Origin: Sphingomonadales bacterium
GTDB taxonomy: Bacteria; Pseudomonadota; Alphaproteobacteria; Sphingomonadales; Kordiimonadaceae
Length of the DNA: 64,000 nucleotides
Assembly: GCA_011088215.1 (NCBI GenBank)
Contig: JAALKD010000007.1
Coordinates: forward strand, 1 to 64,000
Direction of reading: 5' to 3'
Below are positions 1 to 64,000 of the stretch, piece after piece; position 1 is the first letter of the stretch, and each line of letters opens with the position of its first letter. Made by a program: the position numbers and the translations under genes. The notes under the pieces were generated by a model. The model was given only the letters and a program-made list of their open reading frames with translations, was not told the DNA's origin and did no database searches.

Positions 1-1
1 C

Positions 2-2884
2 CGCCCGGCGCAACGCACTGTTGCTACTGCAGAGCTTGCCGATAATCAAAACCCGCCTGCAACAACGCCCGCTCAAGGTCCAGTAGCTGATCAAACAGCT
101 GCCCCGGTTAATCCGCTTGCGGCCCAAACGACGGGCCAAACAGCAGGCGTCACACCGCCGGCAGTGGACGGCGCCGCTGTGCCAGCGGGGCAGCCTGCGG
201 CTACGGAACAGCAAACTGCTGCACCCAACCAGGCTATACCGGACGCACAACCGGTTGACCCGGCTGATTCTGCTACGAGTGGCGACCAATTAGATGCTCC
301 CGAAATAGGTGATGACGCTTCAATCACGACCGGAAAACCCATCGACAGTCTAGCTAATACTGAGCGAGACAACGAGCCGTTGGTTGATAAACCTGCTGAG
401 CGTCAACAGGCGGGAGTCGCCGACGGACCACGTTCTTCGGGCCCCACTGACGTTTCTGCAGACATAAGCAAACAAGTAAGCGCTATTGAATTTGGTAATT
501 TGGATTCCGACGGTGACGCATCTAACACCGTAACGGTTCAGGCGACCAATCTCGAAGAGAGCGTCAAATTAAGTTTTGTTATGCCTGAAGAAGCAGCAAT
601 AGCAGTATTTGAGCGCGGAGGTTCACTTTGGACAGTTTTTGATAAACCGTTCAAGCTGGACCCGACTGGTTTGCGTGCCGGTGGCAACGAAGTGTCTCGT
701 CGTATTCGCCGTATGGAACAACAGCCTGACCCGGACTCGCTTATTTTGCGCATGACCATTCGCGCAAATCAAAATTTTGTCGTCGAGCGGGAAGACACCA
801 TTTGGCATATCAGTCTAAAAGACACGCCTGCCAAACCGCGCTTTCCGCTTCGCCCGACGCGGCGCGATGATCAGGCACAAGGGCAACAGATATTTATCCA
901 AGCATCTGATATTGGCCGGAAAGTTGAGTTCGAAGACCCGGATATTGGGGATATACTGGTTGTGTTGCCATTGATGAGACAAAGCACAGGCATTGCGCAA
1001 AAATATAGCTACGCCGCCGCAGAAATATTGGAGTCATCACAGGGTATAGCCATCAGTCCACTGTCTGATAACGTGGCTATCGACCGGTTCCGCGACGGTG
1101 TTGCAATACGTTCGACGGGCAATAGTCTTTTGTCGGCATCGCGTTTGTCACGTTCTACCGGTATCGGCAATGATGCTCAGTTAGGTTTTGCCCGGCTTAT
1201 CGATTTCGAGTCTTGGCGGATCGGACAATCATGGGAATACCGAAAAAACAAAAGCCGACTGCTTTATGAGCTTTCTTTGACCGATTCTGAGAGTGCTAAC
1301 GACGTTCGTTGGAAGTTGGCGAGATATTTTTTAGCCCATGGACGTGCAGCTGAAGCGCTCGGTATTCTGAAGTTGATGTTGAAACAAGACGAACTCCTAG
1401 AGAAAAACGGTGAATTTCGGGCTGTACGCGGCGTTGCCAACTTTAAGCAGGGAAGGCTGGAGCAGGCGGCGGCAGATTTAGCATCGCAGGAACTTGCAGC
1501 TGAACAGGACGCAGAACTGTGGCGCGCCATGGTGGCTGAATCGCGCGGTAAACACAAAGATGCGCTTGAATTTTATCGTCGAGGCAAGGACGTCATGGGA
1601 ACTTATGACGAGTTTGATCGTGCCGAGTTACAGCTAGCCGTGGTTCGGTCCGCTATTGAAACAGGTGATTTGGAACTGGCGCAAGAAGAGCTGGATTTGA
1701 TGAACGGTTTGACCCTGACAGAAGGACAATTGTCTGAGTCAGTATACCAAAGCGCGCGTATTGCTCAAATTCAGGGCCAGAATGATATCGCGCAAACGCA
1801 GTTTGACGACCTGACCGAATCTTCAGAGCGTTGGATAGCAGCGCGTGCGCGTTATTCACGAACAAAGTTTGGGCTTAAGAACGGCGATATTGACGCACCA
1901 ACAGCAATCGATCAATTGGAACGGCTTCGTTATGCTTGGCGTGGAGATCGATTTGAAAGTCTGTTGCTCAATGACCTTGCCGATCTTTATTTCGAAAACA
2001 AGGAATATGAGATCGGTTTAGAGACTTTGCGCCAGGGCATCTCTTACTACCCTGAACTTGCGCGCGATAAGAAAATGTCTCTGAAAATGGGACAGGTTTT
2101 CCGGTCTTTGTTTTTGGACGGTATGGCGGAAGAAATGACACCAATTGCCGCCATTAGCTTATACTACAAGTTTCGAGAGCTAACTCCACTGGGCAGCGAA
2201 GGCGATTTGATGATCCGCCGCCTGGCTGATCGATTGGTATCCGTTGACTTGCTGGACCGTGCGGCGGACTTGCTTGATTATCAGGTAAAATCGCGAACCG
2301 AGGGTGCCGCGCGAGCGCAAATTGCCGCTAATCTCGGTAAAATTTATATCTTAAACCGTAAACCAGATGCAGCGTTGGAGATTATCAGGGCGACGAGGGA
2401 GCCGAGGCTGCCGCAGGACATTCAAGCCAATCGGCGTAATGTTGAAGCGAGGGCATTGATTGAATTGGGCCGCTACGAAGAAGCCGAAGTGTTGATCGAA
2501 GATGATCGTAGTGCTGACGCTGAAGTTTTACGCGCGGACATTTTCTGGGGCGGAAAAAAGTGGACTGAATTGGTGCCAACAATCAGGCGTTTGATGGGCG
2601 ACGGATGGCGGCGCAACGAAGCTTTGACCGAGTTGCAGCGTTTGAATTTGATACGACTTTCAATTTCCATGACTTTCACAGAAGATCGAGCTGGTTTGAT
2701 TGAGATGAGACGGCGGTACGGAGGGCAAATGCGTCAAGGTGATTTTGCCAATGCATTTGAACTGCTAACCAACGATCAGGAATTAAGCGGTCGCGAGTTG
2801 GGTGCAATTGCCACGCAGATAGCCAGTGTTGAAAAGTTGCAATCCTTCATGCGTGACTACCGTAGCGATTTTAGCGGACGTTAG
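2..2884 (+). CDS. TPR-rich protein of unknown function (5' end outside window)
   Basis: The reading frame is open from base 2, so the gene is cut by the window edge. An internal GTG at 164 could be mistaken for its start, but the residues upstream continue the same Ala/Pro/Gln/Thr-rich composition. The visible part has about 960 residues. A disordered low-complexity N-terminal third is followed by a beta-rich section (roughly bases 480-1180). A long helical solenoid then follows to the end, with TPR-like pairs such as AAEALGILKLMLKQDELL and AIDQLERLRYAWRGD. No signal peptide can be judged because the true N-terminus is missing. I do not recognise the family. The architecture suggests a large scaffold or envelope protein. 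Nothing downstream looks co-transcribed, as a 315-base spacer follows. Confidence 0.8.
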   Translation, partial: RPAQRTVATAELADNQNPPATTPAQGPVADQTAAPVNPLAAQTTGQTAGVTPPAVDGAAVPAGQPAATEQQTAAPNQAIPDAQPVDPADSATSGDQLDAPEIGDDASITTGKPIDSLANTERDNEPLVDKPAERQQAGVADGPRSSGPTDVSADISKQVSAIEFGNLDSDGDASNTVTVQATNLEESVKLSFVMPEEAAIAVFERGGSLWTVFDKPFKLDPTGLRAGGNEVSRRIRRMEQQPDPDSLILRMTIRANQNFVVEREDTIWHISLKDTPAKPRFPLRPTRRDDQAQGQQIFIQASDIGRKVEFEDPDIGDILVVLPLMRQSTGIAQKYSYAAAEILESSQGIAISPLSDNVAIDRFRDGVAIRSTGNSLLSASRLSRSTGIGNDAQLGFARLIDFESWRIGQSWEYRKNKSRLLYELSLTDSESANDVRWKLARYFLAHGRAAEALGILKLMLKQDELLEKNGEFRAVRGVANFKQGRLEQAAADLASQELAAEQDAELWRAMVAESRGKHKDALEFYRRGKDVMGTYDEFDRAELQLAVVRSAIETGDLELAQEELDLMNGLTLTEGQLSESVYQSARIAQIQGQNDIAQTQFDDLTESSERWIAARARYSRTKFGLKNGDIDAPTAIDQLERLRYAWRGDRFESLLLNDLADLYFENKEYEIGLETLRQGISYYPELARDKKMSLKMGQVFRSLFLDGMAEEMTPIAAISLYYKFRELTPLGSEGDLMIRRLADRLVSVDLLDRAADLLDYQVKSRTEGAARAQIAANLGKIYILNRKPDAALEIIRATREPRLPQDIQANRRNVEARALIELGRYEEAEVLIEDDRSADAEVLRADIFWGGKKWTELVPTIRRLMGDGWRRNEALTELQRLNLIRLSISMTFTEDRAGLIEMRRRYGGQMRQGDFANAFELLTNDQELSGRELGAIATQIASVEKLQSFMRDYRSDFSGR

Positions 2885-3199
2885 TTCCAGTATAGCGCGA
2901 TGACTTCACGGCTCCGTTAACTAAACCAATGATTAGGTGAATTAAGCTCGTCCGCGGGCATACACTTCGCTTACAAATTTCAAAATAATTATTTCTATAT
3001 TATTGATTTTTATAGACAATATTGGCTGAGTGTCAGACTCACTAACTCGTGATTGTTTATCAATACAAATAATTGGGTGGTCAGGTATTATAGCTATCAA
3101 CGGATGGCCGACTACAGTGTTCAATATTTAGGAATACTGGCGGAAGGTTTATGAATGCATCCGCTGTTAGGCGAAGATTTTAAACAGAAGGACTAAGTT
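2885..3199. promoter_or_regulatory. Intergenic region upstream of the bufferin operon
   Basis: This 315-base AT-rich spacer has no convincing ORF on either strand. It must hold the promoter for the operon starting at 3200, because the upstream gene ends at 2884. An AAGGAC-type ribosome-binding site lies at about 3188-3193, 7 bases before the bufA ATG. Bufferin operons in Caulobacter are controlled by an ECF sigma factor. I looked for its GTAACC/CGAA-type elements and did not find a clean match, so the promoter type is left open. Confidence 0.5.
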
Positions 3200-3475
3200 A
3201 TGAAATTAAATAAAGTTGCGAAAACTGCTGTTGCTACAACTGGCGCTCTTGCGTTTGCGATGACAGTGATTTCCGGCACTGCAATGGCTGCCGATAAAAA
3301 AGCAAAAAAAGAAAAGTGCTACGGCGTTGTTGCCAAAGGCATGAATGACTGCGAAGCAAATGGTCACAGCTGTGCTGGTCAGGCGAAAACTGACGCTGAT
3401 GGTGCTGAGTGGATGTATGTTGCGAAAGGTCTTTGCGACCGCATCGCTGGTGGTTCTAAAACACCAAAAGCATAA
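3200..3475 (+). CDS. bufA: BufA1-type bufferin precursor (DUF2282 family)
   Basis: Precursor of a periplasmic, post-translationally modified metallophore (bufferin family). The 91-residue product has a Sec signal peptide (basic start, hydrophobic core about residues 10-25, AMA-AD cleavage near residue 30). The short mature part carries four cysteines at residues 40, 51, 58 and 79, in contexts KEKCYG, NDCEAN, HSCAG and GLCDR. This spacing is typical of DUF2282 proteins. In studied bufferins the MNIO enzyme BufB, with BufC, turns cysteines into thiooxazole groups that bind copper; whether all four are modified here is unknown. bufB starts 27 bases downstream, bufC overlaps bufB, and a DoxX gene follows, which is the standard operon. 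The start is fixed by a good Shine-Dalgarno and by the signal peptide. Confidence 0.9.
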   Translation: MKLNKVAKTAVATTGALAFAMTVISGTAMAADKKAKKEKCYGVVAKGMNDCEANGHSCAGQAKTDADGAEWMYVAKGLCDRIAGGSKTPKA

Positions 3476-3502
3476 TAAATTTGAGCTCCGGAAGTTTATG
3501 CA

Positions 3503-4387
3503 ATGACGAACACTGTCTCATTATGCCCTTCCGGGGCTCAACACCCAGTTGGCGTTGGACTAAAGTCTGAGCACATGCTGCAGATTATCGAAAGCCAGCC
3601 TGAACTGGCTTTTTTTGAAGTGCACGCTGAAAATTTCATGACCGCCGGCGGCAATCATATGCGGTTCCTTGATGCTATTGTTGAAACATACCCTCTGTCG
3701 GTTCACGGCGTGGGCATGTCGCTCGGTTCCGCTGAGGGTATAGATCAGAATCATCTGAAGAAATTCAAACAAGTCGTTGAAAGGTATCAGCCGTGGCTTG
3801 TGTCTGAACATTTGGCGTGGTCAGTCCACAGCGGTCATTATTTGAATGACCTGCTACCTCTACCGCTTAATAAGACCACTCTTGGAATTGTCGCTGACAA
3901 TATCAGTCGGATGCAGGATAGTATTGGTAAGCAAATTCTTGTAGAAAATCCATCTACTTACGTATCCTTTCAGGCGACTGATATACCCGAACCTGAGTAT
4001 TTAACAATGTTAGCAGAGAAAACCGACTGTGGCATTCTATTGGATGTAAACAATGTCTATGTCTCGGCACGAAACAACGATTTTGATGCCCGCAGTTACC
4101 TAGCCGATATCCCGGCAGATCTAGTCGGAGAAATTCATTTGGCTGGCCACCTTGTTAAGGACATCGAGGGCGCTGAAATTCGGATTGATGATCACGGACG
4201 TGAGGTTGCGCCGGATGTTTGGTCACTTTACGAAGAAACGATAGTACGCATTGGGGCCCGGCCTACGTTGATTGAATGGGATTCCAATCTTCCTGAGCTG
4301 GCGGTTTTGGTGTGTGAGGCTCATAAAGCGAGAGACCTCATGGCGTCTGCGCTTGCCGGAAGGGAGCCTCTCCATGGAGCGGCGTGA
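3503..4387 (+). CDS. bufB: BufB, MNIO-family (DUF692) iron oxidative enzyme
   Basis: Multinuclear non-heme iron-dependent oxidative enzyme of the DUF692 family (relatives MbnB, TglH), expected to modify cysteines of the BufA peptide in the cytoplasm before export. The 294 residues have normal length and TIM-barrel motifs: GVGLKSEH near the start, EVHAENF (about 39-45), SVHGVGMSLGS (H68), SEHLAW, LLDVNNVYVSARN, GEIHLAGH and IEWDSNLPEL. The His, Glu, Asp and Asn residues in these motifs are the usual iron ligands. It sits between bufA and bufC and shares 14 bases with bufC, suggesting translational coupling. Family assignment is secure; the exact chemistry is inferred from relatives. Confidence 0.92.
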   Translation: MTNTVSLCPSGAQHPVGVGLKSEHMLQIIESQPELAFFEVHAENFMTAGGNHMRFLDAIVETYPLSVHGVGMSLGSAEGIDQNHLKKFKQVVERYQPWLVSEHLAWSVHSGHYLNDLLPLPLNKTTLGIVADNISRMQDSIGKQILVENPSTYVSFQATDIPEPEYLTMLAEKTDCGILLDVNNVYVSARNNDFDARSYLADIPADLVGEIHLAGHLVKDIEGAEIRIDDHGREVAPDVWSLYEETIVRIGARPTLIEWDSNLPELAVLVCEAHKARDLMASALAGREPLHGAA

Positions 4388-5096
4388 CTTTCATAAATTT
4401 CAGCAAGACTTCAAAGAGTTGGTACTGTCGGGCGAGCCAAAACAACGGCTGATTGATGGCCTGGCGGCCGCCGGTGATGTGCCAGCCGGTAACCGATTGA
4501 ACATTCACCGAAACAATTACCGAGAATCATTATCCAGTAGTCTATCTGGTCACTTTCCGGCATTGGCCGCCTATGTCGGTACAGAATTTGTAAGTGGAGC
4601 TCTCAAAGAATTTTGCACTGCAAACCCTCCGGTTTCTGCGTCACTTGCCAGTTACGGGGGGGACTTCGCGGATTTTATTGATAGTCATACAGTAAGCGAA
4701 CAATTGCCCTATATTTCAGACATTGTTCGTCTGGAATGGGCAATGCACGAGCTGCAAACGGTGCCTGAGATAACATATGAAACTGAACCGCGCGCGGTGC
4801 AAGGTTGTACTGTCAGCGATAATATCCGCGCGATCGATAGCGATTTCCCACTGATGAGTATCTGGAGTGCAGCCATGGGTCATATTCCGGCGGAAGCGGT
4901 ACATCTGGAGCAGGGCGGGCAAATGGTCGTAGCACTGTTGCACAATGCAGAAATTAGCCTGATGGCTCTGGACGACAGTGAAGCAGAGTTTTTCAGATTA
5001 GTGCAGCATGGAGGAAACGACCGTCTTTCCGAAGAATCTAAAAATGCAGATGCAGCACAAAAGTTATTTCACAAACGAATTTTAGTTGCAGTTTAA
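4374..5096 (+). CDS. bufC: BufC, DUF2063 partner protein of BufB
   Basis: Partner protein of MNIO enzymes (DUF2063, HvfC/BufC family), thought to present the precursor peptide to BufB. The frame is open from further upstream, but the ATG at 4374 is the better start: it follows a GGAAGGGA ribosome-binding site at 4358-4365 and begins MERRDFHKFQQDF, giving 240 residues. The N-terminal half holds the DUF2063 signature: an LxxHRNNYRESL-like helix (HRNNYRESLSSSL), then GHFPALAAYVGTEF and YGGDFADFI. The C-terminal half is beta-rich. The gene overlaps bufB by 14 bases, so the two are probably translated together. Confidence 0.87.
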   Translation: MERRDFHKFQQDFKELVLSGEPKQRLIDGLAAAGDVPAGNRLNIHRNNYRESLSSSLSGHFPALAAYVGTEFVSGALKEFCTANPPVSASLASYGGDFADFIDSHTVSEQLPYISDIVRLEWAMHELQTVPEITYETEPRAVQGCTVSDNIRAIDSDFPLMSIWSAAMGHIPAEAVHLEQGGQMVVALLHNAEISLMALDDSEAEFFRLVQHGGNDRLSEESKNADAAQKLFHKRILVAV

Positions 5097-5155
5097 CAAA
5101 TCCGCTGCGGGCAAGGATTGCCGCCAGCATGCACATGTAAAAGAAGGATTGGCCG

Positions 5156-5830
5156 ATGAATATTGTCCAAATAGTTAGAAATTTTTTTGATAAACTAAGT
5201 GGGCTAATCACGCCCCCTGATGCCACCATGTTGTTCTTCCGGTTATGGGTGGCAAAAATTTTTTACACGTCTGGCCGCACCAAAGCAGCGGCACCGGACA
5301 CTGATCCACTGATCGAATTAGATGTTGCCCGAGAGGCCATGCGCGGTATTGCAGGCGATGATGCTACTTATGCGGCCTTCGACAGGGTACTCACTGATGA
5401 TCAGGGTTATTATGTTTCGGAGTTGACTGAGTTCGCAGATAATCTATTCCCTGACTCAGGCCTCACTGAGAAAATAGAACAAACATTCGCCACAGGTATT
5501 GGGGCAGATATTTCCGCCTTCTTTACTGCGAGCGAAAATGCGGCTCTCTTGTTTGAAAATGAATATCAAGTGCCGATTTTATCACCTGAGTTTGCTGCAC
5601 AAATGGCTCTTTATGGCGAAACATTCTTGCCCATTATGTTGATCCTTGGTCTGGGCAGCCGCTTCGGGGCAATGGGGCTTCTTGTCATGACGCTGGTCAT
5701 TCAAACAGTCTATCCAAATCTCTTCTATGATCACATGGTTTGGGCGGCTGCTTTAATTGGTATTCTGCTCATTGGGCCAGGTAAGATGTCACTTGATAAT
5801 CTAATTGCTAAAAAGTTACGCACAGCATGA
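5156..5830 (+). CDS. DoxX-family membrane protein of the bufferin operon
   Basis: Integral membrane protein of 224 residues related to DoxX/SURF4. An AAGAAGGA ribosome-binding site precedes the ATG. Hydrophobic segments include MLFFRLWVAKIFYTSG near residues 25-40 and three more in the last 90 residues (LPIMLILGLGSRFGAMG, LLVMTLVIQTVYPNLF, MVWAAALIGILLIGPG). The middle 100 residues are acidic and soluble, an insert common in DoxX proteins next to DUF692/DUF2063 genes. It is 59 bases downstream of bufC and the last gene before a terminator. DoxX proteins recur in bufferin operons, but their role (redox or quinone-linked support) is not settled. Confidence 0.8.
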   Translation: MNIVQIVRNFFDKLSGLITPPDATMLFFRLWVAKIFYTSGRTKAAAPDTDPLIELDVAREAMRGIAGDDATYAAFDRVLTDDQGYYVSELTEFADNLFPDSGLTEKIEQTFATGIGADISAFFTASENAALLFENEYQVPILSPEFAAQMALYGETFLPIMLILGLGSRFGAMGLLVMTLVIQTVYPNLFYDHMVWAAALIGILLIGPGKMSLDNLIAKKLRTA

Positions 5831-5846
5831 TATAGAAATGCCAATG

Positions 5847-5880
5847 GCGGGTCTTTCTAGGGCCCGCTTTTGCTTTATTT
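5847..5880 (+). terminator. Rho-independent terminator after the bufferin operon
   Basis: A GCGGG / CCCGC stem (5847-5851 with 5863-5867) and an 11-base loop are followed by a T-rich stretch. It lies 17 bases after the DoxX stop codon and ends the bufferin operon. The stem is short, so strength is uncertain. Confidence 0.6.
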
Positions 5881-5942
5881 ATTTTGAATTTATGCTAATT
5901 AACTAGCAACAATTGGATTAATCTTTCTATCAAGGGCGGTAT

Positions 5943-6434
5943 ATGGACGATATTGATCGTAAAATTCTCAGTTTGTTACAAAAAGATGCTACGTTGAGCA
6001 CGGCAGAAATTGCGGAAATTGTAGGCCTTTCAACGACGCCTTGTTGGCGCAGAATTCAGATTTTGGAACAAGAAGGTTTTATCACCCGGCGCGTTGCACT
6101 GGTTGACAGAAACAAAGTAAATGTTCCGCTGGATGTGTTTGTTGCGATAAAAACGAACGAGCATAATTTTGAATGGCTAGACGAATTTGCCCGCATGGTC
6201 TGCGAGTTTCCGGAAGTTGTGGAGCTTTACCGCATGAGCGGCGATGTCGATTACCTGATGCGGGTTGTTGTGCCGGACATGGCTGCTTACGATGAATTTT
6301 ACAAGAAATTGATCAAGAAAGTTGAGTTAACGGATGTAAGTTCGTCTTTCGCTATGGAGCGAATTAAATATACCACTGCGCTCCCCTTGGATTATGCAAC
6401 AGGCTCGGGCAGACAGCGCCGAAAGAGATCGTAA
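5943..6434 (+). CDS. Lrp/AsnC-family transcriptional regulator
   Basis: A 163-residue feast/famine regulator. The N-terminal helix-turn-helix is clear (MDDIDRKILSLLQKDA, then TAEIAEIVGLSTTPCWRRI, residues about 20-40). It is followed by the RAM ligand-binding domain with a GDVDYLMRVVVPD motif near residue 100. The product is expected to act as an oligomer that senses an amino acid. It lies 3 bases upstream of pepN, so the two are probably co-transcribed. This suggests, but does not prove, control of peptide or amino-acid turnover. Confidence 0.92.
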   Translation: MDDIDRKILSLLQKDATLSTAEIAEIVGLSTTPCWRRIQILEQEGFITRRVALVDRNKVNVPLDVFVAIKTNEHNFEWLDEFARMVCEFPEVVELYRMSGDVDYLMRVVVPDMAAYDEFYKKLIKKVELTDVSSSFAMERIKYTTALPLDYATGSGRQRRKRS

Positions 6435-6437
6435 ACT

Positions 6438-9095
6438 ATGGACAATAGACTTGCGCCGAGCGCGGTAAAACAAGAAATCAAGCTGGCGGACTATCAACCG
6501 TCGGCTTTTTTTGTCTCTAATGTGAAGATGGTTTTTCGAATTTTTGACGACAAGGTATTTGTTCGTGCGACCAGCCAGTATGAGTGCAATGTGCAGGGCG
6601 CGGCGGACCTGAAGCTGGATGGTGGACCCCATATGAAGCTTGTTGGGGTCGAGATTGATGGCGAAGAACTTTCAACCCATGCCTATACGCTGTCTGAAGA
6701 CTCGCTCATCGTGCCGGACGCTCCGAAGAAATTTACCTTATGCGTTGAGACCGAGTTGCAACCAGCAGACAATACTCGATTGGAAGGTCTGTATCAGTCT
6801 GGTGGTAATCTATGCACTCAGTGTGAGGCCGAAGGGTTCCGCCACATTACCTACTTTCTTGATCGGCCGGACGTGTTGGCAGTTTATGATGTAACCATTG
6901 AAGCTGACGCGCATCGGTATCCAATTTTGTTGTCCAATGGGGATTTGCACTCAAGTGGCGTAATGGATGGCGACAGACATTTTGCCCGGTGGCAGGACCC
7001 CCACCCGAAGCCTTGTTACCTTTTTGCTCTTGTGGCTGGTGTTTTATCGGTGGTTTCAGATACATACCGGACAAAGAGCGGACGAGATGTTGCCCTCAAC
7101 ATCTATGTTCGCGAGCCTGACCTAGATAAATGCGCCTATGCCATGCAGTCGCTTAAAAAGTCGATGAAATGGGACGAGGATGTGTTTGATCTGGAATATG
7201 ATCTCAGTATCTACAACATTGTTGCAGTTTCTGATTTCAACATGGGGGCTATGGAAAATAAGGGTCTAAATATATTCAACACCAAATATGTTTTGGCCAA
7301 TAGTAAAACTGCTACAGATAGCGATTTCGATCATGTGGAAGGCGTTATTGGGCATGAATATTTTCACAATTGGACGGGCAATAGGGTTACGTGTCGGGAT
7401 TGGTTTCAACTAAGCTTGAAAGAAGGACTGACTGTTTTCAGGGATCAAGAGTTTTCCAGTGATATGACGTCGCGTGCAGTTAAGAGAATTGATGATGTAC
7501 GTGTTTTGCGAATGTTACAATTTCCTGAAGACGGAGGACCACTAGCGCACTCGGTTCGTCCAGAAAGTTATATAGAGATCAATAACTTCTACACCACGAC
7601 TGTATACAACAAAGGCGCTGAAGTTATTCGAATGATGAGAAGCCTGATGGGACAGGGTGCATTTATTGAAGGGGTGAAACTATATTTAGCGCGCCACGAC
7701 GGCGAAGCCGCAACCTGCGAACAATTTGTGCTGGCGATGGAAGCCGCTAGCGATCTTGATTTGAGACAGTTCCGCAGGTGGTACTCTCAAGCTGGAACCC
7801 CGACAGTGGAATTTACCCGAGAACGGTCAGGCGCCGACATTATTCTATCCGTGCGTCAGGAATGTCCCGTGACTCCTGGTCAACCATCCAAACAACCATT
7901 TCAAATGCCACTACTTGTTGGATGGCTGGATGAAAACGGCACAGAGCTTGATGTCGCAACGGGCGAGGGGATAGTAAAAATTAACGAAGGATATTTGCTG
8001 GTATTGTCTGACGAGCGTCAGAGCTTCGTGTTTAAGGATATGCCGGCAGGCGCATGCCCGAGTTTGCTGCGCGGATTTTCTGCTCCGGTGAAAGTAATCG
8101 ATGACCTGACAGATGTGGAGGTTTCTCATCTGTTGAAGTATGACACCGATACATTTGTGCGTTGGCAGTCAGGCCAGAATTTGATGGCTGATTATTTGTT
8201 GGCGTCACTAGATCCGGCATTTGAACAGTCAGTTGAGGGTGAAAAAAAACTGAAGTTAATTTCTGATGCGTTTGAAGCGACTATCAGGGATCAGTCAATA
8301 GATCCGTCTTTTGCTGCCGAACTTTTGACGTTACCCGGCGAGATTTACTTAGGGCAACAGCAGACGGTCTTGATGCCAGATGAGCTACATCAGGGCCACA
8401 GGGCGCTGAAATCACATTTGGCACGGGTTCATTTTGATCTTTTAGCTGAGCGTTTTGATATGCTGGATGTTTCAGCACAGGGGACCAGTCAAACAGCTAA
8501 AGGAAGCCGCAAGATGCGGAATGTGATGTTAGGTTTGCTCGTGACATCCAGGTCGAACGAAATTGGCGCTAAGGCTCGAACTCTAGCACATTATAGAGAA
8601 GCTCAAGGCATGACAGATCAATTGGCGGCGTTGACATTAGTGGCGCATAGCGACTGGCCGGAAAAAGAAGAAATTTTATCCAACTTCTACGAGCAATGGG
8701 AAAAAGACGATTTGGTGATTGATAAATGGTTTGCGGTCCAGGCGCAGGACCCAAACACTGGCGCCGTTGCTCGAATTCACCAGTTGATGAAACATCCGGC
8801 ATTCACTCTGGAAAATCCTAACAGATTACGTTCGCTAGTCTCTATGTTTGCGATGTTGAATCAGGTTAATTTTCACGCATTAGACGGTAGCGGGTACAAC
8901 CTTTTATCAAATACTATTGCCGAAGTTGACCAAACCAACCCACAGACCGCTGCTCGCATGGTTGCTCCTTTGGGACGTTGGATGCGGTTGGATGAAGAGC
9001 GGAAAAAACTAATGAAGCAAACTCTGCACGTGTTACAAAATAATGCGGCCCTTAGCAGCGACGTCAGGGAATTAGTAGAGAAATCATTGCTATAG
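6438..9095 (+). CDS. pepN: Aminopeptidase N (M1 zinc metallopeptidase)
   Basis: Cytoplasmic M1-family aminopeptidase of 885 residues, about the length of Escherichia coli PepN. The exopeptidase motif GAMENKGLNIF and the zinc-binding HEYFHNWTGNR motif, with the downstream Glu in SLKEGLTVFRDQEF, are intact near residues 270-340. Domain order is normal: beta-sandwich N-terminal domain, catalytic domain, C-terminal helical repeats. It removes N-terminal residues in the last steps of protein turnover. The start is 3 bases after the Lrp gene stop. No signal peptide is present. Confidence 0.96.
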   Translation: MDNRLAPSAVKQEIKLADYQPSAFFVSNVKMVFRIFDDKVFVRATSQYECNVQGAADLKLDGGPHMKLVGVEIDGEELSTHAYTLSEDSLIVPDAPKKFTLCVETELQPADNTRLEGLYQSGGNLCTQCEAEGFRHITYFLDRPDVLAVYDVTIEADAHRYPILLSNGDLHSSGVMDGDRHFARWQDPHPKPCYLFALVAGVLSVVSDTYRTKSGRDVALNIYVREPDLDKCAYAMQSLKKSMKWDEDVFDLEYDLSIYNIVAVSDFNMGAMENKGLNIFNTKYVLANSKTATDSDFDHVEGVIGHEYFHNWTGNRVTCRDWFQLSLKEGLTVFRDQEFSSDMTSRAVKRIDDVRVLRMLQFPEDGGPLAHSVRPESYIEINNFYTTTVYNKGAEVIRMMRSLMGQGAFIEGVKLYLARHDGEAATCEQFVLAMEAASDLDLRQFRRWYSQAGTPTVEFTRERSGADIILSVRQECPVTPGQPSKQPFQMPLLVGWLDENGTELDVATGEGIVKINEGYLLVLSDERQSFVFKDMPAGACPSLLRGFSAPVKVIDDLTDVEVSHLLKYDTDTFVRWQSGQNLMADYLLASLDPAFEQSVEGEKKLKLISDAFEATIRDQSIDPSFAAELLTLPGEIYLGQQQTVLMPDELHQGHRALKSHLARVHFDLLAERFDMLDVSAQGTSQTAKGSRKMRNVMLGLLVTSRSNEIGAKARTLAHYREAQGMTDQLAALTLVAHSDWPEKEEILSNFYEQWEKDDLVIDKWFAVQAQDPNTGAVARIHQLMKHPAFTLENPNRLRSLVSMFAMLNQVNFHALDGSGYNLLSNTIAEVDQTNPQTAARMVAPLGRWMRLDEERKKLMKQTLHVLQNNAALSSDVRELVEKSLL

Positions 9096-9220
9096 CGTAT
9101 CGAATCAGAGAGATTGGACTTTCCGGGCCGCAAAGTTTGATTTGCCGGACTTTGCGATCAAATTTGAGGAAAAAACGGCTCAGAAAAATTGCTGCCATTA
9201 CAGCGAGTTCACTGTTTGTT

Positions 9221-9249
9221 TACTCAAACCTGATAATTTTGGTTGAGTA
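9221..9249. promoter_or_regulatory. Imperfect inverted repeat upstream of the XRE regulator
   Basis: TACTCAAACC (9221-9230) faces GGTTGAGTA (9241-9249) across a 10-base AT-rich spacer. The arms pair over 9 bases with one bulge. It lies about 70 bases before the XRE gene start and 125 bases after pepN, with no T-run after it. An operator for autoregulation is therefore a better guess than a terminator. Confidence 0.45.
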
Positions 9250-9318
9250 GAAGATCATTATACTTCAGATAGTATTAGGTGCACTTAACGGGGAAGTTGT
9301 AATTTCGGAGAGGCAGTT

Positions 9319-9720
9319 ATGAACAAAGGTCCTGATCCAATTGATATTCACGTTGGTCAGCGGGTACGTGCCCGTAGGAAAATGCTTGGGTTGTCGCAAA
9401 CTCAATTGGGGCATGAATTGGGCGTTACCTTTCAGCAGGTTCAAAAGTATGAGCGGGGAACGAACCGTATAGGATCAAGCCGGCTGTTTCGCATGTCGAA
9501 CACATTGGATGTTCCTGTGGCTTATTTTTTTGAGGGTGCTGAAACGAAAATGCCTGGCTATGTCTCGTTGAACGAGACTTTGGGCGAGGCGGTATTTGAC
9601 CGTGAGGAAACTCAGGAACTTGTGGATGCATATTATCGAATTGCGGATCCGAGAATTCGTAAGAAAGTACTTGGATTAGCTAGGTTGCTGTCGTCAGGTG
9701 TGGACGAATACGGTATGTAG
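9319..9720 (+). CDS. XRE-family helix-turn-helix regulator
   Basis: A 133-residue regulator with an N-terminal Cro/C1-type HTH (VGQRVRARRKMLGLSQTQL, then VTFQQVQKYERGTNRI, residues 12-55) and a short C-terminal helical tail. This layout matches a widespread alphaproteobacterial group (PraR-like) of chromosomal regulators, often linked with cell-surface or quorum traits. It is a single-gene unit: spaced 223 bases from pepN and closed by a strong terminator. The next gene is convergent and encodes a PEP-CTERM protein. A regulatory link is possible but unsupported. Confidence 0.88.
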   Translation: MNKGPDPIDIHVGQRVRARRKMLGLSQTQLGHELGVTFQQVQKYERGTNRIGSSRLFRMSNTLDVPVAYFFEGAETKMPGYVSLNETLGEAVFDREETQELVDAYYRIADPRIRKKVLGLARLLSSGVDEYGM

Positions 9721-9741
9721 ATCTTTTGACTTACATCATGG

Positions 9742-9773
9742 AAAAGGCCCAAACAGTGTTTGGGCCTTTTTTT
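9742..9773. terminator. Bidirectional rho-independent terminator
   Basis: A perfect 13-base stem (9742-9754 with 9758-9770) has a 3-base loop and an A-run before and T-run after. It serves the XRE gene on the plus strand and, read the other way, the PEP-CTERM gene on the minus strand. Confidence 0.93.
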
Positions 9774-9805
9774 ACTTGATAGCAACGGCGCAGGCGCCGT
9801 TTTAC

Positions 9806-12019
9806 TTATCGTTGGTCACGGCTTTGTGTTTTTTTTCTTTCGCGCCTGGCCATGAAGACCAAACCTGGTGCAAGCAACCAAAGTCCGTAAGGCTCGGGAA
9901 CAGAAACCAATCGTATTATGGCTGTGTCAACGCTGGTCAAAACAAAGTCGCCGGGCAAGAACAGACTACCTCCGGTAACCATATTGACGGTCTGATCACT
10001 TCCAATATTGCCATCATACCGAACTTGTAGCGTGACCTGATAATTGCCTGCTGAGTCAAATGATGTTCCGTCACCAGAATTTAGCAACAATGTTTGGCCG
10101 GTTCCTAGTATTTGGTCGCCTAAAACCCAAGTTAAACTAAAGGCGCCAGTGTCAACAAGGTTACAGAATGCCTCGGCTTCAAAACTGGATCCACAGCCAT
10201 CAAGCGAAAAGGATTCGCCCAGTGGAATTGTATCATAAACTCCAGCTTCAGCGAGCAAAACTGGTTCAGGTTCCGGCTCTGGTTTTGGCTCAGGGGTTGG
10301 CTCAGGAGTAGGCTCAGGAGTGGGCTCAGGTGCCGCACCAAGCGAATCTGGCGTATTATCATCAGGCGCCGCAGCAGCCTCAGGCTCATTGGATACCGGC
10401 TCAGGCTCGGGGTCAGGCTCTGGTTCAGGGTCCGGATCAGGTTCTGGCTCAGGCTCAGGGCTTGGCTCGGACTCGGCCTCTGGTTCAGCTGTAGGGGTTA
10501 TTGCCAGCGCTTCTTCAGTTGGTGAACCATTAGCGCCATCAATAAAAGCTGTAACAGGATCAATGATAGGGGCATCCAGTCCCAAAATTTCTTCCGCTGA
10601 CTGCTGGGCAGCAGGAGCAACGCGTTCAATAAATTCAGCAATTTCCTCCGCCAGCTCCTGTTCAATACTGAGGTCCGGTTCAGGATAGATGATAACCGCG
10701 GTTACATAAGTTTCTTGGCCGCCAAGCTGACGGAAGTTGATCCGCAGCGTACCATCGGTAACTTCGGCCCGGGTAACCAGCATGTGGCCTGTAGAAGCTC
10801 CACCGCCGCCGCCGCCTGTCGCCTGAGCAAAGGGGCTGGTATCAGCAATCATGCCAACGGAGCTTTGTGTTGTCATGCCGGCATAAGCACCAGGTGTAAC
10901 AGCAGCATCGATACCAGACATGGAGTGCATAACTGGCACGAGTTCAGTTGAGGCGCTGGCGGTAAGAGTATAAATAGAATCCTGATCGTTTGATGATATC
11001 AAATCATCTGCACTGCTATTCGACCCCGACAATCTATCAACGCCTTCGGTCGCCAGCTTCATAACAGGAACTAAGTCATCAGTGGCTCTGGCATCAACCA
11101 TATTTACTTTGGCGCCGTTGCGCTTTAAGTCCACACCGAAAGGGTAAAGTGGGGCCACTCCCCGTGGTGGTGGTGCAGTCAGGATAACCACGCGGTACTT
11201 GCCGTTTTTAAGCCCGTTTGCAACGAACTCTTCAATATTTCGAACGCCTTTAGATAAAATAGAGGGGCCTTGGTTTGCCGCCTCGTTGTTCATCTGATTG
11301 CCTTGAAGCATTTCGCTGTCTGCTGACACTCGAATGAAATCTTCGAATGGCTTGTCGCTTTTGGGACCAAGGTCCCAGCCAGTTGCACCTTCCTGGAGCT
11401 CAAAACCTTCATCCAAAACAAACGGTGCCATGAATGCGGTCCAGTGAGTTCTGGCGCCAGCTTCGATAATCAGGTTGGCAGCATCAGATATTGTTGCCAA
11501 ATCATAATCGCCAGCGGCATCTTCAAGTCTAAAAAGGAGCGCATCCATACGCTGCTTCAAAATTTCCGTATCACCCATGGCCTGATTCAGATATGACTGG
11601 ACAACCTGAAAGCCCCATTCATCAACGGCCAGTGCGCCTTCAATGGCTTCATCCAGCGTTACGGTCGGGAATGTTTCAATGCGCGCCTCTACTGGCGTGC
11701 GTATCAGTTCAGCGCTGCGTGTCCCGGTAAGATAAAAGTCCGCGTCAGCATTATCATCTGAATCAGCGGCTGATGCCAGGGTTGGGCGCGCAATTTTAAG
11801 TCGACGTATGCCAGGAATTTCCACAGGAGGAGGAGTCCGCATGCGATAAGTAGCAGGCGGCGGCAGCAAGCCACGGCTTAAAACCGGGGGAATAGTATCA
11901 TCTAAAACGATAAGATCTGGGGCCTGATTAGAGTAGGCCCCATATAACAATGTGCCGGTAGCAACAGCTGTGCCGGTCAACAGAGTCGAAATTATCAATG
12001 TCTTGTTGCTAGAAGCCAT
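9806..12019 (-). CDS. PEP-CTERM sorting-signal surface protein with PKD-like domain
   Basis: Probable exosortase A substrate of 737 residues. The C-terminus ends in a [10 protein letters not shown] motif, a hydrophobic stretch and an Arg-rich tail ([13 protein letters not shown]), which is the PEP-CTERM tripartite signal. The frame extends to a GTG at 12121, but the ATG at 12019 puts a normal hydrophobic signal or anchor segment ([18 protein letters not shown]) at residues 7-24, so I chose it. The middle is a large unassigned globular region with a Gly-rich patch. A long Pro/Glu/Asp linker follows ([13 protein letters not shown] type, about bases 10260-10480), then a PKD-like beta domain before the sorting signal. 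The linker PEP triplets are low complexity, not sorting signals. It lies beside the XrtA locus, on the opposite strand. Confidence 0.88.
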
Positions 12020-12140
12020 GACGTTTTGAGGCCTTACCTGCTTAAAACACAAAAAATACACCCACAAGCATTGTAGAAAACCGGAGTGTTCATCCTCGAC
12101 CCATCTGCCAAACCATAACACAAGAATATCGGGTTTCAGC

Positions 12141-12160
12141 TAATAATTTGTAATAATTTG
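12141..12160. repeat. Tandem 10-base repeat in divergent promoter region
   Basis: TAATAATTTG occurs twice head to tail in the spacer between the PEP-CTERM gene (minus) and the CobT-like gene (plus). The position suits an activator-binding or promoter-flexing element, but two copies of an AT-rich decamer may be chance. The rest of the 12020-12256 spacer holds a TATAAT hexamer at 12231 without a good -35. Confidence 0.5.
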
Positions 12161-12256
12161 TATTAGCTTGCCGTTTCAATTGTATTGTCTCGCAACAATC
12201 TAATATTAGGGGTCAGTCGTCAAACCTCAGTATAATACAGTTAGGAACTTAAAATA

Positions 12257-13144
12257 GTGTCAATACGCCGTCCTTTTGCCGATTTGGTTGACCTTCTTGA
12301 ACAGCTACCCGCCGAAGATTCAGTTGCTAGAACACGGTTGGCAGCAATGGTTCCCACAGTTAACGAGGTGTCGCGCGATGATATGGCTCAAATGCCAGCC
12401 TGGTTGGGAGCGTGGCAGCGGACCAGTGCGCCTAAACTTGCTGAGAATCATATTTGCCTGTTTGTCAGTTCTTACGCGGACTACTCCGGCTCGGAATCGT
12501 TGATCGGCTTTGTTGAGAATGCAGGAAAAGGCGGAGTGCCAGTTGGCAAATTATGCAAGGAAAGGGGTGTCGGCCTTAGGCTGCTGGAGATGGCTGTGGA
12601 ATTACCTCATGTTGTATCGAATAAGTGGCCGGAAAAAGACTGTATGGCAGCCACTGCCTTTGGAATGGAAGCTACAGCGGCGGGCGGAGATATTTTGGGT
12701 CTAGCAGCATTGGCGCCTGGAGGCGACGAACATTGTCAAGCGCTATGTCAAAATTTAATTGATAATTTAATTAATAAAAATCAAGGCGCTACGGTAAAAC
12801 CTGATAGTGACACTTTAATTTTTGATCTATTGAACTTGATGAAAAATAAAGCAGGGAGAGAAGTGGCGGCGATGGTAGGGGCAATGATCGCGGCGCGCAG
12901 TCGTAGCCTGCCAGTTCTGATAGAAGGCTGGTCTGGTTTGGCGGCATTATCTATTCTTTCAGCGATTGATCGGTCAAGTGTGGACCATGTCAAAGTCGCG
13001 TCTATTGAAAATGATGCTCAAGCGAATGCCGTCGATCTTTTGGGAATGCAGCCAATCGTTGGGCCGGCAGTTAATTTAGGCGTCGGGTGCGGTATCGCCC
13101 TCGCTCTTTCGACTATTGCGCCAATGCTAAATCTACTTGATTGA
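12257..13144 (+). CDS. CobT/CobU-like phosphoribosyltransferase paralogue lacking catalytic residues
   Basis: The 295 residues align along their length with alphaproteobacterial nicotinate-nucleotide:dimethylbenzimidazole phosphoribosyltransferase (CobU/CobT, about 335-350 residues). Matching parts are FADLVDLLEQLP at the start, KDCMAATAFGMEATAAGGD (128-145), AGREVAAMVGAMIAARSRSLPV (split around residue 205) and LGVGCGIALAL at the end. Three functional motifs are lost: the GNHGV segment reads SSYADYS, the phosphate-binding GEMGIGNTT reads GLAALAPGG (148-156), and the catalytic Glu of LGEGxGAAL is Val276. It is therefore unlikely to make alpha-ribazole phosphate. The start is GTG with AGGA upstream. 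No other cobalamin gene is nearby. It sits alone between the PEP-CTERM gene and the exopolysaccharide locus. The homology comes from remembered family sequences, so it needs an alignment. Confidence 0.75.
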   Translation: MSIRRPFADLVDLLEQLPAEDSVARTRLAAMVPTVNEVSRDDMAQMPAWLGAWQRTSAPKLAENHICLFVSSYADYSGSESLIGFVENAGKGGVPVGKLCKERGVGLRLLEMAVELPHVVSNKWPEKDCMAATAFGMEATAAGGDILGLAALAPGGDEHCQALCQNLIDNLINKNQGATVKPDSDTLIFDLLNLMKNKAGREVAAMVGAMIAARSRSLPVLIEGWSGLAALSILSAIDRSSVDHVKVASIENDAQANAVDLLGMQPIVGPAVNLGVGCGIALALSTIAPMLNLLD

Positions 13145-13248
13145 TACGAGGATATTTATTGTAAGGCATCGTCTTTGTTGGTCTGTTGATTTCGCCGAGG
13201 CAGGCGTGTTGCGGTTATTCAGGTCGTCAAAGCAATAATTCTGTTGCC

Positions 13249-13272
13249 TTTTTGGCGTATTAATACCAAAAA
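13249..13272. promoter_or_regulatory. Inverted repeat upstream of the exopolysaccharide locus
   Basis: Outer arms TTTTTGG (13249-13255) and CCAAAAA (13266-13272) flank and partly overlap the perfect palindrome GTATTAATAC (13257-13266). It lies about 80 bases before the first gene of the XrtA locus, an operator-like position. It could also end the preceding gene, but it has no T-run after it and is 105 bases past that stop. Confidence 0.5.
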
Positions 13273-13350
13273 TAGGGTGCTTGCGTCGGGGGGGATGCAG
13301 CGTTGGCGATCAATAGATCAATGTTCCAAGGCTGAAAGGGCTGAAAGTTT

Positions 13351-14721
13351 ATGGCGCGCATTTTTCGCCACCATGTTTCTCCGGTTAAGCTGACACTAGC
13401 TATTACAGATGTTGTATTGATCGCTGGCTGTGCCTTTTTGGCAGAATGGCTTAGGCTGTCATCTCTAGATTTGAATTATGCTCAAACAGCAGTTTCCATA
13501 GCCGCGAAGCTGGCCATCCCTGCTTTAACCTTTCCATTGCTACTTGGTTTGGGTGCTTATCAGTCGGATGCGATGGGTGACTTGAAGATATTTTTTCCGC
13601 GCATGGTTGTGGCATTTGTTGTTGGAATTTTACTAACCGCCGCTTTGGCATATTTGCTGCCCGCATTGCCGCTATGGCGCTCTATCTTATTGTTAGCATT
13701 TGCTTTTTCAGCGATTGCCATTCTTGTTACCCATACCGGATTCATCCATTTCGCCAAAGACAGTTTTCTCGGTCGAAGGATTGCAATTCTGGGAGCGGGC
13801 CCTGAGGCAAGAGCTTTGAAAGAAGAAGCAGAAAACTCACCGGAGGCTGGCCTTAAAATTGTTGCTGTTTTTGCTACTCCGGATGGGCCCAATGTTCTTG
13901 ATGGTGCCATTGTGTTGGATGAAATTGGGAAGAGGGGCTGTGAGCTAATTGTCATAGGCGACCGTTTCGAAAAAAATGCCTTGCCTGTGGAAGCGCTTAT
14001 CGCTTGCAAACTGGCAGGCGTTCAAATTATGGACCGTCTGACCTTTTTTGAGGAAGTACGCGGTTATGTTGATTTAGATTCAGTGCAGGAAGACTGGATA
14101 GTTTTTGCAGAAGGGTTCAAGGGTGGTAATCTCCTTGAGCGCGGTGCAAAAAGGGCCATGGATATAGGTATAAGCTTGGTATTTTTGTTGGCGGCACTGC
14201 CTGTTCTATTGGTGAGCGCTCTTTTAATAAAGCTGACCAGTTCTGGTCCAATTTTTTACCGACAGGAACGCGTGGGCCTGAACCGACAGGCTTTTGATGT
14301 GCTCAAGCTTAGAAGCATGACGATGGACGCTGAGCAGTCAGGCGTGCCAGAATTCGCCAAAGAGCAGGATCCTCGGGTGACAAGGATTGGGGGCTTTTTA
14401 CGGCGCACAAGAATCGATGAAATTCCGCAAACCCTAAACGTGCTGAAAGGTGATATGAGTTTTGTTGGGCCCCCGCCTGAACGACCCTATTTCGTCGATC
14501 AACTAGAAGAAAAAGTGCCTTTTTACCGGGAACGTCATTGTATGAAACCAGGAATCACTGGTTGGGCTCAGATCAGGTATCCATACAGAGCATCTTTTGA
14601 AGATTCTCGTCGTAAGCTTGAGTATGATCTGTACTACATCAAGAACTATTCGCTTTTCCTTGATTTGCTGATTATTCTACAAACCCTAAGGGTCGTGTTG
14701 TTCCCGCATGGAGTGCGTTAA
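13351..14721 (+). CDS. XrtA/PEP-CTERM system sugar transferase (initiating glycosyltransferase)
   Basis: Polyprenyl-phosphate sugar-1-phosphate transferase of 456 residues that starts repeat-unit assembly on the lipid carrier at the inner membrane. The N-terminal half has four or five membrane segments and a Rossmann-like part (RRIAILGAGPEARALKEEA). The C-terminal half is the WcaJ/EpsB-type bacterial sugar transferase domain, with a membrane helix and the motifs GPIFYRQERVGLN, FDVLKLRSMTMDAE, RRTRIDEIPQTLNVLKGDMS, FVGPPPERP and KPGITGWAQI. This matches the TIGR03013 group found in exosortase loci. It is the first gene of the locus. Its stop is followed one base later by the GTG of the TPR gene. 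Confidence 0.93.
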   Translation: MARIFRHHVSPVKLTLAITDVVLIAGCAFLAEWLRLSSLDLNYAQTAVSIAAKLAIPALTFPLLLGLGAYQSDAMGDLKIFFPRMVVAFVVGILLTAALAYLLPALPLWRSILLLAFAFSAIAILVTHTGFIHFAKDSFLGRRIAILGAGPEARALKEEAENSPEAGLKIVAVFATPDGPNVLDGAIVLDEIGKRGCELIVIGDRFEKNALPVEALIACKLAGVQIMDRLTFFEEVRGYVDLDSVQEDWIVFAEGFKGGNLLERGAKRAMDIGISLVFLLAALPVLLVSALLIKLTSSGPIFYRQERVGLNRQAFDVLKLRSMTMDAEQSGVPEFAKEQDPRVTRIGGFLRRTRIDEIPQTLNVLKGDMSFVGPPPERPYFVDQLEEKVPFYRERHCMKPGITGWAQIRYPYRASFEDSRRKLEYDLYYIKNYSLFLDLLIILQTLRVVLFPHGVR

Positions 14722-14722
14722 C

Positions 14723-17581
14723 GTGAGTATTGGTTTAAAAAATATCATGACTTTTGAACATGCAATTTTTACCCGCATCTCTAAACTGAAACACCAAGCG
14801 GCCTTCCTTGGCATGTTAGCTATTTTGTTGTTATCAAACATTAGTTACGCCCAATCAGACTTCAAAAATTCTGCCCGATTACTGATTGAACAAAAACAAT
14901 ATACCAGCGCACTCGAATTGATAACAGAAGCCCATAATCGGGGCGCCGCGGATTCGGAGAGTTATCGATTACTTGCAGAAGTTTACTTGAATGTGGGAAG
15001 TGGTATTCCGGCAGAGGCTGCGATTGATAGAGCGCGTCAGCTAGGGGCGGATTTTGCAGCAACAGCGATACCTTTTGCAAAAAGCAAGTTGATTCAAGGC
15101 CAATATGACAGTGCTTTGGAGGCGCTGAGAGGCGTGACTATTCCCGACGGCCAGCGCGGGGCGGCCCTTATCATTACAGGCGATGCCTATTTCGCCACCG
15201 GCCAGTTTGCTGATGCTCAAAGAACATATGAGACCGCAAGAGCGCAATTTCCCGGCGACTATCAGTCTTATCTCGGGTTAGCACGTTTGGCACTTAAACA
15301 AGGCCAGCTGGCGGAAGCCACGCAGTTGGCTGATTCCGCTTACGCACGGTCCGCAGACAATACGATGGTTCAATATACGCGTGGCTTATTGGCGCGCTAC
15401 ATGGGTAATTTGGCGGACGCAGAAACCTTTATGATTGACGCAGTTCGTCTGTTCCCGGGCAATGTCATGGCCAATTTGGAGTTGGCAGGTATTCGGATAA
15501 ATCAGCAACGATATGACGATGCCGAACTGTTCTTAGACGGGGTTTATCAGGTTAACCCCAAAAACCCCATGGCGCTTTATTTGTCTGGGGTTATCCTCGC
15601 CAGTAAAGGCGAATATGCGCAAGCTGAAGCTTTGCTTAATCGATCCCGAACCGTCACGGAAAACTTTTTGCCTGCTTTATATGTCCGCGGATTAGTTGCC
15701 TACCAACTGGATAGCAACGATGCTGCTGTCGAACTTCTGACCAAGGTGATAGCTGCCAGGCCTGCAAACCGGACCGCTCGTATCGCGCTCGCCGGTTCCT
15801 ATCTAAAAATGCAACAGCCAAGCAACGCATATAACGTTTTGCTGCCACTAATTGAGCAGGAACAAAATGATGTGGATGTACTTGCGATGGCTGCAGCAAT
15901 TTTAATTGCGCAGGGCGAAGTAGAACGCGGTCGTGCCATGTATGAGCGCGTAGCTGCGCTACAAGGCGATCAACAAGGCACAGAAACCATAAGAGGACTT
16001 GATACAAAGCTTGCGTTGGCGCAGTTCGTGGCTGGCGACACCGAGAATGCCTTATCTACTCTTTTGGGTGTTACTGCATCTCAGGAAGTGCAGCTGCGCG
16101 ATCTCGGCGTATTGGGAAGTATGCAACTACGGACCAGTGATTTTGAAGGCGCGGAAATTACGATATCAAAAATTATTCAGGCGGCGCCGGGCAGGGCGCT
16201 AGGCTACAACATGCGCGGAACGCTGGAATTCAGGCAGCGAGATTTCGAAGGCGCAATCCAGTCTTTTACCCAAGCCTTAACTTTGGAATCAAACTATTTC
16301 ACGGCGCGTAGAAACCGAGCTTTGGCGGCAATGAATCTCCGTCAATTTGATCGGGCAGAAGCTGACCTTAAAAATCTTCTTGAAGATAAACCGACGGACA
16401 CGAGGGCAAAGGCCGCCCTCGGCAAGGTTTTGTTAGAAAATGGTAAAGCAGAAGAAGCGGTGCCATATTTCCGTGAGGCTGTTCGCCTAATTCCGGACTC
16501 GGTTGTTTTGTGGGCCGATTATTCGCAAGCGTTGGCAGACTCAGGAAATACAACTCGCGCAATTGAAGAAGCGCGTGCAACTGCCGTGCGAGCCAACGAC
16601 AACCCAGCCATATTGAAACGTATGGGCCTCTTGTTGCTGGAGCTAGATCAGGCGAGGGCTGCAGAACGTCCGTTGTCGCGCTATGCTATCTTCGAACATG
16701 CCAGCGGTGAAGCTAATCTGCTCCATGGCAGAGCATTGTTAAAAACGGGCCTATATACTGGCGCGCGCATGGCATTTCAGCGGGCTGCGGGATCCACGGA
16801 AGACATCATCGATCCCGATGTGATTAATTGGTACCTTTTTGCGACTGAAGCAATGGGCCGTATACTGGAGGAGGCGGAGGCGCGTTTATCATCGCTTCAG
16901 GCCTCCAAGCGTCCAGAAGATATTGAGCCAAGTCTGATCGGGCAAATTTTTCTGGATAAAGGCGAGCCTGAATTGGCTGCATCAGCATTCAGGGATGCCC
17001 TAAAAAACACTCAGACCGAGAAATTGGCGATTGGCCTTTCGCAAGCGCTATACGCCATGGGGCTTGGTCCTTCAGGTGTCGCAGAATTGGAAAAATTTGT
17101 CAGCGATAACGATGAGGCGCGGTTGGCCCGAGTTGAGTTGGCAAAAAGATACGAGCAAAACGAACAGTTTGCGGATGCTAGTGAACAATATGAAATAATA
17201 TTGCGGTCGGGCGTGGCGGACGCCACTGTGGTTGCACAATTGGCGCTCGTATATCTCAACCTGGAAGGCAGAGCGACCCAAAGCTTGCAGTTGGCTGAGC
17301 GGGCCTACCTTATGTCGCCTGATGATCCCGCGATTTTAGATGTTGCTGGTTGGGTTGCCTTAAGGGCCAAAAATCAGGCTGTTAAAGCAGTTGATTATTT
17401 GGAAAAGGCAACGCGACGAGCGCCAGGCGCTGCCCTATACAAATATCATTTGGGGATGGCCTACCTTACGCGGGGCAACAGGATCGACGCGGCTCGGGTA
17501 TTGCAGCAGGCATTGAATTTGGACCCAGATTTCGAGGGTGCCGATGATGCTCGCCAACAGCTATTGGCATTGGCGCCGTAA
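14723..17581 (+). CDS. prsT: PrsT-like TPR protein of the XrtA/PEP-CTERM system
   Basis: Large tetratricopeptide protein of about 952 residues, of the kind found in exosortase loci (PrsT family). The GTG at 14723, with GGAG 9 bases upstream, is my chosen start; ATGs at 14708 and 14747 are alternatives. A signal sequence is clear: HQAAFLGMLAILLLSNISYAQS, with cleavage after SYA. The rest is a run of about 20 TPR-like helix pairs, for example PKNPMALYLSGVILASKGEY and PGAALYKYHLGMAYLTRGNR near the end. The signal and the lack of a lipobox point to a soluble or peripheral periplasmic protein. Its expected role is as a scaffold for export or sorting, since genes of this type co-occur with exosortase A. 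Confidence 0.88.
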   Translation: MSIGLKNIMTFEHAIFTRISKLKHQAAFLGMLAILLLSNISYAQSDFKNSARLLIEQKQYTSALELITEAHNRGAADSESYRLLAEVYLNVGSGIPAEAAIDRARQLGADFAATAIPFAKSKLIQGQYDSALEALRGVTIPDGQRGAALIITGDAYFATGQFADAQRTYETARAQFPGDYQSYLGLARLALKQGQLAEATQLADSAYARSADNTMVQYTRGLLARYMGNLADAETFMIDAVRLFPGNVMANLELAGIRINQQRYDDAELFLDGVYQVNPKNPMALYLSGVILASKGEYAQAEALLNRSRTVTENFLPALYVRGLVAYQLDSNDAAVELLTKVIAARPANRTARIALAGSYLKMQQPSNAYNVLLPLIEQEQNDVDVLAMAAAILIAQGEVERGRAMYERVAALQGDQQGTETIRGLDTKLALAQFVAGDTENALSTLLGVTASQEVQLRDLGVLGSMQLRTSDFEGAEITISKIIQAAPGRALGYNMRGTLEFRQRDFEGAIQSFTQALTLESNYFTARRNRALAAMNLRQFDRAEADLKNLLEDKPTDTRAKAALGKVLLENGKAEEAVPYFREAVRLIPDSVVLWADYSQALADSGNTTRAIEEARATAVRANDNPAILKRMGLLLLELDQARAAERPLSRYAIFEHASGEANLLHGRALLKTGLYTGARMAFQRAAGSTEDIIDPDVINWYLFATEAMGRILEEAEARLSSLQASKRPEDIEPSLIGQIFLDKGEPELAASAFRDALKNTQTEKLAIGLSQALYAMGLGPSGVAELEKFVSDNDEARLARVELAKRYEQNEQFADASEQYEIILRSGVADATVVAQLALVYLNLEGRATQSLQLAERAYLMSPDDPAILDVAGWVALRAKNQAVKAVDYLEKATRRAPGAALYKYHLGMAYLTRGNRIDAARVLQQALNLDPDFEGADDARQQLLALAP

Positions 17582-17629
17582 TGGCCTCCTTCGCAGAATC
17601 ATGGCAGCGAAATAACCTGGATTAATATA

Positions 17630-18853
17630 GTGCCCGAAGAAACGCCACGTCAGCGACTACACATCTTAGTTTTTTCAACGTTGTTTCCCCACAAAGGTGA
17701 ACCCACCCAAGGGATTTTTGTTGAAAATCGACTACGTCACTTGTTGAAAGATGCAAACGTGGACGCCACTGTGATTGCTCCAGTGCCCTGGTTTCCCTTT
17801 AAAAGCAGCGTGTTCGGAAAATATGGTCGCGCCGCCCGCGCCGAACATGCGGAAGCTCGAGGTGGTCTGTCCATCTATCACCCGCGATATATCGTGATCC
17901 CCAAAATTGGCATGATGCTAACGCCGTTTTTCCTCACGAGAGCAGCGATAAAAATGATGAAGAAGTTGTTGCGCGGCGGAGCAAAGTTCGACCTTATCGA
18001 TGCACATTATTTATTCCCTGATTGTGTCTCGGCTTCACGGTTGTCGGCTAAATCGGGCCTTCCATACACGGCTACAGCTAGGGGCAGCGACGTTACCCAA
18101 ATCGCATTGATGCCAGGCCCAAAAAAGATGATATTGCAAGCATGTGCCGGTGCTGGTCAGGTCATTACAGTAAGTCAGTCGCTAAAAGATAAATTGATAA
18201 CGGTTGGTGCGGATGGCGGAAACATCTCAGTTCTTAGAAATGGCGTTGATGCCGATAGATTTTGCCCTTTAGCAATCGACCGCAACAAGTTTCTTGGGGA
18301 TTTGGGGCTGGATGGCACGGCCCCAACGATTGTGTTTGCTGGCTGGCTTATTGAACGCAAAAGGGTGGATATCGTTATCGACGCCATGGCTCATTTGCCT
18401 CAGGCACAGACAGTTATCGTTGGGGATGGGCCGTTGCGAAGCAGCCTATTGGCGCAGGTGAAATCACTGGACCTCGAGGATAGAGTTAAGTTCGTTGGAC
18501 AAAAACAGCCAGATGAAATGTCGCAGTATTTTTCTGTTGCAGATGTCTTGTGCCTCCCGTCCGAGCGCGAAGGCTGGGCTAATGTTATGCTCGAGGCAAT
18601 GGCATGCGGCGCTGCGATTGTTGCACGTAATGTAGACGGCGCGGTTGAATTGATTACCGGTGGTGCGCCAGGGCGGTTAGTCGACGGTGACGATCCTGCC
18701 AAATACGCCGCCGCCATTGGCGAACTTTTGCAAGAAAAGCTTTCACGCGAAGATGTGCGGTCATATGCGATGGGATATAGTTGGCAAGCTACCTCAGAGA
18801 GGCAGATGGAAATATTTCAGGCGTTAGTTGGCCGCAAAAAGCAGGAGAATTAA
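17630..18853 (+). CDS. GT4-family glycosyltransferase of the exopolysaccharide locus
   Basis: A 407-residue GT-B glycosyltransferase (group 1, GT4). It starts at a GTG and begins with the Rossmann N-domain (RLHILVFSTLFPHKGEPTQG). The C-domain carries FAGWLIERKRVDIVIDAM and the donor-binding motif SEREGWANVMLEAMACG with its EX7E glutamates. It should transfer an NDP-sugar to the growing lipid-linked repeat unit in the cytoplasm. It lies 48 bases after the TPR gene and 3 bases before galE. The donor sugar cannot be read from sequence. Confidence 0.9.
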   Translation: MPEETPRQRLHILVFSTLFPHKGEPTQGIFVENRLRHLLKDANVDATVIAPVPWFPFKSSVFGKYGRAARAEHAEARGGLSIYHPRYIVIPKIGMMLTPFFLTRAAIKMMKKLLRGGAKFDLIDAHYLFPDCVSASRLSAKSGLPYTATARGSDVTQIALMPGPKKMILQACAGAGQVITVSQSLKDKLITVGADGGNISVLRNGVDADRFCPLAIDRNKFLGDLGLDGTAPTIVFAGWLIERKRVDIVIDAMAHLPQAQTVIVGDGPLRSSLLAQVKSLDLEDRVKFVGQKQPDEMSQYFSVADVLCLPSEREGWANVMLEAMACGAAIVARNVDGAVELITGGAPGRLVDGDDPAKYAAAIGELLQEKLSREDVRSYAMGYSWQATSERQMEIFQALVGRKKQEN

Positions 18854-18856
18854 CCC

Positions 18857-19870
18857 TTGTCGAATACCAAATTATCAGTTGCTTCTGAAACTAATCCTGG
18901 GCCGGTATTGGTCACTGGAGGAGCCGGCTACATTGGTGGACACGCAGTCTTGGCACTTCAGGACGCTGGTATTGAGGTTTGTGTTGTTGATGACCTGAGC
19001 ACTGGAAAGCGCCAAGCGTTTCACGATACTGTACATTTTTATGAAGGTAGAATTCATAATCAAGACCTCGTATCGCAGATTATTAAGCGTCACGGAATTC
19101 GTTCGATATTGCATTTTGCAGGCTCAATTAAAGTTGACGAGTCGGTTTCTAATCCTTTGAAATATTATGAAAATAATACCGAAGGAAGCCGGAATCTCAT
19201 TGAAGTAGCCGTTGCAGAAAAGGTCGAGCAATTTATATTTTCTTCAACAGCTGCGGTATACGGCGAGACCGATGATGAACCGGTTAGGGAAAGTGCCGTG
19301 CCCGTGCCGCTGAACCCTTATGGTGCATCCAAACTATTCACCGAACAGCAGCTCAAGGACGTCTGTGCGGTTTCGAACATGCAATATGGTATTTTTCGCT
19401 ATTTTAATGTGGCGGGTGCCGATCCCGATCTTCGTCACGGGCAATTTCTTGAAAACCCAACCCATCTTATCGGTAGAGCGATTGATGCAACGCTGGGCAA
19501 ATCATCGCCGCTAACTATTTTTGGCCGCTCTTTGCCAACGGTCGACGGGACCGGCGTTCGGGATTATATTCACGTATCAGACGTGGTTGATGCTCACCTT
19601 ACTTTGTTGACACATATGAAAACTACCGGTGGTTCGTTTTTGCTTAACCTGGGTTACGGACGGGGTAGCAGCGTGTTGGATGTTGTCACAGCGCTTGAAA
19701 AAGAGATCGGGCAAAAGGTTCCGCATGAGTTCGGACCACCGCGGGCAGGTGAGGCACCGTCTGTCATAGCTGACATCTGCCGGTTGAATAGTGAGCTGGA
19801 CTGGCAGCCCAAATACGCAAAGCTGGAACAATTGTTGCGTTCGTCGTATAGTTGGGCGAAATCACTATAG
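18857..19870 (+). CDS. galE: UDP-glucose 4-epimerase
   Basis: Short-chain dehydrogenase-type epimerase of 337 residues interconverting UDP-glucose and UDP-galactose, here probably to supply a sugar for the exopolysaccharide. It shows the NAD-binding VLVTGGAGYIGGHAV motif (residues 18-32), SSTAAVYGE, the catalytic YGASKLFTEQ (Tyr-x3-Lys), FRYFNVAGADPD and the C-terminal GVRDYIHVSDV. The start is TTG at 18857, behind GCAGGAGAA. No ATG exists before the Rossmann motif, so the TTG is well supported. It is 3 bases downstream of the glycosyltransferase gene. Confidence 0.95.
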   Translation: MSNTKLSVASETNPGPVLVTGGAGYIGGHAVLALQDAGIEVCVVDDLSTGKRQAFHDTVHFYEGRIHNQDLVSQIIKRHGIRSILHFAGSIKVDESVSNPLKYYENNTEGSRNLIEVAVAEKVEQFIFSSTAAVYGETDDEPVRESAVPVPLNPYGASKLFTEQQLKDVCAVSNMQYGIFRYFNVAGADPDLRHGQFLENPTHLIGRAIDATLGKSSPLTIFGRSLPTVDGTGVRDYIHVSDVVDAHLTLLTHMKTTGGSFLLNLGYGRGSSVLDVVTALEKEIGQKVPHEFGPPRAGEAPSVIADICRLNSELDWQPKYAKLEQLLRSSYSWAKSL

Positions 19871-19882
19871 GAAATTGATCAG

Positions 19883-20071
19883 TTGGACACTCTCTATTTC
19901 ATGGGTTTTTGTTTTTTGATCGCCTCAGCAATCGTGTGGGGTTATCTCAATGATGACTATGCAGCGTTTAATGAAACAAACAAAAGTAAGAAGTTTTCCG
20001 TGAAAAAAGAGGAGGCAGAACCTACTCCAGAAGTAGACGAAAAAGACACACCTCGAGCTAATCTTCTGTAA
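19883..20071 (+). CDS. Small single-pass membrane protein, hypothetical
   Basis: A 62-residue ORF with a TTG start, 12 bases after galE. One hydrophobic helix (LYFMGFCFLIASAIVWGYL, residues 4-22) is followed by a charged, Lys/Glu-rich cytoplasm-like tail. The ribosome-binding site (AGGAAA) is weakly placed. Its position inside the operon and the simple helix-plus-tail design favour a real gene, but no family is recognised and conservation is untested. Confidence 0.42.
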   Translation: MDTLYFMGFCFLIASAIVWGYLNDDYAAFNETNKSKKFSVKKEEAEPTPEVDEKDTPRANLL

Positions 20072-20140
20072 TTGTTGCCTATTTCTGTATATTACGCGCG
20101 TTAATTCTTGATTTTATTGCCTGTAAGAGGCATATAGTAT

Positions 20141-20184
20141 TAATTATGGTATTCAGTAAGAGTAATTATGGTATTCAGTAAGAG
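20141..20184. repeat. Perfect 22-base tandem duplication before the export gene
   Basis: The unit TAATTATGGTATTCAGTAAG plus AG occurs twice, at 20141-20162 and 20163-20184, with no mismatch. Each copy ends in a purine-rich GTAAGAG that resembles a ribosome-binding site. The second copy ends 38 bases before the likely ATG (20223) and 5 before an alternative GTG (20190). An identical pair implies a recent duplication event. Confidence 0.9.
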
Positions 20185-20222
20185 GATGTGTGGGGTCCGC
20201 GGAATATAAACAGAGTAGTTTT

Positions 20223-20861
20223 ATGCTGTTGAAACAAGTACTTAAGCTTTTCGCTGTCGCTACAATTTCACTGAGTTTGGCCGGTTGTGACATATCCAGA
20301 ATTTATGAGAGTTTGCCAGCTGCGCCGTTTGTGCCACCTGATGAAGGCCCGGGTGACGAATATTACTTGATTGGTCCCTTGGACGCGTTGAATATTTTCG
20401 TGTGGCGAAACCCCGAGCTTACCGTCGACGTTGTCGTCCGTCCAGACGGGCGTATGTCCATGCCGTTGATCGAAGGTTTGGCCGCGACAGGTAAAACTCC
20501 TAGCGAGCTGGCTCGGGATATTGAAGAAGAGCTCAGCATCTATATGCAGTCACCGACTGTTACTGTGGTTGTAAGCGGGTTCAATGGTCCGTTTTCCCAA
20601 CAAGTTCGGGTTTTGGGTGAAGCGGGTACACCCCAAGCTATTCCATACCGAGCGAACATGACATTATTGGATGTGATGATTCAGGTTGGTGGATTAACTG
20701 AATTTGCAGCGGGCGACCGTGCAACCCTTGTTCGCGTTGAAGACGGTGAACAGCATGAATATCGTTTGAAGATTGAAAGTTTGATCAAAGACGGTGATAT
20801 TAATGCTAATGTAAAAATATTACCTGGCGATGTAGTGATCATTCCAGAGAGCATCCTGTAG
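20223..20861 (+). CDS. XrtA system polysaccharide export lipoprotein (Wza family)
   Basis: Outer-membrane export component of 212 residues. The ATG at 20223 gives a clean lipoprotein signal, with hydrophobic core and lipobox LAGC (Cys22). An upstream in-frame GTG at 20190 adds 11 residues and is less likely on signal-peptide grounds. The mature part has the Poly_export domain (YYLIGPLDALNIFVWRNPEL, residues about 52-71) and SLBB-like repeats (VRVLGEAGTPQAIPY, LLDVMIQVGGL). It should form the channel partner of the chain-length protein encoded next. It matches the exosortase-linked TIGR03027 group. Confidence 0.9.
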   Translation: MLLKQVLKLFAVATISLSLAGCDISRIYESLPAAPFVPPDEGPGDEYYLIGPLDALNIFVWRNPELTVDVVVRPDGRMSMPLIEGLAATGKTPSELARDIEEELSIYMQSPTVTVVVSGFNGPFSQQVRVLGEAGTPQAIPYRANMTLLDVMIQVGGLTEFAAGDRATLVRVEDGEQHEYRLKIESLIKDGDINANVKILPGDVVIIPESIL

Positions 20862-20909
20862 GCAAGATAGCATTTTGCGCGGGTAAAACGCCCCCGGCGG
20901 AGACAAAAA

Positions 20910-22532
20910 ATGGCAGCAGCAAGTTTCGGATTACACGATTTATACCAACAGGTTAAATCTGTTGCATACGGCATATGGCGTAAGCGTTGGTATATGATGG
21001 CAGCGACTTGGTTAATATGTCTAGTTGGCTGGGGCCTCGTTGCGACTTTGCCGTATCGTTACGAATCAAGCGCGCAAATTCTTGTCGATACCGACAGTTT
21101 ATTGCCGTCCATCGTCAAAGATCTCAGTGTTGAGGTCGATGTCGGCAAAAGAATTGATGCCGTCAAAAAGACTTTGGTAACCCGATCCAATTTGGAAAAA
21201 ATTATCAGACGGTCAGAATATTTGGAGCGGCTTGGCTCTAATGACGGTGCTCTTAATCAATTGGTCGCTACGATGCAGGACGATATTCGGGTTATTTCAT
21301 TAGACGGCGGTATGTACCGAATCCAATATGAGATATCATATAGCCGCCTAAGTGATCGTCAGCGCGCAGAAGTAGCGCGAAATGTTGTGAACAACTTGTT
21401 GGCTTTCTTTCTGGAGGGCGGCACGGACGGTAGCGATGCCGGCGATAGAAACGCTCAGGAATTTATCGATAAACAAATCGAAGATTATGCGGCGCGGTTA
21501 AACGCAGCCGAAACAGCGCATGCCAAATTCAAGCAAGATAATATTGATATCATTGGTGGATCGTCCAGCTTCCTGTCGCGCCACGATCAAGCGAAGGAAG
21601 ATTTACGCAAAACCCGAAATGAAATCGGAGAATTGACGGTTACGCTTACTACCTTGCAGGAACAGATTCAGAATGTACCGGCTACAATTCAAAATGCTGT
21701 GTCGTCTCGGTCACGTGGTGGTGGCGACGAAGACCCGCTTCAGGGCCGGATTAACGAACAGAAAAAGATACTCGATAAACTAAGAAATCTTGGCTACACG
21801 GACCGCCATCCTGATGTGGCGAACGTACTTCGGCTATTGAAAACGCTTGATGATGAAGCAAAGGTTAAGCAAGAAGAGGTTGCTGCGGAACTGTCTAAAT
21901 CGGCTAGCGCGGGCAAAAATTCGATATCTTCGACCGAAACACCGAACCGCCTTTATGAGCAGTTGATGTTCAACATTATCGACACTCGGACGAACGTCAA
22001 AAGACTGCAGCAGCGCGAGACAGAACAACAGAAGCTCATCGGTGAACTGGAAGAAAAAGCCAAGAAGGTGCCAGAGATTGAAGCTCAGGAAAGCCAGCTA
22101 CTTAGAGACTTTAAGCAGGTGCGTGATCGGTACCAGGAATTTCTTTCGCGCAAGCAGGACCTTCAGTTGAGAATTGACGTAACTGATTCCGACGAAAGCA
22201 TAAGCTTGCGAATTATCGAACAACCAAATCTGCCGACACGCCCCAGCGGCCCACCACGGTTACTGTTCATGAGCGGGATGCTTGTGTTTGCTTTGATGTC
22301 TGGTGTTGGTTTTGCACTGGTTCTATCGGTATTGCGCCCAGTGGTGTTAACTGTCGATCAGCTGAGAATGCAGTTTGATCTTAATATTCTAGGCAATGTA
22401 TCGCGGTCACTTTCCGAAGAGGAAACGCGTCAACGTAGTATGGAATTATTGATGTTTGCTGGTGCAACACTGCTGTTATTCGTGGTGTTTGCCGGCTTCA
22501 TCGTGTTCGATATGATTGGGGGAACTGGTTAA
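20910..22532 (+). CDS. XrtA system polysaccharide chain-length determinant (Wzz-like)
   Basis: Inner-membrane polysaccharide co-polymerase of 540 residues. It has two membrane helices: one near residues 30-47 (WYMMAATWLICLVGWGLV) and one near 450-470 (LLFMSGMLVFALMSGVGFAL). A third hydrophobic segment lies at the very C-terminus. Between them lies a long periplasmic coiled coil (about residues 180-420). The PNLPTRPSGPPRLL motif before the second helix is the Wzz proline-rich signature. The protein controls chain length together with the tyrosine autokinase encoded 40 bases downstream. The Walker motifs are on that separate gene, as in other exosortase loci. Confidence 0.92.
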   Translation: MAAASFGLHDLYQQVKSVAYGIWRKRWYMMAATWLICLVGWGLVATLPYRYESSAQILVDTDSLLPSIVKDLSVEVDVGKRIDAVKKTLVTRSNLEKIIRRSEYLERLGSNDGALNQLVATMQDDIRVISLDGGMYRIQYEISYSRLSDRQRAEVARNVVNNLLAFFLEGGTDGSDAGDRNAQEFIDKQIEDYAARLNAAETAHAKFKQDNIDIIGGSSSFLSRHDQAKEDLRKTRNEIGELTVTLTTLQEQIQNVPATIQNAVSSRSRGGGDEDPLQGRINEQKKILDKLRNLGYTDRHPDVANVLRLLKTLDDEAKVKQEEVAAELSKSASAGKNSISSTETPNRLYEQLMFNIIDTRTNVKRLQQRETEQQKLIGELEEKAKKVPEIEAQESQLLRDFKQVRDRYQEFLSRKQDLQLRIDVTDSDESISLRIIEQPNLPTRPSGPPRLLFMSGMLVFALMSGVGFALVLSVLRPVVLTVDQLRMQFDLNILGNVSRSLSEEETRQRSMELLMFAGATLLLFVVFAGFIVFDMIGGTG

Positions 22533-22572
22533 TTGAAACGAGTTAATCGTTTCAGAGCGAGTTGTTTGACCT

Positions 22573-23688
22573 ATGGATCTGATTGAACGCGCAGCGAAAA
22601 AAGCCAAGAAGAAAGAGGACAAAAGCAGTTCTCTTGTCGAAAGAGCGGCTAAAAAGGCTGGTAACAGTCCTTTTGAGCAGCGCACCGCTGTCGGCGGCGG
22701 TATTGGCAATCCTGCTAATAAGAAAGCCGATCCATCTTCTCTAAACCCGATTGAACCCGCCGCGCCGAAACCGAGCTCTTTTAAAGGTATTGGTGCTCCG
22801 GGCTCAACACCCAAGCCCAAGCCTGCGAATGAAGACACTGCGCCTGCGCCTGAGGGGGTGTTAGCCCGAGCAGGCGCTAGCAAACCTCGTTCATTGGCTA
22901 TTGGTGATACGGCAACATCTCCGGCCGCGCCGAAGAAAAACCAACCCAAAAAACCGCCAGAAGAAATTGATCTGGCTGCTCTGCGGGAAGCTGGCTATAT
23001 CACGCCGGATATGCCGCCGAACTTGATGTCCGAGGAATTCAGGATCATCAAACGGTCTTTGTTGCTGAAGGCGTTTGCCAAGGGCGACAAAAAAACCGGG
23101 ACCAACAATAATGTTATTCTGGTTACTAGTTCAAATCCTAGTGAAGGAAAGACGTTCTGTACCATCAATCTCGCGCTATCGATTGCTACCGAGCAGGATG
23201 TAACGGTGCTGTTGGTTGATGCGGATTTCTCCAAACCTGAAATTCTCAATCGTCTTGGCATTAAAGGTGGTCGTGGTTTGATGGATGTTGTTGCTGACGG
23301 TAAAGTAGACGTTGGCGACTGTTTGGTACGGACTAACATACCTAATTTGGTACTGTTGCCAGCGGGACGCCAACATAACCTAACCACTGAACTTTTGGCC
23401 AGTGAACGGATGGCGAACATGGTTTCGGAAATATCAGCCCGCTATCCTGACCGGATTGTTATATTTGACTCGCCGCCAGTTTTGGCAAGCTCTGCAGCGT
23501 CTGTTCTTGCGCTTTATATGGGGCAGACTGTCTTTGTTATTGAAGCTGAAAAAACTACTGAACCTCAGATAAAAGAGAGTTTGGGCATGATAAGTGCCTG
23601 TGAGAATATTAACCTGCTGCTCAATAAAACCAGGTATAACGGCAGCAATAAGAAATTTGCGACCTATTACGGCTATGGCGGACGATAG
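22573..23688 (+). CDS. XrtA-associated tyrosine autokinase (BY-kinase)
   Basis: Bacterial tyrosine kinase of 371 residues. The first 130 residues are a disordered Lys/Pro/Ala-rich region beginning MDLIERAAKKAKKK, with a second copy SLVERAAKKAG at 17-27. The kinase domain follows: Walker A VTSSNPSEGKTFCTINLA (near residue 180), Walker A' VLLVDADFSKPEI and Walker B IVIFDSPPVL. The C-terminal end ATYYGYGGR has three tyrosines in a short cluster that can be autophosphorylated. It should work with the adjacent chain-length protein to control polymerisation. The long disordered N-terminus matches the exosortase-linked TIGR03018 group. Confidence 0.92.
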   Translation: MDLIERAAKKAKKKEDKSSSLVERAAKKAGNSPFEQRTAVGGGIGNPANKKADPSSLNPIEPAAPKPSSFKGIGAPGSTPKPKPANEDTAPAPEGVLARAGASKPRSLAIGDTATSPAAPKKNQPKKPPEEIDLAALREAGYITPDMPPNLMSEEFRIIKRSLLLKAFAKGDKKTGTNNNVILVTSSNPSEGKTFCTINLALSIATEQDVTVLLVDADFSKPEILNRLGIKGGRGLMDVVADGKVDVGDCLVRTNIPNLVLLPAGRQHNLTTELLASERMANMVSEISARYPDRIVIFDSPPVLASSAASVLALYMGQTVFVIEAEKTTEPQIKESLGMISACENINLLLNKTRYNGSNKKFATYYGYGGR

Positions 23689-23696
23689 GAAACGCA

Positions 23697-25214
23697 GTGT
23701 TTTCATTAGGTAAACCTAACAGGGCTTCACCAAGTTTCGGGCTCAGACCTTTGTCTCATATTGCGCTCGCATTTATGCTATTTTGGGTGCTGTCGCAGGC
23801 CGTTTCTGCCCAGCATATTTATATAGACCCGCGTGCTGAGGCTCGGCTTTCAGTGACCGATAACGCGAACCTCACGGAAACTAATAAAGTTAGAGACGCC
23901 GTGATTAACTCCGCGATTGGGTTGAACGCAAGGATTGATGGCAACCGTATGAATCTTGCGGTTGATTATTCGCTGGATCATTTTCTGTTTCTGACCGATG
24001 GTGGTTCAGATTACCGCCAAAACCTCTTTGGCACGCTTGACGCCGAGGTTTGGGAAGATCACTTCACAGTGAATGGTAGGGCAAGTCTAAGACAACAATT
24101 TTTAGATCAGGCCAGCAGCCTGTCCGGCAGCGCCGCGAACCGTACTGCGAACCGCAGATTAGTGCAGGCATATACAGGTACGGGTATTTTTCGGGCAGGA
24201 CTTCGAGATTTTGCTGATGCCCGCTTTACCTACCGTGTGGGAATTACACGCAGTCCGGCGGACAATTTGCTTGACGAAACCCTACCAGTCAATTTTTCGG
24301 GCTCAACCAGTCATGAGTTCTCTGCTTCGATCGACTCCGGTGATCGATTTAGGTTATTTCAATGGCGCCTATTTGGTGACTCCTCGCGTGTAATACGTTC
24401 ATTGGATGTAAATGATTTTCGAAGAGAGAGGGCTGGCGGCGAAGTTACGGTTAAATTCAACCGTTTCTTCCAAGTTACTGGTAACTTAAATGTTTCAAGC
24501 AATGATTTGCAATCTGAAGTGCTTTCTGAGGATGGCTTCGGGTGGGAAGCTGGTTTTCGCTGGACCCCCGGCCGGAAACTGGATCTTTCAGTTTCATACG
24601 GACGTGAAGGCGCGCGAGAAATTTGGTATGCGTCCCTGCAGCATTTCTTTTCGATCAGGTTTGACTTCACTGGAAGCTATACCGACACAATTTCTGCCAA
24701 TGCGATTGTAGCTAACAATAACCTCAATAGCCTGAGATTTAACCGCGAACAGCGTATCGAAAATGGGGCCGGACTACCAATTGATGAGACTGATCCAAAT
24801 TTTTCATTTTCGGATACTGATTTTCGCCGCCGGGCCGCAGTTGGCACTTTTACCCTGCGACAAAGGCGTACAACCAGCTATTTGACTGGTAATGCTGAAT
24901 GGCGAACATTTGATGATGGAACCGGTACTGGTCGCTCGTGGGGTGCTTCATTGGGTACAGACCATGAAATAAACGAGAAAACCTCAATATCTGCTCGACT
25001 TAGCTTCCGTCAGAGTCTATTTGATAATGGGGTCGTAGATACACTGACGAGTAGAATAGATAATTTTATAGTTGGAAACCTAAGCTGGACAAAAACTGTT
25101 TCGAAATATCTGCGTATTGCATTATCTTATGATCACTCTCAGCGTTTCTCTAATGTTGATGGGCAGGACTTAGAAGAAAATGTTCTTACGTTCTACTTAA
25201 GAGGGACTTTTTAG
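23697..25214 (+). CDS. XrtA-associated outer-membrane beta protein (TIGR03016-like)
   Basis: A 505-residue protein with a signal peptide (SHIALAFMLFWVLSQAVSAQ) and a GTG start 8 bases after the kinase gene, behind AGGAAA. Almost the entire mature part consists of alternating beta strands with aromatic girdles, such as YIDPRAEARLSVTDNANLT, LDLSVSYGREGAREIWY and FTLRQRRTTSYLTGNAEW. It ends in VLTFYLRGTF, a strand with terminal Phe typical of outer-membrane barrels. Proteins like this are a standard part of exosortase A loci; their function is unproven (secretion pore or polymer passage is usual speculation). Confidence 0.85.
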   Translation: MFSLGKPNRASPSFGLRPLSHIALAFMLFWVLSQAVSAQHIYIDPRAEARLSVTDNANLTETNKVRDAVINSAIGLNARIDGNRMNLAVDYSLDHFLFLTDGGSDYRQNLFGTLDAEVWEDHFTVNGRASLRQQFLDQASSLSGSAANRTANRRLVQAYTGTGIFRAGLRDFADARFTYRVGITRSPADNLLDETLPVNFSGSTSHEFSASIDSGDRFRLFQWRLFGDSSRVIRSLDVNDFRRERAGGEVTVKFNRFFQVTGNLNVSSNDLQSEVLSEDGFGWEAGFRWTPGRKLDLSVSYGREGAREIWYASLQHFFSIRFDFTGSYTDTISANAIVANNNLNSLRFNREQRIENGAGLPIDETDPNFSFSDTDFRRRAAVGTFTLRQRRTTSYLTGNAEWRTFDDGTGTGRSWGASLGTDHEINEKTSISARLSFRQSLFDNGVVDTLTSRIDNFIVGNLSWTKTVSKYLRIALSYDHSQRFSNVDGQDLEENVLTFYLRGTF

Positions 25215-25220
25215 CTTCGC

Positions 25221-26264
25221 ATGTATGAGAGTTTTTACAATCTCCAGGGACGTCCGTTTCAATTAACGCCGGACCCTCGATTTTATTTCAGTTCCAGAAC
25301 CCATAAAAAGGCAATGGCATACCTAACCTATGGATTGAACCAAGGTGAGGGCTTTATTATTGTTACCGGCGATATCGGTACCGGTAAAACCACGCTGGTG
25401 CGCCACCTTTTTGATACGCTGGATCGAAACGAATTTATCGCGGCAATGATCGTAAGCACACAGCTTAGTGCAGAGGACTTATTGCGCAGCGTTGTTGCGG
25501 CATTTGGTCTGGATGCACAAGCCGAAGATAAAGGTCAGTTGCTGGCTCGACTTGAAAAACATTTACGAGAGCAATTTGCCAGGGGTCGTCGGGCCCTACT
25601 AGTGGTGGATGAGGCTCAAAACCTGTCCAATGCTGCGCTTGAAGAAATGCGCATGTTGTCGAATTTCCAAGAGGGCGACAAAGCGTTGGTTCAGAGCTTT
25701 CTGGTTGGTCAGCCGGAATTCCGAGAACGTATTTTTGTTGCACCGGAACTTGAGCAGCTACGTCAGCGGGTGATCGCGACTCACCATCTAGAACCGATGG
25801 AACAGGAAGAATTGGCAGACTATATCCAGCACAGGCTAAGCTTGGTTGGCTGGGACAATGATCCATGTTTCACCGCAGATGCTGTAGAGGCCATTTATAA
25901 TCATTCTGCCGGTGTCCCGCGGCGCTTAAACACATTGTGTTCGCGTGTGCTTTTGTACGGTTCACTGGAGGAACTTCACACCATTGACGGCGAGGTTGTT
26001 GGCTCGGTTATCGCCGATATGACGAGTGATACTCGCCCCGTTACATCTACTTCATCGGCACGGACAGCAACACCGCCACCATCAACTCTGGCGGGCGATT
26101 CAACGGTGCCACTTGAAGCGTCTAAAAAGCCTGAGAAAAATGCTGATGTGGATAACAGAATTGATAAGCTTGAAAATATGATGAAGTCACAGGATCAAAC
26201 TTTGCAGCAGCTTACCCAGCTCATGACGCAGCTTGCAGGCGGGGCTGATAAGGACGATAAATAG
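25221..26264 (+). CDS. XrtA-associated AAA ATPase (ExeA/GspA-like)
   Basis: A 347-residue P-loop ATPase. It begins MYESFYNLQGRPFQLTPDPR, the usual ExeA-type opening. Walker A GDIGTGKTT (residues about 51-59) and Walker B ALLVVDEAQN are intact, as is a sensor-like QSFLVGQPEFRE. After the AAA domain comes a disordered Ser/Thr/Pro linker and a short coiled coil (IDKLENMMKSQDQTLQQL). Such ATPases are fixed members of exosortase loci (TIGR03015) and are thought to drive assembly or transport at the inner membrane. It is 6 bases after the barrel gene and 3 before the deacetylase. Confidence 0.92.
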   Translation: MYESFYNLQGRPFQLTPDPRFYFSSRTHKKAMAYLTYGLNQGEGFIIVTGDIGTGKTTLVRHLFDTLDRNEFIAAMIVSTQLSAEDLLRSVVAAFGLDAQAEDKGQLLARLEKHLREQFARGRRALLVVDEAQNLSNAALEEMRMLSNFQEGDKALVQSFLVGQPEFRERIFVAPELEQLRQRVIATHHLEPMEQEELADYIQHRLSLVGWDNDPCFTADAVEAIYNHSAGVPRRLNTLCSRVLLYGSLEELHTIDGEVVGSVIADMTSDTRPVTSTSSARTATPPPSTLAGDSTVPLEASKKPEKNADVDNRIDKLENMMKSQDQTLQQLTQLMTQLAGGADKDDK

Positions 26265-26267
26265 GAC

Positions 26268-27179
26268 ATGTCCACGTCTGTTCCTGCTGACCTGCAAACC
26301 GTGCCACGTAGCACAGGTGACTGGAACAGCTCGCCGCTAAACGCTTTTTCTGTAGATGTTGAAGAATGGTTTCAGGTCGGCGCTTTTGAAAATACTCTCG
26401 AGCGCAATGACTGGCCGTCGTTGGAAAGTCGGGTTGAGCTGCAGACCCATAAAATACTCAAAATACTGGAGACATGCGGCGTTTCCGCCACCTTCTTCTG
26501 TTTGGGCTGGGTTGCTGAACGGCATCCTGACTTGCTCGGGTCAATAGCCGAAGCAGGTCATGAAGTTGGTTGTCATGGTATGGACCACAGACGTATTTTC
26601 ACCCTGTCGCCCGAAGAGTTTGCAAAGGATATCGCGCAGTCCAAAAAACTGCTGGAGGACGCCAGCGGTGTCACGGTTAAGGGCTACAGAGCGCCCAGTT
26701 TTTCAATGAATACAGATACTTGGTCTTACTACCGATTGCTGGAAGAGGCAGGTTTTTCATATTCCTCCAGCGTGGTCCCTGCGAAAACGGACCATTACGG
26801 AATGAAAGGCTTGCCGCGTGTACCTTTCTATCCGCTACTGGGTAGTAAATTTATTGAGGTGCCCATGACAGTTGCCCATGTTTGCGGCGCTGTATTACCC
26901 GCTTCGGGCGGCGGCTATTTTCGACTTTTGCCCCAATTTTTATCACGGTTTCTGATGAGTAAAGCGAAAAAACAAACCGGAATGGGAACAATTTTTTATA
27001 TGCACCCCTGGGAAATAGATCCTGGGCAACCATTTGTTAGGGACGCACCGCTGAAGTCTCGGCTGCGCCATTACACCAACCAATCTCATATGGCGGACAA
27101 AATTTCGACGTTGCTAGAAAGCGGTCAGTTTTTGCGCATGGATCAGCTGCTAGCAAACCAGTTCGCTGCGGGATTATAG
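26268..27179 (+). CDS. XrtA-associated polysaccharide deacetylase (DUF3473)
   Basis: A 303-residue carbohydrate esterase family 4 enzyme with a C-terminal DUF3473 extension (TIGR03006 type). Motifs are the metal/catalytic Asp motif FSVDVEEWFQV (about residues 27-37), the metal-binding H-x3-H in CHGMDHR, the GYRAPSFS motif, and FYMHPWEIDP from DUF3473. It is expected to remove N-acetyl groups from the exopolysaccharide. No signal peptide is visible, so it may act on cytoplasmic lipid-linked intermediates. It follows the ATPase by 3 bases and the FemAB gene by 3. Confidence 0.93.
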   Translation: MSTSVPADLQTVPRSTGDWNSSPLNAFSVDVEEWFQVGAFENTLERNDWPSLESRVELQTHKILKILETCGVSATFFCLGWVAERHPDLLGSIAEAGHEVGCHGMDHRRIFTLSPEEFAKDIAQSKKLLEDASGVTVKGYRAPSFSMNTDTWSYYRLLEEAGFSYSSSVVPAKTDHYGMKGLPRVPFYPLLGSKFIEVPMTVAHVCGAVLPASGGGYFRLLPQFLSRFLMSKAKKQTGMGTIFYMHPWEIDPGQPFVRDAPLKSRLRHYTNQSHMADKISTLLESGQFLRMDQLLANQFAAGL

Positions 27180-27182
27180 CAA

Positions 27183-28223
27183 ATGGGTGTCCAAGTTTCA
27201 TTGTTGCAGACAAGTGAACGCGCCGAATGGGATGCGTTCGTAAACGCGCATCAGCAAGGTACTTTTTGCCATTTGTCTGGTTGGAAAACAGTAATTGAAC
27301 AGGGTGCTGGACAACACTGTCCCTACCTGGTCGCTAAACAGGACGGTGTAATTGCCGGCGTTTTGCCGTTGACAGTAAAGAAACATTTGGTTTTCGGTAA
27401 GGCGCTGATTTCCAATATGTTTTGCGTATACGGCGGCGCACTTGCTGCCGATAACACCGTTGCAGTTTCTTTGTATGAACGTGCGTGGAATTTCGCTCAG
27501 AACCATCAGTTGCCAGTGCTGGAGCTGCGCGCCGATGTTCCTGAGTCGGTGAAGGATGCCAATTGGAACACAGCGACAGGGTCAGCAACATTTACCAAAC
27601 AACTTGCAACTACAGATGACGAACAGTTGTTGGCGATTCCACGAAAACAGCGTGCTGTAGTACGCAAAAGCCTGAAGAATAATTTGACCACAAATTGGGT
27701 CGGGGATGTCGACACATTTTATGATCTTTATGCTCGCAGTGTGCTGGCGCTTGGCACACCAGTATTTCCCAAAAAACTATTCGCTGCCTTGGTGTCTGTG
27801 TTCGGAGATGCGGTTCAAGTGCAACTTACGCTCGGCCCGAACGGGCAGTCTGTCGCAAGTTTGATGAGCTTTTATTTCAACCAGACCGTTATGCCTTATT
27901 ATGCGGGTGGGTCTGCGCTCGTGCGGCAGCTCGGCGCTCACGACTATATGTATTATAATCTTATGTTACATGCGCGGGAGCGGGGTTGTTCGACCTTCGA
28001 TTTTGGACGCAGCAAAGTTGATAGTGGGCCATACAAATTTAAGAAGAACTGGGGCTTCGAACCAACTCCGCTTTACTATTGTTCGCGCCTGGCACCAGGA
28101 GCAGAACAACCGAATTTGTCTCAGCAGTCGGGGCCTTTTGCTGCAATGAGTAAAGTCTGGAAGAAATTGCCGTTGGGAGTATCAAAAATTCTGGGGCCGC
28201 CGTTAGCGCGTCATTTGGGCTGA
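27183..28223 (+). CDS. XrtA-associated FemAB/GNAT-like protein
   Basis: A 346-residue protein with the FemAB double-GNAT fold. Features seen are HQQGTFCHLSGWKTVIEQ near the start, PRKQRAVVRKSLKNNL near 160, and the C-terminal catalytic-like block ERGCSTFDFGRSKVDSGPYKFKK (split about residue 270). This matches TIGR03019, found only with exosortase A. FemAB relatives transfer aminoacyl groups from tRNA to peptidoglycan peptides. The acceptor in exosortase loci is unknown, and decoration of the polysaccharide or a sorted protein is inference. Confidence 0.9.
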   Translation: MGVQVSLLQTSERAEWDAFVNAHQQGTFCHLSGWKTVIEQGAGQHCPYLVAKQDGVIAGVLPLTVKKHLVFGKALISNMFCVYGGALAADNTVAVSLYERAWNFAQNHQLPVLELRADVPESVKDANWNTATGSATFTKQLATTDDEQLLAIPRKQRAVVRKSLKNNLTTNWVGDVDTFYDLYARSVLALGTPVFPKKLFAALVSVFGDAVQVQLTLGPNGQSVASLMSFYFNQTVMPYYAGGSALVRQLGAHDYMYYNLMLHARERGCSTFDFGRSKVDSGPYKFKKNWGFEPTPLYYCSRLAPGAEQPNLSQQSGPFAAMSKVWKKLPLGVSKILGPPLARHLG

Positions 28224-28227
28224 GAGT

Positions 28228-29472
28228 ATGGCGCGTATTCTTTTTCTCGCACATCGGATTCCCTATCCGCCCAATAAAGGGGACAAAATCCGTTCGTGGC
28301 ATTTCCTGGAATATTTGATGGAAAGGCACGAAATTCATCTCGGTTTTTTCATTGATGATCCCGCTGACCTAGAACATGTGGATTTTCTACAGAAACGATC
28401 AGCAAGCCTTCATTTCAGTTTTGCATCACCACTAAAACAAAAATTGTTTTCCCTAAAAGGTTTTCTGACCGGTACGTCATTGACAGAAAACGCATACCCA
28501 TCCTCTGGAATGCGTAGTTTCGTGGCCAATTTGATCGATACCAACCAGGTTGATGCTGTGTTTTTGTATTCGGCGGCCACATATCGCTTCTTGCCTAAAA
28601 ACATGAAGGGCGTTCCGATTATTACCGATTTTGTCGACGTCGATTCAGCAAAGTGGGAAGCCTACGCAGCCAACAATAGTTGGCCGATGAGCTTAATTTT
28701 TCGTCGTGAAGGCGCGAAACTCGCGGCGTTTGAAGCTCATGTTGCCGACCGTAGTTTAGCAAGCGTGTTGGTCAGCAAGGATGAAGCGGCGTTGATGCGT
28801 AACCGCCTATCTAACCGGCAGCAGAACGCTGGCAAGATTTTGGGTATTACCAACGGCGTCAACGCGAAAGCGTTCTCGCCGGAGAAATATTCCACAACTT
28901 CGACCAAGGGCAGATTAATTTTTACCGGCGCAATGGACTATGCTCCAAACATTGAAGCTGTTGTTTGGTTCGTGGAAAATGTATTCCATCGAGTAAAACT
29001 CGAGCATCCGCATGTTGAACTTGTGATAGCCGGAAAACCAGTTGCGCCAGATGTTCAAAGACTCGACGCTCATGACGGTGTCAACGTGATAGGCGCGGTA
29101 GATGACATGGCGGAAACCATTGCAGGTGCATCCATTGTTATTGCGCCGTTACTTACGGCTAGAGGTATCCAAAATAAGGTTTTGGAAGGTATGGCGATGG
29201 CGAAACCTGTCATTGCCACGCGTGCCGCTAACGAGGGCATTAATGCTCCTGACAGAGCAGCAATATGGATCGCTAATGATCCAGATGGTTTTGCTGAAGC
29301 CGTTGCCGCTTTGCTGGAGCCAACGGCTGCAAAGCAGCTTGGGGTTGCCGCCAGAAACTTCGTTATGGATAACTTTAGTTGGAGTAAAAGTTGCAGAGCG
29401 ATAGAAGCGTTGCTTATCGATGCCTCTGATCACGCTACCCAGCCTCGGCAGGGAGGTCGGATTGACCTTTAA
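28228..29472 (+). CDS. XrtA-associated glycosyltransferase (stp1, TIGR03087-like)
   Basis: A 414-residue GT-B glycosyltransferase, opening MARILFLAHRIPYPPNKGDK and then IRSWHFLEYL, which is diagnostic of the exosortase-linked stp1 family. The C-domain shows FTGAMDYAPNIEAVVWFVEN, HVELVIAGKPV and GIQNKVLEGMAMAKPVIAT. It acts on the cytoplasmic side to extend the repeat unit. The end of the gene overlaps the exosortase start (TTG at 29462) by 11 bases, indicating translational coupling. Confidence 0.92.
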   Translation: MARILFLAHRIPYPPNKGDKIRSWHFLEYLMERHEIHLGFFIDDPADLEHVDFLQKRSASLHFSFASPLKQKLFSLKGFLTGTSLTENAYPSSGMRSFVANLIDTNQVDAVFLYSAATYRFLPKNMKGVPIITDFVDVDSAKWEAYAANNSWPMSLIFRREGAKLAAFEAHVADRSLASVLVSKDEAALMRNRLSNRQQNAGKILGITNGVNAKAFSPEKYSTTSTKGRLIFTGAMDYAPNIEAVVWFVENVFHRVKLEHPHVELVIAGKPVAPDVQRLDAHDGVNVIGAVDDMAETIAGASIVIAPLLTARGIQNKVLEGMAMAKPVIATRAANEGINAPDRAAIWIANDPDGFAEAVAALLEPTAAKQLGVAARNFVMDNFSWSKSCRAIEALLIDASDHATQPRQGGRIDL

Positions 29473-30982
29473 CAGACATATTGGGCTGTTCGCCATTGCA
29501 TCACTGGCTTTACTGATTTCCTGGCGTGGAACGGTTCAGCATATGGCAGATATTGTCTGGTCAGTGGACGTATTTTCTCATGGTTTGTTGGTTCCGTTTG
29601 TTAGTGCGGCCTTGATCTGGGCCCGGCGCGGTATTTTGCAGACAATTGTGCCACGGTTTTCATATTTGGGTGCAGCTATTGTGCTGGCTGCAAGCGCTTT
29701 GTGGTTGTCGGGCGAATTGATCGATGTTGCACTCTTTCGCCACTTGGGATTGGTCACCGCCATAAATGGACTGGTCATAACGTTTTTTGGTTTGCAGTTT
29801 TACCGAGCGGTCTTGTTTGCCATGTTGTTTCTTTTTCTGGCAATTCCATTCGGATACGAGCTTGTTGGCCCTTTACAAACGATGACGGCAAACCTGGTTA
29901 TTGGGACGCTTGAGCTCGTGGGTGCAACCTATAAAGCAGACGGTGTACTGATTGAACTATCCAGCGGAATGTATGAAGTCGCGGAAGCCTGTGCCGGCGT
30001 CAAATTCTTTTTCACTAGTCTGGTTACTGGGGTTTTGCTAGCGCACCTTGTGTTCGAAAGTTGGGGTCGCCGGCTATTCATTCTGATCGTCAGTGCAATG
30101 TTACCCATTGCGGCTAATGCACTGCGAGTGCTCGGTATTCTGGCTATTGCCGAAATGACCGATCAGAGCTTTGCAAAAGATGTTGATCATATAGTTTATG
30201 GTTGGGTTTTCCTGTCGATTGTTTTGTTTACCTTGATTGCCTTTGCATACAGAATTTCCGACAGAGAGGCATCTAAAGCACCGACCCTGGCCGAAAATCA
30301 ATTCACTGAAGGTGCCAATCAAAACGTCTTCGGAGTGATCGCCGTTGCGATGATTCCAACCCTTGTAACATTCGTATTACCGCAGACAAATTCTCTGGCA
30401 TATCGGGAGGGCGGCGTGCAAATCGAACCCCTTCTTAAGCAGGCACCCGCGGGTTATCGTGTTTTGCCTCAGGCCGCCTCAATCTCGCCCCCCAATTTCC
30501 TGAATGCTGACGTCATGCGATCAACTATCCTGCGTCGGAACGACCACGTTTTTTTGGCCAGTTACGCACGGGTTGCCTCTTTGCATGCTGGTAGTCGCCT
30601 TTTTCAACCGGGTAATACACTTGTGGGCAATAAATGGTCGGAAATGCGGGGCCTAGTCACTCGCTCTTATGAATTTTGTGACATAGCATTTACCGAGCGT
30701 ATCTTTAGGCGCGGTGATCGACGAATTGTAACCTGGAGTGTTTATAGCATAAACGGCGAGATTGTTACGTCTGGCCTAACGGAGAAAATGGTGACAGCGG
30801 CGGTGCGAATTATGCGTAAGCCTTCATCGGGTGAAATATTGACTCTCAGTGGCTTGGTCGATTCAGATGCCAACGATATTCGCGAAGTTTTTTCTGATTT
30901 TTTGTCGACTTTTCCGCCAGATAGGCTTTTATTGGCCCTTGGGGGCGGTGAACTAGGGGACAGCATTAAATGTGCGGGATAA
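29462..30982 (+). CDS. xrtA: Exosortase A fused to EpsI domain
   Basis: Membrane cysteine protease/transpeptidase that processes PEP-CTERM signals. I chose TTG 29462, with GGGAGG five bases upstream, giving 506 residues; an ATG at 29420 has no such site. About eight membrane helices fill residues 5-270. The catalytic residues are in place: Cys177 in EACAGVKFF, Arg222 in ANALRVLG and His243 in DVDHIVYGW. After residue 280 comes a soluble EpsI-type domain (TIGR02914) with GYRVLPQAAS and GNKWSEMRG. Fusion of exosortase A and EpsI is common. The downstream amidotransferase overlaps by 13 bases. Confidence 0.95.
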   Translation: MTFNRHIGLFAIASLALLISWRGTVQHMADIVWSVDVFSHGLLVPFVSAALIWARRGILQTIVPRFSYLGAAIVLAASALWLSGELIDVALFRHLGLVTAINGLVITFFGLQFYRAVLFAMLFLFLAIPFGYELVGPLQTMTANLVIGTLELVGATYKADGVLIELSSGMYEVAEACAGVKFFFTSLVTGVLLAHLVFESWGRRLFILIVSAMLPIAANALRVLGILAIAEMTDQSFAKDVDHIVYGWVFLSIVLFTLIAFAYRISDREASKAPTLAENQFTEGANQNVFGVIAVAMIPTLVTFVLPQTNSLAYREGGVQIEPLLKQAPAGYRVLPQAASISPPNFLNADVMRSTILRRNDHVFLASYARVASLHAGSRLFQPGNTLVGNKWSEMRGLVTRSYEFCDIAFTERIFRRGDRRIVTWSVYSINGEIVTSGLTEKMVTAAVRIMRKPSSGEILTLSGLVDSDANDIREVFSDFLSTFPPDRLLLALGGGELGDSIKCAG

Positions 30983-32868
30983 CTGGTTGGATGACGCGCG
31001 ACGGCAGTCCTGTCGAGGAGCGCCTGTTCAAACATATGACAGACAAGATTAATCACCGTGGGCCTGATGGGGAAGGCTATTTCATCGGTGGTGATGTCGC
31101 CCTTGGCCATAAACGGCTGTCGATTATTGACATCGCTGGCGGGCATCAACCCATGTATAGCCAGGGCCGGGAAGTTGTACTTTCCTACAACGGTGAAATA
31201 TATAATTTTCAGTCGCTGCGACGTGAACTCGAGGGACTGGGGCATCGTTTTGTCACTCAATCTGACACTGAGGTTCTTCTTAACAGCTATATGCAGTGGG
31301 GCGAGGCCTGTGTAGAACGATTACGTGGTATGTTCGCTTTCGCCGTGTGGGATGGCCCAAAGCAAAAGCTTTTCCTTGCGCGCGACCGGCTTGGCATAAA
31401 ACCTTTATTTTATAGCTTTTTACCTGATGGAGGCTTTGTCTTTGCCTCTGAAATGAAGGTCTTGCTTGCGCATCCAAAAATCTCTCGCAAACTGCGAGTT
31501 GACGCTCTAGAGGATTACTTGATGCTTGGCTACGTGCCTGATCCCAAGTCAATCGTCGATGGCATAATGAAACTGGAGCCGGCAAACAGCCTGTCGCTGG
31601 AAAAAGGGTCGACGCAGGCACGCGTCAGTTGCTATTGGCAGCCCGGTGTTGGGCGAACAGGCGTGTCGGTTTCTCGGTCAGAAGACTTGGTGGCCCGCCT
31701 TGAAGATGCGGTGAAAATGCGCATGATCGCAGACGTTCCGTTGGGCGCTTTTTTGTCGGGGGGAGTTGATTCAAGCGCTGTCGTTGGTCTTATGTCAAAG
31801 CTGGGAACAGAACCGGTAGAGACATGCGCCATAGGGTCAGAAGACCCAAACTATGACGAAAGTGGGTATGCGCAAATTGTTGCCGACAAGTTTGGAACAA
31901 GCCATCGGTGGCGATTGGTGTCAGCCAACGATCGTTCATTAATTGACAAAATGGTTGAGATTTACGACGAACCTTTCGCGGACCCATCGGCCTTACCAAC
32001 ATACCGAGTTTGCGGATTGGCGCGAGAGAAGGTAAAGGTTGCTCTCTCCGGTGATGGGGGTGATGAACTGTTTGCTGGCTATAGGCGGCACAGGTTCCAT
32101 ATGGCTGAGGAGTCGTTTCGTGGCAGATTGCCTATGTTTGCTAGGCGCGCATTGTTTGGCCCCTTAGCCAAATTATATCCAAAATTGGACCGTGCTCCGC
32201 AGTTTTTGAGGGCGAAGTCGACATTCGAAGCCCTGTCTCGAACATCCGCGCAAGCATACTGTCAAAGCGTCAGTCGAACGCCCGACCGTGACAGAAAACG
32301 TTGGCATTCTAGGCGAATGAGAAAATTGCTGGCTGGATACCATCCCCACGACCGCTTTAGTGAGCTTGCTGATGAGGTGAAGGGCGCTGACCCGCTTTCT
32401 GTCATTCAATACATCGATATGAAAACTTATCTATCGGGTGATATTCTTACAAAAGTTGACCGGGCTAGTATGGCACATAGCCTCGAGGTGCGTGTTCCTA
32501 TATTGGATCATAAGTTTGTCGAATGGGGTCTGCGCGTACCGCCACAGGTACGCATAGTTGACGGTGAAGGTAAAGCTGTTTTCAAGGCCGCCCTGCGAGG
32601 GTTTTTGCCTGACAACATCCTATATCGAACCAAAAAGGGTTTCGATGTTCCCACCATAAGTTGGCTGCGAAACGAACTGGCCGATGAAACGATATCACTG
32701 GGGGAAAGCGAACTCTTCGCTGATAGCGGACTTTTTAACATGCAAGGTATTCAGCAGATGGCTGAGGAGCATGTGCTAGGGTCGCGTGATCATCACACGA
32801 GCCTATGGGCGCTTATTATGCTTGAGCGCAGCCTTAAAAAGCTGAATTTGGAAATGCCAGGCGGTTAA
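30970..32868 (+). CDS. XrtA-associated asparagine synthetase-like amidotransferase
   Basis: A 632-residue AsnB-type enzyme (TIGR03108 group). Met1-Cys2 (MCGITGWMTRDGS) supplies the N-terminal glutaminase nucleophile, and RGPDGEGYF and GHKRLSIID belong to the same domain. The synthetase half has the PP-loop FLSGGVDSSAVVG (near residue 260), ALSGDGGDELFAGYRRH and ILTKVDRASMAHSLEVRVP. It probably amidates an acidic sugar or other group in the polymer rather than making free asparagine, judging by its locus. It is the last gene of the plus-strand block; phoB converges 16 bases on. Confidence 0.92.
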   Translation: MCGITGWMTRDGSPVEERLFKHMTDKINHRGPDGEGYFIGGDVALGHKRLSIIDIAGGHQPMYSQGREVVLSYNGEIYNFQSLRRELEGLGHRFVTQSDTEVLLNSYMQWGEACVERLRGMFAFAVWDGPKQKLFLARDRLGIKPLFYSFLPDGGFVFASEMKVLLAHPKISRKLRVDALEDYLMLGYVPDPKSIVDGIMKLEPANSLSLEKGSTQARVSCYWQPGVGRTGVSVSRSEDLVARLEDAVKMRMIADVPLGAFLSGGVDSSAVVGLMSKLGTEPVETCAIGSEDPNYDESGYAQIVADKFGTSHRWRLVSANDRSLIDKMVEIYDEPFADPSALPTYRVCGLAREKVKVALSGDGGDELFAGYRRHRFHMAEESFRGRLPMFARRALFGPLAKLYPKLDRAPQFLRAKSTFEALSRTSAQAYCQSVSRTPDRDRKRWHSRRMRKLLAGYHPHDRFSELADEVKGADPLSVIQYIDMKTYLSGDILTKVDRASMAHSLEVRVPILDHKFVEWGLRVPPQVRIVDGEGKAVFKAALRGFLPDNILYRTKKGFDVPTISWLRNELADETISLGESELFADSGLFNMQGIQQMAEEHVLGSRDHHTSLWALIMLERSLKKLNLEMPGG

Positions 32869-32884
32869 AACAACCAGCCAGATG

Positions 32885-33571
32885 TTAACGTTTGTTGTCC
32901 AGCGAATAACCGGCTGAGCGAACTGTACGAATATAGTCCTCTCCACTGGCATTCATAGCTTTGCGCAAGCGCCGAATATGAACATCGACGGTTCGGGCTT
33001 CCACATATACATTGTGGCCCCATACAGCGTCTAAAAGCTGCTCACGAGAAAAGACACGGCCAGGGTTTTCCATGAAATGGCGCAACAATCGGTATTCGGT
33101 TGGGCCCAATTGGACTGCACTACCATTTCTGGTTACTCGGTGAGAGACATTGTCCAGATGTATGTCTTCAAATGTCAGGTCTTCGCCGGCGAGGGCAGGG
33201 CGCACGCGTCTCAATACTGCTTGGATGCGCGCAATTAACTCTTTTGGGGAAAAAGGTTTTACAACGTAATCGTCGGCACCCATTTCCAAGCCTCGAACCC
33301 GATCAGGTTCATCGGCGCGTGCCGTCAGCATAATGATGGGCACATTGGCCGTGTCGGCATTCCGGCGTAACTGCCGGCAAATCTCGAGTCCGGAAAGGTT
33401 TGGCAACATCCAGTCCAACAATATTACGTCCGGAGTATCCTGCATTGCCACATAGAGACCGTCTTCACCGTCCGCCACTGTCTCAATAGCATAGTTGGCA
33501 CGCTCCAAGTTGTAACGAACCAGCTCTGTGATATTCAGGTCGTCTTCTACCAGAAGTACTTTGGTCTTCAC
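32885..33571 (-). CDS. phoB: Phosphate regulon response regulator PhoB
   Basis: A 228-residue OmpR/PhoB-type regulator. The receiver domain has the acidic pocket LLVEDD, phospho-acceptor Asp53 in VILLDWMLP, and DDYVVKPFSP with the conserved Lys. The C-terminal winged helix ends with HNVYVEARTVDVHIRRLRKA and RSAGYSLD, as in PhoB. The start is GTG with AAGGAA upstream. It lies downstream of phoR on the same strand with a 144-base spacer. This inverts the usual phoB-phoR order, and no pst/phoU genes are in the window. Confidence 0.9.
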   Translation of the reverse strand: MKTKVLLVEDDLNITELVRYNLERANYAIETVADGEDGLYVAMQDTPDVILLDWMLPNLSGLEICRQLRRNADTANVPIIMLTARADEPDRVRGLEMGADDYVVKPFSPKELIARIQAVLRRVRPALAGEDLTFEDIHLDNVSHRVTRNGSAVQLGPTEYRLLRHFMENPGRVFSREQLLDAVWGHNVYVEARTVDVHIRRLRKAMNASGEDYIRTVRSAGYSLDNKR

Positions 33572-33715
33572 TTAACGGTTCCTTTTTCGCCGCTTTTTAT
33601 TGCGGTCACTTACCGAACATAGCCTATTCTATACAGACCTAATGTTACAGTTTAATTGCGCCTAATTCGCATTGTTGCTGTCTTGTTGCATCCTATAACC
33701 CGTTATTTTTACTGT

Positions 33716-35008
33716 TTAATTTTGGGCGGACGCCTTTAACGTAAAACTAAATACTGTACCTTTGCCTACTTGGCTTTTTACATTTAGCAAACTGTCATGG
33801 CGCAATAAAATGTGTTTTACGATAGCAAGACCAAGTCCCGTACCACCCATTTTACGAGACCGAGCATCGTCAACTCGGTAAAATCTTTCTGTAAGTCTGG
33901 CTAAATGTTCCTCTAAAATGCCTGGACCTTCGTCGCGAATAGATATTGTAACTGCGCTATTATCAGCATTCGCTACGGCACCAACAAACACAGTCGTGTC
34001 CCGATCAGCATATTTAGCGGCATTTACCGACAGGTTGATTAAAACCTGCATCAATTGATCAGCATCAGCCACAACCTTTTCCGCCCCCGCCGCGATATTT
34101 GTTTCAAACTCAATGTTTCGTTCTGCACCAATTGAAGAAGCGGTCAAAACAATGCTGTTGATCATAGCAGGGAGATTGACTTCACTGTCCGGTGATTCGT
34201 GCCGAGACATCTCAATTCGAGAAAGCGATAGCAGATCGTCGATCAATCGGACCATACGTTCGGTTTCTGTTTGCATTATTCCTAAAAACCGCTCGCGAGC
34301 AGGCGTGTCATCCTTGGCCGGCCCCTGCAAGGTTTCGATGAATCCAATCACAGAAGAGAGCGGCGTACGCAGTTCATGGCTGGCGTTCGCCACAAAATCA
34401 ACACGCATCTGTTCTGTTTGTAACATGCTGGTCACCTCGTAGAAGAAGGCCATGGCCTGAGTGGGTACATCTTTCGAACCTGTTCCGGACACCCTCGAAA
34501 TTGTGACATCAAACGTTCGCTTCTGGCTGTTGGTGAAACGGATCACACCTGCATGTTTTTTACCATCTACAAATATCTTCTGGATTGCATCAACTATTCT
34601 TGCTTGCTGCAAGTGCAAATAAACATCATTACCAACAACATCGCCGCCCAGCAGTTCCTCAGCTGCGTGGTTAGCAAAAGATACTCCGTGATCCTCGCCG
34701 ATAATCAATATGGGAAGTGGAACCGCATGTAACGTTTTCGCGCGGACAGATTTTATTGCGCCTCTTTGACGGCCAAAGACCATAGAGCTTTCTTTTTTTT
34801 CGCCGAGTTTTTGGCCAGTGCTGTCGGTATCAGTGCGATCAATTTGCAGCAGTAGGCCACTTGTCACTGAAAATATAACCACTGCTGCCAGCGCTGAAAT
34901 CAGGTCCAAAGACCAAAAAAAAGCAAATAGAGCCAACAGAACGACAATAACCATTCGTCCGGTTAATAAGCTGAATAGTTTTGTGCGGGGTTTGTTTGAC
35001 TGGTTCAT
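33716..35008 (-). CDS. phoR: Phosphate regulon sensor histidine kinase PhoR
   Basis: A 430-residue histidine kinase. Two closely spaced membrane helices (VIVVLLALFAFFWSLDLIS and ALAAVVIFSVTSGLLL) lie at residues 19-55 with almost no periplasmic loop, as in PhoR. A PAS domain follows (VPLPILIIGEDHGVSFANHAA). Next come HisKA with the phospho-His in VANASHELRTPLSSVIGFIE, and HATPase with NLSVNAAKYA, DEGPGILEEH and GGTGLGLAIVKH. PhoR/PhoB senses phosphate shortage. Its divergent partner across a 220-base spacer is the Asp-rich cassette, so shared regulation is possible. Confidence 0.9.
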   Translation of the reverse strand: MNQSNKPRTKLFSLLTGRMVIVVLLALFAFFWSLDLISALAAVVIFSVTSGLLLQIDRTDTDSTGQKLGEKKESSMVFGRQRGAIKSVRAKTLHAVPLPILIIGEDHGVSFANHAAEELLGGDVVGNDVYLHLQQARIVDAIQKIFVDGKKHAGVIRFTNSQKRTFDVTISRVSGTGSKDVPTQAMAFFYEVTSMLQTEQMRVDFVANASHELRTPLSSVIGFIETLQGPAKDDTPARERFLGIMQTETERMVRLIDDLLSLSRIEMSRHESPDSEVNLPAMINSIVLTASSIGAERNIEFETNIAAGAEKVVADADQLMQVLINLSVNAAKYADRDTTVFVGAVANADNSAVTISIRDEGPGILEEHLARLTERFYRVDDARSRKMGGTGLGLAIVKHILLRHDSLLNVKSQVGKGTVFSFTLKASAQN

Positions 35009-35228
35009 AACGAGAAAAGACCACCGTTAGAAATTAAGGGAGTACCTACAGTAGTAAGCACGGTAAGAGACAGTATTATTACATTTTGATACAATTTTTT
35101 ACCTGTGAGCATCAAAATTTTGTTAGGCAAATAGTAATGAAGTAGCGTAATAATAGGTTGTTGGTTGGGGTTTGGTCTGCAAAAATGCAGCCCAGATAAT
35201 TTTTGTGACCATTTGCAATGGATATGTT

Positions 35229-35984
35229 GTGACCGAAAAACCAATAGTGCCTGACACCTCAGATAGTGAATCAGAGACCTCTGAAGACAGCAGAATTGCG
35301 GAACGCCGCCAACTATTGATGTTGGGGGCTGCTGGTCTTCCCATGATGCTTACGCTGAAAGCGTCAGCGCAGCAGGCCCTTGTTTCGCAGTTAACCTGTT
35401 CGATCACATTGCCTAAGCGAGTAAGAATTCTGGTAGACTGTGATGGGCGTGCGTGGGTGGGCACAAGGAATATCCAATACAAGAACGGTAAAGGCTTTAA
35501 AGTCGCTGATATTGTTAAATTTAAAGACAAAGCGACCTATGCATTTCCTGCTGGCGACGTGCCAAATTACTGGTTACCTGATAATTGTCCGATTGAAGAA
35601 TGCAGTAACGACGACGACGATGATGATGATGATTTTGATTATGAAACAGCATCAGCAGAATTGGATGATTTGATGCGCACATCTTTGCCATCGCAGGCAG
35701 ATGGTATTGCGCTGGCCTCGATACGTATGGGGGACGATGATGATGACGATGACTGCGACGAGGATTGGATCGACTCAGGGTATGCTTTCTATAAGTTGAG
35801 TAAGAACTCAACTATTCTACCTGTTGACCACACCAGCGGTACCGGATGGAGCCCGCAAGCCAACAAGCAAGGATTGTTTATTGCCTTGTCTCTGGTTTAT
35901 GAAAGCAGGCACGGTGATGCTCCTGGCTGGCCGGGAATTTCCTGTATCGTTTCCATCATAAATTACTTCGGCACTCAAAATTAA
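35229..35984 (+). CDS. Asp-rich, Tat-leader-like protein heading the HprK-related kinase cassette
   Basis: Unrecognised protein. In-frame starts are TTG 35172, GTG 35205 and GTG 35229, all with weak ribosome-binding sites; I took 35229 (251 residues). After an acidic N-terminal 27 residues comes a twin-arginine-like leader, ERRQLLMLGAAGLPMMLTLK, with SAQQ as a likely cleavage region. The mature part has six cysteines, including a CPIEEC pair. It has two poly-Asp runs, eight at residues 128-135 and seven at 169-175, the second followed by Cys-Asp-Glu-Asp. The runs are encoded by GAC/GAT repeats. The C-terminal part looks globular (PGWPGISCIVSIINYFG). It sits 32 bases before the PqqD-like gene, so it is probably the client of the cassette. 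Metal or Ca2+ binding by the Asp runs is inference. Confidence 0.7.
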   Translation: MTEKPIVPDTSDSESETSEDSRIAERRQLLMLGAAGLPMMLTLKASAQQALVSQLTCSITLPKRVRILVDCDGRAWVGTRNIQYKNGKGFKVADIVKFKDKATYAFPAGDVPNYWLPDNCPIEECSNDDDDDDDDFDYETASAELDDLMRTSLPSQADGIALASIRMGDDDDDDDCDEDWIDSGYAFYKLSKNSTILPVDHTSGTGWSPQANKQGLFIALSLVYESRHGDAPGWPGISCIVSIINYFGTQN

Positions 35985-36016
35985 CGTAAAGCGCCTATTG
36001 TCGGCGAAGTTTTGAT

Positions 36017-36325
36017 ATGGCCGCAGCCCCGCCTACAACCAGTGAAAAATGGTCGTCTGATTCTCACCAGTATTTGGCTGTAGAGTATGATGATACGTTT
36101 TTGGTTTACTTCCGCCCGTCGGGAGAAACTCATTTTTTGAATTTTCTCTCTTACGGCATGGTTCACGCGGTGTCATCTGGACCTTTGTCAGAAGAAGAAA
36201 TATTGGCCCGGATGAGGACAGATTTTTCCCTGACTGCGGAAGAACTACCTGAAACGCTTGTTGCTACAACTCTAAGCGAGTTAGACCAAGCTGGCTTGAT
36301 TACGGCTTTGGACGCAGGAACATGA
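36017..36325 (+). CDS. PqqD-family protein of the HprK-related kinase A system
   Basis: A 102-residue PqqD-like protein. PqqD folds (RRE domains) bind leader peptides and hand them to modifying enzymes. Here the pattern is SDSHQYLAVEYDDTFLVYFR, then THFLNFLSYGMVHAV and ELPETLVATTLSELDQAGLI, with the C-terminal winged helix typical of the family. It overlaps the kinase gene by 4 bases (ATGA), so the two are translationally coupled. This gene, an HprK-like kinase and a PF14907 nucleotidyltransferase form the cassette named HPr-rel-A in TIGRFAMs (from memory). Confidence 0.82.
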   Translation: MAAAPPTTSEKWSSDSHQYLAVEYDDTFLVYFRPSGETHFLNFLSYGMVHAVSSGPLSEEEILARMRTDFSLTAEELPETLVATTLSELDQAGLITALDAGT

Positions 36326-37254
36326 GCGCGCCATCTAATGTTGCCAGTTATGACCGTCGTGACTTACGCGCAGCGCTGCGTAACGGTTCATTCACACTGC
36401 ACCTCGGGCCGTTTAGTCACCTTGTGTCTGGGGCGAGCGAGCCCTTGCTTGATTTCCTGAGCGATACATACCGCGACTATTCTGTAGAGTTAACCCCCAG
36501 CGATGTTACTGATGTTCTGCTTCGGCTGGAGGCTCCAAATATTTTGCGCCGATTTATCCGGCGGCAAATAACGCCCAATCCAGGTTTTAAAGTTCCAGCG
36601 GTGCCATTGCCGCTAAGTATGTCGCCTCTAGCCTTTGAAATGGGACTGAATCTTTCTGTTGCGCTTAAATGCTGCCGATTTATCAACGTGCATGCAGGCG
36701 TGGTTGCAGATAAGGACGGGGCGATTGTCATGAGTGCAGCCTCCGGTGGTGGCAAAAGCACGCTGACGGCAGCGTTGTTACAGCACGGCTACCGTCTATT
36801 CTCCGATGAGTTTGCACTACTTGGACTGGACCAACCGTTATTGCACCCGTATCCACGTCCTATATCCCTGAAGCAGGAAACGATTCCTGTGGTTCGGGAT
36901 ATGGTCGGCGACAACTGGATCAGTAAAGTCGTGACAGGAACTCCGAAGGGCGACATCGCTTATTATCGGGCAAGGGCAAGTGATTTAGCGCAGGACAAAA
37001 CATCCGCGAAAGCCAAACTGGTCTTGTTTCCCAAGTTTGAAAAAGGCGTCCGGCCTATTGCGCGTCAGTTAAATCCAGCAGAAGCAATCATGCGCCTTGT
37101 GCCAGCATCAACTAACTACTCCCTACTTGGTGAACCTGCTTTTCACGCAATCACTGGGTTGTTGAAAAACATACGCGCTTACGAGATTACTTATGGATCG
37201 ACAATAGATAGTTTGCGCCTTGTTGAACAAATAACCGATCAGAAATTAGTTTGA
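36322..37254 (+). CDS. HprK-related kinase A
   Basis: A 310-residue relative of HPr serine kinase/phosphorylase. It lacks the long N-terminal domain of true HprK. The kinase core has VHAGVVAD (residues 123-130), Walker A SAASGGGKST (138-147), and YRLFSDEFALLGL (157-169), which holds the acidic SDE that aligns with HprK catalytic/metal residues. The next conserved part is HPYPRPISLKQETIPVVRDM. No HPr or PTS genes are nearby, so HPr is not an obvious substrate. HprK-like kinases in lasso-peptide clusters phosphorylate the precursor peptide, which is one model for this locus. The gene overlaps both neighbours. Confidence 0.88.
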   Translation: MSAPSNVASYDRRDLRAALRNGSFTLHLGPFSHLVSGASEPLLDFLSDTYRDYSVELTPSDVTDVLLRLEAPNILRRFIRRQITPNPGFKVPAVPLPLSMSPLAFEMGLNLSVALKCCRFINVHAGVVADKDGAIVMSAASGGGKSTLTAALLQHGYRLFSDEFALLGLDQPLLHPYPRPISLKQETIPVVRDMVGDNWISKVVTGTPKGDIAYYRARASDLAQDKTSAKAKLVLFPKFEKGVRPIARQLNPAEAIMRLVPASTNYSLLGEPAFHAITGLLKNIRAYEITYGSTIDSLRLVEQITDQKLV

Positions 37255-38300
37255 TGCAGAAGTCAGCTCTCAAACAGATAGTAGGTATTGCTCCGTTACC
37301 GGAAAAGGTAATGGACCGTATCGAACTTGTTCGAAATGCCGACGCAAATCACATTCTTGGTCAAATGGCGTCAGCTAATACAAGCGATGTGAGCGATCGA
37401 TTGCACGACATCTTCAGGAATGCGCTGCTGCGTGCAGGGCATGATCACATAATGTTGCAGTTTGAGATCAACCGACTAGAGCATGCTCTCTCAGGAACTG
37501 GCATAGAGCCTGTTGTTTTGAAGGGCGGTGCTTATGTAGCACGAGGAAAAAAGGCGGCGGGCGGCAGACGGGTCAGCGACCTGGATATTCTGGTCGCTGA
37601 AGATGAATTGGAAGAAGTGGAAACGCGATTGAAAGAGGCTGGTTGGTCGCCTGACGAAGCGACGGACAACGAATATGACCAAGCCTACTACCGAGAGCAC
37701 ATGCACGAGCTGCCGCCACTGCGCCACGCCAAACGAGGCACAATTATCGACGTACACCACCGGCTTCTTCCCAAGACAGCGAGATCTAATGTTGATGTAG
37801 CATTGATGCAGCAATCGGCAATGCGCATTGCAGAGAATCCGGTGAGAACTTTTGACGATGTGGATATGTTCGTTCACTCAGCGGTGCATGTTTTCGCGGA
37901 TGGTGCCATAGATACGCCAGCCCGCAGTTTGGTTGAGTTGTATTTGCTATATATTGAATTATCATCTGACGACGCCTTGCGCCTTAAAACTCGTGCCAAA
38001 GCCGTTGGTGCGATAAAGGCTGTATCAACAGCATTGTGGGCAATCGATGAATTCTTCGATGAAGACAACGCCCTTGCGCTTTCGAATGAAGCACTAGCAG
38101 AAAAGCCAAATTTCATCTTGCGATGGGCTATTGCTACAAAGACGTTGGAGCGACCGTCCGCACCGCTGGCAAAACTACTTCTTTACATCCGCAGTCACTA
38201 TTTGAGGATGCCGCTGCGTCTGCTTGTTCCCCACCTGGCGCGTAAAGCAGTTGCATGGCGACCAACTACAAAAAAACCAATCGAGTTACCCTTTCCTTAA
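37254..38300 (+). CDS. PF14907-type nucleotidyltransferase of the HprK-related cassette
   Basis: A 348-residue nucleotidyltransferase-fold protein. The start ATG at 37254 overlaps the kinase stop (TGATG). Core motifs are GIEPVVLKGGAYV, then GGRRVSDLDILVAEDELEEV with the metal-binding Asp pair DLD, then IIDVHHRLLP, the third strand. The remainder is helical. Family members are found beside HprK-like kinases in the HPr-rel-A cassette and in lasso-peptide clusters, where they can add nucleotide groups to a phosphorylated peptide. Which substrate is used here is unknown. Confidence 0.85.
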   Translation: MQKSALKQIVGIAPLPEKVMDRIELVRNADANHILGQMASANTSDVSDRLHDIFRNALLRAGHDHIMLQFEINRLEHALSGTGIEPVVLKGGAYVARGKKAAGGRRVSDLDILVAEDELEEVETRLKEAGWSPDEATDNEYDQAYYREHMHELPPLRHAKRGTIIDVHHRLLPKTARSNVDVALMQQSAMRIAENPVRTFDDVDMFVHSAVHVFADGAIDTPARSLVELYLLYIELSSDDALRLKTRAKAVGAIKAVSTALWAIDEFFDEDNALALSNEALAEKPNFILRWAIATKTLERPSAPLAKLLLYIRSHYLRMPLRLLVPHLARKAVAWRPTTKKPIELPFP

Positions 38301-38333
38301 TAATACCGTTTTAGGCCTTGATAATGCGGCGTT

Positions 38334-38357
38334 AGACACGAAATATTGGTGTCTTTC
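38334..38357 (+). terminator. Possible weak terminator after the HprK-related cassette
   Basis: AGACAC (38334-38339) pairs with GTGTCT (38349-38354) across a 9-base AT loop, followed by TTCT only. The place, 34 bases past the nucleotidyltransferase stop, is right. The short T-run makes it doubtful. Confidence 0.35.
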
Positions 38358-38465
38358 TACTTGCATCCCAAGCCATGCATGGTTTAAGAGCAAATGAAAT
38401 TGCGCAAAATGCCTTGATATTGAAATATCACGAAAGGGTGTAGCGCTGTGTAAAAGGTAAGAGTG

Positions 38466-39839
38466 ATGAGTGAATGGCGTCCAGATAGCTGGAGGAAAAT
38501 GCCGATAATCCAGGTGCCAACTTACCCGGATGAGGCAGAATTGAAAGCAGTTGAGCAGGAGCTTTCTAGTTATCCGCCGCTGGTTTTTGCCGGCGAAGCC
38601 AGAAACCTGAAATCACAGTTGGGCGATGTCGCCCTGGGCAACGGATTTTTGTTGCAGGGCGGGGACTGTGCTGAAAGTTTTGCTGAGTTCCACCCTAACA
38701 ACATTCGCGACACTTTCCGTGTTTTACTACAAATGGCTGTTGTGCTGACTTTTGCGGCCAGTTGCCCGGTGGTGAAAGTGGGCCGTTTAGCTGGCCAATT
38801 TGCCAAGCCCCGTTCCAGTGATACGGAGACCAAAGACGGCGTTGAACTACCCAGCTATCGCGGAGATATTATTAACGGCATCGATTTTACTGCCGACGCC
38901 CGTATTCCAGACCCCAAGCGCATGTTGCGTGCGTTTAGCCAATCAGCGGCGACGCTCAACTTGCTTCGGGCATTTGCACAGGGCGGCTATGCCAACCTGA
39001 TGTCTGTCCACAAATGGAATCTTAACTTTGTGACCCAAAGCGGCGCGGGCGAACGTTACCGGGAGCTCGCTGACCGTATCGGCGAGTCGCTGTCTTTCAT
39101 GCAAGCCTGCGGTATCAATCCAGGCGAAGTTCGGCAGCTACAGGGCACCGATTTCTATACATCCCATGAGGCGTTACTACTTGGCTATGAGCAGGCGTTG
39201 ACGCGGGTCGATAGTACGTCTGGCGACTGGTACGACACATCTGCTCATATGTTGTGGGTTGGTGATCGCACTCGTCAAACAGACGGCGCTCACCTTGAGT
39301 TTTTGCGCGGAGTCGCTAATCCGCTGGCTTCGAAAGTTGGACCGACGACTGACCCCGATGATTTAATTCGCCTGATTGATATCCTGAACCCGGACAATGA
39401 AGCAGGACGGTTGACGTTGATTACCCGCTTCGGCGCGGACAAGGTTGAGGAATATTTACCTCGAATTCTTCGCAAAGTGAAAAGCGAAGGACGCCATGTG
39501 GTTTGGTCCTGTGATCCTATGCACGGCAATACATTGTCGGCGGCAGGAGGGCTGAAAACCCGACCATTTGAGCGTATCTTGCAGGAAGTTAAGCAAGTGT
39601 TTGCCTGTCATAAAGCTGAAGGCACCTATGCAGGCGGCATTCATTTGGAGTTGACTGGACAGAATGTTACCGAATGTACAGGCGGGGCCGCTGCAATCAC
39701 CGAAGACGGTCTCTCATCGCGTTATCACACCCACTGTGATCCCCGTTTAAACGCCAATCAGGCGATTGAGCTGGCGTTCCTGGTAGCCGGCGCTCTTAAA
39801 GAAGAACGCGACGCAATGGCAAGTGTTGCCGCCGAGTAA
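38466..39839 (+). CDS. aroG: Class II 3-deoxy-7-phosphoheptulonate (DAHP) synthase
   Basis: First enzyme of the shikimate pathway, condensing phosphoenolpyruvate and erythrose 4-phosphate. At 457 residues it is the class II (plant/mycobacterial) form. Motifs are QGGDCAESF near residue 65, [50 protein letters not shown] and [22 protein letters not shown] at 38463 is one codon upstream; the ATG at 38466, after AAGGTAAGAG, is preferred. It has its own 165-base upstream spacer. Symbol usage varies for class II enzymes. Confidence 0.95.
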
Positions 39840-39887
39840 GTTTCTGTGTTTCCGTGGTTGATAAACAAACCGTGGTGTTCAGAAACT
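39839..39887 (+). terminator. Hairpin after the DAHP synthase gene
   Basis: AGTTTCTG (39839-39846, overlapping the stop codon by one base) pairs perfectly with CAGAAACT (39880-39887). A GGTT/AACC inner stem lies inside, and TTC then follows. The stem is good, but the T-tract is poor, so it may be a 3' stabiliser instead of a terminator. Confidence 0.45.
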
Positions 39888-39952
39888 TTCTAGTGCTTTT
39901 ATGATGATCTCTAGGGCTTGTTTGGCGCTGCAGGTCGAGGTAAAAGGCAGCC

Positions 39953-41620
39953 ATGACTGATACCCTTTCAATATATTTGGTTCAATCGAACCCGACACTT
40001 GGTGCAGTGAAAGAAAATTGCGAAGCAATTGCTGCCGCATACGCCCGAGGGGTGGTTGCGGGTGCTGATCTTGTCTTGACCCCAGAATTGTCGGTGACCG
40101 GCTATCCGCTTGAGGATCTGGTTTTAAAACCATTTTTTGTGCGGGTCGCTATGCGTGCGGTCGAAAGCCTGGCGGAAATAACCAGCGGCGAGGACTCCCC
40201 GGGTTTGATAGTTGGGGTTCCCTGGAAGGCCGGCGACCAGTTGTTCAACGCAGTTTTGTTGTTGGACGACGGTAAGGTATCAGAAATACGTTACAAGCAT
40301 GACTTGCCCAACTATGGCGTTTTCGATGAAAAGCGAGTGTTTGACCAGGGCCCGTTGCCACAGCCTGTTGATTTTCGGGGTTTCTCGCTGGGCGTCATGA
40401 TCTGTGAAGATATGTGGTACCCTGAGGTTTCAGCGGCGCTGGCTGCCGATAAATCCGACATTCTTTTGGTGCCAACTTGCAGCCCGTTTGAATTGGAAAA
40501 ACACGGCGAACGACAGGTTTATGCTCGCAAAAGGGTTGAGGAAACCGGATTGCCGCTTGTGTTCTGCAACCAGATATGCGGTCAGGACGAATTGGTCTTT
40601 GACGGCGCGAGTTATGTGCTGGACTCAGGTGGTCGACCAACGGTGCAGCTTGCTGCGTGGCAAGAGGCGGAACAGCTTACGTCGTGGCGTCGCACGGCCA
40701 AGGGGGCCGTCTGCATTACAAAGAAATCCATAAAACTCGAAAGCGGTTTGGCAGCCATGTATCAAGCTATGATGCTTGGCCTGCGTGACTATGTTAAAAA
40801 GAAACGGTTCCCTGGTGTTATTTTGGGCCTTTCAGGGGGCATTGATAGTGCACTTTCTGCTGCGGTTGCTGTTGATGCGCTAGGGGCTGCACAAGTGCAC
40901 TGTGTAATGATGCCTTCCCGTTACACATCGGGGGAAAGCCTGGGCGACGCAGCGGAGTGCGCCAGGTTACTAGGTGTTCCGTATGAAACAATTGCTATCA
41001 AGCCGGGCATTGATGCCCTCGATTCCATGCTTGCGGGTTCGTTTAAGGGAACCGTACCAGACACCACGGAAGAGAATATACAATCTCGACTGCGTGGCCT
41101 TGTGTTGATGTCGCTTTCTAACAAGTTTGGCAATATGGTTCTGACAACTGGAAATAAGTCAGAAATGTCCGTAGGTTATGCGACCTTATACGGTGATATG
41201 TGCGGCGGCTATAGCGTGCTGAAAGACGTGTATAAGCTCGATGTGTTTGCCTTGTGTCGTTGGCGCAATGAAAATGTGCCCGCAAATGCTCTTGGGCCGG
41301 AAGGACAGGTGATGCCGAGTAATATCATCACCAAACCACCTACCGCCGAACTGCGCGACGACCAGAAGGACGAAGACAGCTTGCCACCCTATGAGCGGTT
41401 GGATGATATTCTTCGCTGTCTGGTCGACGAGGAAATGTCTGTTACTGACATTGCTGCTCGTGGACACGATGCATCAGAGGTTGCACGGATCGAGCACCTG
41501 CTGTACATCGCCGAATATAAAAGGCGTCAGGCTCCGCCCGGCGTTAAGATTACTCGAAAGAATTTTGGTCGGGACCGGCGGTATCCGATCACAAACGGTT
41601 TTAGAAGTGCGCGGTCGTAA
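39953..41620 (+). CDS. nadE: NAD+ synthase, glutamine-hydrolysing
   Basis: Two-domain enzyme of 555 residues converting deamido-NAD to NAD with glutamine as ammonia source. The N-terminal nitrilase-type glutaminase carries its triad in LTPELSVTGYP (Glu), RYKHDLPNYGVFDE (Lys) and GVMICEDMWYP (Cys). The C-terminal ATP-pyrophosphatase domain has the PP-loop ILGLSGGIDSALSAAVAVDA and the TTGNKSEMSVGYATLYGDM motif. It is a single complete gene with an ATG start; gltX follows 50 bases later. Confidence 0.96.
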   Translation: MTDTLSIYLVQSNPTLGAVKENCEAIAAAYARGVVAGADLVLTPELSVTGYPLEDLVLKPFFVRVAMRAVESLAEITSGEDSPGLIVGVPWKAGDQLFNAVLLLDDGKVSEIRYKHDLPNYGVFDEKRVFDQGPLPQPVDFRGFSLGVMICEDMWYPEVSAALAADKSDILLVPTCSPFELEKHGERQVYARKRVEETGLPLVFCNQICGQDELVFDGASYVLDSGGRPTVQLAAWQEAEQLTSWRRTAKGAVCITKKSIKLESGLAAMYQAMMLGLRDYVKKKRFPGVILGLSGGIDSALSAAVAVDALGAAQVHCVMMPSRYTSGESLGDAAECARLLGVPYETIAIKPGIDALDSMLAGSFKGTVPDTTEENIQSRLRGLVLMSLSNKFGNMVLTTGNKSEMSVGYATLYGDMCGGYSVLKDVYKLDVFALCRWRNENVPANALGPEGQVMPSNIITKPPTAELRDDQKDEDSLPPYERLDDILRCLVDEEMSVTDIAARGHDASEVARIEHLLYIAEYKRRQAPPGVKITRKNFGRDRRYPITNGFRSARS

Positions 41621-41670
41621 CAATCCCGCAGGATGGCCAGATAATCGCTGATGGCCTCAAGGAAAAGACA

Positions 41671-42993
41671 ATGAGTGTAAAAGTTCGCTTTGCGCCGTCA
41701 CCGACGGGGAAATTACATATCGGTAACATTCGCGCCGCTTTGGTAAACTGGCTGTTTGCCAAACAGCAGAATGGCACCTTTGTGCTGCGGATTGACGACA
41801 CTGATGTGCAGCGATCGACCCAGGAAAACGAGGATGCAATTAAAGCTGATCTCACCTGGCTTGGACTGGAGTGGGACGAGACTTTTAAGCAAAGCGATCG
41901 TTTTGAACGTTACAATGAAGTTGTGGTCGCTCTGAAGGAAGCCGGCCGACTATACCCGTGCTATGAAACAGCCGAAGAACTGGATGTTAAACGTAAAATC
42001 CAGATGGGCCGCGGCATGCCACCGGTTTATGACCGCTCGGCCTTGACCCTCAGCGCAGAGGAAATCGCTGCTTTTGAAGCTGATAAGCGAAAACCACACT
42101 GGCGTTTCAAGCTGGATGTCCCCGCGCGAGTTGAGTGGGACGACCTTATCCGGGGGCAAGTTTCAATCGACATGGCGTCTGTTTCCGATCCAATTCTGAT
42201 TCGTGAAGATGGCAGTTTTCTCTATACCTTACCAAGTGTGGTGGATGACAGTGATTATGGCATCACGCACATCGTGCGCGGTGAAGACCACGTAACCAAC
42301 TCCGCTGTTCAGGTGCAGCTATTTGATGCGGTTGGTGGCAACGTGCCACAAATGGCTCATTTTGCGTTGATGACCGGCAAGGGAGGTGAAGGCCTATCCA
42401 AGCGCCACGGTGCTATGTCAATCGGCGAATACCGTGACGAGGCCGGGCTTGAGCCTATGTCGATCGTATCATTGATGGCTCGGGTTGGCACGAGCGAGCC
42501 AATCGAAGCGTTCACCGCACCAGATTCTCTTGTTGACGGTTTCGATTTTGGAAAATTCAGCCGCTCGACCGCTAAACTGGACCCGGCGGATCTGGAAATG
42601 TTAAATGCAAAAATTCTGCACACGTTGCCTTATGCAGCCGTCCAGTCCAAATTGAGTAATGTGAACGAAGAAATGTGGGCCGCAATACAGCCTAATCTCA
42701 ATAAGTTGTCTGATGTTGCTGACTTGCTGAAAATCATTAACGGGCCGGTTACTCCGATTATTGAAGATACGGACCATATTGCCAAAGTGCGTGAACTGCT
42801 GCCCGTTGGCACGGTAACGCCTGAGACTTGGGCGATCTGGACAAGTGTAATCAAGGAAGAGTTAGGTGTGAAGGGTAAAGCGCTTTTCAAACCATTGCGG
42901 CAAGCGCTCACCGGACAGGAACATGGCCCTGAAATGGCCGTTTTGCTGCCTTTGATTGGGCGTGATCGCATTTTGGATCGATTGGCTACCTGA
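41671..42993 (+). CDS. gltX: Glutamate--tRNA ligase
   Basis: Class I aminoacyl-tRNA synthetase of 440 residues. The HIGH-type motif is FAPSPTGKLHIGNIRAALVN near residue 6 and the KMSKS-type motif is GLSKRHGAMSIGEYRDE near 250. The length and the HIGN variant fit alphaproteobacterial GluRS, often the non-discriminating or second copy, so another gltX elsewhere would not be a surprise. cysS begins 3 bases after its stop, making a synthetase pair. Confidence 0.95.
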   Translation: MSVKVRFAPSPTGKLHIGNIRAALVNWLFAKQQNGTFVLRIDDTDVQRSTQENEDAIKADLTWLGLEWDETFKQSDRFERYNEVVVALKEAGRLYPCYETAEELDVKRKIQMGRGMPPVYDRSALTLSAEEIAAFEADKRKPHWRFKLDVPARVEWDDLIRGQVSIDMASVSDPILIREDGSFLYTLPSVVDDSDYGITHIVRGEDHVTNSAVQVQLFDAVGGNVPQMAHFALMTGKGGEGLSKRHGAMSIGEYRDEAGLEPMSIVSLMARVGTSEPIEAFTAPDSLVDGFDFGKFSRSTAKLDPADLEMLNAKILHTLPYAAVQSKLSNVNEEMWAAIQPNLNKLSDVADLLKIINGPVTPIIEDTDHIAKVRELLPVGTVTPETWAIWTSVIKEELGVKGKALFKPLRQALTGQEHGPEMAVLLPLIGRDRILDRLAT

Positions 42994-42996
42994 TAT

Positions 42997-44334
42997 ATGG
43001 TTGATATCCACATATATAACACCAAGGCACGGACCAAACAGCCGTTTGAGCCCATAGATCCAAGTAACGTTCGAATGTATGTATGTGGGCCAACGGTCTA
43101 TGATCATGTGCACATAGGCAATGCGCGTCCGGTTGCGGTGTTTGACGTTATGTTTCGCTTGCTACGCCATGTTTATGGCAGTGACCATGTGACGTATGCT
43201 CGCAATATTACTGATATAGAAGACAAGATTATGGAACGCGCCGAGCGTGACGGCGTTAGCATCAAATCGCTAACCGAACGCTGCGCCCGTCAATATCAAA
43301 CAGATATGTTGAAGCTTGGAACTCTAGAGCCGAGCTTGCAGCCCAAAGCTACTGAACATCTGCCCGAGATGATCAAGATGATGAAAACCTTGATTGAGAA
43401 GGGACACGCTTATGTTGCCGATGGCCATGTGATGTTCCACGTGGCGTCAATGGAGAATTACGGCCAGTTGTCGCGCCATTCTCGGGACGAGCTTATTGCT
43501 GGCGCGCGCGTTGAAGTGGCACCTTATAAGAAAGATGCGGCGGATTTTGTGCTTTGGAAACCTTCCTCAGAGGACCAGATGGGTTGGAGTAGCCCTTGGG
43601 GCAAAGGAAGGCCAGGGTGGCACCTAGAATGCTCTTGCATGATTGAGAAGCATCTAGGCGAGACTATCGATATTCACGCCGGCGGGCAGGATTTGATTTT
43701 TCCACATCACGAAAATGAAATTGCTCAAAGTGAATGCAGTCATGGCGCAACATTTGTGAATTACTGGATGCATAATGGATACCTCACCGTTGATGGCGAA
43801 AAAATGTCCAAGTCGCTTGGGAATTTTCACACAGTGCATGACCTGCTGAAGGAACATGAAGGCGAGGCGCTGAAGCTATCGCTCTTGGTGGCGCACTACC
43901 GCCAGCCCATCGACTTTTCAATTAAAACCATTCAAGAGCAAAAACGCCGCCTTGACCGGTGGTACCGATTAACTGATGGCGTTGATGCAGACACAACCAT
44001 TCCCGTGGCGGTTATCGAAGCACTTGCGGACGACCTAAACACGCCGCGAGCAATTGCGGCGCTTGACGCTTTGGCGAGCGATGACACTGCAGGAGCGTTA
44101 AAGGCTGGTGCGCAGTTTCTTGGTCTGTTGTTAAAGAGCAACGATAGTTGGTTCAAAGGCGATGCACCAGATGGCATTACTGCTTCAGAAATTGAGGTGT
44201 TGATTGCTGATCGCATTAAAGCCAGAGCAAACAAAGATTTTTCCGAATCCGATCGAATCAGAAACCGACTCGAGTCGGCGGGCGTGGCTCTCGAAGACGG
44301 GGCATCCGGGACCACATGGCGTAAGGCTGATTAA
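42997..44334 (+). CDS. cysS: Cysteine--tRNA ligase
   Basis: Class I synthetase of 445 residues, slightly short for the family. It shows the zinc and HIGH region MYVCGPTVYDHVHIGNARPV (residues 26-45), WHLECSCMIEKHLGE, GGQDLIFPHHENEIAQSE and KMSKSLGNF. The C-terminal anticodon-binding helical domain is present. It is coupled with gltX upstream (3 bases) and with the methyltransferase gene downstream, which starts right after its stop. Confidence 0.97.
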   Translation: MVDIHIYNTKARTKQPFEPIDPSNVRMYVCGPTVYDHVHIGNARPVAVFDVMFRLLRHVYGSDHVTYARNITDIEDKIMERAERDGVSIKSLTERCARQYQTDMLKLGTLEPSLQPKATEHLPEMIKMMKTLIEKGHAYVADGHVMFHVASMENYGQLSRHSRDELIAGARVEVAPYKKDAADFVLWKPSSEDQMGWSSPWGKGRPGWHLECSCMIEKHLGETIDIHAGGQDLIFPHHENEIAQSECSHGATFVNYWMHNGYLTVDGEKMSKSLGNFHTVHDLLKEHEGEALKLSLLVAHYRQPIDFSIKTIQEQKRRLDRWYRLTDGVDADTTIPVAVIEALADDLNTPRAIAALDALASDDTAGALKAGAQFLGLLLKSNDSWFKGDAPDGITASEIEVLIADRIKARANKDFSESDRIRNRLESAGVALEDGASGTTWRKAD

Positions 44335-45060
44335 GTGACACTCAACCCTGCCATAATTCTGGTGCAACCGCAGCTGGGCGAAAATATTGGTAAAACGGCC
44401 AGGGCCATGTTGAATTTCGGTCTGACGGATCTGCGTATGGTTTCGCCCCGTGATGGCTGGCCCAATCCGTCAGCGGGCCCTGCAGCATCCGGGGCCGATA
44501 CTGTTTTAGACCAAGCAAAAGTGTATGCCACAGTGGCTGAAGCGGTTGCCGATTGTCATAGGGTGTTTGCTGCCACCGTGCGGGATAGGGACATGCCAAA
44601 ACCCGTTGCTACGCCACAAGCCGCGGCCCAGATTGTAGCAGAACACGATGCGTCAGACATGAATTGCGGTTTTCTATTTGGGCGTGAAGCCTCGGGCCTC
44701 TCGAACGAAGATGTATCCCATGCTGACATTGTTTTGACCGTTCCCGTCAACCCGTCGTTTGGCAGCCTGAACCTGGCGCAGGCAGTTATCTTGATCGCTT
44801 ATGAGCTATTTAACATCACCAGTACTGCAGAGCCTGTTGTGCCTGCAGTCCGAGAAGGGTCAGCGAGTAAAGGCGAAAGTGAAGGGCTTCACCAGCATTT
44901 GGTGGACGAACTGATTTCGCGTGGGTACTTCCGTAGCGAAGGCCGTGAAGCTACTCAGCAACGAACATTGCGTAACTTAATATTAAACGCCGGCTTTTCT
45001 TCGCAGGAAGTTCAAACATTGCGCGGGGTTATCAAATCACTATCTCGACCAAAGTGTTAA
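44335..45060 (+). CDS. trmJ: TrmJ-type tRNA 2'-O-methyltransferase (SPOUT)
   Basis: A 241-residue SPOUT methyltransferase likely to methylate the 2'-O of nucleotide 32 in tRNAs. Motifs are PAIILVQPQLGENIGKTARA near the start (motif 1), FLFGREASGLSNEDV (motif 2) and NPSFGSLNLAQAVILIAYEL (motif 3, knot). The GTG start follows the cysS stop with no gap. A C-terminal helical extension of about 80 residues is present, as in TrmJ. The exact target nucleotide is inferred from family. Confidence 0.88.
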   Translation: MTLNPAIILVQPQLGENIGKTARAMLNFGLTDLRMVSPRDGWPNPSAGPAASGADTVLDQAKVYATVAEAVADCHRVFAATVRDRDMPKPVATPQAAAQIVAEHDASDMNCGFLFGREASGLSNEDVSHADIVLTVPVNPSFGSLNLAQAVILIAYELFNITSTAEPVVPAVREGSASKGESEGLHQHLVDELISRGYFRSEGREATQQRTLRNLILNAGFSSQEVQTLRGVIKSLSRPKC

Positions 45061-45134
45061 TCGCAGCTTCATTTGACGCGACTATATAGTTAGCTACAGT
45101 GGCCGTTATAAGAAGGCCGAAGGGAGTAGAGAAT

Positions 45135-45713
45135 ATGTTTGCAGCTGTAATCGGCGCAATGATGTTAATGCAAAACATTGATGATACTGGCATCGCCGTT
45201 GCGCGACCAGTAGGCGAAGCTATTCTTGAGCCGACATCAGGTAGCGTTTTTCAGGTTTTTGAATTTTATGGAAGGCCTCCACATACATGGCGCCACGCAA
45301 CAAGAATGGTTAAAGGATATCGTCACGAAGGTCGGGAAGGGCGTTTGGCATTTGTGAAAACCGGTGCCACTCACTTCTTTTTGGTGTTGAACTTCGACAT
45401 GCTGCGCGAGAAGAAAATGTGGATTGGCTTGAGCGCGGAATGTAACGATCAGGCAGACTTGAAGTGGTTGGACGAAACCGCACTGGGGGATGGTAGCTTT
45501 CGCGCCTGGAGCCCTGTTGCCCAAAAAGCCATCCGAGAAGGCTGTGCAAAGCTAGAGGGCTCCGGTACTCGGTTACCGATATTGTATGACCCGACCGAAT
45601 TTGGCGTTCGTTGGGAAGTTGCCAATGTTCGGGCCAATATCAAATATATGATGGTAGAATTTCCAGTACCCCCTGAAGAGACGGACGAAGCGGAGCCTGC
45701 CAGCGAAAACTAA
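45135..45713 (+). CDS. C-type-lectin-like domain protein
   Basis: A 192-residue protein starting at ATG 45135 behind GAAGGGAG; an upstream GTG at 45099 lacks a site. The region at residues 70-178 resembles a C-type lectin fold: LAFVKTGATHFFLVLNFDML, then the WIGL motif at 96-99, KWLDETALGDGSFRAWSP (110-127), a Cys at 137 and a final strand YMMVEFPVP. There is a hydrophobic N-terminus (MFAAVIGAMMLM) but no classic signal peptide. No Ca2+-binding EPN/QPD triplet is visible, so sugar binding is not assured. It lies 74 bases after trmJ. Confidence 0.65.
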   Translation: MFAAVIGAMMLMQNIDDTGIAVARPVGEAILEPTSGSVFQVFEFYGRPPHTWRHATRMVKGYRHEGREGRLAFVKTGATHFFLVLNFDMLREKKMWIGLSAECNDQADLKWLDETALGDGSFRAWSPVAQKAIREGCAKLEGSGTRLPILYDPTEFGVRWEVANVRANIKYMMVEFPVPPEETDEAEPASEN

Positions 45714-45730
45714 GCAGTACCGGTCATCGG

Positions 45731-46732
45731 CTAACGGTTCAATAGCTGGGCCATCTCCATTGCAAAATAGGTTAGTACACCATCAGCACCCGCTCGTTTG
45801 AAAGCGAGCAGCGATTCTGCCATCACAGTCTCTTGGTCTAACCAGCCATTTTGGCCTGCTGCAACCAGCATGGCATACTCGCCTGATACCTGATAGGCAA
45901 ATGTCGGCACCGCGAAGGCGTCTTTTACTTCCCTAACAATATCAAGATAAGGCATGCCGGGTTTGATCATTATGCTGTCTGCGCCTTCATTGATGTCCAT
46001 TTCTACCTCGCGCATTGCTTCCAGCCGGTTGGCTGGGTCCATCTGATATGTTTTCTTATCGCCGCTCAAGACGCCGCTACTGCCGACAGCGTCACGGAAG
46101 GGGCCATAAAACCCAGAAGCATATTTCGCAGCATAGGCCATAATTTGAACATGCTGGAAACCGGAGCGATCCAATTCGCTGCGGATAGCACCAACACGGC
46201 CGTCCATCATGTCGGACGGCGCGATGATGTCTGCGCCAGCAGAAGCCTGGACAACTGCTTGTTGCACTAAAATGCCGACGGTTTCGTCGTTTAGAATTAC
46301 ACCGCCTTCCACAAGGCCGTCTTGCCCGTGGCTAGTGTAGGGGTCCAGGGCCACATCGGCTAACAAGCCAATATCTGGCACAGCGTCTTTGATTGCCGAC
46401 AGGGCCGTGTTGATAAGATTGTTTTCGTTCAGGGCCTCGTCGCCCCGTTCTGATCTGCGTTCTGGCTGAGTTGATGGAAAGAGGGCGATACAGGGAATGC
46501 CTTCACTGTGCGCCCGCTTGGCGGCAAGGACCGCGTTATCTACACTCATCCGCGAAACCCCAGGCATGGAATCGACAGGAATTTTCTCGCCCGAACCCTC
46601 GCAAATGAACAGCGGCCAGATTAGATCATCAACCGACAGATTGGTCTCTCGCACTAGCCGACGCGACCAGTCACTTGAACGAGGTCGGCGCAGGCGGGTA
46701 TTTGGAAAAGCTCTTCTCATGTTTGAACCCAT
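45731..46732 (-). CDS. hemB: Porphobilinogen synthase (delta-aminolevulinate dehydratase)
   Basis: A 333-residue enzyme condensing two aminolevulinates. The two Schiff-base lysines lie in IMAYAAKYASGFYGPFRDA and SIMIKPGMPYLDIV. In the metal region, zinc enzymes have several Cys (DVCLCEYT pattern); here it is DVALDPYTSHGQDG, with Ala and Asp instead. The enzyme is therefore of the Mg2+-type, Zn-independent class common in alphaproteobacteria. It lies opposite to the LdtR-like regulator, with hemA just beyond, in a tetrapyrrole neighbourhood. Confidence 0.95.
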   Translation of the reverse strand: MGSNMRRAFPNTRLRRPRSSDWSRRLVRETNLSVDDLIWPLFICEGSGEKIPVDSMPGVSRMSVDNAVLAAKRAHSEGIPCIALFPSTQPERRSERGDEALNENNLINTALSAIKDAVPDIGLLADVALDPYTSHGQDGLVEGGVILNDETVGILVQQAVVQASAGADIIAPSDMMDGRVGAIRSELDRSGFQHVQIMAYAAKYASGFYGPFRDAVGSSGVLSGDKKTYQMDPANRLEAMREVEMDINEGADSIMIKPGMPYLDIVREVKDAFAVPTFAYQVSGEYAMLVAAGQNGWLDQETVMAESLLAFKRAGADGVLTYFAMEMAQLLNR

Positions 46733-46805
46733 TTTTATAGCGGATCGATATCACTACTCTGTTTGTCATTGAAACGCCCGAAAAAGCAACAATTTAGCGA
46801 CAATT

Positions 46806-46815
46806 TTAACGTTAA
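46806..46815. promoter_or_regulatory. Palindrome between hemB and the LdtR-like gene
   Basis: TTAACGTTAA is a perfect 10-base palindrome in the 213-base divergent spacer (46733-46945), 74 bases from the hemB start. Placement suits an operator for the adjacent MarR-type regulator. Its short length makes chance occurrence quite possible. Confidence 0.4.
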
Positions 46816-46945
46816 CCAAGCGTTAGGGCTTCTGGAAGAAACTGGCAAACAGCGGATTCGATGAAAAATTGTTCAAATATTCCATGTGAACAAGGCTTCG
46901 GTGGTCCAAAATCAGGCAATTTTTTGTAAAAAGGTGTAACAAACC

Positions 46946-47425
46946 ATGAGTGGCTATGACTTTAACGACCCTAAATTTTTGTTTCTCGACATTTTGTCGC
47001 TGGTAGAAAGGCTTCACCGAAGATTGCTGGATGTATTGAAAAATCATCTGGAGCAGATCGGTCGCAACGATCTAAACCCGCTACAGGCCTTGCTGTTACA
47101 CAACATCGGCGAGAATGAAATGACAGCGGGTGAGCTGAAAACCAGGGGCTATTACCAGGGCTCTAACGTTTCCTACAACCTCAAGAAGCTTGTCGAAATG
47201 GGCTACTTGCGGCATGAACGCTCAGATTATGATCGCAGGGCTGTCCGCATTTCTCTGACCGATATGGGTTATGAAATTCGGGATTTGATCGACCAATTGT
47301 ATGTTCAGCATATGCAAGAACTGATGCGCGATGACCTGATTTCCCACGATGAACTGAAACATCTCCGTAAAAACCTGCGCAACCTAGAACGATTCTGGTC
47401 CGATAAAATTCACTTCGGTCTATAA
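46946..47425 (+). CDS. ldtR: LdtR-like MarR-family regulator
   Basis: A 159-residue winged-helix regulator. The MarR core is visible: NPLQALLLHNIGENEMTAGE, TRGYYQGSNVSYNLKKLVEM (recognition helix), and the wing YLRHERSDYDRRAVRISLT. The N-terminal helices and length match the alphaproteobacterial LdtR family, which controls an L,D-transpeptidase and stress genes in relatives. The placement between hemB (divergent) and hemA suggests possible local control, which is inference. Confidence 0.82.
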   Translation: MSGYDFNDPKFLFLDILSLVERLHRRLLDVLKNHLEQIGRNDLNPLQALLLHNIGENEMTAGELKTRGYYQGSNVSYNLKKLVEMGYLRHERSDYDRRAVRISLTDMGYEIRDLIDQLYVQHMQELMRDDLISHDELKHLRKNLRNLERFWSDKIHFGL

Positions 47426-47628
47426 TATATCGGCAGACCTCGTTCCAGTAATTGGCGTTTTAGATATCTAAAATCGAAAATTTTTGGTTCCGTTAAGCAA
47501 CATTTAGTATAAATATTTGACTCTGTTAGCGTGAAAATTGACCTGCGACAATTTCGTGGCTGGACGAAACATATAGTTTTAGGCTAGCTAGCGACGCGCA
47601 GCGCCCTTATATTAGGGTAAGACGCAAA

Positions 47629-47648
47629 TGATTAAGGCCAATTAATCA
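47629..47648. promoter_or_regulatory. Inverted repeat just upstream of hemA
   Basis: TGATTAA (47629-47635) and TTAATCA (47642-47648) form 7-base perfect arms around GGCCAA. The site ends 12 bases before the hemA ATG, where bound protein would block transcription or translation initiation. It does not fit the FNR consensus TTGAT-N4-ATCAA. The 47426-47628 part of the spacer holds no gene. Confidence 0.5.
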
Positions 47649-47660
47649 ACGGACTGTCAG

Positions 47661-48878
47661 ATGGACTATGAAAAGATTTTTGCTGAAGCGATAGACGCGA
47701 TCCATGACGAGGGTCGATACCGTGTGTTCGCTGACATTACGCGTGATCGTGGTAGTTTTCCGCGCGCGGAGCGCCATGATGCCGGTGACAATGCAAAATC
47801 AATTACGGTTTGGTGCAGTAATGATTATCTTGGAATGGGCCAACATCCTGACGTTTTAGGAGCAATGCATAAGGCGCTGGGTGAAACCGGCGCTGGCGCT
47901 GGTGGCACACGCAACATCGCAGGCAATAACCATTACCATGTATTGCTGGAACGCGAATTGGCTGACTTGCACGGCAAAGAAGCGTCACTTTTGTTTACTT
48001 CTGGCTATATTTCCAACGAAGCAACCTTATCGACGGTGGCGAAATTGTTACCGAATTGTATTGTCTTTTCTGATGAGCTAAACCATGCCTCAATGATTCA
48101 GGGCATTCGCAATAGCGGTGCGAGAAAATTTATATTCCGCCACAATGATGTTGACCATCTTGAAGAGTTGCTAAAAACAGTTGATCCGGCTGCACCTAAA
48201 ATTATTGCTTTCGAATCGGTTTATTCAATGGACGGCGATATCGCGCCTATCAAACAGATTTGTGACCTGGCAGACAAATACGGCGCCATGACCTATCTGG
48301 ATGAAGTGCATGCCGTTGGCATGTATGGTCAAGAAGGGGCGGGCGTTGCTCAACGCGACGGCGTTGCGGAGCGAATTACAATTATTGAAGGCACTCTCGG
48401 TAAGGCGTTCGGTGTAATGGGTGGTTATATCGCGTCATCAAAGGCGCTTGTAGATGTGGTGCGCAGTTATGCGTCAGGCTTTATTTTTACAACTGCGCTT
48501 AGCCCAGTACTGGCCGCTGGTGTTTTGGCCAGTGTGCGTCATTTACGCAAAAGCGATATAGAGCGAACAGCACAGCAAACCCGTGCCAAAGACCTGAAAG
48601 GTCGAATGAAAGAGGCTGGCTTGCCGGTTATGGACTCAGTAAGCCATATTGTGCCGCTGTTTATCGGTGACCCAGTCTTGTGCAAACAGGTGTCTGATAT
48701 TCTGTTGAATGAGTTCGGCATTTACGTTCAACCAATCAACTATCCAACAGTTCCCAAAGGAACAGAGCGGCTTCGTTTTACACCGGGGCCACTTCACGAT
48801 GACAAGGCAATGGATGCATTGCTTGACGCATTGTCCATCGTTTGGGCACGTCTTAATTTGGCGCGCTCCGCAGCCTAA
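47661..48878 (+). CDS. hemA: 5-aminolevulinate synthase
   Basis: PLP enzyme of 405 residues making 5-aminolevulinate from glycine and succinyl-CoA (Shemin pathway), the first step of heme synthesis in alphaproteobacteria. Motifs are [67 protein letters not shown], and the PLP lysine in [14 protein letters not shown]. It follows a MarR-type regulator gene and an inverted repeat, so the expression may be controlled. A small gene follows within 10 bases. Confidence 0.97.
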
Positions 48879-48887
48879 GGCAACTGG

Positions 48888-49103
48888 ATGGCTGCTCCCC
48901 GCAATATTATCATCGAATTCACGCCGGTTGGAAATTCGGTAAAGGTTTCCGCCATATGCGAAGATAGCGGCCGGAAGGTCTCTATCGTTGGTGATAGAAA
49001 TGCAGGGAAAACCGAACTTGAGATGCTGGCTGTTCGTAAGCTAAAATATGTGATGGCAAAAGACGAAAAAGCTGAACCCACCCGTCGGGGTTTCGAGGTT
49101 TAG
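48888..49103 (+). CDS. Small conserved-looking protein after hemA (possibly DUF6898)
   Basis: A 71-residue protein starting 10 bases after hemA. The sequence is a compact beta-rich fold (RNIIIEFTPVGNSVKVSAIC, then GRKVSIVGDRNAGKTELEML) with a charged tail. It has no signal or membrane segment. I think it resembles the alphaproteobacterial DUF6898 family, but this is from memory. A shared operon with hemA is likely from spacing; the function is unknown. Confidence 0.65.
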   Translation: MAAPRNIIIEFTPVGNSVKVSAICEDSGRKVSIVGDRNAGKTELEMLAVRKLKYVMAKDEKAEPTRRGFEV

Positions 49104-49282
49104 TTCGCATAATTTATCTATATTTCGTCTAAAACACAAACTTCCAATACAATATATTGAATTTTTTGACGAACCCCACTTGGGTTGCCATAGCGAATAT
49201 GATAAGACCAACTTCGCATTTTAACAGTGCAGCTCAATGTCATATTTTTTAGCTGCACTAGCGGAATATTCAGGGGACTCTA

Positions 49283-49723
49283 TTGTCAAAAAAAACCATT
49301 GCAATTGCCTGTGATCATGGTGGATTTGAGTTAAAAGAATTACTCAAAGCAGAACTGCTTAAAAAGGGGTTTGAGCCAATTGATTTGGGAACTAACAGCA
49401 CTGATTCTGTTGATTATCCTGAATATGGCCAGTTGATGGGTGCTACCATTGCGGCGGGCGAGGCGGCGTTCGGCGTTTTGATCTGCGGTAGCGGTATCGG
49501 TATTTCCATTGCCGCCAACAGAAATCCGGCTGTGCGCGCAGCGGTTTGCCATTCTGGGCTGACGGCCAAGTTGGCGCGTCAACACAACAACGCAAACGTG
49601 CTTGCACTGGGCGCGCGATTGATAGGGGTTGAAACGGCGCTGGATTGCCTAGAACAATTTTTAACAACAGACTTTGAGGGTGGTGGCCGGCATCAACGGC
49701 GGGTTGATCAACTTGGCCACTAG
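49283..49723 (+). CDS. rpiB: Ribose-5-phosphate isomerase B
   Basis: A 146-residue isomerase of the RpiB/LacAB family interconverting ribose 5-phosphate and ribulose 5-phosphate. Motifs are IACDHGGFELKE near the start, the active-site Cys in GVLICGSGIGISIAANR, and CHSGLTAKLARQHNNANVLA. The start is TTG (49283) with AGGGGAC upstream. It is 30 bases before glyA, the standard alphaproteobacterial arrangement. The 179-base upstream spacer holds the promoter. Confidence 0.95.
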   Translation: MSKKTIAIACDHGGFELKELLKAELLKKGFEPIDLGTNSTDSVDYPEYGQLMGATIAAGEAAFGVLICGSGIGISIAANRNPAVRAAVCHSGLTAKLARQHNNANVLALGARLIGVETALDCLEQFLTTDFEGGGRHQRRVDQLGH

Positions 49724-49753
49724 GGACCAACTTTATTTCACGGAAACAAGTTT

Positions 49754-51040
49754 ATGAGTGACTATACGCACACGGGGTTTTTTACTGCAGGCCTGGCTGA
49801 CACCGACTCGGACCTTAAACAGTCTTTAGACGGTGAGTTGGCGCGCCAACAAAATCAAATTGAACTGATTGCGTCGGAAAATATCGTCAGCAAGGCGGTG
49901 TTGGAAGCTCAAGGCTCTGTTTTGACTAACAAATATGCCGAAGGGTACCCGGGCCGCCGCTATTATCAGGGCTGCCATCATGTGGATATAGGAGAAAGCT
50001 TAGCAATAGAGCGGGCGAAAAAACTGTTCAATGCGGGCTATGTCAACGTGCAACCGCATTCAGGAGCACAGGCCAACGGCGCAGTGATGCTGGCCTTAAC
50101 TAAGCCCGGCGATACCATCATGGGCATGTCATTGGACGCAGGCGGTCATTTGACGCATGGAGCCCCTCCAGCGCTGTCGGGTAAATGGTATAATGCCGTT
50201 CAATACGGTGTTCGGCGCGAAGACGCTTTGATTGATTTTGATCAGGTTGCAGCTCTTGCAAACGAACATAAGCCAAGTCTGATTATCGCTGGCGGTTCCG
50301 CATATCCTCGCGCTATTGATTTTGCCAAATTCAGGGACATCGCAGCATCAATTGGTGCAATTTTTCTTGTCGATATGGCCCATTTCGCCGGTTTGGTAGC
50401 TGGCGGTGTTCACGACAACCCGCTTGACTACGCAGATGTGGTGACCACCACAACTCATAAAACCCTGCGCGGCCCTCGTGGCGGCATGGTGCTAACCAAT
50501 AACGAAGCGATTGCGAAAAAAATCAATTCGGCAGTTTTCCCTGGTCTGCAGGGTGGGCCGTTGATGCATGTAATTGCAGCTAAAGCTGTTGCATTCGGAG
50601 AAGCATTAAAGCCAGAGTTTAGAGATTATTCTGCGCAAGTTGTAGCAAACGCAAAAGCGCTTGCTGCTCGGTTGCTTGCTAACGGATTCGATATCGTCTC
50701 GGGTGGAACTGATACCCATGTGGTACTCGTTGACCTTCGGCCAAAAGCCATTACCGGAAAAGCTGCTGATGAAGCGTTGGAGCGGGCCTTTATGACATGT
50801 AACAAAAACGGCGTACCGTTTGACCCGGAAAAACCGTTTGTAACATCGGGTATTCGTCTTGGCACTCCGGCTGGTACTACACGGGGTTTCGGTACGCGAG
50901 AATTCGAACAAATCGCTGACATGATAACTACGGTGATAGATGGCCTAGCGGCGAATCCGGAGGATAATTCTACTACCGAAAGTGCAGTTCGAACCAAGGT
51001 TGATGAACTTTGTACAAGGTTCCCCATTTACGAGGGCTAA
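49754..51040 (+). CDS. glyA: Serine hydroxymethyltransferase
   Basis: PLP-dependent enzyme of 428 residues converting serine to glycine and charging tetrahydrofolate. Motifs are [56 protein letters not shown], and the PLP lysine in [17 protein letters not shown]. Its glycine could also feed hemA. It is part of the rpiB-glyA-nrdR-rib series. The start is ATG. Confidence 0.97.
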
Positions 51041-51114
51041 GCTTCTCGTTACATATATGTTCGAAAAACTACTGAGCGTAACACCATATTTGGGAATAAG
51101 GGGGCTAACCGCCA

Positions 51115-51588
51115 ATGCGTTGTCCGTTTTGTCAGAACGAAGATACACAGGTAAAAGACAGTAGACCGTCGGAAGATAAGGCCGCTATTCGCCGTCGCCG
51201 CTATTGCCCCGCGTGCGGGGCCCGCTTCACTACATTTGAACGCGTGCAATTGCGCGAATTGACAGTTGTTAAGAAAAACGGCCGTAAAGTGCCGTTTGAA
51301 CGTAACAAACTGGAACGTTCTTTAGATATTGCACTACGAAAACGCCCAGTGGACCCTGAACAAGTTGAGCGCATGGTCAATGGTATTGTTCGCCGACTAG
51401 AATCAATGGGCGAAAGCGAAGTGCAGTCAGATGTTGTCGGCCGACTGATGATGGAAGGCCTTGAAAGCTTGGATCAGGTGGCTTACGTGCGATACGCATC
51501 AGTATACCGGAACTTCCGTGAGGCCTCTGATTTTAAAAAATTTCTTGGCAAGATGAGCGGCCCAGAAGAAGATTATTCGGAGGACTGA
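51115..51588 (+). CDS. nrdR: Transcriptional repressor NrdR
   Basis: ATP/dATP-sensing repressor of ribonucleotide reductase genes, 157 residues. The N-terminal zinc ribbon [19 protein letters not shown] and then [15 protein letters not shown] gives four Cys ligands, and an ATP-cone follows ([20 protein letters not shown]). This order before ribD is typical. It ends one base before the ribD start region. Confidence 0.97.
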
Positions 51589-51589
51589 T

Positions 51590-52684
51590 TTGCCGGGTGT
51601 CCACCTCAGCGACGAAAAGTGGATGCGTGTTGCCATTGGTTTAGCTCGGCGAGGGCTAGGGCAGGTTGCCCCCAATCCCGCGGTTGGCTGTGTGCTGGTG
51701 AAAGACGATACAGTTGTTGGGCGTGGCTGGACCCAGCCCGGTGGTCGTCCGCACGCGGAAACCGAAGCCTTAGGCGCGGCAGGCTCCGCAGCCAACGGAG
51801 CGACAGCCTACGTAAGCCTAGAGCCCTGTTCACACACCACAAAAACCCCGCCATGCGCGGACGCATTGATTAAAGCGGGTGTTGTTCGGGTTGTTTTGGC
51901 GGCTACAGATCCTGACCCACGCGTGTCGGGGCAGGGCATTGCCAAACTAGAATCCGCAGGTATTGAGGTACTCAAATCTGTTCTAGATCCGGAAGCAAGT
52001 GAGCTTAACGCAGGGTTTTTTAAACGAGTAGTAAAGGGCCAGCCCTGCTTTACCTTGAAAACAGCCGCTACACTTGATGGAAAAATAGCGCTGGCAAACG
52101 GCGATAGCAAATGGATTACCGGTGAAAGGGCACGATCTTTCGGTCATTTAATGCGCGCAGAACATGATGCTATTCTGGTAGGTGTAAACACAGTAATAGC
52201 TGACAATCCCAGCCTTACATGCCGCATTCACGGATTAGAGCACCGCAGCCCGGTTCGCATTATCCTTGATAGCCATCTTCGAATCCGCGTGGACGCGACT
52301 GTTATGATGAGCCGTCCCGGTGCGCCACGGACGATTATTGTGACAAATGCGAACTCTGACAAGACGAGGTTCACCAATTGCAATGTCGAATTTATCAATG
52401 TGGAAACACCTCATGATTTGAAGGCAGTAGCCAAGGCACTCGGCGACACGGGAATTACTTCAGTATTGGTGGAAGGCGGAGCCAAAGTGGCAGCAAGTTT
52501 TGTTTCTGCGGGCCTGGTGGACAATCTTTGTGTTTTTTCATCAGGAAAGCTTATTGGAAACAGCGGCTTAAACGCCGTCGGCGATCTAAACCTTGCCGCG
52601 TTGCCAGATGCGCCCCATTTCACACCTAAAGGTATTCGCCGGCTGGGCCCGGATATGCTTGCAACCTATCGAAAGGCAGAGTAA
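51590..52684 (+). CDS. ribD: Bifunctional riboflavin deaminase/reductase RibD
   Basis: A 364-residue two-domain enzyme for the second and third steps of riboflavin synthesis. The deaminase zinc site is in RPHAETEALGAAGSA and SLEPCSHTTKTPPCADALI. The reductase domain shows TLKTAATLDGKIALANGDSK, GVNTVIADNPSLTCR and SVLVEGGAKVAASF. The start is TTG (51590): a CGGAGGA site five bases upstream supports it over the ATG at 51623. ribE follows 9 bases later. Confidence 0.95.
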   Translation: MPGVHLSDEKWMRVAIGLARRGLGQVAPNPAVGCVLVKDDTVVGRGWTQPGGRPHAETEALGAAGSAANGATAYVSLEPCSHTTKTPPCADALIKAGVVRVVLAATDPDPRVSGQGIAKLESAGIEVLKSVLDPEASELNAGFFKRVVKGQPCFTLKTAATLDGKIALANGDSKWITGERARSFGHLMRAEHDAILVGVNTVIADNPSLTCRIHGLEHRSPVRIILDSHLRIRVDATVMMSRPGAPRTIIVTNANSDKTRFTNCNVEFINVETPHDLKAVAKALGDTGITSVLVEGGAKVAASFVSAGLVDNLCVFSSGKLIGNSGLNAVGDLNLAALPDAPHFTPKGIRRLGPDMLATYRKAE

Positions 52685-52693
52685 CTGAAAGCC

Positions 52694-53293
52694 ATGTTTA
52701 CGGGTATTATTACAGATGTCGGACAGGTTACCGCAGTAACCGGCTCCGGTGACAAAGTCGTTACGTTTCATACAGCGTATGACTTATCATCGGTTGATAT
52801 AGGTGCGTCTATCGCTTGCGCCGGTGTTTGCCTGACGGTTGTGGACAAAAACGACAGCGAATTTTCTGTTGATGTCACACAGGAAACCTTCAGCGTTACC
52901 AGTTTGGAAGACTGGGCTGTGGGCACAGAGGTCAATCTGGAAAGATCACTGAAAATCGGAGATGAGCTGGGCGGTCATATTGTAACTGGCCATGTAGATT
53001 GCGTGGGAACAATTTCGCGTTTTGAAACAATTGATGATTCTGTTGCAATGGACGTTCTTGTGCCATCGAATTTTGGACATTTGGTTGCCCAAAAGGGTAG
53101 CATAACAATCGACGGCGCGTCCCTGACCGTTAATGCTGTAAACGACATTGAAAGCGGCACCGAGCTTTCAATCAATTTGATACCGCATACTCAAGCTGTG
53201 ACCAGCTTCAGAAACAATCACAGCGGTGACAAGGTAAACGTTGAATTCGATATTCTGGCGCGCTATGTGGCACGCCTGCAGACAAAGAGTTAA
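52694..53293 (+). CDS. ribE: Riboflavin synthase (alpha chain)
   Basis: A 199-residue enzyme dismutating two lumazines to riboflavin. It has two lumazine-binding repeats. The first starts MFTGIITDVGQVTAVTGSGD and holds SIACAGVCLTVVD. The second holds GHIVTGHVDCVGTISRFE and ITIDGASLTVNAV. It sits between ribD and ribB as is usual in alphaproteobacteria. The symbol ribC is used for this gene in some systems. Confidence 0.96.
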   Translation: MFTGIITDVGQVTAVTGSGDKVVTFHTAYDLSSVDIGASIACAGVCLTVVDKNDSEFSVDVTQETFSVTSLEDWAVGTEVNLERSLKIGDELGGHIVTGHVDCVGTISRFETIDDSVAMDVLVPSNFGHLVAQKGSITIDGASLTVNAVNDIESGTELSINLIPHTQAVTSFRNNHSGDKVNVEFDILARYVARLQTKS

Positions 53294-53295
53294 GT

Positions 53296-54399
53296 ATGCC
53301 TCACAAATTTCTGTCCCCAATTGAGGACGTTATCGAAGACGCCCGTAACGGGCGCATGTTTATCCTTGTTGACGATGAAGACCGTGAAAACGAGGGTGAT
53401 CTTATTATTCCCGCCCAAATGGCAACGCCCGACGCAATCAATTTCATGGCGAAATTTGGTCGAGGCTTAATTTGTCTTCCCCTTAGTCGCCGGCGGGTAG
53501 AGGAACTGGAATTGCCGTTGATGAGTACTAATAATCAGGCTCGTCACCAAACGGCATTCACGGTGGCGATCGAAGCAAAAGTCGGTGTGACCACCGGTAT
53601 TTCTGCGGCAGACCGCGCACGAACTGTGGCGGTTGCGATTGATGCATCCAAGGGTAAGCATGATTTGGCTACACCCGGACATGTATTTCCATTGGTTGCG
53701 CGCGACGGCGGCGTGCTTGTTCGGGCTGGCCATACCGAAGCTGCAGTTGATATTTCGCGGCTGGCTGGATTGAACCCGTCTGCTGTTATTTGCGAAATTA
53801 TGAACGAAGACGGTACCATGGCGCGCCTGCCTGATTTGGTTGAATTCGCCAAAGAACACGAATTAAAAGTTGCTACAATCCGCGACCTGATTGCCTATCG
53901 GCTCAAAAATGACGCGCTGGTTGAGCGGGTTCGGGAAAACACCATAGTACGCCAGAGCGGTTGCGAGTGGAAAGTATCCATATACCAATCAACCGCAGAT
54001 CAAAGAGAGACTGTTGCCCTATCATACGGTGATATTAAGCCGAATAATCCTGTAGCGGTACGGATGCATTCGCTCAATCCGTTCGAGGACATCCTTGGCA
54101 TGGACCACCCAAAAACCGGCCAATTGCAAAGGGCCTTATCCTCAATTGAGGACGAGGGGGCCGGCGTGGTAGTTTTGTTTCCGGGCCTCGTTGGCATGCG
54201 ACCGTCAAAAGTTGCTGAGGAAGCTGCGAAACCAAAAGGACCCGGGACATTGCGAGACTATGGAATCGGGGCACAAATTCTTCGGGACTTAGGTGTGCGG
54301 CACATGATTTTGCTGACAAATTCACCCAGTCACATTGTAGGGCTTGAAGGATACGGCCTAGACGTTGTAGAACAGCGCGAAATTCCGGGCCAGACGTAA
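53296..54399 (+). CDS. ribB: DHBP synthase with degenerate GTP cyclohydrolase II domain (RibB/RibBX type)
   Basis: A 367-residue protein annotated by length as RibBA. The N-terminal domain is intact: [17 protein letters not shown] (acidic metal site), [19 protein letters not shown] and [12 protein letters not shown]. It should make 3,4-dihydroxy-2-butanone 4-phosphate. The C-terminal part aligns with GTP cyclohydrolase II, but the zinc-binding cysteine motif (Cys, then CDCG) is absent. In its place is [18 protein letters not shown], followed by [11 protein letters not shown]. That domain is thus unlikely to open GTP, and a separate RibA is needed elsewhere. Such RibBX proteins are known in proteobacteria. 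Confidence 0.9.
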
Positions 54400-54438
54400 A
54401 ATCTGAGCAACTATACAGACTTTTTGACTGGAGCCACG

Positions 54439-54882
54439 ATGGCCAAACCACATTTTTTGATCGTTGAAGCGCGATTCTATGCGGACCTTGCAGACGAACT
54501 TGTTGCCGGAGCTGTTGAAGCTATTGAGGCAGCTGGTGGCACCTGGGACCGTATTGAAGTGCCCGGCGCGCTGGAAATTCCAGCGGCGATTTCAATTGCT
54601 GATGCAGGTGAAAACAAGGCCTATGACGGCTATATCGCACTTGGCTGTGTTATTCGCGGTGAAACCAGTCACTATGACTATGTTTGCGGAGAATCAGCTC
54701 GTGCCCTGCAAGACTTGGGGGTGAACTCTCTGCTTGCTGTTGGCAACGGAATTCTAACCGTCGAAAACTATGATCAGGCATGGGCGCGGGCCTATCGTAC
54801 TAAGAAAAATAAAGGCGCTGATGCCGCTAACGCCGCTTTACGCATGGCGGAACTAAGAATAGAATTTGGGGTCGATTTCTGA
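54439..54882 (+). CDS. ribH: 6,7-dimethyl-8-ribityllumazine synthase
   Basis: A 147-residue lumazine synthase. An upstream TTG at 54424 is possible, but ATG 54439 is preceded by GGAG at 6 bases and gives [14 protein letters not shown]. The motifs [14 protein letters not shown] and [19 protein letters not shown] (phosphate- and substrate-binding) are clear, as is [17 protein letters not shown]. The next gene, nusB, overlaps by one base (TGATG). Confidence 0.95.
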
Positions 54883-55346
54883 TGGCTAAAGACCGCAAAA
54901 CACCAAAACAGGGCGGCCCAAGAAGCGCAGCCCGTCTGGCAGCAGTGCAGGCTTTTTACCAGCTACTTATGGCTGATGAGCCGGACGTCGATAAAGTTGT
55001 CAGAGAGTATATTGAGCACCGGTTAGGCGCTGAGATAGAGGGTGATCAATATGTAGACGCAGATGCAGCGATGTTTGAAGACATTCTGGAAGGTGCATGG
55101 AATCGCCGAGACGAGTGGCGCGCCAAAATAGCCGGACACTTGAACAAAGACTGGAACATGGGCCGCATCGACAAAATATTGATCGCGGTACTTTCAGCAG
55201 GAAGCTATGAGCTGGCGGCGCGTATCGATGTTCCTACTGCGGTAATTATCAACGAATATGTTGACGTAACTCATGGGTTTTATGAACGCGCAGAGGCGTC
55301 TTTTGTGAATAGTGTTTTGGACAAATTGGCGAAAGAACTGCGCTAG
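54882..55346 (+). CDS. nusB: Transcription antitermination factor NusB
   Basis: A 154-residue all-helical RNA-binding protein acting with NusE on rRNA transcription. Motifs are SAARLAAVQAFYQLLMADEP near the N-terminus, and SAGSYELAARIDVPTAVIIN, then FVNSVLDKLAKELR at the end. It follows ribH by overlap, as in most alphaproteobacteria, and precedes thiL by 33 bases. Confidence 0.95.
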   Translation: MAKDRKTPKQGGPRSAARLAAVQAFYQLLMADEPDVDKVVREYIEHRLGAEIEGDQYVDADAAMFEDILEGAWNRRDEWRAKIAGHLNKDWNMGRIDKILIAVLSAGSYELAARIDVPTAVIINEYVDVTHGFYERAEASFVNSVLDKLAKELR

Positions 55347-55379
55347 AATCAAATATGGCTTGAAAGGTCGGGATAGTTT

Positions 55380-56333
55380 ATGGCCGACGAATTCGATTTG
55401 ATATCGAGGTATTTCAAGCCTTTGGCAGGGCCGGAGGGACTTGGTTTGACCGATGATGCCGCCTGTGTTCCACAAGCAAACGCCGTTGACAGCATTGTGA
55501 CCAAAGATCTGCTGATCGAGGGCATTCATTTTCGCACACAGGACCCGGTCGATTTGATTGCGCGCAAAGCGCTGGCGGTGAATGTTTCGGACTGTGTCGC
55601 CAAAGGCGCAGTACCCTATCTTTACTGGTTGGGCTTGGCGCTACCAAAGCGCACAAACCATACATGGCTCACCAGCTTTTCCTCTGGGCTTGCTGCGGCA
55701 CAACGAGATTTTGGCTGTAGCTTGGCAGGAGGTGATACCACTGCAACCACTGGCCCCGTTGTGATCAGTATTACATTGATGGGGACTATCTCAGCGAAAC
55801 AAATGATACTACGTAGCGGCGCATCTGAAGGCGATGATATCTATGTGAGCGGGACAGTAGGTGATGCCGCATTGGGTTTGTGGTGTCTTGAAAATAACGA
55901 ACTAGATAAGTCCGAGTTGATAACGGCTTATCAACAACCGAGTCCGCCGGTTCTATTTGGCCAGAGGCTGAAAGGGCTCGCCAGTGCGTCGGCAGACATA
56001 TCCGATGGTTTGCTCGCCGACGCGGGGCATATCGCATCGGCTTCTAACGTCGGCATGGCTATTTGGCAGAATAAATTACCCCTGAGTACGCAGGCAGCCG
56101 AGGTTTTACAGTCTAACCCGGATATGTGGTCCTGCATTTGGGCAGGAGGTGATGATTACCAGATAGTTTTCACTGCACCGCCAGCGGCACGAGAAAAAAT
56201 TACAAGCCTGGCCAACGAAACGGGATCACGCATTTCGCTCGTTGGCAAAGTTTCGGCTGGGCAGGGCGTTCAATTACTTGATCGAGCCGGCGAAATTGTG
56301 CAAGTTGCGTCCGGGGGTTACACGCATTTTTAA
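55380..56333 (+). CDS. thiL: Thiamine-monophosphate kinase
   Basis: A 317-residue PurM-like ATP-dependent kinase making thiamine diphosphate. Motifs are LTDDAACVPQANAVDSIVTK, DLLIEGIHFRTQDPVDLIAR, KALAVNVSDCVAKGAVPYLY, the Asp-rich GGDTTATTGPVVISITLMG, and ASADISDGLLADAGHIA. It is the last of the rib-nusB-thiL series. The next ORF starts at its stop. Confidence 0.95.
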   Translation: MADEFDLISRYFKPLAGPEGLGLTDDAACVPQANAVDSIVTKDLLIEGIHFRTQDPVDLIARKALAVNVSDCVAKGAVPYLYWLGLALPKRTNHTWLTSFSSGLAAAQRDFGCSLAGGDTTATTGPVVISITLMGTISAKQMILRSGASEGDDIYVSGTVGDAALGLWCLENNELDKSELITAYQQPSPPVLFGQRLKGLASASADISDGLLADAGHIASASNVGMAIWQNKLPLSTQAAEVLQSNPDMWSCIWAGGDDYQIVFTAPPAAREKITSLANETGSRISLVGKVSAGQGVQLLDRAGEIVQVASGGYTHF

Positions 56334-56350
56334 TGTATGGAAGCCAGTTT

Positions 56351-56860
56351 ATGTCAGAGAACTCTATAGATATTCAAGATGAAGCGGGCGGATCTGCGAA
56401 AGGGCTGCTTGTATTGGGTTTGCTAGGAGGCCTGTTGATCGGTGGCGGACTGGCATATTATTTCCTCAAAGATCAAATCCCGTCGACGGACGGCGATACC
56501 CCTGCAGAACAAAAGCAAGAAGACCTGGAGCCGCTGCAAGCAGTAAGGTTCGAGCGTCTGACAGTTCCAATTTATGTACGTTCCGGCAGCAGGTCCCGGT
56601 ATATTGGAAATTTCTTTATCAATATTGATGTGTTGGTGCGCGGCGATGAAAATTTGATCGCTGTACGCCGATCCGAACCGCAATTGCAGCATGCGTTCAT
56701 TTCAGCCATTAGCAACGGCGACCTGATGCGGGATGGGTCCTCTCAGCAACTAGACCTCGAAAAGACTTCACGCTTGTTAAAAGCCAAAGCCAACGAAGTA
56801 TTAGGCTCCAATGCTATTGCTGATATTTCGATTGTGGAAGCGATGCGAATTCCAAATTAG
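56351..56860 (+). CDS. FliL-family flagellar basal-body-associated protein (probable)
   Basis: A 169-residue protein with a single N-terminal membrane helix (LLVLGLLGGLLIGGGLAYYF, about residues 19-38) and a periplasmic domain resembling FliL: VRFERLTVPIYVRSGSR, SRYIGNFFINIDVLV, and EPQLQHAFISAISNGDL. The ATG at 56351 follows GGAAG; an ATG at 56333 overlapping thiL adds six residues. FliL supports stator function, but no other flagellar gene is nearby, so this could be a lone paralogue. Confidence 0.7.
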   Translation: MSENSIDIQDEAGGSAKGLLVLGLLGGLLIGGGLAYYFLKDQIPSTDGDTPAEQKQEDLEPLQAVRFERLTVPIYVRSGSRSRYIGNFFINIDVLVRGDENLIAVRRSEPQLQHAFISAISNGDLMRDGSSQQLDLEKTSRLLKAKANEVLGSNAIADISIVEAMRIPN

Positions 56861-56971
56861 CTGATTTTCTCTGTCTTTTTCTTGGATTCCCCCTGAGTTT
56901 TTCCCCCAACTGCGAGAAAAAACAATTTCGCGCGCTTTATAAGCGATTGCGGGCTTGCAAGCGCTGAAATT

Positions 56972-57006
56972 GGTTTCTAGAGTACCGCAGCGGTTGGTCA
57001 GAAACC
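56972..57006 (+). other. Nested hairpin in the hppA upstream region
   Basis: GGTTTCT (56972-56978) pairs with AGAAACC (57000-57006). Inside, ACCGC (56984-56988) faces GCGGT (56990-56994). The two stems are separated by a symmetric 5/5 internal loop. It lies 84 bases before the hppA start, and a 10-base palindrome GCTTGCAAGC (56953-56962) is just before it. The remainder of the 56861-57089 spacer shows no gene. Confidence 0.55.
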
Positions 57007-57089
57007 GTGAGATTATTAGGGGCTGGTTGGTGAAATGGGACGTGTCATTAGCCGGTAAGTCTTGTTTTAAAGTTTAGAGGGGGATTCCC

Positions 57090-59177
57090 ATGGACGTTTT
57101 GTACGTTTCCATTGCGTGCGGTGTACTTGCCGTAATTTATGGAGTTATTACGCGCGGTCAAATTTTGGCTGCTAGTGCCGGTAACGAAAAGATGCAAGAG
57201 ATTGCAGCGGCTATTCAGGACGGCGCACAAGCCTACCTGAACCGTCAATATCGCACCATCGCCATTGTCGGCGTTGTTGTAACGGTTGCCTTGTTCTTGG
57301 CACTAGGTGGCATTTCGGCCTCCGGCTTTATCATTGGTGCCGTATTGTCAGGTGTCGCTGGGTACATTGGCATGTTGATTTCTGTGCGCGCCAATGTACG
57401 TACCACAGAAGCCGCAAGAACCGGGCTGCAGGAAGGCCTTACGTTGGCGTTTCGCTCTGGTGCTGTAACAGGTATGCTAGTAGCGGGTTTGGCGTTGTTG
57501 GCGATTGCCGGCTTTTATACCGTTCTTACCGGCCCGATGGGTATTGCCGAAACAGATAGACTGGTCATTGAAGGCCTTGTTTCCCTTGGCTTTGGTGCAT
57601 CGTTGATCTCGATCTTTGCTCGTTTGGGCGGCGGTATCTTTACCAAAGGCGCTGATGTTGGCGCTGACCTTGTCGGTAAAGTGGAAGCTGGTATCCCTGA
57701 GGATGACCCCCGAAACCCTGCAGTAATTGCGGACAATGTTGGCGATAATGTTGGTGACTGTGCTGGTATGGCAGCCGACCTGTTCGAAACATATGTTGTT
57801 ACAATTGGTGCAACAATGGTTCTCGCGGCACTGTTTATTTCTACCGGTGCAGCTGAAATTATGTCGCTACCACTTATTATCGGTGGTGTCTGTATTGTGA
57901 CCTCTATTCTGGGCACCTATTTTGTTAAGCTTGGAAAAAGCAAAAGCATTATGGGAGCTTTATACAAAGGCTTTATCGTCACTGCCATTACTTCAGCAAT
58001 CGCGATGTGGTTTGCAATGGATTACGCCCTAGGCTTTGACATGAACAAAACCTTCACAGCCGCAGGCGCGGAATTCTCTGGCCGTACGCTTTATTATTGC
58101 GGCCTCGTTGGCCTAGTTGTTACCGGCATTATTATTTGGTTGACCGAATATTACACTGGAACTGAGTATCGCCCGGTGAAGTCAATTGCCAAAGCATCTG
58201 AGACAGGTCACGGCACCAACGTAATTCAGGGCTTGGCGATTTCATTGGAATCAACAGCTCTTCCGACCATCGTGATTTGCGCAGGCATTATCGTTGCCTA
58301 CCAGCTTGCTGGTGTTATTGGCCTCGGCTTCGCCGCTACTGCGATGTTGGCCCTTGCTGGCATGGTCGTCGCACTTGATGCCTACGGCCCTGTTACAGAT
58401 AATGCTGGCGGCATTGCTGAAATGGCGGGCCTGGATGATGAAGTACGTACTCGTACCGATGCTCTCGATGCGGTTGGCAACACCACTAAAGCGGTAACCA
58501 AAGGCTATGCAATTGGTTCTGCTGGTTTGGCTGCACTTGTGCTGTTTGGCGCTTATACTGCTGACTTGGATAAATACTTCGGAGATGTGGTTGTAAACTT
58601 CGAGCTTTCAAACCCGTACGTTATTGTTGGGTTGTTTCTTGGTGCCATGCTGCCCTATCTCTTTGCCTCAATGGGCATGACAGCGGTTGGCCGCGCTGGC
58701 GGTGCCGTAGTGGAAGAGGTTCGCGAGCAGTTCCGCAATAATCCAGGCATCATGGAAGGCACGTCTAAACCCGATTACGCCCGCTCTGTGGATTTGTTGA
58801 CCAAAGCAGCCATTCGCGAAATGATCGTACCTAGTTTGTTGCCAATTTTGGCACCGATTGTCGTCTATTACGCGATTACAATGGTAGCCGGCCAGGCGGC
58901 GGGCTTTGCCGCCTTAGGCGCTTTGCTTGTGGGTGTTCTTGTCGGTGGTTTGTTTGTCGCTATTTCCATGACCGCCGGTGGTGGTGCTTGGGATAACGCC
59001 AAGAAATACATTGAAGACGGCAACCACGGCGGCAAAGGCTCAGAAGCACACAAAGCTGCTGTAACTGGTGATACGGTCGGCGACCCTTATAAGGATACAG
59101 CTGGCCCTGCGGTTAACCCAATGATCAAAATCACCAACATTGTGGCGTTGTTATTGTTGGCTATGCTAGCTCATTAA
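57090..59177 (+). CDS. hppA: Proton-translocating membrane pyrophosphatase, K+-insensitive type
   Basis: A 695-residue integral membrane pump with about 16 helices, hydrolysing pyrophosphate to move H+. The catalytic loops are [55 protein letters not shown] and [21 protein letters not shown]. The key segment is [18 protein letters not shown]: Lys where K+-dependent enzymes have Ala marks the K+-independent H+-pump class. It starts after AGAGGGGGATTCCC. A strong terminator ends the unit, so it is monocistronic. Confidence 0.97.
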
Positions 59178-59197
59178 ACAGAGCAATCTAAAATGCG

Positions 59198-59227
59198 AAA
59201 GCCCCGGTTGTTGCCGGGGCTTTTTTT
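59198..59227. terminator. Rho-independent terminator after hppA
   Basis: A 10-base perfect GC-rich stem (59198-59207 with 59214-59223) and a TTGTTG loop are followed by a T-run. The A-run on the other side lets it serve the convergent bamE gene too. Confidence 0.95.
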
Positions 59228-59268
59228 ATGCTCAGAACTAAAAGCTCACGCTAAGAGTTTGGAAAACC

Positions 59269-59763
59269 CTAGCCGTTGGGGCCGCGGTTTTGATTATCGC
59301 CAGAGCCAACCGGTGCCGATCCGCCAAACCGGCCGATGCTGCCGAATATTTGTTCAAACAAATTAAGCTTTCGTCCTTTGGTTGGTGTTTTGTCGCTAAC
59401 GTTCTCCACCTCACGCATGTCTTCAAGACCGAGGTTATTAACGTCCGACACCACACCGCTATCATTGAAGCTGACAATCAGGACTCTGTGCCCGGTGGCA
59501 TCAGGCCAAAAAATAGGGCGAACGCGAACGGTTGTTGAAATATAATACCAAGTACTGTCGTCAAAAGTTGCCCTCATAGTCGGTGTACCCAGTGTGGTTT
59601 CCACCGATGTACGATTGTCAACACCCGGTTGAATGGCATCCGCTAGCTCGGTGTCAAAAACATATCCACGAAGCGCTTTGCCGTTACCGCAGGCAGCGGT
59701 CGTAAATGCTGCGCCAGCAATAAGGGTAAACTTGAGAATATTGTTGGTGGGTAAAGAAGGCAT
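59269..59763 (-). CDS. bamE: Outer-membrane assembly lipoprotein BamE (SmpA/OmlA)
   Basis: A 164-residue lipoprotein of the BAM complex. The signal sequence ends in lipobox TAAC (Cys25). The mature domain matches SmpA/OmlA: AIQPGVDNRTSVETTLGTP, then DDSTWYYISTTVRVRPIFWP and VLIVSFNDSGVVSDVNNLGL. The C-terminal 40 residues are a disordered Gly/Asn-rich tail, as in alphaproteobacterial BamE. It is divergent from the cytochrome bc1 chaperone gene, a conserved alphaproteobacterial arrangement. Confidence 0.92.
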   Translation of the reverse strand: MPSLPTNNILKFTLIAGAAFTTAACGNGKALRGYVFDTELADAIQPGVDNRTSVETTLGTPTMRATFDDSTWYYISTTVRVRPIFWPDATGHRVLIVSFNDSGVVSDVNNLGLEDMREVENVSDKTPTKGRKLNLFEQIFGSIGRFGGSAPVGSGDNQNRGPNG

Positions 59764-59947
59764 TGTCGTTTCAACTTTTCATAATACTAAAAACGGCGAG
59801 TAGCATCAGCTTTAATAACGGTCAGCATTGCTAAGTGCAAGGCCTCGTGTTAGAGCGGGCCAACTTTGAACAATAAATAGTGTTGGCGCATACTGCGCCC
59901 TTGTTTCTGCACTTACGTAGCCATTATGGCAGCAAAAGGACCGCTTA

Positions 59948-60505
59948 ATGTTTGGCAAGCTGCTCGCGCAAAGAAAACTAAGGCAACAGGCAGCCCGAAA
60001 CTCGCTGGATATGTACCAGCAATTGGTTACTCAGGCACGCAGCCAATATTTTTATCTATCGCCGTTTAATGTCGAAGACACTGTCGAGGGTCGTTTCGAA
60101 TTGATTCTCATTCATCTGTTCATAGTGGACCATTGGCTATCAACTGACGAACAACATGTTTTACTTCGTCGAACCCTGCAGGAAACCTTAATCACTGATA
60201 TGGACAGGTCACTACGTGAAATGGGTATAGGCGACATGAGCGTAGGTAAACAAATGAAACAAGTCGGTTCGGCTCTGCTGGGTCGCCTGCAAGCCTATAA
60301 GTTGACCTTTGAGCAAGCGCGTGATGATACTGAGACAAAATTAAAGCTGATCGAAATATTGGCCAGAAACATCAATGGGTATGATGATACAGGAACGGCG
60401 ATGCCACTGGCGGACTATATGGTCAGCCAGAAAACGGCGCTGTCGGCTATCGATACCGTAGCATGGAAGCCCGGCGATAGTCTATTTTCAGACCCCGCCA
60501 AATAG
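59948..60505 (+). CDS. Ubiquinol-cytochrome c chaperone (CBP3/UQCC1 family)
   Basis: A 185-residue protein of the Ubiq_cyt_C_chap family, thought to help assembly of the cytochrome bc1 complex. Motifs are VEDTVEGRFELILIHLFIVD, then DMDRSLREMGIGDMSVGKQM and YKLTFEQARDD. It starts with ATG 59948 and ends 45 bases before the DUF177 gene. The 184-base spacer to bamE holds both divergent promoters, with no other gene seen. Confidence 0.9.
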   Translation: MFGKLLAQRKLRQQAARNSLDMYQQLVTQARSQYFYLSPFNVEDTVEGRFELILIHLFIVDHWLSTDEQHVLLRRTLQETLITDMDRSLREMGIGDMSVGKQMKQVGSALLGRLQAYKLTFEQARDDTETKLKLIEILARNINGYDDTGTAMPLADYMVSQKTALSAIDTVAWKPGDSLFSDPAK

Positions 60506-60550
60506 CGTCGAAGGTCAATGTGCTGCAATTAGACGGAAAGGGGAACTTGA

Positions 60551-61099
60551 ATGACCAAACTATTTGATTTTTCTTTCGCGCTCGACGTGGAGGATATCCA
60601 GACGGAGCCACGCAGCTACCGGCTGGAAGCCCCTGAGAGGCAACTGTCCGACCTGGCGGACCGTTTTAAACTAGTCGCCTTGAAAAAATTCTATGCAACA
60701 GCAAACGTCAATATAGACCCGAAAGCCAAAACCATTTGGATCAAGGGTGATATTACTGCGGATTTGGTACAGCAATGCGTTGTAACGTTGGGCGATGTGC
60801 CGGAAAAGATCGCTGAAAGTTTCGAACTTATGCTGGTTTCGCCCGAAACAGCCGAGCAGTTGGATGAAGACGAAGTCTACCTTGACCCAAATGCTCCAGA
60901 TTATGATGCCTTCGACGGCCCAACGGTGCCGGTTGGTGACATGGTCGCACAAACACTTGCGGTATTGATGGACCCGTATCCTAAGCAAGCAGGAGCGGAA
61001 ATAGAGGTGCCTAACGGGCAGGGCGTAAGCATAAACGAAGGTTTGAAAGAAAAGCCCAACCCGTTCGCTGTTTTATCAAAACTTCGCGACAAATCTTGA
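60551..61099 (+). CDS. YceD/DUF177 family protein
   Basis: A 182-residue protein of the DUF177 (YceD) family, linked in other bacteria to 23S rRNA accumulation. Visible features are KTIWIKGDITADLVQQCVVT, where the Cys motif is reduced to one Cys, and the acidic LDEDEVYLDPNAPDYDAFDG stretch. There is a C-terminal NPFAVLSKLRD. It lies upstream of plsX as in alphaproteobacteria, with no rpmF in between. Confidence 0.88.
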   Translation: MTKLFDFSFALDVEDIQTEPRSYRLEAPERQLSDLADRFKLVALKKFYATANVNIDPKAKTIWIKGDITADLVQQCVVTLGDVPEKIAESFELMLVSPETAEQLDEDEVYLDPNAPDYDAFDGPTVPVGDMVAQTLAVLMDPYPKQAGAEIEVPNGQGVSINEGLKEKPNPFAVLSKLRDKS

Positions 61100-61208
61100 A
61101 TTCAATGGAATATTCTATATTGTCTATCGGAAGTTAATGCTTTTCGACAATGCTGTTTATTGGGACGTAAATAGCAAATAGCGTCGTATTTTAGGTTAGG
61201 AATACTGG

Positions 61209-62285
61209 GTGGCCAAAAAAATAACAATCGCCGTCGACGCAATGGGCGGCGACCACGCACCTCAGATGGTAATTGACGGAGTTGCCCACGCACGCACGCT
61301 GTTTCCAGACACCAAATTTCACATCTTCGGTGATGAAGTCATCATAAAGTCGATGTTGGAGGGGTATCCCGAACTGCGCGCAGCCAGCGACATTATTCAC
61401 ACAGATTCGGTTGTTTCCAGCTCAGATAAACCATCACAAGCGTTGAGACGCGGTCGCCAATCATCCATGGGCCTCGCCATACAGGCGGTTAAGGATGACA
61501 TAGCGGATGTGGCCATATCAGCAGGTAACACGGGCGCCCTCATGGCGTTAGCGAAATTCATGCTGCGTACGATGCCGGGCATCGACCGGCCCGCACTTGT
61601 ATTCCCAATGCCGACACTGCGCGGCGAAAGTGTAATGCTGGATTTGGGGGCGAATGTTGAATGTGATAGCAATAATCTGGTCCAATTTGCCATAATGGGG
61701 GCTGCCTACGCCAATACAGTCCTTGGTTTATCGAAGCCATCAGTAGCGCTTTTAAATGTTGGTACAGAGGACCTTAAAGGCAAAGACAGCATCAAGGCAG
61801 CTGCCGACGTGTTACGTGCTTCTCCGCACCTGCGGCTCCAATTCACCGGATTTGTCGAAGGTAATGATATTGCAACCGGCGCTGTAGATGTAGTGGTAAC
61901 CGATGGTTTTACCGGCAATATTGCCCTTAAAACAGCAGAAGGCACTGCGCGTTTGATGACTGATCTGCTGGGCCGGGCGTTCAAATCAACCATGATGACC
62001 AAGTTGGGGTACTTAATGGCGCGCCACGGCCTTAAGTCGCTAAAGGACCCTTTGGATCCTAATAATAACAACGGTGGTGTATTTTTGGGGCTAAACGGGC
62101 TGGTGATGAAAAGTCATGGCGGTGTCAATGCGCACGGCTTTGCCTCGGCGGTAACATCAGCGATTGATATGGCGCAAAACGATCTGATTCGCCTGATTAG
62201 TGAAAAACTGCAAAATATCACACTTGATGAAGATACTGATACACTGCAGGCAGATGATAGTCAGAAAGTTCGACCTGAGTCTTGA
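61209..62285 (+). CDS. plsX: Phosphate acyltransferase PlsX
   Basis: A 358-residue soluble enzyme converting acyl-ACP to acyl-phosphate for phospholipid synthesis. Motifs are ITIAVDAMGGDHAPQMVIDG near the start, VVSSSDKPSQALRRGRQSSM, ISAGNTGALMALAKFML, and TDGFTGNIALKTAEGTARL. The start is GTG. fabH normally follows; here a terminator and then ihfA come next, so fabH is displaced. Confidence 0.95.
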   Translation: MAKKITIAVDAMGGDHAPQMVIDGVAHARTLFPDTKFHIFGDEVIIKSMLEGYPELRAASDIIHTDSVVSSSDKPSQALRRGRQSSMGLAIQAVKDDIADVAISAGNTGALMALAKFMLRTMPGIDRPALVFPMPTLRGESVMLDLGANVECDSNNLVQFAIMGAAYANTVLGLSKPSVALLNVGTEDLKGKDSIKAAADVLRASPHLRLQFTGFVEGNDIATGAVDVVVTDGFTGNIALKTAEGTARLMTDLLGRAFKSTMMTKLGYLMARHGLKSLKDPLDPNNNNGGVFLGLNGLVMKSHGGVNAHGFASAVTSAIDMAQNDLIRLISEKLQNITLDEDTDTLQADDSQKVRPES

Positions 62286-62333
62286 AAACACTAGAGAAGT
62301 GAGCGCTAAGTTGCTTGTTTCTAGTGTTTTTTC
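62285..62333 (+). terminator. Rho-independent terminator after plsX
   Basis: AAAACACTAGA (62285-62295) pairs perfectly with TCTAGTGTTTT (62320-62330) over 11 bases. The loop is 24 bases and a T-run follows. It starts at the plsX stop codon and separates it from ihfA. Confidence 0.85.
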
Positions 62334-62428
62334 ATGATTGGATGAATTCGCACCATTTGACTCTATGGCCCAGTTAAAGTAGCTTTTTCCTTTGTAGGTT
62401 CTGCCTAATATTATCAAGGGGGATGCAA

Positions 62429-62719
62429 GTGAGTAGCTCAACATTAACACGCGCTGATTTAACCGAAGCAATTTACGAAGAAGTCGGACTTTCCAGGAAC
62501 GAGTCAGCTGATTTGGTTGAATCTGTTTTGGAAGAGGTTGCTTCATGCTTGGTTAGCGGTGAAAACGTGAAAGTTTCCTCCTTTGGCAGTTTTTTGGTGC
62601 GTCAGAAAAATGGTCGAATGGGTAGGAACCCTAAAACCGGCGAAGAAGTGCCGATTGACCCGCGCCGTGTTCTCGTGTTCCGACCTGGTCAAGTAATGAA
62701 AGACCGTATCAACGGCTAA
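62429..62719 (+). CDS. ihfA: Integration host factor subunit alpha
   Basis: A 96-residue DNA-bending protein. The GTG at 62429 has AAGGGGG six bases before it. The ATG at 62423 is only one base from that site, so the GTG is chosen. It shows [20 protein letters not shown] near the start, [20 protein letters not shown] (DNA-intercalating arm) and [17 protein letters not shown]. It is followed by a MerR-type gene 18 bases later, the usual alphaproteobacterial order. Confidence 0.95.
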
Positions 62720-62737
62720 TCGTTAAGGTCTATATTA

Positions 62738-63160
62738 ATGGATATCAACGACAGTGATGGTCGCGTTCGGGGCAGTAAAGGCAGGGACGCATTCCGTACT
62801 ATATCCGAGGTTGCTGACGAGTTAGACCTGCCGCAGCATGTCTTGCGGTTCTGGGAAAGCAAGTTTAACCAGATCAAACCATTGAAGCGGGGCGGAAACC
62901 GCCGTTACTACCGGCCCGATGATGTCATTTTGCTCACCGCGATTAAAAAGCTATTACATTCAGATGGTTATACCATTAAGGGCGTGCAAAAACTTTTTAA
63001 AGCACAGGGTTTAAAAGCGACAATTGATCAGGTGATCAGCGGCGAGCCCGTCGCTATGGATCATGGGCATGACGTCGCTGTTGCAGCGCTCCAAATAGAC
63101 ACAACAAAAATTGACAGAGCATTGGTTCGTTTAAAAACTATTCGGTCAAAACTCAGTTAA
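62738..63160 (+). CDS. MerR-family regulator
   Basis: A 140-residue MerR-type protein. The N-terminal domain is [20 protein letters not shown], then [20 protein letters not shown] and [15 protein letters not shown]. Little of a ligand-binding domain remains in the short C-terminus, which ends with a helix ([13 protein letters not shown]). It pairs with ihfA by position and is probably co-transcribed with it. The target is unknown. Confidence 0.9.
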
Positions 63161-63273
63161 ATTTCACACATAATAAATCTACTATATTACCAATTTGACC
63201 TATTGCAGGACAAGGGGCTCACAGCTATAGTGCGCCGCGCTGATCCTCTACTAGACATTGGGTCAGTACATGC

Positions 63274-63350
63274 CGGGAAGTGGCGCAGTCTGGTAGCGCA
63301 CTACACTGGGGGTGTAGGGATCGCAGGTTCAAATCCTGTCTTCCCGACCA
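63274..63350 (+). tRNA. tRNA-Pro (GGG anticodon)
   Basis: A 77-base tRNA. The acceptor stem CGGGAAG (63274-63280) pairs with CTTCCCG (63340-63346), and an encoded ACCA end follows. The D-arm GCGCAGTCTGGTAGCGC, the anticodon loop TGGGGGT with GGG, and the T-arm GGTTCAAATCC are all present. It stands alone behind the MerR gene. It shows no sign of an integrated element downstream. Confidence 0.97.
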
Positions 63351-63353
63351 TTT

Positions 63354-63385
63354 AACGCCGTGTTCCATAGGGGCGCGGCGTTTTT
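63354..63385 (+). terminator. Terminator after tRNA-Pro
   Basis: AACGCCG (63354-63360) pairs with CGGCGTT (63376-63382), followed by further T bases. It starts 3 bases past the tRNA CCA and ends its transcript. Confidence 0.85.
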
Positions 63386-63494
63386 GTTATAGCACCTATA
63401 TGCGACAACGGACTTGTGCTCTGGTGCCTGCGCTCTAAACTGCAGATCATCCGAGCCAATTACATACTACCACGCCAATTAGCGGGAGCAGCCT

Positions 63495-64000
63495 TTGGAA
63501 GATATGATACTGACTTTGGCTTACCTGGTCGGTGCGGGCTTGGTCGCAGGTTTTCTCGCCGGTCTACTGGGCATTGGTGGTGGTATTGTCACAATCCCTG
63601 TCTTGTTTTTCCTTTTTGATCATCTGGGGACACCGCTGGAGTGGCGCATGCATGCTGCGATCGCCACCTCGCTCGCAATAATCATTCCAACGAACATCTC
63701 CAGTGCACGGGCCCACGATAAGAAGGGAGGAGTCGATTGGGACACCGTTAGAAGTTGGTGGTTTGTGGTAGCTGTTAGCGCTGTTCTGGGCAGTATGTTC
63801 GCTACATCGCTAAAAACGACTGAACTCGTCTATTTTTTTGCTCTGCTAGCCGGACTTTCAGCGCTTAAAATGTTGCTGCCGCTCAAGAAATGGACTCTGG
63901 GAAACGCATTGCCTACCGGTGTATTTAGATATGCTAATCCGGGTGTGATTGGTTTCTTTTCAGCGATAATGGGTATTGGCGGCGGCAGTTTTTCGGTGCC
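63495..64000 (+). CDS. TauE/SafE family sulfite exporter-type permease (3' end outside window)
   Basis: The frame is open to the window edge, giving 168 residues visible of a family usually 250-310 long. A TTG at 63495 with GGGAG seven bases upstream is likely the start; an ATG at 63504 is the alternative. It shows several membrane helices and the two Gly-rich half-motifs, GFLAGLLGIGGGIVTIPVLF near the start and GFFSAIMGIGGGSFSVP at the edge, typical of TauE/SafE. The substrate (sulfite, sulfonate or other anion) cannot be told. Confidence 0.9.
   Translation, partial: MEDMILTLAYLVGAGLVAGFLAGLLGIGGGIVTIPVLFFLFDHLGTPLEWRMHAAIATSLAIIIPTNISSARAHDKKGGVDWDTVRSWWFVVAVSAVLGSMFATSLKTTELVYFFALLAGLSALKMLLPLKKWTLGNALPTGVFRYANPGVIGFFSAIMGIGGGSFSV

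Follow-up and report, generated by a model that had tools for sequence, protein, structure and literature searches.

The cassette lies on the forward strand of a 64,000-nucleotide stretch of DNA from a Sphingomonadales bacterium (hereafter, the window) and consists of four tightly packed genes, with a 32-base gap after the first and overlaps of 4 bases and 1 base between the others (Table 1). All four open reading frames are confirmed, with a TTG at 37251 as an alternative start for the nucleotidyltransferase, and the domains named in an earlier sequence-only reading all score above their curated cut-offs. The second product reaches 52.2 bits against PqqD_rel_X (TIGR04353, cut-off 35) and the third 227.7 bits against HprK_rel_A (TIGR04352, cut-off 200), which places both in the HPr-rel-A system, while the fourth reaches 132.4 bits against NTP_transf_5 (PF14907, cut-off 31.2). 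The same layout is found in dozens of genera, so it is no chance arrangement. A defence-system search gave no match, and one false cassette (L099) was discarded from the comparison.

Table 1. Features of the cassette and its surroundings, in positions of the window.
Feature	Position	Strand	Remarks
XrtA exosortase	29420..30982	+	246 bits, cut-off 208; context, outside the cassette
XrtA/PEP-CTERM system amidotransferase (TIGR03108), AsnB-like	30970..32868	+	860 bits; adjoins the cassette in other lineages
PhoR-type sensor kinase	33716..35008	-	Divergent from the client gene; same layout in most Sphingomonad-type loci
Client gene	35229..35984	+	251 aa, GTG start, precursor; no Pfam/NCBIfam family; homologues upstream of PqqD in related loci
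Leader segment AERRQLLMLGAAGLPMMLTLKASAQQ	35298..35375	+	Twin-Arg, Pro, T-L, AxA signal-peptidase-like site; leader-only profile
Cys57	35397..35399	+	Invariant in the alphaproteobacterial client alignment
First Asp run (D8)	35610..35633	+	Hypervariable middle; length varies among relatives
Second Asp run (D7)	35733..35753	+	Length varies among relatives
C-terminal motif S-C-I-V-S, residues 238-242	35940..35954	+	Cys239 and Ser242 invariant in the alphaproteobacterial alignment (A1); Ser242 is the proposed modification site
PqqD-like / RRE-type peptide chaperone (TIGR04353)	36017..36325	+	Profile match
HprK-related kinase A (TIGR04352)	36322..37254	+	Invariant H124, K145, D162, E163
PF14907 nucleotidyltransferase	37254..38300	+	Invariant D109xD111, D166, H168, H169

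The first product, here called the client, fits its earlier description: the leader carries RR, there are six Cys, and the two Asp runs are 8 and 7 residues long. It matches nothing above cut-off in Pfam and NCBIfam. Between the window and its closest relative, whose client is 91% identical, dN/dS for the client gene is 0.056, below the values for its three neighbours in the cassette (0.08-0.11), and the gene is thus real and under strong purifying selection.

The sequence-only reading had singled out this protein as the natural client of the enzymes and proposed examining what precedes the PqqD-like gene in homologous loci. In the class, 11 of 385 genomes score above cut-off for TIGR04352; in the phylum, 52 of 398 do so for TIGR04353; and in the order, the kinase is present in 71 of 120. 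Our locus set, on which the PqqD, kinase and nucleotidyltransferase profiles were rebuilt, comprises 40 regions and two close relatives, the latter being the same contigs as G819 and G807 and not independent of them. In 40 of the 41 readable loci, the window included, PqqD is directly preceded by the gene for a protein that combines an RR motif with a hydrophobic stretch and, in most cases, an A-x-A. The exception is G573, in which the client lies 162 kb from the cassette, and two relatives likewise carry the client elsewhere; such retention of an unlinked client alongside the kinase argues for function. Across the 120 genomes of the order, 69 have both kinase and client, 4 the kinase alone, 1 the client alone and 46 neither (P 3e-27, a value that overstates independence as the genomes are related). 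The client-alone genome is 78% complete, with its client at a contig end, while G747, counted as kinase-alone, has a divergent client beside the kinase after all (L153). The proposed check thus comes out in favour of a partnership between client and cassette.

The clients share a leader. We ran a leader-only profile of 26 residues on 25 genomes, ten cassette-bearing and 15 cassette-free relatives, and obtained 16 full-length matches (weakest E 8e-6), all of them to clients encoded in the ten cassette-bearing genomes. The profile had been trained on some of these sequences, but the clients of G782, G784, G761 and G746 lay outside the alignment. The remaining matches were partial only, with E 1e-3 or worse, and nothing below E 0.17 was found in the 15 cassette-free relatives. 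Cassette-free genomes of this kind possess ordinary Tat substrates. Since the profile finds clients but nothing in these relatives, the leader is, as judged by its profile, cassette-specific and more than a generic Tat signal. The client leader combines RRx[LFI], a hydrophobic stretch and A-x-A, although the pattern used to search for clients itself demanded RR, and TatC is encoded in the genome; export of the client probably proceeds through Tat.

Two other features that had been taken as defining the client, its six Cys and its Asp runs, do not survive comparison. The number of Cys is lineage-specific, and the set of six is absent from most clients of other families. The runs lie in a hypervariable middle region and their lengths differ even between close relatives; D/E runs of up to 12 residues are found repeatedly in the window's family and again in G747, whereas most other clients have short ones or none. 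Poly-Asp as a recognition element was ruled out because most clients have no such runs, which resemble a lineage-specific and perhaps ion-binding tract. In the G747 client (L153:2783-3544), which is not from the window's family, long Asp tracts alternate with His/Gly-rich stretches in a repeat-like manner. The RR-type leader and the likeness of the acidic tracts to ion-binding matrix sequence would fit a client that is merely a Tat-exported matrix protein, co-inherited with enzymes that act on another substrate. We regard this as very improbable, as the leader profile sets clients apart from ordinary signal peptides, and the two genes, client and kinase, remain paired in genomes where they are unlinked.

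Outside the leader, the invariant positions of the alphaproteobacterial client alignment are essentially Cys57, Gly236, Cys239 and Ser242, and one further invariant Pro is alignment-dependent. Within the last 60 residues, 73 of 80 non-redundant clients carry [STN]-C-x-x-S, with S or T nearly always at the first position and the motif usually 2-10 residues before the C-terminus. By comparison, Ser occurs at +3 of other client Cys in only 16 of 232 cases (7%). In our alignments, what clients have in common is thus the cassette-specific leader and, in most, two Cys and a C-terminal [ST]CxxS. The window's genome encodes a second client (G000:C115:15637-16188, listed also as L115:6563-7189) that has no acidic runs and no cassette nearby, and seven relatives carry the same kind of second gene. 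This gene adjoins RNA polymerase sigma-like and YCII-like genes, in a synteny found in most of the relatives carrying it. Tandem clients are present in four genomes. Between duplicated clients, conservation is 48-88% in the leader and 54-92% in the tail, generally higher than in the middle (29-65%), as would be expected if one enzyme set reads the leader and acts at the tail. In having, next to its RRE/PqqD protein, a precursor whose leader is conserved and whose core varies, the cassette is laid out like RiPP pathways with a discrete RRE.

The putative catalytic residues of both enzymes are intact: H124, K145, D162 and E163 of the kinase are invariant in 40/40 sequences, and R105, D109, D111, D166, H168 and H169 of the nucleotidyltransferase in 36/36. 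Searched against solved structures, the kinase profile finds HPr kinases (E 1.8e-4); the protein itself reaches only 11.7 bits against Pfam Hpr_kinase_C, for which the gathering score is 33.3. Among the cassette kinases, compared with one another, the residue after D162 is Glu in 40/40 sequences; the motif of paeninodin-type lasso kinases is His-Lys-Asp-Asp. HprK carries an Asp-Asp pair where the cassette kinase has Asp-Glu. For the PqqD-like profile, the nearest natural solved relative is the lasso RRE TfuB1 (E 0.012), followed by a weak match to a lasso PqqD-family chaperone (E 0.21), the best PDB matches being de novo designs that we set aside as chance. No relative of the nucleotidyltransferase profile was found among solved structures, and structure prediction of the kinase and of the client from three sequences gave no usable model (mean pLDDT 31). 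In some lineages, a TPR-sulfotransferase gene sits between the kinase and nucleotidyltransferase genes, or occurs where no nucleotidyltransferase was found. In three loci (L094:9135-10832, L096:8935-10713 and L101:9155-10846), the gene encodes a TPR protein with a Sulfotransfer_3 domain and is coupled to the kinase gene. Such genes suggest a sulfated variant of the client, and their insertion suggests that the tailoring enzymes are exchangeable among cassettes.

The likeness to lasso-peptide tailoring drawn in the sequence-only reading extends to the kinase, the nucleotidyltransferase and the RRE-type protein, all of which resemble the lasso enzyme set. In lasso pathways, PadeK and ThcoK phosphorylate the precursor at a C-terminal Ser, and a hexose is attached to the phosphate by PsmN (PMC9266682). 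An HprK-like kinase also occurs together with an RRE and an NTP transferase in the LPP pathways of Bacillota, which often lie at capsular polysaccharide loci; there LppK, in a pathway with the RRE LppB, phosphorylates Ser3 of the core (PMC13381572). From these kinase pathways, we propose an order of recruitment, Ser242 phosphorylation, extension and export. The client would be made with an N-terminal leader that doubles as a twin-arginine-type signal peptide; the PqqD-like protein would bind this leader and hand the client to the HprK-related kinase, which would phosphorylate the Ser conserved at the end of the tail motif [ST]-C-x-x-S. The PF14907 enzyme would then add a nucleotide to the Ser phosphate, or build a sugar-phosphate on it. 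The decorated client would be exported, probably by Tat, with cleavage after A-x-A; a Cys57-Cys239 disulfide may form, and the exported protein probably serves the exopolysaccharide made by XrtA loci. Taken as a whole, we hold it to be reasonably probable that the cassette is a leader-guided modification system in which PqqD recruits the client, the kinase phosphorylates Ser242, the nucleotidyltransferase extends the product and the client leaves the cell. Within this scheme, we infer the binding of the leader by PqqD, the site and type of modification, the order of steps, Tat export and the surface role. The nucleotidyltransferase step is weak, as LppN showed no visible product or activity in its published heterologous system (PMC13381572).

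The seven clients without the tail motif (L075, L076, L077, L079, L080, L083 and L089, out of 80) mean that Ser242 cannot be a universal site. These clients have different cores, several of them showing an S-P-x-x-W and A-x-L-N pattern, and they group together on the kinase tree; client type tracks that tree, with 0 of 500 shuffles equally clustered. The client of the Vibrio alfacsensis plasmid pVa1 (L156) has the motif-less core type and a leader of the same sort; its cassette is plasmid-borne, with no visible exopolysaccharide genes in the stretch and no PqqD gene listed. That the motif-less clients belong to cassettes still equipped with kinase and nucleotidyltransferase, and that cassettes often lie inside exopolysaccharide loci, would fit an explanation in which the conserved Ser is not the target and the Cys pair is structural, with the enzymes modifying another residue, or a client-carried small molecule or glycan precursor, during exopolysaccharide assembly. 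We consider this rather unlikely, since the tail Ser is retained despite great divergence of the core and, for the HprK-like RiPP kinases that have been characterised, the target is a fixed Ser of the precursor (PMC9266682, PMC13381572).

The surroundings of the cassette bear on the role of the modified client. In the window, XrtA and the amidotransferase are encoded a few kb upstream, and the association with exosortase A that the sequence-only reading took from family naming is borne out in the order: an XrtA-type exosortase (170 bits or more) is present in 67 of 73 kinase-positive genomes versus 21 of 47 kinase-negative ones (P 2e-8, among related genomes). Where both genes are on one contig, they are 4-15 kb apart in 35 of 44 genomes, while nine Sphingomonad-type genomes have them far apart and yet both present. 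Across the phylum, XrtA fails to reach cut-off in 35 of 52 PqqD-positive genomes; the link to exosortase is thus strong without being strict, and outside the order many cassettes sit among exopolysaccharide genes. In eight loci (L078, L081, L082, L096, L098 and L100-L102), an AsnB-like TIGR03108-type gene lies just 3' of the nucleotidyltransferase, which recalls the AsnB-like cyclase of lasso clusters; we did not adopt it as a cassette member, as the family is named for XrtA systems generally. The window also encodes, on the minus strand (9806-12121), a Pro/Glu-rich protein with a PEP-CTERM-like tail that scores 14.7 bits against TIGR02595 (cut-off 16).

Next to the client gene and divergent from it, the window's genus and the Sphingomonads carry a PhoR-type kinase region (32885-35008 in the window; also in L064-L071 and L155); in one Sphingomonas record (L155), pst genes follow it. 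The cassette may be under phosphate control; an intergenic comparison upstream of the client gene gave no convincing regulatory site. Together with the match of the kinase profile to HPr kinase structures, the PhoR layout would suit a regulatory switch, with the kinase acting like HPr kinase to signal the state of phosphate or carbon in concert with PhoR, and with the client as a sensor partner in the periplasm. This we consider improbable, because other lineages have no adjacent PhoR, and a cassette-specific leader with a PqqD-type protein would be unexpected for an HPr switch.

Leader-guided modification of an exported protein leads to a broader proposal, which we advance tentatively, as falling somewhat short of an even chance. 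One leader would serve both as PqqD tag and as export signal, and whole proteins would be fitted, before their export, with a nucleotide or sugar linked through phosphate to a C-terminal Ser, in a RiPP-like manner in Pseudomonadota, with several clients served in trans and possibly anchoring exosortase-linked exopolysaccharide. The comparison gives the HPr-rel-A enzymes, named but functionless in the literature we found, a concrete family of substrates, with a residue and a recognition element as candidates. If the proposal is true, leader-guided kinase/nucleotidyltransferase chemistry extends from small peptides to exported proteins and is linked to exosortase-associated exopolysaccharide, about whose protein partners little is known. 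We found no paper joining HPr-rel-A enzymes with exosortase, in a search largely confined to open-access journal papers. What appears undescribed is the client family, with its leader signature and tail motif, as well as the trans clients and the genome-wide co-occurrence; the enzymes already have NCBI names.

Among known systems, the cassette shares with the NCBI-defined HPr-rel-A system both families above cut-off and the gene order of annotated records, but that name covers the enzymes only, and the clients, which match no NCBIfam or Pfam family, are annotated as hypothetical. HPr kinase/phosphorylase shares the structure-profile match and the His, P-loop Lys and Asp, whereas the cassette kinase lies below the Pfam HprK cut-off, has Asp-Glu rather than Asp-Asp, and travels with PqqD and a client. 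Like the LPP RiPPs (LppA/K/B/S/D/N), the cassette has a precursor, a discrete RRE, an HprK-like kinase, an NTP transferase and a setting in polysaccharide loci; unlike them, its clients are whole proteins (~100-300 aa) with a signal-peptide-like leader, its hosts are Pseudomonadota, and no SipW-like signal peptidase or MsbA-like transporter was recognised among the window's open reading frames between XrtA and GltX. The paeninodin and pseudomycoidin lasso peptides (PadeK, ThcoK, PsmK, PsmN) likewise have an HprK-like kinase acting on a C-terminal Ser, as proposed for the cassette, together with a nucleotidyltransferase and an RRE protein. The cassette client, however, is far too long and has no lasso core; the leader peptidase B2 (Transglut_core3, PF13471) has no match in the whole genome, and the AsnB-like gene at 30970 scores 258 on the lasso cyclase model, for which the cut-off is 525. 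Because defining features of both lasso peptides and LPPs were looked for and not found in these searches, the cassette is best read as a relative, at the scale of whole proteins, of the RiPP pathways with HprK kinase and NTP transferase that produce paeninodin-type lasso peptides and LPPs.
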